Part shown: piece after piece, positions 1 to 34,339 of the stretch
Layout of the letters: each line of letters starts with the position of its first letter
Position numbering within the stretch: position 1 is the stretch's first letter
DNA from: an uncultured bacterium
GTDB lineage: Bacteria > Bacillota > Clostridia > Lachnospirales > Lachnospiraceae
DNA length: 34,339 nucleotides
Direction of reading: 5' to 3'
Assembly: GCA_947177425.1 (NCBI GenBank)
Contig: CAMWUN010000039.1
Span: forward strand, 1 to 34,339
Made by a program: the position numbers and the translations under genes
Notes under the pieces: generated by a model
Told to the model about the DNA's origin: nothing
What the model saw: only the letters and a program-made list of their open reading frames with translations
The model's database searches: none

Positions 1-55
1 TGCCGAAGGCAATTTTCGATGGATTTTTGCATGTTACTGGTCACGGAGTGAAAAG
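1..55 (+). repeat. 3' half of dispersed 125-bp palindromic repeat
   Basis: The first 55 bases match the 3' half of the complete repeat at 15217-15341 (which lies in the opposite orientation). They include the inner TTGCCGAAGGCAA-type hairpin arm and the end GGTCACGGAGTGAAAAG, against GGTCACGGAGTGAACAG in the full copy. The 5' half is cut off by the window edge. The other window edge stops in the 5' half of the same repeat, so the window is probably an assembly contig ended by the repeat. Confidence 0.85.
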
Positions 56-115
56 AAGAGGGATTTTTCCAAAGTTGCCTATAATTGGGATTGCTGTTAA
101 AATAAAGCTTTTCCA

Positions 116-262
116 TTATTCTGTTATCGCCGTTCCATGCGGCAGTCTGCCGCCGCTTTTCCGGAACTGTCTTCGCATATCCTGATATTTCTCCTGTGAT
201 AAAATTTCATGACCTTCTTAATCTTCCAGCAGATACCCTTTTTCTGTGACGGCCAGGCATAT
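116..262 (-). pseudogene. Possible decayed coding remnant
   Basis: The 56-279 stretch has no intact gene. Read on the minus strand it contains a protein-like frame interrupted by one stop: CLAVTEKGYLLED, stop, then EGHEILSQEKYQDMRR and RKSGGRLPHGTAITE before a second stop. The composition looks like real coding sequence, but I do not recognise the family. It could equally be chance. Confidence 0.25.
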
Positions 263-279
263 ATCATTAAGTTCCTAAT

Positions 280-307
280 TTGGCAGATTTTAACCACATG
301 CTAAAAT
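280..307 (+). promoter_or_regulatory. Predicted sigma-A promoter of the ECF sigma gene
   Basis: TTGGCA (280-285) and TAAAAT (302-307) are separated by 16 bp, giving a start near 314 and a leader of about 75 nt. The leader carries a small hairpin, AGACAAA (349-355) with TTTGTCT (361-367), just before the AGGAGGT ribosome site at 376-382. An alternative -10, GATATAAAT, near 326 is possible. Confidence 0.5.
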
Positions 308-390
308 GCCACAAAAAACCAGAATGATATAAATATTTTCTGTCACACAGACAAAAGAACTTTGTCTAATTAAACAGGAGGTATAAATTT

Positions 391-1251
391 ATGAATAAAA
401 CAAAGAATGAAGAATTACAGGCTTTAGTCAGTGAAGCCACAGCAGGGGATAAAAAAGCCCTTGAAACCCTGGTCACAGGTGTGCAGGATATTGTATTCAA
501 TTTATCTTTGCGGATGCTGGGCACATTTGCAGACGCGGAGGATGCCACACAGGATATCCTGCTGAAAATGATTACACATCTTTCCTCTTTTAGAGGTGAC
601 AGTTCCTTTACAACCTGGGTATTCAGCATTGCTTTAAATCATCTGAAAAATTACAGGAAGCATATGTTTGCCCATTATCCGTTAAGTTTTGAGTATTATG
701 GAGATGACATAGAAAACGGGAAAATACAGGATGTGCCGGATTTAACGCAGAATGTGGAAAAGGATATTCTGGCAGAGGAACTGAAAATGTCCTGTACCAA
801 CGTGATGCTGCAATGCCTTGATACGGAAAGCAGGTGTATCTTCATATTGGGTACAATGTTTAAAGTTGACAGCCGCATTGCAGGGGATATTTTGGGAATG
901 ACCCCGGAAGCGTACCGTCAGCGGCTTTCCCGGATACGCAAAAAGATGGCGGACTTTCTTGGACAGTATTGCGGAGAATATGGAAGCGGCAGATGCAAAT
1001 GCAAAGACAGAGTGAATTATGCGATACAAAGCCACAGGATAAACCCACTGCATCTGGATTATACAGCAGCCACGGAAATTCCCATTCAAACTGTACTCGA
1101 TATGAAAAAAGCTATGGAAGAGATTGACGATTTATCACAGGATTTTTCATTCTGTAAACCCTACCAGTCTCCCCAGCGCACGAAACATCTGATACAGGAG
1201 TTTTTAGATTCCACGCAGCTTTCCATTATACAGAATTCGCAGAGGAGATGA
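391..1251 (+). CDS. ECF-type RNA polymerase sigma factor with Cys-rich C-terminal extension
   Basis: Probable alternative sigma factor that directs RNA polymerase to a small promoter set. Residues about 15-90 look like sigma region 2 (DAEDATQDILLKM, then SSFTTWVFSIALNHLKNY), and about 130-190 look like region 4, with the helix-turn-helix DILGMTPEAYRQRLSRIRKKM. At 286 aa it is about 100 residues longer than a minimal ECF factor. The extra tail begins with C194, C202 and C204 (CGEYGSGRCKCKDRV), a pattern I associate with ECF groups carrying a metal-binding or regulatory C-terminal domain. No anti-sigma gene is adjacent, so the tail may provide the control. The start is fixed by AGGAGGT nine bases upstream. 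The stop overlaps the next gene by 4 bp (ATGA), suggesting coupled translation. Its target promoters cannot be told from the sequence. Confidence 0.85.
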   Translation: MNKTKNEELQALVSEATAGDKKALETLVTGVQDIVFNLSLRMLGTFADAEDATQDILLKMITHLSSFRGDSSFTTWVFSIALNHLKNYRKHMFAHYPLSFEYYGDDIENGKIQDVPDLTQNVEKDILAEELKMSCTNVMLQCLDTESRCIFILGTMFKVDSRIAGDILGMTPEAYRQRLSRIRKKMADFLGQYCGEYGSGRCKCKDRVNYAIQSHRINPLHLDYTAATEIPIQTVLDMKKAMEEIDDLSQDFSFCKPYQSPQRTKHLIQEFLDSTQLSIIQNSQRR

Positions 1252-1940
1252 CAGCCATGAATACACAGTTAATAATTGATTACTTGTCAGCATTAAGTGT
1301 AAACAACAACCGTGAATGGTATCATGCCAACAAGGAAGATTACAAGAGAGCAAATGCAGAGTTTGAAGAACTGCTGCAGGCTTTGATGTTGGAAATCGGA
1401 AAATTTGACAGCAGTATTTTACATAACAATCCCAAAGACCTTACATTTAAGATAGTAAGGGATACCCGTTTCAGCCATGACAAATCTCCTTATAACCCTG
1501 CGTTCCGGGCCCATATTTCCCCGGAAGGGAAACTGCCAGTCCCTGTCGGATATTATCTGATGATAAAGCCCGGCGGACAATCCTTTTTAGGCGGCGGCCT
1601 ATTTGCAGATATGTTCAAGGACGCAACAACAATGATACGGGATTATATTGTCCAGAATGGCGAAGAATGGGAAAAGATTATACATAATCCAGAGTTTGAA
1701 AAATATTTTGCTGTACAGGGAACGGCATTAAAAAATGTTCCTGCGGGATATGAGAAAGAACACCCTCAGGCGGAATATCTGAAATATAAGAGCTGGTATC
1801 TGGAATACCCGTTAAAGGATGAAGAACTAATCGACGCAGAAGCATTTCTTGCAAATGCAGCGGAACTTTTCCGAATCATGAAACCATTTAACGACTATCT
1901 GAACAGGGCGCTTGCGGGCTTCCAGATGCCGGCAAGGTAA
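1248..1940 (+). CDS. DUF2461 family protein
   Basis: A 230-aa protein of the DUF2461 (TIGR02453-like) family. Family features seen are an N-terminal NNNREWYHANKEDYKRA, then DLTFKIVRDTRFSHDKSPYNP, and the glycine-rich GGQSFLGGGLF segment around residue 110. Length is normal for the family. The biochemical role is not established, and no signal peptide or membrane segment is visible, so it should be cytosolic. The start codon overlaps the sigma gene stop by 4 bp, so it is probably translationally coupled and co-expressed. No terminator is evident in the 76-bp gap before araC, which has its own promoter. Confidence 0.85.
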   Translation: MTAMNTQLIIDYLSALSVNNNREWYHANKEDYKRANAEFEELLQALMLEIGKFDSSILHNNPKDLTFKIVRDTRFSHDKSPYNPAFRAHISPEGKLPVPVGYYLMIKPGGQSFLGGGLFADMFKDATTMIRDYIVQNGEEWEKIIHNPEFEKYFAVQGTALKNVPAGYEKEHPQAEYLKYKSWYLEYPLKDEELIDAEAFLANAAELFRIMKPFNDYLNRALAGFQMPAR

Positions 1941-1945
1941 ATTCA

Positions 1946-1974
1946 TTGCAAAAATGTCAAATTCATGATATAGT
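1946..1974 (+). promoter_or_regulatory. araC promoter overlapping a shared operator-like motif
   Basis: TTGCAA (1946-1951) and TATAGT (1969-1974) are 17 bp apart. The spacer and -10 contain ATGTCAAATTCATGATAT (1954-1971). This matches ATATCAAATACATGATAT upstream of the sugar operon (15393-15410) at 16 of 18 positions, and partly matches 6392-6405. A repressor bound here would block araC, so autoregulation is likely. That the AraC protein binds it is inference. Confidence 0.5.
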
Positions 1975-2016
1975 ATTTCTGCTTAAATAAGTTGTTCTGT
2001 TGGAGGAATATTAAAC

Positions 2017-2772
2017 ATGGGATTACTACAGGAATGGTATATTCAGGAAGCAATAGATAATGAAGAGGAGAAGTTTCACAGGCCCTTAAGTGACGAACAG
2101 CTTTTTTTTCATGCTGTCAGTTCGGGAGATATTGACTTTGTACGCCAAAACTGTAAGCAAAAGAAATTTGCCGAGACCGAAGGGGTTGGAATCCTCTCCC
2201 GTGACCCGGTAGTAAATCTGAAATATCATTTTGTTATCACAACTGCATTTGTAACGAGACTTTGTGTAGAATCCGGCATGGAACTGGAACAGGCTTTCCG
2301 GCTGAGCGATTTTTATATTTTAAAACTCGATAATGTGCAAACTGTCCAGGCGGTTATTGACCTTCACGACCGCATGGTTTTAGATCTTACAGGGAAAATG
2401 CGTTTGCTGAGAAGGAAACCCGGGACGTCAAAGCCAGTAATTAACTGCATTGACTATATTTATGCCCATATCAAGGAACGGATCACCATCGAAACCCTTG
2501 CAGAATACACCGGGCTGACTGCAAGCTATCTGTCACGTCTTTTTAAAAAAGAAACAGGCGTTTCCGTAAGCGATTATGTCCGTGAAAAAAAGATAGAGAA
2601 AGCACAGCATCTTTTAAAATTTTGCGATTACAGTCTGGTTGAAATTGCTAACTATCTTTCCTTCTCTTCACAAAGCCATTTTATACAATTGTTCAAGGAT
2701 TTTACAGGTATGACCCCAAAGAAGTACCGGGACCTTCACTCCAGTTCCAGTTGGAATGTTTCCAGTCCGTAG
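2017..2772 (+). CDS. AraC/XylS-family transcriptional regulator
   Basis: A 251-aa regulator. The C-terminal 100 residues (about 141-240) are a typical AraC double helix-turn-helix: ITIETLAEYTGLTASYLSRL, then SLVEIANYLSFSSQSHFIQL and the family signature FKDFTGMTPKKYR. The N-terminal 130 residues are helical and I do not recognise an effector domain; this is not a classical cupin arm or a response-regulator receiver. GGAGG at 2001-2005 supports the ATG. It lies convergent to the end of the sugar operon. Because its own promoter and the operon promoters share the ATCAAATNCATGATAT motif, it is the best candidate for their regulator. The effector is unknown. Confidence 0.9.
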   Translation: MGLLQEWYIQEAIDNEEEKFHRPLSDEQLFFHAVSSGDIDFVRQNCKQKKFAETEGVGILSRDPVVNLKYHFVITTAFVTRLCVESGMELEQAFRLSDFYILKLDNVQTVQAVIDLHDRMVLDLTGKMRLLRRKPGTSKPVINCIDYIYAHIKERITIETLAEYTGLTASYLSRLFKKETGVSVSDYVREKKIEKAQHLLKFCDYSLVEIANYLSFSSQSHFIQLFKDFTGMTPKKYRDLHSSSSWNVSSP

Positions 2773-2800
2773 TCATTTCCTGCCTGATGCCATTTATTTA

Positions 2801-2930
2801 ACTCAGCACCCCCGCTGCTGGCAACGGGCATCAATCTTGCAGCGCTGCAGAGCAGCGGGGTATGCGATCCTCGCGGCAGTCGCCAAATGTTCATGCAGGC
2901 ATGCCCATTTGGCCCGCTGCCTGCGGGAAT
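2801..2930. repeat. GC-rich structured palindromic element between convergent genes
   Basis: Between araC and the end of the sugar operon lies a GC-rich block with two hairpins. CCCCGCTGCT (2810-2819) pairs with AGCAGCGGGG (2851-2860), and GCCAAATG (2882-2889) pairs with CATTTGGC (2906-2913). Neither is followed by a T run on either strand, so they are not obvious intrinsic terminators. The base composition differs sharply from the AT-rich flanks. It resembles a dispersed intergenic repeat rather than a gene. The short + strand reading frame across it (2756-2947) is not credible. Confidence 0.5.
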
Positions 2931-2991
2931 CCAAATCTCCCCTATAGAATTAAAACCTCATTGTCCGGTCTGCTGCATGCAGGTCTCCCGT

Positions 2992-3837
2992 CTATCCTTT
3001 AACACCGCCAAGGGTTACTCCTGCAATAATATATTTTGAAAGGAATAAATAAACAAGAATAATCGGTACAATTGCCACCATAATCATCATGTATATTTTC
3101 CCCATGTCAAAATTCATGTAATCGGCGCCGCGGAGCATTGCAATCAGAATCGGCACCGTCATTTTATCCTTCGACTGAATAACCAGGGCCGGTACAAAGT
3201 AGTTATTCCAGGAGCCAACAAAAGTAAATATTGCCTGTACCGCTATGGCCGGCTTCATAATAGGAATGATAATCTGGTTAAAGGTACGGAATTCTTTTGC
3301 CCCGTCAATTCTGGCTGCCTCCACAAGAGACAATGGCAGGGATGACTGCATATAGCTGTACATAAAGTAAAATACGGCCGGAGATGCAATCGATGGAATA
3401 ATCAGCGGAAGCAGGGAATCATACATCCCCATCTTCGTAATCAGTCTCAAAAATCCCATCGCCGTAACCTGCGTCGGCATTACCAGGATAGCCATTATAA
3501 ACGTAAACGCTATTTTTCTCAGTTTAAAATCATAAGCATACAGGCCATATGCGGTCAATGCTGAGAAATAGGTACAGATTGCCGCGGAGCATCCCGAAAC
3601 AACCAGGCTGTTTACAATTCCCCGGAGCATAGGGAATGTCCCGTCATTTGCCACATTCATGAAATTCTGGAAAAAGTAATTACCGGGCAGTGCAGAAAAC
3701 CCTTTCTGCAGATCCGCATGGGAGCGTGTTGCGTTGATGAACAGAATATAGAAGAAAAACAAGCACATAAATGAGAGAATAATAAGTACCAAATGTGCAA
3801 AAATACTCCTTATCCTGTTTGGTGTTTTTCCTTTCAT
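2992..3837 (-). CDS. Sugar ABC transporter permease (MalG/CUT1-like)
   Basis: A 281-aa inner-membrane subunit of a carbohydrate ABC importer. It has a predicted N-terminal membrane segment (residues about 13-34), five further hydrophobic segments, and the cytoplasmic EAA loop EAARIDGAKEFRTFNQIIIPIMKPAIA that docks to the ATPase. Family partners are the second permease just upstream and the binding protein at 4851-6296. AGGAGG lies eight bases before the ATG, inside the end of the previous gene, and the gap to that gene is 2 bp, so the two are coupled. It is the last gene of the operon. No nucleotide-binding subunit is present; importers of this class commonly use a shared MsmX/MsmK-type ATPase encoded elsewhere. 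The substrate is inferred only from neighbours. Confidence 0.92.
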   Translation of the reverse strand: MKGKTPNRIRSIFAHLVLIILSFMCLFFFYILFINATRSHADLQKGFSALPGNYFFQNFMNVANDGTFPMLRGIVNSLVVSGCSAAICTYFSALTAYGLYAYDFKLRKIAFTFIMAILVMPTQVTAMGFLRLITKMGMYDSLLPLIIPSIASPAVFYFMYSYMQSSLPLSLVEAARIDGAKEFRTFNQIIIPIMKPAIAVQAIFTFVGSWNNYFVPALVIQSKDKMTVPILIAMLRGADYMNFDMGKIYMMIMVAIVPIILVYLFLSKYIIAGVTLGGVKG

Positions 3838-3839
3838 AG

Positions 3840-4787
3840 CTATTTCCTCCTGCCTTTTGCTTTTTTAGCCGCTGCCTTTGAACTATCCATATCCTCATTA
3901 TTAGTCATCCGGTATACCAGGAAGCATAAGAATCCGCTGACAAGGAACAGATAGACTGACAATGCGCCTGCCATACCATAGTTGTTACTCTTTAAGTGAC
4001 TGTTTAAGAACATAATCAGTGTCATGGAAGTACGGTCGGGATTTCCCTGTCCATTAGTCAGAATCTGTGGAACATCAAACATCTGGAGTCCGCCAATAAT
4101 GGATGTAATCAATGTATAAGCAAGTATCGGACGTATCAGCGGAAGGGTAATGTAAAAGAATCTCCGCACACTGCTGCAGCCATCTATTTCAGATGCCTCA
4201 AAAATATCCGGGCTGATACCCATAATTGCGGCCATCAGCATGATTGTCGTATTACCAAACCACATCAGAAAGTTCATCAGGCCGACCAGCGACCTTGTTC
4301 CAAAAACAGACCCCATAAAGTCAATCTGACTATCAATCAGCCCTCTGGATATTAAAATCGAATTGATAGGTCCATTTGTGGAAAACATCGTGAAAAACAA
4401 CATTGCAAAAGCCGACGCCATAATCAGGTTTGGCAGGTAAATGACTACCTTAAAGAACTGCACCCCGTGAATTTTCAGCCGTGCATCCACAAACCAGGCG
4501 GCAAGCAGCAGCGCAATTACAATCTGCGGAATAAAACCAATAATCCATAATACCAGGGTATTTCCCGCATATTTAATCATATCCGACTTTATCAGGCTTC
4601 CATAATTCTCCAAACCTACAAAGTTAGGTCCAATATCCTTAAGTCCTGAACGATAGTACTCGAAAAAGCTGTATCTTACTGTATCCACCAGCGGGATAAA
4701 TGAAAAAATGAAAAAACATACAAAAAACGGAAGAATAAATATGTAACCCCATTTTGAATAGCTAATGCTTTTACGTTTTTGTTTCAT
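3840..4787 (-). CDS. Sugar ABC transporter permease (MalF/CUT1-like)
   Basis: The partner permease, 315 aa from the chosen start. An upstream ATG at 4835 would add 16 residues, but AAAGGAG lies 9 bases before the ATG at 4787 (MKQKRKSISY), so I use that one. The order is a hydrophobic first helix (YIFILPFFVCFFIFSFIPL), further membrane segments, and the EAA loop EASEIDGCSSVRRFFYITLPL. The C-terminus is Lys/Ala rich (KAAAKKAKGRRK), which is cytosolic and basic. It sits 2 bp before the MalG-like permease and 63 bp after the binding protein, with a stem-loop between. Confidence 0.92.
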   Translation of the reverse strand: MKQKRKSISYSKWGYIFILPFFVCFFIFSFIPLVDTVRYSFFEYYRSGLKDIGPNFVGLENYGSLIKSDMIKYAGNTLVLWIIGFIPQIVIALLLAAWFVDARLKIHGVQFFKVVIYLPNLIMASAFAMLFFTMFSTNGPINSILISRGLIDSQIDFMGSVFGTRSLVGLMNFLMWFGNTTIMLMAAIMGISPDIFEASEIDGCSSVRRFFYITLPLIRPILAYTLITSIIGGLQMFDVPQILTNGQGNPDRTSMTLIMFLNSHLKSNNYGMAGALSVYLFLVSGFLCFLVYRMTNNEDMDSSKAAAKKAKGRRK

Positions 4788-4814
4788 AAACCATGGCTCC
4801 TTTCCCAATTTTAT

Positions 4815-4841
4815 GCTGCGGTGCAGCAAGTACACCGCAGC
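4815..4841 (-). other. Intercistronic stem-loop between binding protein and permeases
   Basis: GCTGCGGTG (4815-4823) and CACCGCAGC (4833-4841) form a perfect 9-bp stem with a 9-base loop. No T run follows on the minus strand. Placement right after a binding-protein gene matches the common arrangement where such a hairpin protects the upstream mRNA, giving more binding protein than permease. The role is inferred. Confidence 0.6.
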
Positions 4842-4850
4842 TACAGATTA

Positions 4851-6296
4851 TTATTCCGGCCACTGAATTTCTGTAATTTCCGGATAACGTTCTTTAATTG
4901 CAGTTTCAAAGTTCGTCTTTGCCTTATCGAAGTCAACCATACCCTGGAAATAATCGCTGAAGGAATTCTGGATCAGTTCAACGCATCCCTGGTCATAAGC
5001 AGAAAGAGGAGCCATTTTAATATTTTCTGCAACAGGGGCAAAATATTTAAACGCATTCTGGCCGCCAAGGAACTCTGATGAGAAGTTTGCATCATCTGTT
5101 GCCGCTTCCCTCATACTGCTCTGGGTATTGGTAAAATCTGTTTTTTCCTTAGAAATCTTAAGCAGATTATCTTTATCGGCAGTTACTGCAAGGATGATAT
5201 CTTTCACATGCTGCGGATTATCTGTGCCTGTACATGCATGAACATAGGAACCGCCCCAATTATATTCCTGGGGAGGATTTGTAACAGCCCATGCGCCGTC
5301 TCCGCCATCCCAGTTTGGTTTCAGTGTAAAGTCAATTCCCCATGCCGGGAAGAGAAATGCAAACACTTTAGACGCAGATCCCATTGCCTGATTCCAGTCT
5401 GAATTCCACTGCCCTTTTACAGTGCTGTCAAGATAACCTGCATCCAGCCATTCCTTTGAATCGCTGACCCAGTTCATAATCTTCTGGTCAACCTTAATAG
5501 TAGTTTCCCCGGGCGCAACCCAGGGTGCGTCAATGCTGTTGCCATACAGACGGAATGTATCCGCATAGGAAGCAAATGTATAATATCCCTTTGCCTTCAG
5601 TTCCGCTGCTGTCGCCTTAATTGTATCCCAGTCTTTTACCTTTTCGCCGATTGTTTCAGGATCGTCTGTGCCAAATACATCCTGGGCAATATCGCGCCGG
5701 TAAACCAGCAGTCCCGGGCAGCACTGCCATGTGGAACCTCTCTGGACACCGTTTTCATCCGAAGCAGTTACCTTTGTAAAAGCATACTGGTCTGCCAGAT
5801 CCGTATCCGGGTCAATTCCAAGATCCGTAAGAGGTATTGCAACATCTGCCGCTGCATCTGTATATTTATTTACATAATCCGTCTCTGACAGGAAGATATC
5901 AACCTTATCGTCCGCCGCCGCATTTGCCTGATTAATCAACGCCTCGTCAAGCTTCTGCTGGTAAACCCCGTCCTGATTCGGGTTTACAACCCAATGGATT
6001 TCCGTTCCGTCTTTTAAGGTAGTGACTGTACCGTCTGAAGAAGTTTCCACAACTTCCGGGTAAACCAGTTCTACCCTCTCACGGAACTCATTATTCCAGC
6101 AGTAAATATTAATAACCTTGCCCTCGTCTGCGGCTGCTGTTTCACCTGCCTGCGCGTCATTCCCGCCCTGCGCATCGGAACCTGACTGCGTATCTGCCGT
6201 TCCCCCTGTCTGGGCACCGGACTGCCCGCCGCATCCGGACAATGTTCCTGCAGCGATTGCTGCCATTAATAAAATACTGACAATTTTCTTTTTCAT
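4851..6296 (-). CDS. Extracellular sugar-binding lipoprotein of an ABC importer
   Basis: A 481-aa solute-binding protein (family 1, CUT1 type). The N-terminus is a lipoprotein signal: MKKKIVSILLMAAIAAG, then the lipobox LSGC with lipidated Cys22. A Gly/Ser/Ala/Asp-rich linker follows to about residue 58. The folded domain starts KVINIYCWNNEFRERV. It should be anchored outside the membrane and deliver an oligosaccharide to the two permeases. AAGGAGG precedes the ATG. Its own promoter (6370-6398), 67 nt upstream, allows expression separate from the phosphorylases. Given the two GH94 enzymes, a beta-linked gluco-, hexosamine or related oligosaccharide is the likely ligand, but the sequence does not fix it. 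Confidence 0.92.
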   Translation of the reverse strand: MKKKIVSILLMAAIAAGTLSGCGGQSGAQTGGTADTQSGSDAQGGNDAQAGETAAADEGKVINIYCWNNEFRERVELVYPEVVETSSDGTVTTLKDGTEIHWVVNPNQDGVYQQKLDEALINQANAAADDKVDIFLSETDYVNKYTDAAADVAIPLTDLGIDPDTDLADQYAFTKVTASDENGVQRGSTWQCCPGLLVYRRDIAQDVFGTDDPETIGEKVKDWDTIKATAAELKAKGYYTFASYADTFRLYGNSIDAPWVAPGETTIKVDQKIMNWVSDSKEWLDAGYLDSTVKGQWNSDWNQAMGSASKVFAFLFPAWGIDFTLKPNWDGGDGAWAVTNPPQEYNWGGSYVHACTGTDNPQHVKDIILAVTADKDNLLKISKEKTDFTNTQSSMREAATDDANFSSEFLGGQNAFKYFAPVAENIKMAPLSAYDQGCVELIQNSFSDYFQGMVDFDKAKTNFETAIKERYPEITEIQWPE

Positions 6297-6369
6297 ACCA
6301 AATCCTCCTTAAAAAATAATTAGTATTTATTGCTTTTTCAAACATATTTTAAAATAATTACGCCTGCCG

Positions 6370-6408
6370 ATATACCAGATAAATTTAAAAAATATCAAAA
6401 TCATATCC
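6370..6408 (-). promoter_or_regulatory. Internal promoter/operator for the ABC transporter section
   Basis: On the minus strand TTGATA (6398-6393) and GTATAT (6375-6370) are 17 bp apart; an 18-bp reading gives TATATC. Bases 6370-6404 match the block at 15371-15405 upstream of the whole operon at 31 of 35 positions. The similarity runs through both hexamers and upstream of -35, where an activator would bind. The start would be near 6363. Confidence 0.6.
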
Positions 6409-6415
6409 ATAATTT

Positions 6416-8830
6416 TTAAGAAATATCTAATATAATTTCTGTATGCTCTTTCATCAGCCAGGCGGGAATATAATTTTCCTTCATTTCCGCCCCATCGACT
6501 GTAAGCTTCTTAAATCCTGACTCTGCATGTCCCGGGTTATTTACCACGATATGTAAATGACAGCCTCTGAAATCCTTATCAATCTCAAAGGATTCCCACT
6601 CTTTAGGAATGGAAGGCGCTATTTTAAGCCCATGGAAGTCCGGCCGCATACCCAATATCCCTTCCACGCATCCTACCATAACCGTAGAGGCCGTTCCTGT
6701 AAGCCAGTGTACATGGGATCGTCCAAAATGCGGACTTGCTTTTCCTTCTGTAAACTGCCCATAACAATAGGGTTCCAATTTACGGATTTCCGCCCTGTCA
6801 TTCTGGGCCGCCGGCGCATTTTCCATAAAATAGGTAAAAGCCCGCTCCCCATGTCCGCACAATGCCTCCGCAAGTATGATCCACCCCTGGGACTGCGAGA
6901 AAATACCAGCATTTTCCTTCGTTCCCGCGTTGTATATGACGGCCAGCGCCCCCTCAAATGCATGTTCATGATAGGGAGGATCCATTAAAATCACACCATA
7001 ATCTGTGTTCAGCCTGTCATATACCGTATCAAGCGCTTTGTCAGCCTGTTCTTTTGCGGCAAGGCCGCTGATAACCGCCCAACTCTGGGGATTCAGCCAC
7101 ATATTTGCTTCCGGGTCCGTGCGCTTTCCAATCACCTCGCCTTTCTCTGTAAATCCCCGTATAAACCGGTCTTCATCCCAGCACAGTTTCTGTATATCCT
7201 CCCCCAGTTTTTCCCGGCTTTCGTCCAGATACTTCATGTATTCCCGGTCCTCTTTATACTCTGCAAATTTTCTTAAGATGGACAGGGCAAGATAAAACTG
7301 AAATGCCACAAAAGTAGATTCCCCGTCTTTGCCAAGCCTTAAACAGTCGTTCCAGTCCGCATACAACCCGGCAGGCATACCATGTATTCCCAAATGGTTC
7401 ATGGAAAAATCTATGGCCCGTTTCAGATGCTCATATACTGTGCCTTCATCTTTATTGGCAAAAGGAATGACTTCGTCAATAAAGGAAAGGTTTCCTGATT
7501 CAGAAATATACTTATAAATGGTGGGAAACAGCCACAGAGCATCGTCCGCCCGGTATGCCGGGTGCCCTGTCTCCCTCACGTAGGAAGGGTCGTCCGGCGT
7601 ATCCTCACATCCTGCCTTATGGGTAAACTTTACAAGAGGCAGGCCGCCTCCATTGTCAACCTGTGCCGAAAGCATAAACCGTATTTTCTCTAATGCCATT
7701 TCCGGCGCCAGATGAATCACCCCCTGGATATCCTGCACTGTATCACGGTATCCATATCCGTTGCGGAGTCCGCAGTAGGTAAATGAAGCGGCGCGCGACC
7801 AGATAAATGTCATAAAACAGTTATAGGCATTCCATGTGTTTATCATGGTATTAAATTCCGGGCTCGGCGTTTTTACCTGAAAGTGGGACAGCTTTCCATG
7901 CCAGTAGGAAATCAGTTCCTTTAATTCCCTGTCACATGTCTCTTCCGTATTCTGATATTGCTTTAATATTCTTTCCGCCGCCTCATCGCTTTTCATTCCC
8001 AGAATAAATGCCAGATTTATTGTTTCTCCCGGCGCCAGTGTGAGCTTGGCTGTAAGGGCGCCGCAACCGTTTTCATTATAATTCAGCTCCCGGTCCAGTT
8101 CCCCCCGAATCACCCCATCGGGATTCCCATATCCATGGTATCTGCCAAGAAACCTTTCCCTGTCGCCGCAGTAGGAAGAAACCTCTGCCCCTGCCAGACC
8201 AAAGAATCGCTCTACCACTATCTTGTCGTCCACGTCTTTTCCTTCCTCAAGGCCATCCAGATTCCCATGAATCAACTGGCAGATTCTGTTACCGCAAAAG
8301 ACAGTTCTTGTAATAAATTGTGAATACTGTAAATTTACCTGATCCTGTTCATAATTACTGTTATTTGTAAATTCCCCATACCCTGTAATATTCAGATTTC
8401 TTACAACACCAGAATTATTTGTGAGCCTTAATCTCCAGACCTCATAATCTTTATCCAGGGGAACATAATATAATGCCTCAGAGTGAATACCGCTATAATC
8501 TGCATTCATTCTGGTATACCCTGTCCCATGGCGGCACTCGCTCTTATAAACAGTTAAATCCTTTCCAACCGGCTGCCACGAAGCAGACCAGTAATCCCCA
8601 CTGTCGTTATCACGGATATAAATATAACGCCCGGGACGGTCAAAATCGTTAAAAATATAACGGAGAATCCTCCCATTTGCGCCGGACTTTGCAAAACTGT
8701 AACCGCCTGCATTGTTGGAAATCACTGCGCCATATTCAGGGGAACCCAGATAATTTGCCCAGGGCGCAGGTGTATCCGGCCTGTCAATCACATATTCGCG
8801 TTTTTCATCGTCAAAATATCCATATTTCAT
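6416..8830 (-). CDS. GH94 glycoside phosphorylase (cellobiose/chitobiose phosphorylase-like)
   Basis: A cytosolic inverting phosphorylase that would split a beta-disaccharide with phosphate to give a sugar 1-phosphate and a sugar. The length (804 aa) equals cellobiose and N,N'-diacetylchitobiose phosphorylases. The N-terminal beta-sandwich contains NNAGGYSFAKSG and RPGRYIYIRDNDSGDYWS. The (alpha/alpha)6 barrel has GYGYRDTVQDIQG, the catalytic ADWNDCLRL with general acid Asp near residue 495, and NPQSWAVISGLA. FSQSQGWIILAEALCGHG, HWLTGTAS and KIAPSIPKEW follow. The ATG at 8836 directly abuts GGAGG, so I start at the ATG six bases later (8830). Substrate within GH94 is uncertain. It follows the second GH94 gene by 48 bp in the same transcript. 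Confidence 0.9.
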   Translation of the reverse strand: MKYGYFDDEKREYVIDRPDTPAPWANYLGSPEYGAVISNNAGGYSFAKSGANGRILRYIFNDFDRPGRYIYIRDNDSGDYWSASWQPVGKDLTVYKSECRHGTGYTRMNADYSGIHSEALYYVPLDKDYEVWRLRLTNNSGVVRNLNITGYGEFTNNSNYEQDQVNLQYSQFITRTVFCGNRICQLIHGNLDGLEEGKDVDDKIVVERFFGLAGAEVSSYCGDRERFLGRYHGYGNPDGVIRGELDRELNYNENGCGALTAKLTLAPGETINLAFILGMKSDEAAERILKQYQNTEETCDRELKELISYWHGKLSHFQVKTPSPEFNTMINTWNAYNCFMTFIWSRAASFTYCGLRNGYGYRDTVQDIQGVIHLAPEMALEKIRFMLSAQVDNGGGLPLVKFTHKAGCEDTPDDPSYVRETGHPAYRADDALWLFPTIYKYISESGNLSFIDEVIPFANKDEGTVYEHLKRAIDFSMNHLGIHGMPAGLYADWNDCLRLGKDGESTFVAFQFYLALSILRKFAEYKEDREYMKYLDESREKLGEDIQKLCWDEDRFIRGFTEKGEVIGKRTDPEANMWLNPQSWAVISGLAAKEQADKALDTVYDRLNTDYGVILMDPPYHEHAFEGALAVIYNAGTKENAGIFSQSQGWIILAEALCGHGERAFTYFMENAPAAQNDRAEIRKLEPYCYGQFTEGKASPHFGRSHVHWLTGTASTVMVGCVEGILGMRPDFHGLKIAPSIPKEWESFEIDKDFRGCHLHIVVNNPGHAESGFKKLTVDGAEMKENYIPAWLMKEHTEIILDIS

Positions 8831-8878
8831 AGTCATCCTCCATTCTTGCCCAGCCTGCGAATTTACAACATTTATTTT

Positions 8879-11584
8879 TCACAGCATTTTCCCCAGTTCT
8901 ATTTCTATTTTTTGTATCCCATCCGGCAGTGCGTCGATTATTTCCCTGTCAAGAACAGCCGAATCAACGGAAATTTTCATCTCATTTCCATTGTAATATG
9001 CCCTTATTACTGCATATTCCCCAAAAGACAAACCCAATGGATTTTTGAAAATTACATGGAAATCTTTTTGGGCAAAAGAGAGCTGAATTTCTGCTTTTCC
9101 ATCAGTGTCAAACTGCTCCTTCAGCAGCTTCGGCCTGATTACCATATCTCCGGTCTGTCCATGAACGCCAAATACTTCTGTTACCATTGTGAGCATATAC
9201 CAGCTTGCCGCCCCTGTTAAATAATGATACATTCCTCTTCCGGATCCGTTAAAGTATTCTGGAATTCCAGGGTAAATCCTGCTTACCTCAAAATCCATAG
9301 CTGTCTTAGCAAGTGTCTGCAGCGCCTTATACCCTTCCTGTACGAATCCCCGCTGATACAGGGCATTTGCGTACATTACAGTCATATGGGAAAAAACAGC
9401 CCCATTTTCCTTTTCTCCGTATGCAAATCCGAACATCCTTCCCAGATTAAATTTCTGCTCATGGAAATCTGTATTCAGGCGATAGCCGCCAATTTCCTTC
9501 TTATACAAATAGCGGTCTGCGCTTTTGCATATTTGGGCCACATGGCTGTTCTTAGCCGTTTTGCCCATAACTGCAAAAACCTGGCCCGTCAGCATCATCC
9601 GTACGCCGCTCTCAAAATATCCTTCCACCGGCTTCCCGTCATTATCGTAATAGCTGTTAAACCATCCTTCTCCGCCATTTCCTTCAATCCACTCTGTGTT
9701 TCGGATATGTTCCTGCATCCACTGTGCCTTATGCCGCAGATTATCTGCCAGTTCCCTGACCGCCATATGCATCTTTCTACCGCTGATATTGTGCCTGCAG
9801 AGCATCAGATAATTCCGTAAAACTTCCTGTTTTGCGGAAACATTATCATAAACCTGCTCATCATCCTTCAAAAGAATCTGCATCTCCTCAAGCAGTTCTA
9901 TCTGTTCCCAGCCAAACTTTCTTTCCAGAGTCAGAAGAAGTTCTGACATCTGCATTAGGTTCCCTGCATAAGCACAGGTAAACGCCACGCTCTCTCCATT
10001 TTCTGCCGCCATATCAAGAGCGTCATTCCAATCTGCTCCCCGAAGCCTGATATGATTATGTGCCCCCACCTCATAAAATGCGCACAAATGCTGTAAAAGC
10101 AGATGTTCTAAAATGCTTCCTTTATATACCTGGCCATTTTCACATTTCTGCTGCAGCCCATAGGACATATCCCACTGTTTATCCAGCCCTCCGCCTCGCT
10201 GCATCTGTTCATCTTTAAAATAAGCCGCCCTTTCTTCTAATATCCCGACATCTCCCGTCTGGTCAATATAGAGCTTTGTTGTCATAAAGGGCCAGACGCC
10301 ATGGTCCATCCAGACACGTGCAATACCGTTTCTGTCCGCAACAAACTCGCCCTGTTTTTCCCCTATAATAGTAGCATTAGTGCCGTCCAGACGGACGCCC
10401 CCGTAATTATCAAGAATCATCTGACGGACGCCGCAGGGATCCATAATCAGAAGGGACAGACAATCCTGCCACAAATCCCGCCATCCCCGGCCGCCTCTGC
10501 CATAATCATGATGGGGCAGAAATGAGCAGCCGTAAATCCGCCTTAAAATGGGCTGGAAGCTTATCCAGCGCAGCAGATTGTCAAACCGCTCATCACCTGT
10601 ACGGTATCTGACATTTACCTTACTCTGCCAGTAATCATCCATTTCCTGCCACGCCTTTTTCACCTTTTCCGAGTCTGCGTAAGATAAAAGAATCCTTTCA
10701 ATTTCTTCTTCCTGCTCCGTCACACCCATGATAATAGTGTAGGAAGCGCTTTCCCCGGGATTTAAAACAATTTCAGAAAAGCGGATACCCCCAAGCGCTT
10801 CTTTTCCCTCAAAATAGCTTTCTCCGGGCACACCGTCTTCATTTTTTATCACCTTAAAGGGGTGTGTATAACTCCCGCCTTCGCCGATATAGTCCTCTGT
10901 AACCGGATAAAAGTCTCTGGGCTTTTCCCCGTTCCCGGTAATGCCGCATACAAAATAGGTCAGTTCATTTTTCTGGTGCCCGCGCTCGTCAAAAGACAGT
11001 GCCGGTTTCACATATACCCCGTAACCGGTAGTTTTTATCCGGTGCAGAAGGGAGGTCACATGCCTGTGATCTCTGATATTATCCGCACTTCTTCCAAAAA
11101 CAGGAATTGCGGCTGTCGGGGTAACCCTCTGCGCTTCCCCTCCCATATTGCAGATTTCCACATACATAATCTCCACATTATGCTCTAAGGGAACAAATGA
11201 CGTTATGCTGGCTTTCATCCGGTACTTTGAGGACTGTCTCGAAATCCTCTGCCACATAAAGCCTGCCGTCAGGCTGCTTTCATCCTGCTCCTTAGTAAAT
11301 TTCCTGCCTTCTTCCTCCGCGGAAGCGCCTGCTGCAGACCATGCCCCCATTCCTTTTACATAACACCAGAAATTTCTTCCGGAACGGTTATTATGCAGAT
11401 TTTCCGCACTGACAGGCTCCATGAGAAAAGCGTTCTGGTTTGTCTTTATGTCGCCTCCCAGATTGGGCGACAGGGAACTTTTAATTCCATTTTCCCCGGC
11501 AACCGGAAAGTAAAGATAACTGTAATTTTCCGGCTGGCTGATGGTAAATGTCCCATCTCTGTCCATAAAACGTATTGTTTCCAT
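8879..11584 (-). CDS. Second, divergent GH94 glycoside phosphorylase (about 900 aa class)
   Basis: A 901-aa GH94-type enzyme, clearly different from its neighbour. The beta-sandwich domain includes SPNLGGDIKTNQNAFLMEP. The barrel domain has HHDYGRGGRGWRDLWQDCLS, the catalytic GADWNDALDMA (general acid Asp521), FGFAYGEKENGAVFSHMTVM and MYHYLTGAASWYMLTMV. The about 900-residue length and GRGWRDLWQD motif recall laminaribiose-type GH94 enzymes rather than cellobiose phosphorylases; this is family memory and needs a tree. AGGAGG lies 7 bases before the ATG. It is 35 bp after the chemoreceptor gene and cotranscribed with it. Two phosphorylases of different subfamilies imply two linkages or sequential steps on one oligosaccharide. 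Confidence 0.88.
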   Translation of the reverse strand: METIRFMDRDGTFTISQPENYSYLYFPVAGENGIKSSLSPNLGGDIKTNQNAFLMEPVSAENLHNNRSGRNFWCYVKGMGAWSAAGASAEEEGRKFTKEQDESSLTAGFMWQRISRQSSKYRMKASITSFVPLEHNVEIMYVEICNMGGEAQRVTPTAAIPVFGRSADNIRDHRHVTSLLHRIKTTGYGVYVKPALSFDERGHQKNELTYFVCGITGNGEKPRDFYPVTEDYIGEGGSYTHPFKVIKNEDGVPGESYFEGKEALGGIRFSEIVLNPGESASYTIIMGVTEQEEEIERILLSYADSEKVKKAWQEMDDYWQSKVNVRYRTGDERFDNLLRWISFQPILRRIYGCSFLPHHDYGRGGRGWRDLWQDCLSLLIMDPCGVRQMILDNYGGVRLDGTNATIIGEKQGEFVADRNGIARVWMDHGVWPFMTTKLYIDQTGDVGILEERAAYFKDEQMQRGGGLDKQWDMSYGLQQKCENGQVYKGSILEHLLLQHLCAFYEVGAHNHIRLRGADWNDALDMAAENGESVAFTCAYAGNLMQMSELLLTLERKFGWEQIELLEEMQILLKDDEQVYDNVSAKQEVLRNYLMLCRHNISGRKMHMAVRELADNLRHKAQWMQEHIRNTEWIEGNGGEGWFNSYYDNDGKPVEGYFESGVRMMLTGQVFAVMGKTAKNSHVAQICKSADRYLYKKEIGGYRLNTDFHEQKFNLGRMFGFAYGEKENGAVFSHMTVMYANALYQRGFVQEGYKALQTLAKTAMDFEVSRIYPGIPEYFNGSGRGMYHYLTGAASWYMLTMVTEVFGVHGQTGDMVIRPKLLKEQFDTDGKAEIQLSFAQKDFHVIFKNPLGLSFGEYAVIRAYYNGNEMKISVDSAVLDREIIDALPDGIQKIEIELGKML

Positions 11585-11619
11585 TCTTCTGACCTCCTGC
11601 TAAATTTTATATATTTTAC

Positions 11620-14118
11620 CTATACCTTGAAAATTTTTACCTGTGCTTCCAGTTCTTCCGCCGATGTTGTCAGTTTTTCTGATTCTTCCGCTACAATCCC
11701 GCTGTTCGTCATCATACTGTCCGCCTGTTCTACCAGCACATCCGAGGATGCCAGAATCTCCTGGGAACCTGCCGCCTGTTCCTCTGAAATTGCGGCAACA
11801 TCCCTTGCAACATCTTCAACCTGATTTACTTTTTGAATCATCTGCTGAACCAGCTCTCCAACCGTAACAATGTTTTCAAAAATAGTGTCATAGGTCTTCA
11901 CTGCATTTCCAATCAGCACACTGCTGTTATTAATATTATCCACGCTGGCGTCTGCCTGGCTGATAACGCCTTCAATTAAGGCTTTTATTTCCAGTATGAT
12001 AGTATCTATATGCTTTACAGATTTCATGCTTGTCTGTGCCAGTTTGCCAATCTCTGTCGCCACCACGGCAAAGCCTCTTCCTGCATCGCCTGCCCGGGCC
12101 GCCTCTATAGAGGCATTTAAGGATAATAAGTTTGTCTCATCCGCAATTTCCCCAATTGCCCTTGTGATGCCTGTAATCTCTTCCGACGCATTTCCTACCT
12201 TATCAATTGCATCCTGCAGTTGTTTCACTGAATCGGTAATATTCTGCATGGCCGCGTCCACATCCTGCATAACCTCTTTGCCTTTCTGGGATACGCCCAC
12301 CGTCTCCTTCATTTTGCCATTTACGCCGTCCCCATGGTCTTTGGTTTCTTCCACAAGCGCCGCCAGAGTCGTTGCGCTGTGTGCGATTTCGTTAACTGAA
12401 ATTGATAGCTGTTCGACTGTGATATTAAGTTCCTTCATAGACTGGTTCTGTCTTTTCGATGCATGGAACATCTCCCCGGATACCTCTTTGCTGTTATCCG
12501 CCTGGTCATGCAGGATATGGGAAACATTGTCAATGGAAGTGATCATAGCACGCATTGCGTCAATAAACTTATTTACACACCGGCTCATGACTCCGATTTC
12601 GTCATTGCTTCCCGTATGATTATGAATGGTAAAATCCCCTTCCGTCATTGCCGTTATCACATTTGTCAGTTTCTTTACGGGCCTGATTACAATATGTACA
12701 ATCCGTTCCACCAGAATCAGCAATACCAGCACAGACACAATGCCGAAGGAAAACATAATATTTCTGATACTGTCCAAATCTCTGTAGACTGTCCCGGCCG
12801 GAACAAAAGATACCAGCAGCCATTCTGTCCCGGCTACCTCCTCAATAACTGCAATATTGCCGTACATTTCTTCTAACTCAAATTCATTCCGGGCTATCTT
12901 ATCTGCTATGCCCTGCATGAATTCATCGTCTATTTCGCTTAATTTTCTGGAAATCAGCGCTGTGTCCCGGGCTGCAAGGACTGTGTGGTCCTCTGCGTTC
13001 ACTAAAAACGATTCCGCATCCTCCATTTTTACAAAACTACTGACATATACGCTGACTTTATCCAATGCCAGATCCGCGGAAAGGACACACACATCATCCG
13101 AATGTGTCCGCAGCATACCACATACGCTGATTACCTGCTTTCCATTTTCATTTGTATAAGCGTTGGTAAAACCCATATTCACTCTGGTCAGGCCGTCCCT
13201 GAACCATTCCGTCTGTGTCACATCAAAAGTCTCCGCTTCCCGGCCATTATCCGCCAATAACGGCTGGGCGGTCATAACAATAGACACGTTGCTTATCCTG
13301 ACCCCTGCCGTTGAACCGGAGGCTCCCAGATTAAATTCCATCCTGCCATTTGCATCATCATAGTCTGTCATTGTAAACTCATATGTAAATGTCTGCTTTG
13401 CTGTTGTTAAATTTACGGTTGTATCTTCCAGATAACGCTTATAATCCCTGTCTGGCGCAGTTATTCCAATCTTTATTGTTCTGTCCGAATCTGCATAGGC
13501 ATCAAAGCTGACCTGGTATACGGCATCTTTTTTAACCGGAATATCAGGCTGTACAAGCTGCACACTGTAATCCGCCGTTCCTTCATTGGCAGTATCAATG
13601 CTTACTTCATTATCCATGATTTCTGCCGCTGCCTCTCCCTCAAGGGTTGTCAGGAATATCCACCCTTTATCATCTGCCAGGTTTTCATCAATGCCAAAAT
13701 CCCCATTGTTAATGTAGTTACCGTTCCCGTCCGGCTCCCTCAGTTCAATGTCTTTCACAGGTTTGGCCCTGTACAGCCTGCCCTTTATATCCGCCACATA
13801 AAATCCCTCCGGATAATTATTGTCGTAATTATAATAAGCGTCGAGAAAATCCTGTAATTGTTTATCATCAAAGTCCATCTGTTCCAATGCCTGCTTTGCA
13901 ACGGAAAGAGAGAGTAAATTCTGATTCAGCCACGCTTCGATTTCAGCCGCCTGGCTTTCCACCGATGTTTTCAGAAGATTATGGGCATTTGACTTTATTA
14001 CATTTTTTGATACATTGTAAGACAAGCCGATAAGAACGACGATAATGATTAGAATCACTGGCAGTATAATACCCAGCAGTTTTACCTTTATAGAAATAAA
14101 TTTTTTCTTTTCTGTCAT
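11620..14118 (-). CDS. Chemoreceptor with carbohydrate-binding module inserted in its sensor domain
   Basis: An 832-aa methyl-accepting chemotaxis protein. TM1 spans about residues 13-33 and TM2 about 453-475. A HAMP domain follows at about 470-525 ([19 protein letters not shown]). The coiled-coil signalling domain has the conserved tip [20 protein letters not shown] and [15 protein letters not shown] (about 657-694). The extracellular part looks like a double-Cache domain: the first half has [15 protein letters not shown], the second has [27 protein letters not shown] and [13 protein letters not shown]. Residues about 137-283 interrupt it with a CBM4/9-like jelly-roll: [62 protein letters not shown]. 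So it probably senses a carbohydrate directly. It sits between a sugar-binding lipoprotein and two phosphorylases. Confidence 0.88.
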
Positions 14119-14156
14119 TGCAGCTCCCTCCGGTTTTTACTTTCTGTCCAAACATT

Positions 14157-15128
14157 CTACTGGTATTGCGCCACATTATGGATATCTACCTTTTCAAAGG
14201 GCATCAGAATATATTTCCCATCCTCCCCGGCTCCTTCCATCCCACTGACGGACTGCCCGGCCGCCAGCTTTTCCGCCGCTTCTATGGCCGCCGTAATCTG
14301 ATCCGACATTGGCTGATATACAGTAAAGTCCATCCTTCCTTCTGCAATAGCCTGGCAGCCTCCTGCCGATGCATCCACGCCCAAAAACAAAACCGAATCC
14401 GTGCTGATGCCCGCCTGTTCAAATGCCGCAAGCCCGCCAAGGGCCATATCATCATTATTCGCTGCCACACAGTCAACCGGCCGGCCCGTCTTAAGAAAAA
14501 TTTCCATTAATTCCTGCGCCTTTTCTGTATTCCAGTCAGCATAATCCTCAAACAAATAATTAATTTTCTTTCCACTGGCTTTCAGCGTCTGTTTCAGCCC
14601 GTTTGTCCTTCCAACTGTACCGGATGCTCCCTTAGGGCCTTTTAATACTGCCACATTGATTTCCTCTTTATCGTGAAACTGTTCCAAAATATATTCCGCC
14701 TGATACTGCCCTGCCATATATTCATCTGACGCCACGTAAACATAACGGTCTTTTTCCAACTGACTGTCATCCGGCGCATTGTTAATAAATACAATTGGCG
14801 TACCGCCTGCCGCCGCTTTTACCGCTGTCACGGTATCCGGGGAAACCAGCCCACATAAAAGAACATCGCATCCTTCCGCAACTGCTTTTTTTATCTGCGC
14901 ATCCTGTGCTTCAACAGAATTTTCGGCATATCCTGCTTCAAATGACGAACCATACAATGCGGCCTGCTCCTGTAGCTGCTCCGCCCATCCCTCATAATAA
15001 GTACCGCTTTCTATAGCCGCATAATAGATTGCAGTACTGCTTCCATCGACTGTGTCTTTCTTCTGGCATCCGCCTGCCAGCAAAATAATGATTGCCGCAG
15101 AGCATATCGCACCTGTTTTTTTCTTCAT
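14157..15128 (-). CDS. Periplasmic-binding-protein-like sugar-binding lipoprotein (Peripla_BP_4 type)
   Basis: A 323-aa lipoprotein of the ribose/galactose-binding type. The signal is MKKKTGAICSAAIIILLAGG with lipidated Cys21. Family features are the repeated Rossmann-like lobes: CDVLLCGLVSPDTVTAVKAA, GTPIVFINNAP, VAVLKGPKGASG, DCVAANNDDMALGGLAAFEQAG and FLGVDASAGG. The frame stays open upstream to 15272, but that part is only the dispersed repeat read as protein, so I use the ATG at 15128 behind a GGGGGA site. It heads the operon and lies 38 bp before the chemoreceptor. No ribose-type permease or ATPase accompanies it, so it may serve the chemoreceptor as a binding partner rather than uptake. 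That role is inference. Confidence 0.88.
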   Translation of the reverse strand: MKKKTGAICSAAIIILLAGGCQKKDTVDGSSTAIYYAAIESGTYYEGWAEQLQEQAALYGSSFEAGYAENSVEAQDAQIKKAVAEGCDVLLCGLVSPDTVTAVKAAAGGTPIVFINNAPDDSQLEKDRYVYVASDEYMAGQYQAEYILEQFHDKEEINVAVLKGPKGASGTVGRTNGLKQTLKASGKKINYLFEDYADWNTEKAQELMEIFLKTGRPVDCVAANNDDMALGGLAAFEQAGISTDSVLFLGVDASAGGCQAIAEGRMDFTVYQPMSDQITAAIEAAEKLAAGQSVSGMEGAGEDGKYILMPFEKVDIHNVAQYQ

Positions 15129-15216
15129 ACCATCCCCCATCCCATAGCGTCCAGTCTCCGGGACAGGTACTATCCCAAATTCCACACCGCTATTTGCTCC
15201 ATTTGTTTCTTGATTC

Positions 15217-15341
15217 CTGTTCACTCCGTGACCAGTAACATGCAAAAATCCATCGAAAATTGCCTTCGGCAATGGGATTCTTGCACTCTCGAATCACTTT
15301 CTTATGACCAGTGCAGTAAATGCGCAGGTCTGTGTGAACAG
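15217..15341 (-). repeat. Complete 125-bp dispersed palindromic repeat in the sugar operon leader
   Basis: The only complete copy here. On the minus strand it runs from CTGTTCACACAGACC to GGTCACGGAGTGAACAG, so the ends are inverted copies (CTGTTCAC/GTGAACAG plus GACC/GGTC). The middle folds on TTGCC-GAA-GGCAA, and the arms GCAAGAATCCCAT and ATGGATTTTTGC also pair. Partial copies lie at 1-55, 26221-26291 and 34292-34339. It sits between the predicted operon promoter and the first gene, so it would be part of the leader RNA. I see no transposase or clear target duplication. Confidence 0.85.
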
Positions 15342-15369
15342 TAAAAATTTTACCTGTTTTCCCTGAATC

Positions 15370-15410
15370 CATATACCATATTAATTTAAAAAATATCAAA
15401 TACATGATAT
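15370..15410 (-). promoter_or_regulatory. Main promoter/operator of the sugar operon
   Basis: On the minus strand TTGATA (15399-15394) and GTATAT (15376-15371) are 17 bp apart (18 bp gives TATATG). The block is nearly the same as that at 6370-6404. Upstream of -35 lies ATCAAATACATGATAT, shared with the araC promoter. The arrangement fits an activator site next to -35. The leader would be about 235 nt and contain the 125-bp repeat. Confidence 0.6.
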
Positions 15411-15507
15411 GATAATAAAGACCCCTCCGCCACAGGCGACTAGGAATGGGCAGGTGTGTGTTTTATTATTAATTTTGTATAAAGTACTGTAAAATCCCAA
15501 TCTTTTC

Positions 15508-15516
15508 TGCTATAAT
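15508..15516 (+). promoter_or_regulatory. Possible extended -10 promoter
   Basis: TGCTATAAT (15508-15516) is a perfect extended -10. The -35 region, TGTAAA at 15488-15493, is weak. It would give a 5' leader of about 150 nt for the gene at 15673, in addition to the closer sigma-D-type promoter. Confidence 0.4.
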
Positions 15517-15612
15517 GTCTTTAACAATTTATCCCTGCTTTTGCAGGAATTTACATTTCGGTACGGTTTCGGCAGATTTCATGACATTTGGGAATTAAAT
15601 TCCTGATTTTGT

Positions 15613-15640
15613 TAAGTTTTTTCAGGGAAGATGCCGATAT
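15613..15640 (+). promoter_or_regulatory. Sigma-D (sigma-28, motility type) promoter
   Basis: TAAG (15613-15616), a 16-bp spacer and GCCGATAT (15633-15640) match the Firmicutes SigD consensus (TAAA, about 15 bp, GCCGATAT) at 11 of 12 positions. The start would be near 15647, 26 nt before the ATG, with AAGGAGGG in between. This points to expression together with flagellar and chemotaxis genes. Confidence 0.6.
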
Positions 15641-15672
15641 CCACTATAGAATAAACCAAGGAGGGTGATATT

Positions 15673-16299
15673 ATGAGCGTAAATGGAATTACCGGTGCCA
15701 GCAATCCGTACAGTACTTACACTGCACAAACAAAAAACACTAACACCGAAGCCAAGACAGAAGCCACTACAGGCTCCGCTAAGGAAGAGCAGACTACCCA
15801 GAATTCTGGTGCAGTTTACGAACCTTCCAAAGATGCTGCGACAGTTACTACTAAAAAGTACAAACCTGACGCAAACATGATTGCAAAGCTGAAAGCAGAC
15901 ACAGACGCCAGAGTTTCCCAGATGAAGAGTCTGGTTGAAAAACTGCTCTTAAAACAGGGTGACACCTATGGAAAGGCCAACGATATCTGGAGCGTTTTGT
16001 CAAGCGGCAATTTCACCGTTGACGCTGCTACCAAAGCACAGGCGCAGAAAGACATTGGAGAGGACGGGTACTGGGGCGTTTCCCAGACTTCCCAGCGTAT
16101 TCTGGATTTTGCTACAGCTTTAACAGGCGGTGATCCGAGTAAAATTGAGAAAATGCGTAATGCTTTCTTAAAAGGCTATGAGAAAGCTGAGAAAACATGG
16201 GGAGGAAAACTTCCTGAGATTTCTAAGCAGACTTATGACGCTGTACTTAAGGGCTTTGATAAGATGGCTGAAGATGCCGGTATCAACACAGAAGCTTAA
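15673..16299 (+). CDS. Unrecognised protein, probably in the SigD (motility) regulon
   Basis: A 208-aa protein I do not recognise with certainty. Residues 1-60 are low-complexity, rich in Thr, Ser, Ala, Asn, Gln and Glu (MSVNGITGASNPYSTYTAQ start), with no signal peptide and no membrane segment. Residues about 64-205 look like a compact helical domain with WSVLSSGNFTVDAATKAQAQ, GYWGVSQTSQRILDFATALT and KTWGGKLPEISKQTYDAVL. A disordered N-terminus and no signal recall proteins exported by the flagellar type III route, but this is only suggestive. AGGAGGG precedes the ATG. The sigma-D-like promoter upstream ties it to motility, and the chemoreceptor operon is the divergent neighbour. It ends at a strong terminator shared with the convergent LysM gene. 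Confidence 0.8.
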   Translation: MSVNGITGASNPYSTYTAQTKNTNTEAKTEATTGSAKEEQTTQNSGAVYEPSKDAATVTTKKYKPDANMIAKLKADTDARVSQMKSLVEKLLLKQGDTYGKANDIWSVLSSGNFTVDAATKAQAQKDIGEDGYWGVSQTSQRILDFATALTGGDPSKIEKMRNAFLKGYEKAEKTWGGKLPEISKQTYDAVLKGFDKMAEDAGINTEA

Positions 16300-16317
16300 G
16301 TCACACAGACAACTCCA

Positions 16318-16354
16318 AAAGGCTCAAAACCTGCGAAAGGTTTTGAGCCTTTTT
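16318..16354. terminator. Bidirectional intrinsic terminator
   Basis: GGCTCAAAACCT (16321-16332) pairs with AGGTTTTGAGCC (16338-16349), followed by TTTTT on the plus strand and preceded by AAAA, which is a T run on the minus strand. It can end both the 15673 gene and the convergent LysM gene. Confidence 0.9.
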
Positions 16355-16376
16355 CATAACATAAAATGCATGGTAT

Positions 16377-17417
16377 CTATTTCCCTGTCCGGGTCATCTT
16401 ATCCATCAGGTTTTCTTTCGGACTTTTTTCCGGTTCAATTCCCGCCACCCTTTCAATGAGGGCGGTAAAAAACTTGTCAATCCAGGCAAAGGAATTAAAC
16501 ATGCCGTCCATAGACCATGGCATTTCCGGTGAAATTGCCATGTTGGAATCGTTGACGCTAAATTCATCCAAATCATATCCGTCCGTATGTTCCTCAAAGC
16601 TGGCCGTTACATAACGGACACAGCTTTCAATATCATATTTCGTGGCATATCCCACAAACTGCGCCTGAATGTGCTCCGTCAGCTTCATTCCGACACAGAC
16701 CCGGCAGCTAAATTCCCCGTCCATCTGATAGTTTTCCAAATCCACCCCATAGGTAAAAGAATACAGATACACTTCCTCCTCATTTGCCATCCTGTAATGC
16801 TCAAAGGATAAATCTGATACCGCGCCGGGATAGTTTTCTTCCGCATATTTCTTTATTTTCTCCGCCGCCCGCTCCCAGTCCTGTACATCCTCCGCCGTCT
16901 CCTGTCTCTTATCCTGTATCAGACAGGCAATACATGAAATCCCGTCGCCTGAAAAGGCATAGTTGGCATAAGCATCCCCCGATGAGATAACGCCTACCGT
17001 CCACCCGCCGGGCGTATCCATCGAATATTGCCCCATCTGCGCGCCGCCCTTCGCTTCTTTTCTTATAATGTATCCCTTTCCCGCAGCTTTAAGGGTCATT
17101 CCGGGATAAATCAAGTTTGGATTTGCAATAAGGTCTTTATTTTGTTCCCAAAGTTCCACATACATCCTGCCATCTCCCCAGAGGCTTTCCGCAATGTCCC
17201 ACAGGCAGTCACCGGAACGGACGGCGTATTCCTCCACATCCATCCACAACTCCAGTACCGGTCTTCCCGTTTCCGGCCTTTTTCCATAAATAAGCGGATA
17301 AGCAGCTTCCTGGGCGGAAACCGGAAGCACTGGCATACCTGCAAGTACCAGACAGAAAATACAGAAAATAGCAAACATCTTTACAGCTATGTCTTTTATC
17401 AATACTCCCAATCCCAT
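16377..17417 (-). CDS. Exported LysM-domain protein
   Basis: A 346-aa protein with an N-terminal hydrophobic segment (MFAIFCIFCLVLAGMPVLPVSA, residues about 14-35) that reads as a signal peptide or anchor. A LysM cell-wall-binding domain follows at about 63-110: YAVRSGDCLWDIAESLWGD, then NKDLIANPNLIYPGMTL. The remaining 230 residues are acidic and aromatic-rich, and I do not recognise a domain there. AAGGAG lies seven bases before the ATG. The gene overlaps the upstream membrane-protein gene by 19 bp, so the two are one operon. It likely acts at the envelope with that partner. Control is probably through the Pho-box-like array at 18420-18459. Confidence 0.82.
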   Translation of the reverse strand: MGLGVLIKDIAVKMFAIFCIFCLVLAGMPVLPVSAQEAAYPLIYGKRPETGRPVLELWMDVEEYAVRSGDCLWDIAESLWGDGRMYVELWEQNKDLIANPNLIYPGMTLKAAGKGYIIRKEAKGGAQMGQYSMDTPGGWTVGVISSGDAYANYAFSGDGISCIACLIQDKRQETAEDVQDWERAAEKIKKYAEENYPGAVSDLSFEHYRMANEEEVYLYSFTYGVDLENYQMDGEFSCRVCVGMKLTEHIQAQFVGYATKYDIESCVRYVTASFEEHTDGYDLDEFSVNDSNMAISPEMPWSMDGMFNSFAWIDKFFTALIERVAGIEPEKSPKENLMDKMTRTGK

Positions 17418-18370
17418 ATGCCTGCTCCTTCGCCTAACCAGAGATTTTCCTTCTTTTCCTGACAGGGCAGAACCTCCCCGGCCGTCTCTGATTTATCATA
17501 TTTATCCCAAAATTCGCTTTCTTTCCTGAATGGCTCCAAATCTTCCGCGGATATTTCCACTTTAAATCCTCTGTAGGTAGGCTCATAGGTGATTGACTTT
17601 TCCAGTATCGGGTCAAAAAAGATACCAATGACAAAATTTTTGTCCTCTGTCACATAAAAACTGGGGCGGAACTGATACACTTCATTCAATTGCGCATCTT
17701 CTTTTAAAAACCACGAAAGAAGCATCTCAATCGTCTCATCGCTGCCTAATTCATCTCCCACCTCTTCGCTGTAAACCCTGTCCCACAGTCTGATAAAGTC
17801 ACTGTTAATTTCCAGGATATCCGATAATTCATACGACTGCCCCGTAAGTAAATCCACCGTCAGCGTCCTTTCCGTGAGGTTCGTCATCCATACAGGATTT
17901 CCCGTACAGTATATCTCCTCAAAATTCATGCTTAAAAGATACTGGCTGTGAAAGGCCACATCACAGTTTACGTCACTGCAAAAAAAGGTAAAGTGCTCTC
18001 TCTGGAATTCCTTCACCTCATCGCTGGGGAAAAAGTGCCAGTAATTTGTCCTGTCCATGGCCGCATCATACATCAGCGTATTCAACCGTCCCTGCATCTC
18101 TTCCTCAATCCCTGTAAGGCATGGATATTCGATGGTAAGCACTTCCCCATAATCATATTCATCCGAGTACTCCACAAAATACTGCTCCTTCTGCACCGTA
18201 TACTCCTTGTACCCCTTAGGCGGAAGATTGCTGGCAATCATATACAGCGCTGCCCCTGCCACAGCCACTATAAAAATCACTGCCGCTAAAAGAATCTTCT
18301 TTCCCCTTCCCGGATTTTCCTTCCGGCTCTCCGCCGTATCGCTCTCCCGGATATTTTCTCTTTCGTCCAT
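17399..18370 (-). CDS. Single-pass membrane protein, possibly RsiV/DUF3298-like
   Basis: A 323-aa protein. An upstream ATG at 18427 is open, but GGAGGGG sits just before the ATG at 18370 (MDERENIRES), which I prefer. A charged cytosolic stretch of about 23 residues precedes one membrane helix (ILLAAVIFIVAVAGAALYMIA, about 25-45). The large C-terminal extracellular domain has the pattern EYPCLTGIEEEMQGRLNTLMYD, SMNFEEIYCTG, RTLTVDLLTGQSYELSDIL and FYVTEDKNFVIGIFFDP. This resembles the DUF3298 fold of RsiV-type proteins, though no sigma gene is adjacent, so an anti-sigma role is not supported. It is first in an operon with the LysM protein. Confidence 0.75.
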   Translation of the reverse strand: MDERENIRESDTAESRKENPGRGKKILLAAVIFIVAVAGAALYMIASNLPPKGYKEYTVQKEQYFVEYSDEYDYGEVLTIEYPCLTGIEEEMQGRLNTLMYDAAMDRTNYWHFFPSDEVKEFQREHFTFFCSDVNCDVAFHSQYLLSMNFEEIYCTGNPVWMTNLTERTLTVDLLTGQSYELSDILEINSDFIRLWDRVYSEEVGDELGSDETIEMLLSWFLKEDAQLNEVYQFRPSFYVTEDKNFVIGIFFDPILEKSITYEPTYRGFKVEISAEDLEPFRKESEFWDKYDKSETAGEVLPCQEKKENLWLGEGAGIWDWEY

Positions 18371-18404
18371 AAGTCCCCTCCTCTTACTAATATTCATAAA
18401 GTTT

Positions 18405-18459
18405 ATTATACATGTTCCCTCCATCAAAACTGCATCATTTTTGCATCAAAGTTGCATCA
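18405..18459 (-). promoter_or_regulatory. Pho-box-like array of four heptamers ahead of a -10
   Basis: Read on the plus strand, TCCATCA, TGCATCA, TGCATCA and TGCATCA start at 18420, 18431, 18442 and 18453. That is exactly 11 bp apart with 4-bp AT-rich spacers (AAAC, TTTT, AAGT). On the minus strand a perfect -10, TATAAT, lies at 18410-18405, nine bases from the nearest heptamer, and no good -35 exists. This is the geometry of OmpR/PhoB-family activation, where the box replaces the -35. The responsible regulator is not in the window. Confidence 0.65.
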
Positions 18460-18576
18460 AAAATAATTTTTGCCGGCCCCTGCGTTTCTGCCTGCAAAGC
18501 AGCTTGCACATCAACACTGTTATGCTTCATGCACAGCCTGTCAAATGCTGACACACTCCATAAGCTGTCCTTGTGT

Positions 18577-18735
18577 TTAATTAAAATAAAATCTGGCATT
18601 GGAAAGTTTCATTCCAATGCCAGATTTATCATTTCCCCTTTTACACCCTGCCGTTCTGAATGTCCAGTACGTGTCATTGATTTAACATCTGCTCGTTCAG
18701 ATTGGCCGAACTGTATATCCAGTATTTATTACTGT
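18577..18735 (-). ncRNA. Candidate small RNA, copy 1 of 3
   Basis: A short transcription unit without a conserved reading frame. The promoter is TTGACA (18770-18765), 17 bp, TAAAAT (18747-18742); the predicted start is near 18735. It ends in a perfect 16-bp hairpin, AAATCTGGCATTGGAA (minus strand, 18627-18612) with its complement (18603-18588), followed by TTTTATTTTAATT. The unit is therefore about 159 nt. GTAAAAGGGGAAA just before the hairpin is shared with the other copies. The box ATTACTGTATTT (18728-18739, plus strand) lies at the start site. Confidence 0.6.
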
Positions 18736-18741
18736 ATTTAA

Positions 18742-18770
18742 ATTTTAATACAACTTCCTTAAAATGTCAA
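18742..18770 (-). promoter_or_regulatory. Promoter of small RNA copy 1
   Basis: TTGACA, a 17-bp spacer and TAAAAT on the minus strand form a near-consensus sigma-A promoter. The downstream box at 18728-18739 begins two bases past the -10, where a repressor would block transcription. Confidence 0.65.
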
Positions 18771-18790
18771 TATAAAATTCAAAATATGCC

Positions 18791-18824
18791 AAAAAAAAAT
18801 TGGAAACAGTATTACTGTTTCCAA
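18791..18824 (-). terminator. Intrinsic terminator of the MscS-like gene
   Basis: TTGGAAACAG (18800-18809) pairs with CTGTTTCCAA (18815-18824) around a TATTA loop. On the minus strand nine T bases follow (18799-18791). It lies 76 bp after the stop of the MscS-like gene. Confidence 0.9.
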
Positions 18825-18899
18825 ATGACTTTACATTCACTGCACAGACCATAAAAATAGACTTTAGTAACAAACGCCGCGCTTCACAAGGCTGATAAA

Positions 18900-19673
18900 C
18901 TATGTATGTACTGTAACTGTCTGGTATGGTATTTCTATACCGTTTCCCTTAAATTCTTTTACCAAAGCAATCCGTATATCGCTGCATGCCCGGAAGCTGT
19001 CGTCAAGATTCAGCGTCCACACAATGGTCTTTACTATGACGCCGTTTGCTGTATACGCGCTTGCGGTAACGGAATTCTTTTCCGTATTTAAGGTCAGTTC
19101 GTGTTCCACGCATATTCTGCGCATAATGCTTATTGCTTTTTCAATATCCGAATCAAAAGAAATCTCTATCTCCACATAATTTCCTATGTTCTCTGTAAAG
19201 TTCGTATTGATGATTACGGATGAATCCATAACCGAGTTGGGGACGATACAGCTTTCCCCATTAAACTGATAGATGACGGTATGGCGTATGGTGACATCTT
19301 TTACAATCCCTTCCGCAATCACAGTGCCTCCCTGGATGACTCTTATCTTTTCATCCACATTGTAGGGCTTGGATGCAGATATGGTAATACCGCTTATGAC
19401 ATTTGCCAGCGCCTGCTGGGCGGCAAATGTGGCAATTGCCACAATCAGTGAGCCGCTCTGCAGTAAAACCTTACTGATATCTTTCGTTATATCAAACTGC
19501 TGGGCAAGGCTGTAAATGATGATGATATCAATTGTCAGGTTCACAACCCCTTTTGAAAACCGGAGATGAATCGCCTTGGTTTTTCTTGATGCAAACCTGA
19601 ATATCAGATTTACAATGTAATTCAAAACCAACGCCACAGCAACAAATATACCTATTTTTGCTAAAAAATCCAT
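18900..19673 (-). CDS. MscS-family mechanosensitive channel
   Basis: A 257-aa small-conductance mechanosensitive channel relative. The frame is open to 19838, but that part overlaps the previous gene; the ATG at 19673 (MDFLAKIGIF) has AGGAGC upstream and starts directly with a membrane helix. Helices lie at about 6-27 and 43-60. The pore helix GSLIVAIATFAAQQALANVISGITI is typical of MscS TM3. The beta domain follows, with VDEKIRVIQGGTVIAEGIVKDVTIRHTVI and the signature IVPNSVMDSSVIIN, then an alpha/beta C-terminal domain. It should act as an inner-membrane osmotic release valve. It is 17 bp after the gene at 19691, so the two probably form an operon. Confidence 0.9.
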   Translation of the reverse strand: MDFLAKIGIFVAVALVLNYIVNLIFRFASRKTKAIHLRFSKGVVNLTIDIIIIYSLAQQFDITKDISKVLLQSGSLIVAIATFAAQQALANVISGITISASKPYNVDEKIRVIQGGTVIAEGIVKDVTIRHTVIYQFNGESCIVPNSVMDSSVIINTNFTENIGNYVEIEISFDSDIEKAISIMRRICVEHELTLNTEKNSVTASAYTANGVIVKTIVWTLNLDDSFRACSDIRIALVKEFKGNGIEIPYQTVTVHT

Positions 19674-19690
19674 TTTACAAGCTCCTGTTT

Positions 19691-20617
19691 CTATCTGTTT
19701 ATGGACACTGCCATCCGGTGGTATGTGTGCCTTATCCCGCGGATTGCCACGGAATATGCCATAATGTTTTCTGGCAGTGCAATTCCCGGATATCCGGTGT
19801 CCCCTATATGATGGATGTCGGTTCCCGCCATTTTGCACATAAGGGCAATCCGCTTAACCGTGTCGGTATCCGCGCCTTCCTGCGAAGTCCCGATAGCCGT
19901 AATAGTCAGTACGCCGCGGCTGTGTGCATAGGCAATCAGCTCCCTTACATACTCCATCGTAATCCCCGGCACAGTGCCCGGCGCAGGAAGTAGTATAATA
20001 TCCGCTCCCGCATCGATAAATTCACCGATGTCTTTCTTTGTAATGATATTTTCTCCTCCTTCTCCGCTCACACCGGAGGCATGCATTTTACCTGCCGCAA
20101 GAATCAGCTTATCTTTTAGCCGGGCAGATATCGCCTTTAAAGAATCCGTAATCGCCTTGTTGCTTACCCCGTTTCCCGGATTCCCTGTAAGCAGCACCAT
20201 ATCCACGCCCATTTCCGAAGCCCTCAAAGCGTTGGCAGTGGTGGCTTTCCTTCCCTGTGACATTTCCCATAAAGTATCACTGTTTCCTGCCGCTGTTTCC
20301 TCCTCCACAGGCTCTAAATTTATCCCTATCATTCTTCCCGTGAGACGCTTCAACTCCCTTACTGTATCTTCCGGCGCCACTTTGGGCAGGCCGTGTATCA
20401 CTGGACTTTCCACATCAAACATGTTCAGTAACAGCATATCCGCCCCAAGGGATGCAGCAAACTCCGCATTTGTCACATCCACCAGCGCAGGCATGGTAAT
20501 GCCGATACATTCACATGCCAGCACCCGTCCTTCACTGCCTGCAATGGAACTTAAATAATCTTCTTTTGTAAAATTCTTCAAATCCGACGCTGTGCAGTCC
20601 AACATTCTTTTCGCCAT
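19691..20617 (-). CDS. TIM-barrel-like protein, DUF7916-like
   Basis: A 308-aa cytosolic protein. The alternating strand-helix pattern resembles a phosphate-binding TIM barrel: ALVDVTNAEFAASLGADMLLLNMFDV, RMIGINLEPVEE, MGVDMVLLTGNPGNGVSNKAI, LILAAGKMHASG, DAGADIILLPAPGTVPGIT, VLTITAIGTSQEGAD and AGTDIHHIGDTGYPG. I believe relatives have been labelled haloacid-dehalogenase-like or DUF7916, but the HAD catalytic motif is not visible, so I would not use that name. GGAGG lies eight bases before the ATG. It shares a transcript with the MscS channel. The reaction is unknown. Confidence 0.7.
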   Translation of the reverse strand: MAKRMLDCTASDLKNFTKEDYLSSIAGSEGRVLACECIGITMPALVDVTNAEFAASLGADMLLLNMFDVESPVIHGLPKVAPEDTVRELKRLTGRMIGINLEPVEEETAAGNSDTLWEMSQGRKATTANALRASEMGVDMVLLTGNPGNGVSNKAITDSLKAISARLKDKLILAAGKMHASGVSGEGGENIITKKDIGEFIDAGADIILLPAPGTVPGITMEYVRELIAYAHSRGVLTITAIGTSQEGADTDTVKRIALMCKMAGTDIHHIGDTGYPGIALPENIMAYSVAIRGIRHTYHRMAVSINR

Positions 20618-20703
20618 ATCCAGTTCCTCCGCTACATTTTAATTCATATGTTTCTATTTAACATTTAATAATTCAAATTATAAAAGACAGAAAATTTATA
20701 TGT

Positions 20704-20775
20704 CATTAGGTAAGAAACGAAAGCCCGTGGGCGGGGTGCGCTGTCCTCCGCAGGCTGCCGCTTCTCAACTTAATG
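20704..20775. repeat. 72-bp GC-rich foldable element in the 19691 gene leader
   Basis: CATTA at 20704 and TAATG at 20775 close a GC-rich core with GCCC-GT-GGGC and CCTCCGCAGG mini-hairpins; AAGAA and TTCTC next to the ends also nearly pair. It lies between a predicted promoter (20780-20807) and the gene start at 20617, so it would be in the leader RNA. I cannot assign it to a known riboswitch. The rest of 20618-20703 is AT-rich and featureless. Confidence 0.35.
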
Positions 20776-20779
20776 GCAT

Positions 20780-20807
20780 TGTATAACAATAGTATCTCAC
20801 CAGTCAA
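20780..20807 (-). promoter_or_regulatory. Promoter of the TIM-barrel/MscS operon
   Basis: On the minus strand TTGACT (20807-20802) and TATACA (20785-20780) are 16 bp apart. The start would be near 20773, giving a leader of about 155 nt with the GC-rich element inside it. Confidence 0.55.
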
Positions 20808-20832
20808 AATAAAAAACAAGGAGATTTCACAT

Positions 20833-20983
20833 GCAAAACGAAATCTGGCATCAGAAATTTCATTCCAATGCCAGATTCTCCTGTTCCCCTTTTACGTTGT
20901 GTAGTGTAGATTATTATGGCTGTACTATGAAATCTTATACATCTTCCGCTCTTTAATTCGATGTATTCAATTTCATTTACTGT
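20833..20983 (-). ncRNA. Candidate small RNA, copy 2 of 3
   Basis: Promoter TTGACA (21018-21013), 17 bp, TATATT (20995-20990); predicted start near 20983. It ends in AATCTGGCAT-TGGAA paired with TTCTG-ATGCCAGATT on the minus strand (20877-20842), then TTCGTTTT. In RNA, two stem positions that are A-U or C-G pairs in copy 1 are U-G and G-U wobble pairs here, which pair only in the minus-strand transcript. Shared with copy 3 are GCCATAATAAT and the GTAAAAGGGGAA-like segment. The longest reading frame (MKLNTSN) is not conserved. Confidence 0.6.
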
Positions 20984-20989
20984 ATTTAT

Positions 20990-21018
20990 AATATATTACA
21001 GTTTCCATAATATGTCAA
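20990..21018 (-). promoter_or_regulatory. Promoter of small RNA copy 2
   Basis: TTGACA, 17 bp, TATATT on the minus strand. The box TTTACTGTATTT (20976-20987, plus strand) begins two bases downstream of the -10, the same placement as in copies 1 and 3. Upstream sequence ACAGACTAATTTA is also shared with copy 3. Confidence 0.6.
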
Positions 21019-21045
21019 TAAATTAGTCTGTTTTTTACACATGAT

Positions 21046-21277
21046 AGGTATTTTAAGCGGTATATTTTTTACAATCCCGGCAAAAAGATTATTTACAGCG
21101 GGGAAATGACACTGTATCCAGCGCTCATCGGGACAGCTTATTTAAAAATCGTGTCCGGCAGCGGCGATTCAACGTATGCTGCATATTCTTCCTCAATGTT
21201 TTACGCTGTTGCAATTTCCTATAATATAAAAGAAGACGGGGAGATGTTACTATTGTTCATTTTCCCGCTTTGCTATA
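21046..21277. other. Intergenic stretch with no supported gene
   Basis: This lies between small RNA copies 2 and 3. A plus-strand frame at 21106-21342 reads like protein in part (GTAYLKIVSGSGDSTYAAYS) but runs through the copy 3 terminator and lacks a good ribosome site. It may be a gene fragment; I do not recognise it. Near 21050-21070 a segment on the minus strand (TACCGCTTAAAATACCT) recurs at 21478-21495 upstream of copy 3, so the duplicated unit extends beyond the promoters. Confidence 0.3.
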
Positions 21278-21416
21278 CGCAAACTGACATCAGAAATTCC
21301 TTTCCAATGTCAGTTTCCCGTTTTCCTCTTTACACGATGTAAATTATTATGGCCGTAACTTGAAATCAAATATCTCTGTCCGCCCTGAACATTTCGTATT
21401 CAACTTGATTTACTGT
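21278..21416 (-). ncRNA. Candidate small RNA, copy 3 of 3
   Basis: Promoter TTGACA (21450-21445), 16 bp, TAGAAT (21428-21423); predicted start near 21416. It ends in a hairpin, AAACTGACAT (minus strand, 21316-21307) paired with ATGTCAGTTT (21290-21281). Relative to copies 1 and 2, both stem strands have changed together (CTGGCAT/ATGCCAG to CTGACAT/ATGTCAG), a compensatory base-pair change. The T run after the hairpin is short here (TTTGCG), so termination may be weaker. Confidence 0.5.
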
Positions 21417-21422
21417 ACTCAT

Positions 21423-21450
21423 ATTCTAATACTTTTCCATAAATTGTCAA
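21423..21450 (-). promoter_or_regulatory. Promoter of small RNA copy 3
   Basis: TTGACA, 16 bp, TAGAAT on the minus strand, with the box TTTACTGTACTC (21409-21420, plus strand) two bases past the -10. Confidence 0.55.
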
Positions 21451-21623
21451 TAAAATAGTCTGTATATGGCACTTGACAGGTATTTTGAGCGGTACATTAT
21501 CCCACTTTCCACCATAAAATTCATCATCAGTGCGGCCAAATATCCTTTTTTCCTTTCAGATTTCCCTTCGGCTGTCACCTTCATGGCAAAATCAGTCCCG
21601 AAAGGCTGGCTGACTGTATTCAT
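21447..21623 (-). CDS. Possible small protein or gene remnant (58 aa)
   Basis: The reading frame encodes a 58-residue product beginning MNTVSQPFGTDFAMKVTAEG and ending SSAIYRLFY, basic, with no signal peptide. No good ribosome site precedes the ATG, and its stop overlaps the -35 of small RNA copy 3. The family is not recognised. It could be a remnant of a larger gene. The rest of 21624-21724 is AT-rich with nothing further seen. Confidence 0.25.
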   Translation of the reverse strand: MNTVSQPFGTDFAMKVTAEGKSERKKGYLAALMMNFMVESGIMYRSKYLSSAIYRLFY

Positions 21624-21724
21624 AAACCAGCTTATATAAATATAATTTAAAATTCCGCTATCGGTTAGAATTTTATAACTTTCCTAATAAGGGCCAAGTT
21701 AATCATGTGATTGTAATTATTTGC

Positions 21725-22342
21725 TCATAACGATACCACTGCATATTTTGAATACAGATACAGCAGCTTTTTTCCTTTAGAAAACAAATCCAAAACGCTT
21801 GGGTCGTCAAATGCTTTTAATACATTTAAAACTGCTTCCGTTGATTGGATCCAGTTTACTTTTTCATTTCTGAACTGTTCCCACGCGGAAAGTCTTTCAT
21901 CCCTTTTTCCTAAAATACCATTCTGCTTTGCAGTTTCTTCATACATCTTAAATGTATGGAAAGAGCCGAATGTACTCCCTGTCCCGGTTCCGCATTTATC
22001 TGCATAACTACACAGGGCAAACATCTCCATCCTCGATGCATGTTCCGGGTCAATCTGACTAATATCAATATGGAAAATCTCCTTTTCTCCGTTTATGTTT
22101 GACACAACCTGCACAATGGGCTTGTCGGGAGTAGAACTTTCTAAAAGCGATGCCGTCATCCCATAGACTTCAAGCTGCCCTTCCTCCGGGCACATCGTCA
22201 TCCCCAGAAGCTTACCACCTTTAACTCCCTTGTCTACCTTTGTGACCGCGCAGCAAAACTCCTCCGATGAATCCGGGGTAATTTGTCTTGCCCTCTTTGC
22301 CGGAAGGAACTCCCCTCTGACTGAAAAGTTACTGATTTGCAT
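21725..22342 (-). CDS. Unrecognised cytosolic protein
   Basis: A 205-aa protein without signal peptide or membrane segment. A GTG at 22348 is open, but AGGAGG lies seven bases before the ATG at 22342, so that is the better start (MQISNFSVRGEFLPAKRAR). Visible features are a beta-rich N-terminal half (LLGMTMCPEEGQLEVYGMTA, KPIVQVVSNINGEKEIFHID), then MEMFALCSYADKCGTGTGSTFGSF and a helical C-terminal part with WEQFRNEKVNWIQSTEAVLN. Cys residues are present but form no clear metal motif. It follows the secreted-protein gene by 92 bp with a stem-loop in between, so the two may share a transcript under the box at 22991-23002. Function unknown. Confidence 0.75.
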   Translation of the reverse strand: MQISNFSVRGEFLPAKRARQITPDSSEEFCCAVTKVDKGVKGGKLLGMTMCPEEGQLEVYGMTASLLESSTPDKPIVQVVSNINGEKEIFHIDISQIDPEHASRMEMFALCSYADKCGTGTGSTFGSFHTFKMYEETAKQNGILGKRDERLSAWEQFRNEKVNWIQSTEAVLNVLKAFDDPSVLDLFSKGKKLLYLYSKYAVVSL

Positions 22343-22366
22343 TTGCACACCTCCTTGTATTAATAT

Positions 22367-22394
22367 GCCCTCTCAAATGAAAATTTGAGGGGGC
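22367..22394 (-). other. Intercistronic hairpin
   Basis: GCCCTCTCAAAT (22367-22378) and ATTTGAGGGGGC (22383-22394) form a 12-bp stem with one wobble or mismatch. No T run follows on the minus strand, so it is more likely a partial terminator or mRNA-stabilising hairpin between the two genes than a full stop. Confidence 0.5.
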
Positions 22395-22434
22395 ATTATT
22401 ATATATATGTAGATTCTATTTATATATTACATAT

Positions 22435-22953
22435 TTACGAAGCTGATGGTGATGGAACTGTAAAATTTCTTGACGTTGTTAACGTATTCCATGGATTCAT
22501 CGCATTAGTTGCTTGTGCCCTAGCAGCAATCCTGTTTCCTGCTTCTGCTTCTGTAAAATACTTTCCAGTATGAAAATACCTATATTCCCCAACTACACGA
22601 TTGCCACTAACAATATTTACTTGCTCATAAATATTTTCTGTGCATTGAATATTATTGCTCCAACAAAGCACATTTCTCGCCGTTCCCATAATTTTTATTT
22701 CAATGTGAATTTCATTTCTCTCATCTACCGCTAAATCAGTTATGGATAATGATGAAAGACCTGGTGCTGGTTCTCTAGGCTGTATTTCCTTATTCAATTG
22801 TTCTAATTGTTCTGCCGATAAGCCCAAACTCTTCCATCCATCTGGCAAGTGTCCTTCCTTTTCTGCTGCCATTACATTAAGTCCAGCTCCACAACAAATA
22901 GATAAAATTAGCGCAAATGAAATTATTATTTTGATCCATTTTATTTTTTGCAT
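22435..22953 (-). CDS. Small secreted protein of unknown function
   Basis: A 172-aa protein with a clear Sec signal peptide: basic MQKIKWIK, hydrophobic IIISFALILSICCGAGL, and probable cleavage after NVMAA. The mature part of about 140 residues has WKSLGLSAEQLEQLNKEI, then a beta-rich stretch (LSITDLAVDERNEIHIEIKI, WSNNIQCTENIYEQVNIVSG, GEYRYFHTGKYFTEAEAGNR) and a Ser/Pro tail. I do not recognise the family. AAGGAGG precedes the ATG. Its strong promoter carries the same start-site box as the three small RNA copies and a matching box lies ahead of blaI. This suggests induction by the BlaI/BlaR1 pair, which would make it an envelope-stress effector. That is inference. Confidence 0.78.
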   Translation of the reverse strand: MQKIKWIKIIISFALILSICCGAGLNVMAAEKEGHLPDGWKSLGLSAEQLEQLNKEIQPREPAPGLSSLSITDLAVDERNEIHIEIKIMGTARNVLCWSNNIQCTENIYEQVNIVSGNRVVGEYRYFHTGKYFTEAEAGNRIAARAQATNAMNPWNTLTTSRNFTVPSPSAS

Positions 22954-22983
22954 TATACGCTTCCTCCTTATATTTACTATATT

Positions 22984-23034
22984 AGTAAACGTTTACTGTA
23001 TTTAAATATTAATACACAATCTCAAATATGTCAA
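22984..23034 (-). promoter_or_regulatory. Promoter with palindromic start-site box
   Basis: On the minus strand TTGACA (23034-23029), 17 bp, TAATAT (23011-23006). GTTTACTGTATT (22991-23002, plus strand) lies at the start site, and AGTAAACGTTTACT (22984-22997) is a perfect 14-bp palindrome overlapping it. The blaI upstream box differs from GTTTACTGTATT at one position. Confidence 0.65.
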
Positions 23035-23156
23035 TTACCTATTTGTTAAAATTTACATTTTACCCTAAACAAACTTTTTTAAACTTCCAGACATGCCGAG
23101 GCAGCATGCCCTCCTTGCGTCGTTCCTGCCTTTTCGGCACAAACAATACATGAATC

Positions 23157-23552
23157 TCATAGTTTCCAGTTTCCCAATCCTGTGTTATGCTGTCTTTGAA
23201 AAACACCAATACCTACCGTCGCCACATAATATCCTCTTGCCCAGAATGCTTTATTGCATTTACTTTGTTGCTCCGGATGCCTGTCATATATCATTAGCGT
23301 ACTCTTCCCCTTCAGGTATCCTATAAAATTTGATACGCTTATTTTCGGCGGGATACTTACGCACATATGTACATGATCGGCACACACAGCTCCCTCTATA
23401 ATTTCCACTCCTTTGTATTGGCACAATGTACTTAATATCTTCCGTACATCGAGCCTCAACTGTCCGAATAATTTCCTTTTACGGTATTTGGGTATAAACA
23501 CTATATGATACTGGCATTTCCACCGCGTATGTGATAAACTTTTACTGTTCAT
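23157..23552 (-). CDS. tnpA: IS200/IS605-family transposase TnpA, probably defective
   Basis: A 131-aa Y1 HUH transposase of the IS200/IS605 type. It starts SLSHTRWKCQYHIVFIPKYR, typical of the family, and carries the metal-binding His-x-His at residues 60-62 (ADHVHMCVSIPPK). It continues SNFIGYLKGKST and FWARGYYVATVG. After that point the normal helix with the catalytic Tyr (pattern N-x-x-x-I-x-x-YI-x-x-Q) is replaced by GIGVFQRQHNTGLGNWKL and a stop, so no suitable Tyr is seen. A frameshift or recombination at the 3' end is likely, and the protein is probably inactive. GGAGG lies eight bases before the ATG and is held in a hairpin. No TnpB gene is present. Confidence 0.85.
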   Translation of the reverse strand: MNSKSLSHTRWKCQYHIVFIPKYRKRKLFGQLRLDVRKILSTLCQYKGVEIIEGAVCADHVHMCVSIPPKISVSNFIGYLKGKSTLMIYDRHPEQQSKCNKAFWARGYYVATVGIGVFQRQHNTGLGNWKL

Positions 23553-23559
23553 TTGAAAC

Positions 23560-23614
23560 GCCTCCTATTCTTGAGATTGGCTTGCGACACCTTTCTCATA
23601 TTAACATAGGAGGC
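23560..23614 (-). promoter_or_regulatory. tnpA leader hairpin that covers the ribosome site
   Basis: GCCTCCTAT (23560-23568) and ATAGGAGGC (23606-23614) are perfect complements 37 bases apart. On the minus strand the AGGAGG that serves tnpA is in one arm, so the folded mRNA hides it. This is a known way IS200-type elements keep transposase translation low. Confidence 0.75.
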
Positions 23615-23692
23615 TTTTTATTGGTATCTTCTTCGCTTCCTCTTACTCTATTCTCCCCAGCATAGCTAGGGGATTGGCGATTTCATTCAGTA

Positions 23693-23896
23693 TGCCTTAT
23701 GCCAAGTGGAAGCCAGCGGAATGATATCACTTGTGCCATTCCTTTTTTGGAGCAGATAAAAAATATAGAAAGAAACCAGATACTTGCCAACAGAAGAAAT
23801 GGTAGCTAGAAGCTGATTGACTACAGATATGAACGCGGCGAGAAAAACAACGATTCTCTCCAGAAAAAGGGGGAATCTCTATTTATAAAGCTATAA
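23693..23896 (+). pseudogene. IS5-like transposase remnant
   Basis: A plus-strand frame with one internal stop at 23807-23809 reads MPSGSQRNDITCAIPFLEQI, then ILANRR, stop, KLIDYRYERGEKN and LQKKGES. This follows the IS5-type DDE transposase pattern (GNRNDITCAIPLLEQ, ILADRGYDSDKLIDYIYERGGE, then PSRK). Both ends of the gene are missing, and key residues of the ADRGYDSD segment have decayed. An imperfect hairpin follows at 23923-23956. The remaining sequence to 24065 shows nothing else. Recognition is from memory of the family. Confidence 0.55.
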
Positions 23897-24065
23897 GAAT
23901 GAATAGTATTTCTATTATAAAAAAGAATGCACCTATTAAAATTGGGTAGTATTCTTATTTATGTGTCTATGACATTCGGCCTTATTCCAGAGACTGGGTA
24001 CGGATAGCCCCCCGAAGCCTTGTTCCCTTGCAACTATACTGTAAAACCTCTTTTACTTATTTTAA

Positions 24066-24186
24066 AATCCCCCTCAAACCGAAATATTTCCACAACTTCG
24101 TAAACCCAATGCTTTGAAAACTTTCTGATAATGTGTCAATGAGTTTTCAAATTCCAAAATTGCTTCTGATTCGTTTGAGGGGGATT
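24066..24186. repeat. 121-bp nested palindromic element
   Basis: AATCCCCCTCAAAC (24066-24079) and GTTTGAGGGGGATT (24173-24186) are perfect 14-bp inverted repeats. Inside them TTTGAAAACT (24113-24122) and AGTTTTCAAA (24142-24151) form a second perfect 10-bp pair. The size and layout suggest a small transposable element without a transposase gene. It lies 86 bp after the end of blaR1 and could also act as its terminator, since TTTTAAAA follows the outer arm on the minus strand. Confidence 0.55.
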
Positions 24187-24272
24187 GCTATATTATTTTG
24201 CTGGTTGGATACCGCAAATAATTTTCACATTATGTAGAATTTTGCTATATCGTTCTTTATTGATATTCATTG

Positions 24273-25592
24273 TTAGTGAGGGCATGTTGTAAAAGTGGTA
24301 GTGCTTATTAATTCACCTTTATATATTGTGTTACATTTGCTACACTTTTGAGCGCTAAAAACTTTTACGGTACACCCAGCACCGTTTTTACTATGTTCAG
24401 CCATTGTTCCACTTTCCCACTCATGTGAACATCCTCTTTGCGGCACTGTCTCATCATATATTGGATAAATGTTACCTTTTTCATCTATAAATATTTTATC
24501 GCTGCTTTCAAATGCTTCATAGTTCACATCCAGATAAGCGGTACTCGCATCTTCTGCCGAAAATGCAATATCCATTGTTTCGTTTATTTGAGTATCTGGC
24601 TCAATTATTACCATTGGCTCTTCATACGCCAAAACAGAAAAAGATGCCGCAGAGAAAACACATATTGCTGCCGACATCATAAAAATAATTGTTCTCATTT
24701 TTGATTTCTTATCGTATCTTTTGTAATTCATAATCATTCTGGTCCTTTCACATAAAACCTTACTACTGCTTCTTAACCCTATAAACATTTTTCCTAATCT
24801 TCTGCCTTCATACACCGCCCTTTCCAAAATCAAATCTCTATAAGCTCTGCGCTCATTTTTATCCATCTGCACAACAACTCTGCAATCGCAAGTCTCTTCG
24901 TCCAAACGCCGCATTTCGTAAAACAGATAATAGCAAAGCGGATTATACCAGTTAATTGCCACAGCCAGCAGCGACAGATACTGGAACATATTGTCAAGAT
25001 TTTTCACATGCATCAGTTCATGTTTCAAAATAACTTCCAGATTGTCCGACCGCATGTCATTTCCCCAAAGGACAACTACAGGTTCAAAGGTTCCTATTGT
25101 AAAAGTCGCCTTTATCCTGTCGCTGTAAAACACCTTAACTTTCCGGTGTAAGTTTATCTGTCCTTTGACCGATGACACTGTCTGCAAAATCTTCTGGTCG
25201 CGAACGGGCTCCATTAAATTCGCCGCTTTACGGAATTGAATGTATTGGTATATCACCACCAGAAACATAATTCCTACCGCGATGACCCAAATGAAGAGCT
25301 TTGCTTCCCTTTGGAATGTTTCTGAGTAATAAAACGCTTTGTTAATGTATTTATATTCCAGATTACTGTAATGATAAACACCTGCGTCCGATTTCCCCAG
25401 ATTCAGAAATTTCAAAACATTCCGCACTGGATACTTCACCATCTGGAATGGCAATATATAAAACATCAGTGCAGTTCTAAGCACCCACTGATAATGTACA
25501 GCATTTATGTATTTCCCTTTCCATGGCTTCAGCATCAGATAAAAGAGTATAATTATGCTTCCAGTTAAGGTCATACATATTTCAATGTTCAT
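24273..25592 (-). CDS. blaR1: BlaR1/MecR1-like M56 metallopeptidase with an unusual Cys-rich sensor tail
   Basis: A 439-aa integral-membrane signal-transducing peptidase. Hydrophobic segments occur at about 8-20, 37-50, 100-116 and 205-225. The zinc protease motif is HELMH (191-195) with EETCD supplying a third ligand (Glu232 or nearby). A last membrane helix lies at about 303-322 and exposes the C-terminal 115 residues outside. Classical BlaR1 has a penicillin-binding domain of about 250 residues there; this protein instead has an acidic stretch and a Cys-rich tail (Cys388, 407, 417, 420 and 437, with CSKC and TTCPH). It therefore probably senses something other than a beta-lactam, or a metal or redox state. 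It is 2 bp after blaI and would cleave that repressor. Confidence 0.85.
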   Translation of the reverse strand: MNIEICMTLTGSIIILFYLMLKPWKGKYINAVHYQWVLRTALMFYILPFQMVKYPVRNVLKFLNLGKSDAGVYHYSNLEYKYINKAFYYSETFQREAKLFIWVIAVGIMFLVVIYQYIQFRKAANLMEPVRDQKILQTVSSVKGQINLHRKVKVFYSDRIKATFTIGTFEPVVVLWGNDMRSDNLEVILKHELMHVKNLDNMFQYLSLLAVAINWYNPLCYYLFYEMRRLDEETCDCRVVVQMDKNERRAYRDLILERAVYEGRRLGKMFIGLRSSSKVLCERTRMIMNYKRYDKKSKMRTIIFMMSAAICVFSAASFSVLAYEEPMVIIEPDTQINETMDIAFSAEDASTAYLDVNYEAFESSDKIFIDEKGNIYPIYDETVPQRGCSHEWESGTMAEHSKNGAGCTVKVFSAQKCSKCNTIYKGELISTTTFTTCPH

Positions 25593-25594
25593 AC

Positions 25595-25960
25595 CTACTC
25601 CTCTAGTATATCTTTTATCCTATTGGCTTCCTCTCTGGTAATCTTTGCCCCTCCCGACAAAGCACATATAAAATTTTTAAAAGAGCCTTCATAAATCTCA
25701 TCAATAAGATTTTCTGCCAGCCTTTTCTTATATTCCTCCCTCGATATGGCAGGTACATACAGATATCTCCTGTCGGCGGAAATTCTTTTAATCAGTCTCT
25801 TTTCCAACAATTTTGACAAAAAATTATTCAATGTTTGTTTTTTTAATTCTTTCCCTTCTTTTTCCGAAAAATACTGAAGCATGTCTCTGGACAGCATCGG
25901 TTCATTTTTATCCCAGAGTAAATCAAGTATGGCTATTTCCATTTCGGACATCTTTTTCAT
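25595..25960 (-). CDS. blaI: BlaI/MecI/CopY-family repressor
   Basis: A 121-aa winged-helix repressor of normal family length. It starts MSEMEIAILDLLWDKNEPMLS, then has the recognition part KKQTLNNFLSKLLEKRLIKR, the wing RRYLYVPAISREEYKK, and a C-terminal dimerisation helix ENLIDEIYEGSFKNFICALSG, where these repressors are cleaved by their M56 partner. It is the first gene of the blaI-blaR1 pair. A box, GTTTACAGTATT, lies about 25 bp upstream and matches those at the promoters of the secreted protein and small RNAs, so it probably represses those promoters as well as its own. Confidence 0.92.
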   Translation of the reverse strand: MKKMSEMEIAILDLLWDKNEPMLSRDMLQYFSEKEGKELKKQTLNNFLSKLLEKRLIKRISADRRYLYVPAISREEYKKRLAENLIDEIYEGSFKNFICALSGGAKITREEANRIKDILEE

Positions 25961-25985
25961 CTTTGCTCTCCTTTGTAGTCTAAAT

Positions 25986-25997
25986 GTTTACAGTATT
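25986..25997 (-). promoter_or_regulatory. Probable BlaI operator ahead of blaI
   Basis: GTTTACAGTATT (plus strand) contains the palindrome TACAGTA. The same core occurs at 18728, 20976, 21409 and 22991, each at a start site. BlaI-type operators have TAC...GTA dyads, so this fits the family. A TTGACA lies at 26033-26028 but without a good -10 at normal spacing, so the exact promoter is unclear. Confidence 0.5.
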
Positions 25998-26058
25998 AAC
26001 TTAACCCCAATATTCTTCCTTTTCCCCTGTCAATTTCTTTCTACCATAAACCACCTCC

Positions 26059-26148
26059 TTAACGCCTGAACTTCACCCGGATGAAAATGCCATCCTGCAA
26101 TCTGATATAACCTTCTGTCTTCTTCCGGGTCTTTTCCTTATATATCAT
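26059..26148 (-). CDS. Possible 29-aa basic small ORF in the gap upstream of blaI
   Basis: The 25998-26220 gap holds no clear gene. A minus-strand frame encodes a basic peptide (MIYKEKTRKKTEGYIRLQDG, then IFIRVKFRR), and its stop overlaps a strong AAGGAGG that precedes a five-codon frame MVERN. Another frame in the same stretch reads DPEEDRRLYQIAGWHF, so this may instead be the end of a lost gene. No family is recognised. Confidence 0.2.
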   Translation of the reverse strand: MIYKEKTRKKTEGYIRLQDGIFIRVKFRR

Positions 26149-26220
26149 TATATGCCATCAATCCCAATTTCACAAGGGCACTTCCATACAAATTTACTGC
26201 GAAATATTGCTATTGTTAAT

Positions 26221-26291
26221 GTTCACACAGACCTGCGCATTTACTGTGCTGGTCGTAAGAAAGTGATTCGAGAATGCAAAAATCCCATTGC
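26221..26291 (+). repeat. 5' part of the 125-bp dispersed palindromic repeat
   Basis: Starts GTTCACACAGACCTGCGCAT and follows the complete copy (15217-15341, other strand) to AATCCCATTGC at 26291. There it breaks at the centre of the inner hairpin, and unrelated sequence follows. It lies 17 bp beyond the stop of the first Rpn-family gene. The half-element shape suggests a deletion or insertion event at the hairpin tip. Confidence 0.8.
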
Positions 26292-26307
26292 ATTGTCTGT
26301 CTGAAAA

Positions 26308-27204
26308 TCACTTGTCTGCCAATTGCGCATATATTTTTTCATAATTATAGGCACAATTTTCTGCCGTCTGGTAAATCTCTTCCACGTAATCAATACTTTC
26401 TCCAAAATCATCCGCTATCTCTTCCGGGGTACTGCCCTTTTGCAGCATCCTGCACACAAGCTGAACCAGTTTCCTGCTTTCCCCCTCCTTCATTCCTACC
26501 TCCATTCCTTTTTTCATGCCCTCTTCAAGCCCTTCGTCTCTGGCATATGCCTTTTCTTCCCAGAACTGCATATATTTCACCCCCATTTTTTCCGACCTTC
26601 TGATTTTCCTTACCCTTTCATGGATACGCTTTATCCTGCCGCTTTTTATCCGGTCTGCTGTTTCGTCTGTGGACGATGTTATGTATGCCATGAAATCCAA
26701 AAATTCCTGTGAGAAACTATTCCTGTTCTTCCCTTTCGTATTTATAAATACCCGGACTGCACCGTCCCCTATCTTTAAATCAGGACACTCCCTGCAGGCT
26801 CCTTCAAAGGTATACCTGTATAATCCCCGCCTGAATAAGTCAAATGGCGCTATCAATATGAAACAGGTATCATTGAGCAGATTAAAATCCTTACTTCCCG
26901 GCTCTAACAGCGACACGTCAAGCTGTGCCTGATAGTAGCGGCTCCTTTTCTTTAAATTTCCGGTGTCCCTTTTCTGCATCTCAGAGTAATAAAGGGTTCC
27001 TTTCCTGTCCATACTCACCACATCCAGCCTGATCTGCCGAAGCTGTGGTGATACTCTTAATTCCTTTTCCGTCTCCGGCCTGGCAAGCAGGTCTATCTCA
27101 TTCTCAAGCAGGATACTGACTGCCGCCTGGTATGCCTCCTTATCCTCCATTGTTTCATCAAACAGGAACCTGTCCACCAGATTCAGTTCTTCCAGTTTTG
27201 TCAC
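26308..27204 (-). CDS. Rpn/PD-(D/E)XK nuclease-family protein, copy 1, start codon apparently lost
   Basis: A 298-aa member of the Rpn-type recombination-promoting nuclease / putative transposase family (PD-(D/E)XK fold). Catalytic positions are Asp61 (RQIRLDVVS) and Glu75, Gln77 (YYSEMQKRD). The tail has EGLEEGMKKGMEVGMKEGES and a helical end. Copy 2 starts with an ATG seven bases after GGAGG; here that codon is ATT (27217-27219). The next in-frame start is the GTG at 27204, 22 bases from GGAGG, so translation is probably poor. The central 620 bp are identical to copy 2. Confidence 0.8.
   Translation of the reverse strand: MTKLEELNLVDRFLFDETMEDKEAYQAAVSILLENEIDLLARPETEKELRVSPQLRQIRLDVVSMDRKGTLYYSEMQKRDTGNLKKRSRYYQAQLDVSLLEPGSKDFNLLNDTCFILIAPFDLFRRGLYRYTFEGACRECPDLKIGDGAVRVFINTKGKNRNSFSQEFLDFMAYITSSTDETADRIKSGRIKRIHERVRKIRRSEKMGVKYMQFWEEKAYARDEGLEEGMKKGMEVGMKEGESRKLVQLVCRMLQKGSTPEEIADDFGESIDYVEEIYQTAENCAYNYEKIYAQLADK
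26537..27159 (-). repeat. Identical tract shared by the two Rpn genes, copy A
   Basis: By eye this 623-bp stretch equals 28261-28883 base for base. On both sides the copies drop to about one difference in six bases, including the 3' ends of the genes. The pattern fits recent gene conversion between older duplicates. Confidence 0.8.
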
Positions 27205-27224
27205 TACATTTTCCGCAATGCATT

Positions 27225-27480
27225 TTCCTCCTTTGCGCAGGAAAATGCTACATAGTACCGGTAAACAACATCACTGAACCTTCATCCATACATTCATGCC
27301 TGTTCCGTCATTTTTCACAGTTTTCCTGCTCTATTTAAATTGTTGGGTTCTTAAAAGCAGGATTTCGGGATATGAGAACAGATATTCCACAAGACACAGC
27401 ATGACTGCTGTTATACAAGCTTCCGCTTAAAGAAATCATTTGCTTTTTATACAGTATAACATAATAACATTTTTTCATCA
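27225..27480 (-). repeat. Duplicated, diverged upstream flank of Rpn copy 1
   Basis: This gap holds no gene. It matches 28962-29215 in blocks: TATTTAAATTGTTGGGTTCT, GATTTCGGGATATGAGAACA, CACAGCATGAC and ATACAGTATAACA. So the ancestral duplication covered gene plus upstream region. ATACAGTAT resembles the BlaI-type box but is not at a clear promoter. Confidence 0.65.
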
Positions 27481-27508
27481 TATCTTCTTACTGCTAAGCC
27501 GGGAATTT

Positions 27509-27982
27509 TTATCCCTCCGCCAGCTTACATACATCCACCCATCCTTCTTCCCCGGCATATTTCTCCAATTCCGGTATGGTAAGTTCTATGGCGCTGTTAC
27601 TGCTGCCGCAGGCTGGAAATACAGTTTCAAACCGCTTTAAGGACTCGTCCAGATAAACCTTTACGCCTTCCTTAACTGCAAAAGGACAGACGCCTCCCAC
27701 ATGATGTCCTACCAGTTCCGTTACCTGCTCTGGCGGAAGCATCCTGGCTTTTGTGCCAAAGAACTTTTTATATTTGCCATTATCAATTTTTACGTCGCCT
27801 GCGGCAACAATCAGAACCGCCTTCCCCTCTACCAGAAAAGAAAGGGTTTTGGCAATCCGCTGGGGCTCGCAGTTAAGGGCTTCAGCCGCCAGTGCCACTG
27901 TTGCGCTGGATACGTCAAACTCCCTGATTCTCCCTTCCATACCATATGCTTTAAAATATTCCCTTACTTTATCAATTGCCAT
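27509..27982 (-). CDS. YbaK/ProX-family aminoacyl-tRNA deacylase
   Basis: A 157-aa protein of the YbaK/EbsC/ProXp editing family, which removes wrongly attached amino acids (typically Cys, Ala or Ser) from tRNA-Pro. Family marks are the N-terminal VREYFKAYGME, ALNCEPQRIAKTLSFLVEGK with the conserved Lys, VKIDNGKYKKFFGTKARMLPPE, GHHVGGVCPFAVKEGVKVYLDESL and the end FPACGSSNSAIELTIPELE. The ATG at 27994 overlaps GGAG, so I use the ATG at 27982, six bases after GGAG. It begins inside the end of Rpn copy 2, so it is probably translated with that gene. It lies between the two Rpn copies. Confidence 0.88.
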   Translation of the reverse strand: MAIDKVREYFKAYGMEGRIREFDVSSATVALAAEALNCEPQRIAKTLSFLVEGKAVLIVAAGDVKIDNGKYKKFFGTKARMLPPEQVTELVGHHVGGVCPFAVKEGVKVYLDESLKRFETVFPACGSSNSAIELTIPELEKYAGEEGWVDVCKLAEG

Positions 27983-28943
27983 AATAAACTCCATTTCTGC
28001 TGTCTGCTAACTGCACATATATTTTTTCGTAATCATAGGCATACTTTTCTGCGGCCTGGCAAACCGCTTCCACATAATCAATGCTTTCCTCCAAATCAGC
28101 CGCAATCTCTTCCGGGGTATTGCCCCTTTGCAGCATCCTGCATATAAGCTGCATCAGTTTCCTGCTTTCCCCTTCTTTCATGCCTTCTTTCATGCCTTTT
28201 TTTAAACCTTTTTCCATGCCCTCCTTCAGACCTTTTGCGTGTCCCTCTTCAAGCCCTTCCTCTCTGGCATATGCCTTTTCTTCCCAGAACTGCATATATT
28301 TCACCCCCATTTTTTCCGACCTTCTGATTTTCCTTACCCTTTCATGGATACGCTTTATCCTGCCGCTTTTTATCCGGTCTGCTGTTTCGTCTGTGGACGA
28401 TGTTATGTATGCCATGAAATCCAAAAATTCCTGTGAGAAACTATTCCTGTTCTTCCCTTTCGTATTTATAAATACCCGGACTGCACCGTCCCCTATCTTT
28501 AAATCAGGACACTCCCTGCAGGCTCCTTCAAAGGTATACCTGTATAATCCCCGCCTGAATAAGTCAAATGGCGCTATCAATATGAAACAGGTATCATTGA
28601 GCAGATTAAAATCCTTACTTCCCGGCTCTAACAGCGACACGTCAAGCTGTGCCTGATAGTAGCGGCTCCTTTTCTTTAAATTTCCGGTGTCCCTTTTCTG
28701 CATCTCAGAGTAATAAAGGGTTCCTTTCCTGTCCATACTCACCACATCCAGCCTGATCTGCCGAAGCTGTGGTGATACTCTTAATTCCTTTTCCGTCTCC
28801 GGCCTGGCAAGCAGGTCTATCTCATTCTCAAGCAGGATACTGACTGCCGCCTGGTATGCCTCCTTATCCTCCATTGTTTCATCGAACAGGAACCTGTCCA
28901 TCAGATTCAGTTCTTCCAGTTTTGTCACTGCGTTTTCTGCCAT
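27972..28943 (-). CDS. Rpn/PD-(D/E)XK nuclease-family protein, copy 2
   Basis: A 323-aa intact paralogue of copy 1, with Asp66, Glu80 and Gln82 as the likely catalytic residues. The start is ATG (MAENAVTKL) with AAGGAGG seven bases before. The tail has an expanded glycine-glutamate repeat, EEGHAKGLKEGMEKGLKKGM then KEGMKEGES. This is about five G-x-x-x units more than copy 1, consistent with slippage in a short DNA repeat at 28176-28260. The C-terminus also differs (ADSRNGVYYGN). Its 3' end overlaps the ybaK-like gene. The family can cut DNA and has been linked to horizontal transfer; activity here is inferred. Confidence 0.85.
   Translation of the reverse strand: MAENAVTKLEELNLMDRFLFDETMEDKEAYQAAVSILLENEIDLLARPETEKELRVSPQLRQIRLDVVSMDRKGTLYYSEMQKRDTGNLKKRSRYYQAQLDVSLLEPGSKDFNLLNDTCFILIAPFDLFRRGLYRYTFEGACRECPDLKIGDGAVRVFINTKGKNRNSFSQEFLDFMAYITSSTDETADRIKSGRIKRIHERVRKIRRSEKMGVKYMQFWEEKAYAREEGLEEGHAKGLKEGMEKGLKKGMKEGMKEGESRKLMQLICRMLQRGNTPEEIAADLEESIDYVEAVCQAAEKYAYDYEKIYVQLADSRNGVYYGN
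28261..28883 (-). repeat. Identical tract shared by the two Rpn genes, copy B
   Basis: The matching partner of 26537-27159. I saw no difference in the tract; the first differences are at 28260 and 28884. Confidence 0.8.
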
Positions 28944-28961
28944 GCATTTTCCTCCTTTGGG

Positions 28962-29215
28962 CAGGAAAACGCCGTTCCTGTACCGATAAATATCTCACCG
29001 GGCGAATCAGGATAAACGACTCTGGCCACGCGTCCATGCCTGTTCCATCATTCTTCACAGATTTTCCTGCTTTATTTAAATTATTGGGTTCTTAAAAGCA
29101 GGATTTCGGGATATGAGAACAGACATTCCATAAGACACAGCATGACCGCTGCAAAATAAGCTTTCACTTAAAGAAATCATATGCTTTGCATACAGTATAA
29201 CACAATAACATTTAT
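28962..29215 (-). repeat. Duplicated, diverged upstream flank of Rpn copy 2
   Basis: The gap upstream of copy 2 aligns in blocks with 27225-27480 (GGGTTCTTAAAAGCAGGATT, then GGGATATGAGAACAGA). No gene is seen. The promoter of copy 2 must lie here, but no hexamer pair is convincing. Confidence 0.6.
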
Positions 29216-29277
29216 TTTAAAACAACTATTTTAAAATTTCATCCAACAAATGCGGCAAAAAGTAAAACCGCAAAATA

Positions 29278-29306
29278 AGCCGGGACTCTGATATAGATTC
29301 CCGGCT
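29278..29306 (-). terminator. Intrinsic terminator of the SPOCS/LysM gene
   Basis: AGCCGGGA (29278-29285) pairs with TCCCGGCT (29299-29306). On the minus strand TATTTTGCGGTTTT follows, and on the plus strand CTTCTTAATATTTTTT follows, so it may work both ways. It is 48 bp after the stop of the gene at 29354. Confidence 0.75.
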
Positions 29307-29353
29307 CTTCTTAATATTTTTTATGAAACAGGGCGCAGCATCTTCCTCATCTC

Positions 29354-30928
29354 TTACACATTTTTTACTACCAGAATTTTATCCCCTGCCTTCACTTCGT
29401 CGGAAGTCAGGTCATTGGTCTGCTTGATTACCGATACAGGTACATAATAGCGCTTTCCGATATCCCAGAGGCTTTCTCCTTCTTTCACCATATATACCGC
29501 GATTCCCGGAAGGGATTCCATTTTTTCCATATCCGGTTCGGTGACAATGATTTCCTCCACAATCTTTTCCTGCCACTGCTGGTAAACGTTTGCCCTGAAA
29601 AACAGGACACATTTCACATCCACTTCTCCGTTGTCAATAATAGCCGCCGTCACCTGGTCGATAAACGCCTGTACCGGATAGATACAGTTTTCGTTGATTT
29701 CCTCTGCCTCCAGCATATAGCTGAACGGTATGACACCTTTAATCACGCCGTATTTATTTTCATCGGTGCTGCACTCATAAAACATCTGGACGTTCACCAC
29801 TCCGGTCAGTTCGATTCCGCTCTCACAGGGATTTTTCCCCGTAATCTGCAGTGTACTTGAGGTGTGAAGTATTTTGTGAAGTACGGCTTTTTCATCCTCA
29901 CATTTAAAGTGTCCTGACAGCTTTACCTTACCGCTGTTTCTTGAAAGAAGTTTTCTGAATTCCGCGTTTTTTGATACCACTGACACTTCCTTCACCACAC
30001 CGTATACATCGGAAAGAATGTCGATTTTTTCTTCCTCATAGACGCAGATATCCAAATCCAGACACTGCTCAAATGTGATGACTCTTTCTTCACCGTCAAA
30101 ATCCGGCCTTACCTCTACTTCCCTGTCCTCGGCGCTGAAACGGATTTCCGGTATCATGCCTTCCTTTGCACCGGGGCAGTCCAGACTTCCCGCAAAAGGA
30201 AGGGTCGTCTCGTAATGGCAGATTTCTTCCTCCTCGCCTTCTCCCCTGTACAGGAAAAAGGCACGCAGTTCTCCCTGCACGGAAATCTTATCCTCAAGAA
30301 CCTTAAACTCCACCGCCTCCGGCAGTATTTCCGACCAGATCATGGCAAAAATATTGGGAAAGCTCCCCGGAATTTCCACTTCTTCCTTTACTCTGAAAAT
30401 ATCCTTTTTCTTGATGGCCATTGCTGCCACGTCCAGGGTTTTCTTACGGAACTCCACCGGTTCCTCGCTGTATAAATCCACCGCCGTCTCTTCGTCACAG
30501 ATTTCCTCGCAGGCAAGGAAAAGGGTCATCACCGACTGTACACTTAACTTTCTGGAATTGATAAGACCTACGCTTAAATCCTCCAGTTCCCAGTTTACAT
30601 TTACATTGTCCCCGCCTCTGATTCCCTCCATAAAAACCATCTCGTCAAAAGGAATATCCCCTTCCATCTCCGCAACATCGCTTCCCCCCGAAGCGGAAGC
30701 GCCTTTGTCCGTCAGATAGAGAACATGAAATACCAGTTTTCCCTTGACGCTTGCATGGTCGTCAGTCACTTTCACCTCTTCAATTATCACATTTCCTCTA
30801 TCCATGATCAGCTTTGCAGCATCAGGCCGGGAATCAGATATAATTACGTCATCCTCTAAAGTCATCTGGGTCTGCGCCTTGCATTTGATGCAGTCCATAT
30901 GTATGTTCCGCTTAATTAACTCCACCAA
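29354..30928 (-). CDS. SPOCS-domain (DUF3794) protein with C-terminal LysM
   Basis: A 524-aa protein of the clostridial SPOCS/LysM type found in spore coat and envelope proteins. Repeated SPOCS-like modules are visible: VIIEEVKVTDDHASVKGKLV, ISVQGELRAFFLYRGEGEEE, EVSVVSKNAEFRKLLSRNSG and TGVVNVQMFYECSTDENKYG. The last 47 residues are LysM (VYMVKEGESLWDIGKRYYVP, then SVIKQTNDLTSDEVKAGDKI). No signal peptide is seen, which fits assembly in the mother cell. The start is GTG, seven bases after GGGAGG. That ribosome site is one arm of a 9-bp hairpin, so translation may be restrained. It is transcribed alone and ends at a terminator. Confidence 0.87.
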   Translation of the reverse strand: MVELIKRNIHMDCIKCKAQTQMTLEDDVIISDSRPDAAKLIMDRGNVIIEEVKVTDDHASVKGKLVFHVLYLTDKGASASGGSDVAEMEGDIPFDEMVFMEGIRGGDNVNVNWELEDLSVGLINSRKLSVQSVMTLFLACEEICDEETAVDLYSEEPVEFRKKTLDVAAMAIKKKDIFRVKEEVEIPGSFPNIFAMIWSEILPEAVEFKVLEDKISVQGELRAFFLYRGEGEEEEICHYETTLPFAGSLDCPGAKEGMIPEIRFSAEDREVEVRPDFDGEERVITFEQCLDLDICVYEEEKIDILSDVYGVVKEVSVVSKNAEFRKLLSRNSGKVKLSGHFKCEDEKAVLHKILHTSSTLQITGKNPCESGIELTGVVNVQMFYECSTDENKYGVIKGVIPFSYMLEAEEINENCIYPVQAFIDQVTAAIIDNGEVDVKCVLFFRANVYQQWQEKIVEEIIVTEPDMEKMESLPGIAVYMVKEGESLWDIGKRYYVPVSVIKQTNDLTSDEVKAGDKILVVKNV

Positions 30929-30932
30929 AAAA

Positions 30933-30975
30933 CCTCCCTGAATTCTACTTAATGTAAATGTATGAATCAGGGAGG
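30933..30975 (-). promoter_or_regulatory. Leader hairpin covering the SPOCS gene ribosome site
   Basis: CCTCCCTGA (30933-30941) and TCAGGGAGG (30967-30975) are perfect complements with a 25-base loop; GAA and TTC extend the stem past one bulge. On the minus strand the arm nearest the GTG contains GGGAGG, the ribosome site. No promoter is convincing upstream, and the 30976-31042 stretch contains two GGTCTTT repeats only. Confidence 0.55.
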
Positions 30976-31042
30976 CAAAGTATGACTTGATATCGCACCT
31001 GCCAGCAAAAAGAAGGTCTTTGGTCTTTTCCCAGACTGTTCC

Positions 31043-31948
31043 CTACTCCCGGATGCCGTCAATCAGTTCATAAATATCCTCAATTCCATATTTTTTCATA
31101 TATGCCTCAATTCCTTCCGCCACTTCTGCTGTTGCATAGGGATTAACAAAATTCATGGCTCCCACTGCCACTGCGCTGGCCCCTGCCAGAAGGAACTCTA
31201 TGGCATCTTCTGCAGTCCCGATACCGCCCATGCCAATAACGGGAATTTTCACTGCATGGGAAGCCTGATATACCATCCGCACTGCTATGGGCTTAATGGC
31301 AGGACCGGAAAGCCCCCCTGTCTTGTTTGCCAGCACAAAAGCCCGCTTGTGGATGTCGATTTTCATGCCTGTCAGGGTATTGATCAGAGAAATGGCATCT
31401 GCCCCTGCTGCCTCCGCCGCCTTTGCCATCTCCCCAATGTCTGTGACATTAGGACTCAGCTTCATGATTATGGGCTGTTTTGCCTTTGCCTTAATCTGGG
31501 ACGTAATGTCATACAGACAGTCCGCCTTTTGTCCAAATGCAATGGCCCCTTCTTTTACATTGGGGCAGGACACGTTAATCTCAAGCATGTCCACCGGTTC
31601 CTCCCCAAGCCGTTCCACCACTTCCAGATAATCCTCCACACTTTTTCCGCAGACATTAACGATAATTTTTGTATCGTATTTTTTTAAAAAAGGAATGTCT
31701 CTCTCTATCAGCACATCAACCCCCGGATTCTGCAGGCCGATTGCATTGAGCATACCTCCATAGACTTCCGCCACTCTGGGCACTGGATTGCCTGGCCAGG
31801 GTACATTGGCAACGCCTTTCGTCACCACTGCTCCCAAACGGTTCAAATCCACAAAATCGCTGTATTCCATACCGGAGCCAAAGGTTCCCGAAGCTGTCAT
31901 AACGGGATTTTTGAACTCCACCCCTGCAATATTTACCTTTGTATTCAT
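31043..31948 (-). CDS. pyrD: Dihydroorotate dehydrogenase, class 1B catalytic subunit
   Basis: A 301-aa FMN enzyme that oxidises dihydroorotate to orotate in pyrimidine synthesis. With PyrK it uses NAD as acceptor. Family marks are TASGTFGSGMEYSDFVDLN, KGVANVPWPGNPVPRVAE, GLQNPGVDVL, the active-site EINVSCPNVKEG with Cys128 (Cys marks class 1), and the FMN phosphate loops VIGMGGIGTAEDAIEFLLAG and ASAVAVGAMNFVNP. Its ATG overlaps the pyrK stop by one base (TGATG), so it is translationally coupled. It is the last gene of the pyrC-pyrK-pyrD cluster. Confidence 0.97.
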   Translation of the reverse strand: MNTKVNIAGVEFKNPVMTASGTFGSGMEYSDFVDLNRLGAVVTKGVANVPWPGNPVPRVAEVYGGMLNAIGLQNPGVDVLIERDIPFLKKYDTKIIVNVCGKSVEDYLEVVERLGEEPVDMLEINVSCPNVKEGAIAFGQKADCLYDITSQIKAKAKQPIIMKLSPNVTDIGEMAKAAEAAGADAISLINTLTGMKIDIHKRAFVLANKTGGLSGPAIKPIAVRMVYQASHAVKIPVIGMGGIGTAEDAIEFLLAGASAVAVGAMNFVNPYATAEVAEGIEAYMKKYGIEDIYELIDGIRE

Positions 31949-32733
31949 CAGATGTCCACCTCCCTTGCGTCAAAAACCGGCCCGTCTGTGCAAATCCTTG
32001 CATTGTTCACATGGGAATGGTGATCCTTGTGAACCGTCCTGCACACGCACCCCAGACAGGCGCCCACGCCGCAGGCCATACGCTCTTCCAGTGACAGATA
32101 AGCGGCTATCTGCTTTTTTTCGGCATAGGACTTGACGGCGCGGAGCATCGGCATAGGCCCGCAGGCCATAATCACATCCGCTTCCACCTGCCTGTCTTCC
32201 ATGACGTTAAGCACATTTCCCTTTGTACCCACGCTTCCATCCTCTGTAGCTGTAAACACTTTCCCATACTTTTCCAGATCTTCCTTCAGGAAAAGTTTAT
32301 TGTCCCTGTACCCTGTAATAATCACCGCTTTGGTTCCTGCCTGGGCCAGTTCTCCTGCTAGCTGCACCAACGGGGGAATACCGATGCCGCCGCCCATGAG
32401 AACCACTCTTTTTCCTACGGCTTCCGAAACCGGGAATCCATTTCCCAGAACGCCCAGGATGTCCGCCGTCTCCCCCGGCTGCCACCGGGAAAACTCCTCC
32501 GTCCCCGCCCCGGCAGTCCGGTATACAATCCGGAGAGCGCCTTTTTCTTTGTCAGCCTGGCAGATGCTTATGGGCCGCGGAAGCAGACGGGAAGCGTCTT
32601 TCGTGTATACACCGATAAACTGCCCTGCCTTTGCTTCCCTGGCCAGATCCGTTGACAGCCACATGTCATAAATATCCGGCGCTATCATTTTCCGGGACAG
32701 TATCTTTGCTTTTACTTTTCTTTTCGTGTTCAT
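31948..32733 (-). CDS. pyrK: Dihydroorotate dehydrogenase electron-transfer subunit
   Basis: A 261-aa iron-sulfur flavoprotein that carries electrons from PyrD to NAD. It has the FAD-binding RLLPRPISICQAD motif, the NAD-binding GGGIGIPPLVQLA segment, GPMPMLRAV, and the 2Fe-2S ligands CGVGACLGCVC then CTDGPVFD (four Cys in the family pattern). The start overlaps the end of pyrC by 4 bp and the stop overlaps pyrD by 1 bp. Confidence 0.97.
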   Translation of the reverse strand: MNTKRKVKAKILSRKMIAPDIYDMWLSTDLAREAKAGQFIGVYTKDASRLLPRPISICQADKEKGALRIVYRTAGAGTEEFSRWQPGETADILGVLGNGFPVSEAVGKRVVLMGGGIGIPPLVQLAGELAQAGTKAVIITGYRDNKLFLKEDLEKYGKVFTATEDGSVGTKGNVLNVMEDRQVEADVIMACGPMPMLRAVKSYAEKKQIAAYLSLEERMACGVGACLGCVCRTVHKDHHSHVNNARICTDGPVFDAREVDI

Positions 32734-34046
32734 ATTTTCTTATACACAATCCTTCCATCACAAATCGTATAATAAACTACACCTGGCATTTCTTCCCCTA
32801 TAAAAGGGGAATTAGCGGATTTTGAGGCAAACTCCTCCGTCACTGTCCATGTTTCTTCCGGTGCAAACAATACCAAATCCGCCGGAGCGCCTTCCGAAAT
32901 CCTCCCTCCGGGCAGATGGTAGAGAGCGCAGGGAGCCGTGCTCATCCGCTTAAACAGTTCCGGCAATGTCAGATATCCCTTATCCACCAGTTCGCGGATT
33001 CCCAGAGAGAGGGCCGTTTCCAGTCCGATAATGCCGCTGGGGGCTTTTGTGATGGATTGCTCTTTCTCCTGCCTGCTGTGGGGCGCATGATCCGTGGCAA
33101 TCAGGTCAATGGTTCCGTCCTTAATCCCTTCTATGATTGCCAGACGGTCTTCCCGGGTTCTAAGGGGCGGGTTCATCTTTGCCAGCGTCCCCTTTTCAAT
33201 CACAGCCTCCTCCGTCAGGGTAAAATGATGTGGTGTGGCTTCTCCATGGATATGGGCTCCTGCCGCCTTTGCCTTCCGCACCAGTTCCACCGTCTCCCGG
33301 GAGCTGATATGCTGTATCACTACCTCCGCACCAGTCTCAAGGGCCAGCGCCGCGTCTCTTTTCACCAAATCGATTTCTGCTTCCCGGGGGGACCCGCCAA
33401 TTCCATAAAAATCCGATGCTTTTCCTGCATTTATACCGTTATTGGCAATCATACCTGGATTTTCCTCATGAAAACTGATGGGCTTGTGAAGCTTTCCGGC
33501 CCGCTCCATGGCTTCTTTTACTATATCCCCATCCAGAAGCGGGATACCATCGTCTGTAAATCCAGCCGCCCCGGCCTGTGACAGTCCTTCCATATCCACC
33601 AGTTCTTTTCCTGCCATTCCCCTGGTGACATTTACACAGCTTCCAATATGGATACCCGTCTTTCTTCCCTTACCAAGCACATAAGAAAGAGTGTCCGGGT
33701 TGTCCACGCAGGGTTTCGTGTTAGCCATCAGTATAATCTGCGTAAAGCCCCCTTTGGCCGCCGCCCCCGCCCCCGTTTCAATGTCTTCTTTATAAGTAAA
33801 GCCCGGATCCCTGAAATGCACATGGGTATCCGCCAGACCCGGCCCGATTGCCAGCCCATTCCCGTCGATCACCGTCATTTCCACTTCATCAATATCCATT
33901 TCCCCGGCATCCCGCCCTGGCTGTGACAGTTCTCCCGGCTGTCTGGATATTATCCTTTGGATTCTCCCATCCCTAATCACCAAATCCGCCCCATAAATCC
34001 TGTCTTCCTCCGGGTCAATAACCATTCCATTCTTTATATAAATCAT
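32730..34046 (-). CDS. pyrC: Dihydroorotase (class I)
   Basis: A 438-aa zinc amidohydrolase closing carbamoyl aspartate to dihydroorotate. Metal-binding motifs are DTHVHFRDPG (His75, His77), HEENPGM, VIQHISSRETVELV with His246, GEATPHHF, and TDHAPH (Asp319). The length is normal for class I. A hydrophilic, acidic insertion of about 20 residues (QPGELSQPGRDAGEMDIDEV) precedes the barrel. GGGAGGG lies just before the ATG. It leads the pyr cluster. The leader of about 165 nt contains the inverted-repeat element at 34074-34198; I could not find a convincing PyrR-binding loop. Confidence 0.96.
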   Translation of the reverse strand: MIYIKNGMVIDPEEDRIYGADLVIRDGRIQRIISRQPGELSQPGRDAGEMDIDEVEMTVIDGNGLAIGPGLADTHVHFRDPGFTYKEDIETGAGAAAKGGFTQIILMANTKPCVDNPDTLSYVLGKGRKTGIHIGSCVNVTRGMAGKELVDMEGLSQAGAAGFTDDGIPLLDGDIVKEAMERAGKLHKPISFHEENPGMIANNGINAGKASDFYGIGGSPREAEIDLVKRDAALALETGAEVVIQHISSRETVELVRKAKAAGAHIHGEATPHHFTLTEEAVIEKGTLAKMNPPLRTREDRLAIIEGIKDGTIDLIATDHAPHSRQEKEQSITKAPSGIIGLETALSLGIRELVDKGYLTLPELFKRMSTAPCALYHLPGGRISEGAPADLVLFAPEETWTVTEEFASKSANSPFIGEEMPGVVYYTICDGRIVYKKI

Positions 34047-34073
34047 AGGCCCTCCCTTTTTCCCGGCCAGCCC

Positions 34074-34198
34074 GTTACTATTAGCAACGATTCGGGGCGA
34101 TATTTAAAGTTTTGCTGCGCAAAGACCGCCCCTCACACCTGAATCATGTTCTCACGGAATGCGCAGCCCGTGCGCATTCCTGAGCCGCAAATAGTAAC
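34074..34198. mobile_element. 125-bp MITE-like element with 9-bp inverted ends and 7-bp duplication
   Basis: GTTACTATT (34074-34082) and AATAGTAAC (34190-34198) are perfect inverted ends, with GC extending both. They are flanked by the direct repeat CCAGCCC (34067-34073 and 34199-34205), as a target-site duplication would be. Inside, GGGGCG pairs with CGCCCC, and GAATGCGCA-GCCCG-TGCGCATTC is a perfect 9-bp hairpin. It has no reading frame. It is in the predicted pyrC leader. Alternatively the whole could be a structured leader RNA. Confidence 0.6.
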
Positions 34199-34218
34199 CC
34201 AGCCCGGCCTTTTGCACT

Positions 34219-34224
34219 ATTATA
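34219..34224 (-). promoter_or_regulatory. Probable -10 of the pyrC promoter
   Basis: TATAAT on the minus strand with no good -35 at 16-18 bp upstream (TATGCA-like). The start would be near 34212. The AT-rich 34225-34290 stretch shows nothing else. Confidence 0.4.
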
Positions 34225-34291
34225 CCCGATTTTTAAATTGATGCATATATATTTTTATTGTATAATAGAGTATATGACTTTATAAGTGTTA

Positions 34292-34339
34292 CTGTTCACA
34301 CAGACCTGCGCATTTACTGCGCTGGTCGTAAGAAAATGA
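34292..34339 (+). repeat. 5' part of the 125-bp dispersed palindromic repeat at the window end
   Basis: CTGTTCACACAGACCTGCGC and the following 28 bases match the 5' end of the repeat at 15217-15341 (other strand), then the window stops. Together with 1-55 the window is bounded by both halves of one repeat family. Confidence 0.85.

Follow-up and report, generated by a model that had tools for sequence, protein, structure and literature searches.

The locus examined here raises the question of what three similar stretches of minus-strand DNA encode in an uncultured member of the Lachnospiraceae. The window, that is, the whole stretch of 34,339 nucleotides that was analyzed, harbors them within positions 18577..21450, a range in which MscS-like and DUF7916 genes also sit between the first and the second stretch. 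A sequence-only reading had taken them for a multicopy regulatory RNA family, with the remnants of a repeated gene as the alternative.

Three repeated units on the minus strand

The units c1 (18583-18770), c2 (20834-21018) and c3 (21273-21450) were confirmed in position, strand and repetition, together with the TTGACA, -10 element and hairpin that had been claimed for them. Each runs on the minus strand from a promoter through the start region TACAGTAA, a variable RNA body and the box AAAGRGGAA to a 3' hairpin of approximately 16 bp. The claim that 140-160 nt of each unit are devoid of a conserved reading frame was borne out for a stretch of about 145-155 nt; given that every frame is interrupted in at least one copy, the units were rejected as coding genes. 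A fourth copy was not found in the window genome. Rfam 15 gave no match in the whole window at gathering cut-offs, relaxed Rfam searches of the units returned 3 and 7 hits, each far under its family cut-off, and a description of this unit family was not found among the open-licence papers searched. Judged by these features, the units look like apparently non-coding small RNA genes of a family undescribed so far.

Conservation in a second genome

When one genome per species was scanned with a pattern, four contigs came back, and the units were found in Lachnospiraceae bacterium 1XD21-87 (L065) alone, the other three contigs scoring 12-22 bits; the pattern, which is blind to relatives whose stems differ, recognized two of the three units in L065. 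The orthologues of c1, c2 and c3 occupy the same places in L065, at 2956-3139, 5274-5434 and 5475-5630, so that the copy number is three in the window genome and three within 8 kb of L065, and they score 133.6, 119.8 and 71.2 bits with a model built solely from the window copies. The gene order LysM gene, gene 17399, c1, MscS, DUF7916, c2, c3 and BlaR1/BlaI is common to both genomes, with DNA blocks of the neighboring genes 83-86% identical. Absent from the 8 kb of L065 are the 207-aa, 172-aa and IS200 genes found at 21530-24060 of the window, and the spacing between the c2 and c3 matches is 40 nt in L065 versus 278 nt in the window. Because the same three places are occupied in the relative, the units look like real small RNAs. 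One of the L065 units, the c3 orthologue (c3x), has a 45-codon open frame that the other five lack.

In the pairwise comparison, the units stand as aligned islands in intergenic DNA that is mostly unalignable, the exceptions being the approximately 80 nt that precede c3 and a block immediately before gene 17399. Identical columns in the promoter, the body, the box segment and the hairpin to the end number 33/42, 42/99, 14/15 and 41/52 for c1, 34/42, 60/84, 12/15 and 38/44 for c2, and 35/41, 66/80, 10/15 and 34/44 for c3; by these counts, the box segment is not the best-kept part of c3 and the body is lost in c1 only.

The 3' hairpin

Folding placed the hairpins on the minus strand at 18589-18627 (c1, followed by a T-rich tail), 20841-20878 (c2) and 21281-21316 (c3, with no U-tract behind it), and a terminator scan called those of c1 and c2 and not that of c3. 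The minus-strand folding z-scores were -6.78 (c1), -5.77 (c2) and -3.41 (c3); the one plus-strand score, that of c2, was -3.07, which reflects that any hairpin DNA folds on either strand. In an alignment of all six sequences from the two genomes, where the box of c3x is placed one column off, standard pairs fill 94 of the 96 hairpin cells. Three of the 16 pairs show a double change, four vary on one side only and nine are invariant. Among 500 shuffles, the observed pairing percentage was reached by 3 and the covariation score by 2, while 26 reached the number of double-change pairs and 128 the number of pair types. Slid versions of the hairpin had at most 56% of cells paired, a comparison biased in favor of the actual structure, which was derived from c1.

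The GC-to-AU change that had been noted in the stem of copy 3 was confirmed, and a second double-sided change, UA to AU, had been overlooked; one pair reads UA, UG or CG across the units. G-U wobbles had been attributed to copy 2. They do fit the minus-strand RNA only, since their plus-strand equivalents would be A-C, and they occur in c2 and c3 alike. Double changes and wobbles preserve the pairing of the hairpin, and the homologous units showing covariation that had been proposed as a check were found three times in L065, at the same places; the sequence comparison supports a multicopy RNA family. Since c3 and c3x both retain the hairpin without a U-tract, there are hints that it may have a role beyond termination.

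Box, RNA shape and a Shine-Dalgarno role

The box is AAAGGGGAA in c1 (18633-18641) and c2 (20884-20892) and AAAGAGGAA in c3 (21323-21331), in each case on the minus strand. It is predicted to be mostly unpaired in all six units, with mean unpaired probabilities of 0.73, 0.68, 0.77, 1.00, 0.67 and 0.81 (0.67-1.00), versus 0.37-0.55 for all pre-hairpin sequence. A 5' stem is common to c2, c3 and their L065 orthologues only, with 52 of 68 cells paired and one double change, and among 8646 placements it ranks right after those that overlap the terminator; it is absent from c1, which, like its L065 orthologue c1x, has a body that folds differently. Both c2 and c3 also contain a conserved CATAATAATnTACA stretch. 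The box was rejected as the Shine-Dalgarno sequence of a coding gene: none of the six units has a start codon at the proper spacing from it, and the pairing of each unit with a 16S tail was equalled by 26-67% of letter shuffles.

Promoters and a shared dyad

A promoter scan located TTGACA-17-TAAAAT in c1 (18742-18770), TTGACA-17-TATATT in c2 (20990-21018) and TTGACA-16-TAGAAT in c3 (21423-21450), all on the minus strand and each matching 11 of 12 consensus letters. Between 17000 and 23300 there are 21 promoter-like sites, a total not above the 17.0 expected; four of them reach this score, the fourth (20706) lying outside any unit. A dyad, TGTATT-N8-AATACA, overlaps the -10 element in c1 (18733-18752, exact), c2 (20981-21000, one mismatch) and c3 (21414-21433, two mismatches), no strand being assigned to it, and likewise in the three L065 units and in p172 (22997-23034, minus strand), the promoter of a 172-aa gene (22435-22953), where an exact copy lies at 22997-23016. 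It is thus exact in five of seven promoters, namely c1, p172 and all three of L065.

The whole window genome contains two exact copies, both in these promoters. At one mismatch or fewer there are 33 sites versus 25 in the control, so that the short dyad alone is not specific; a longer pattern that includes CAGTAA has five genomic matches at three mismatches or fewer, four of these here, and none in the control. In the 8 kb of L065, the only matches within two mismatches are those of its three units, and three dyads in such a stretch were reached by 6 of 200 shuffles. The p172 promoter shares 31-34 identical of 44-45 columns with the unit promoters, which share 33-38 among themselves, and beyond the promoter nothing common to p172 and the units is visible. 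Because the promoters of the six units and p172 carry the same dyad over the -10, the units and the 172-aa gene look co-regulated.

A candidate regulator

A BlaR1-like gene (24273-25592) and an adjacent BlaI-like gene (25595-25960), both on the minus strand, are candidates for this regulation, with evidence on both sides. The Pfam models Penicillinase_R and Peptidase_M56 score above cut-off in the pair, while the NCBIfam BlaI and BlaR1 models score far below theirs. In L065, the BlaI-like protein is 97% and the BlaR1-like protein 74% identical, and both genomes have the pair next to the units, which is the likeness to the BlaI/BlaR1-type systems described in part of PMC7253601. The DNA upstream of blaI shares AATACWGTAAAC with p172, and AATACTGTAAACATTTA there, kept in L065, resembles AATACAGTAAACGTTTA of p172. 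With up to one mismatch, AATACWGTAAAY occurs seven times in the window versus 0.82 expected: upstream of blaI, twice in p172, in c2 and in c3, and also at 8323 and 17358 without a link to the units. However, the BlaI/BlaR1-type operator given in the same portion of PMC7253601, TACANNTGTA, differs from the TGTA...TACA of the unit dyad and has no match in the window, and the DNA upstream of blaI yielded no TGTATT-N8-AATACA when up to two mismatches were allowed. We therefore consider control by the BlaI-like protein doubtful.

Search for further relatives

The family proved narrower than the Lachnospiraceae, against which a search had been suggested: no convincing further relative was found among sampled genomes of the genus (37), the order (392) and the family (397), samples that each include the own genome, overlap and are incomplete. 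In the genus, model R1 gave hits at E<=1 in 23 of 37 genomes (own included) with a best foreign score of 33.5 bits, to be read against the 31.1 bits that the window's own hairpin attains on the wrong strand; inspection covered nine of these loci as DNA and five as alignments. In the order, 4 of 392 genomes (own included) had R1 hits at E<=0.01, the best foreign one at 36.4 bits, and of the three foreign loci two were inspected as alignments. Model R2 hit the own genome only among the 397 of the family. Searches over 40 genomes were run with stricter filters.

A DNA search gave hits at E<=0.01 in 11 of 60 genomes, one of the 11 being the own genome. Six loci, spread over four genomes, were inspected, leaving out six weaker ones (E 0.0015-0.0094), and were rejected as relatives, the match being confined to the promoter end of the query. 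In the genus, DUF7916 was found in 17 of the 37 genomes, the own one among them, and no unit was present in the 22 foreign loci around it, the five longer of which have neighbors unlike those of the window.

Proposed function and alternatives

Our best reading is that the units constitute a lineage-restricted multicopy sRNA family with a csRNA/LhrC-like layout, known from the sequences of two genomes. We consider it reasonably probable that they are one sRNA gene family whose trans-acting RNAs, of about 145-155 nt, are jointly repressed via the dyad and act through the box. A repressor would sit on TGTATT-N8-AATACA over the -10, and the copies and the 172-aa gene would be switched on together. 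Each unit would then yield an RNA, of about 175 nt in the case of c1x, working in trans through AAAGRGGAA, which would be flanked by a structured domain on the 5' side and by the 3' hairpin; c2 and c3 would also work through CATAATAATnTACA. The box may pair with mRNAs or bind a protein, and the copies may add to one another, as is reported for LhrC and csRNAs.

Allowing one mismatch, there are 40 complements of the box, as many as in the control, and among ten examined of the 30 loci returned, nine held the site and none was suggestive as a target. Within the window, there are eight complements at two mismatches or fewer versus 2.0 expected, three of them being the units themselves. The complement of CATAATAATnTACA is exact in the window only at c2 and c3 and occurs 14 times versus 5.6 expected with up to three mismatches; among the retrieved loci, exact hits were confined to those containing c2 or c3 and to L065.

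The streptococcal csRNAs, as described in part of PMC3091779, are CiaR-dependent small RNAs of 51-202 nt with several similar genes per genome, strong promoters under one regulator and, in many cases, two stem-loops flanking a conserved unpaired stretch. The units resemble them in the several genes, the own promoter and the 3' hairpin (in c3 without a U-tract), whereas the unpaired stretch of csRNAs carries anti-Shine-Dalgarno and anti-start-codon sequence and the one predicted for the units is G-rich (AAAGRGGAA), and the bacterial orders differ. LhrC1-5 of Listeria monocytogenes, in the sections of PMC4132741 considered, are likewise multicopy, combine a stem-loop, a single-stranded stretch and a terminator, carry three CU-rich sites and have a common promoter element under LisRK, which responds to cell envelope stress; the likeness to the units lies in the copies, the common promoter element and, as far as the folds predict it, a free stretch between structured parts. 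The words CCTCC, TCCTC, CTCCT, CCTTT, TCCT and CCCC are absent from all five units checked (c3x left out), and the units are therefore not classed as csRNA or LhrC members, anti-Shine-Dalgarno and CU-rich words being missing from those five.

Among the alternatives, cis-acting leaders survive best and are nonetheless unlikely. As attenuators, the hairpins of c1 and c2 would set read-through into gene 17399-18370 and DUF7916, in keeping with c1 and c2 preceding the same genes, in the same orientation, in both genomes and with hairpin ends some 180-280 nt ahead of the downstream start codons. However, the DNA from hairpin to gene is mostly unalignable, the conserved block before gene 17399 has its own TATAAT-like sequence, what comes after c3 is c2 rather than a gene, and the folds of c1-c3, which were no dedicated search for an alternative antiterminator, showed none. 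Given that CsrA is encoded in the genome, the RNAs could also be sponges that titrate an RNA-binding protein of this kind via GGA motifs, which are present in the box and the upper stem; none of the six units shows an excess of GGA, however (2-5 copies, equalled by 14-70% of letter shuffles), and we regard this as quite improbable.

The gene-remnant alternative of the sequence-only reading, in which only promoter and terminator were retained, would accord with the same kind of promoter at the 172-aa gene, the diverged c1 body (42/99 columns) and the missing U-tract of c3. It is disfavored, and in our view highly improbable, because promoter and hairpin are kept with compensatory changes in three units of two genomes; the c2 and c3 bodies are also kept, and p172 has nothing visible in common with the units except its promoter. 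A dispersed or mobile repeat, brought to mind by the closeness of the repeated units to an IS200-like gene, appears largely refuted by the fixed positions and merits next to no credence, there being only three genome copies, all at the same sites in L065, with plasmids and phages yielding no match to c2 and none turning up in three viral pattern scans.

Implications

Few multicopy sRNA families of Gram-positive bacteria were well characterized when PMC4132741 was written, according to the part of it considered here. The small RNA family favored above has no Rfam match, keeps three fixed places in two genomes and has an operator-like dyad in common with a nearby protein gene, which makes co-regulation directly testable. 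As a doubtful possibility, it can be speculated that these sRNAs are the main output of the BlaI/BlaR1-like sensor, whose protease would free the -10 dyads of three sRNA genes and the protein gene. If this were true, non-coding RNAs acting via a purine-rich box would come under the control of a type of repressor system that is known for resistance genes.

Unit-type promoters in front of other genes

The promoter type of the minus-strand candidate small RNA genes (c1, c2 and c3) is also found in front of a 172-aa gene. The surrounding block (21530-24060) holds this gene together with a 207-aa gene and an IS200-like gene, and in Lachnospiraceae bacterium 1XD21-87 it is absent between the BlaR1-like gene and c3. 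Directly downstream of the dyad in the promoter of the 172-aa gene lies a palindrome, AGTAAACGTTTACT (22972-23002), which resembles the DNA 5' of blaI.

In genome G019, three promoters that are alike lie within about 1.5 kb (L011, L021 and L022). They carry a TATTGCGCAATA-like inverted repeat between the -35 and -10 elements, followed by TTACAGTAAAGG or a variant of it, and each precedes a different frame.

Candidate regulatory sites near the units

A conserved element, TACCGYTYAAAATACCT, is located upstream of c2 (21045-21066) and of c3 (21477-21498) and also 5' of c3 in 1XD21-87, while c1 has no TACCGYTYAAAATACCT upstream; this element is a possible candidate for a second regulatory site. 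The spacer between c2 and c3 contains an open frame on the plus strand (21040-21341), which is not present in the short c2-c3 spacer of 1XD21-87.

Ahead of the gene at 17399-18370, downstream of c1, a 71-nt block (18401-18471) shares 93% identity with positions 2839-2909 of the 1XD21-87 locus. This block contains three 16-nt direct repeats of the CATCAAAACTGCATCA type with a spacing of 11 nt, placed directly 5' of the TATAAT-like sequence of the gene, and with these repeats it looks like a putative operator of the response-regulator type.
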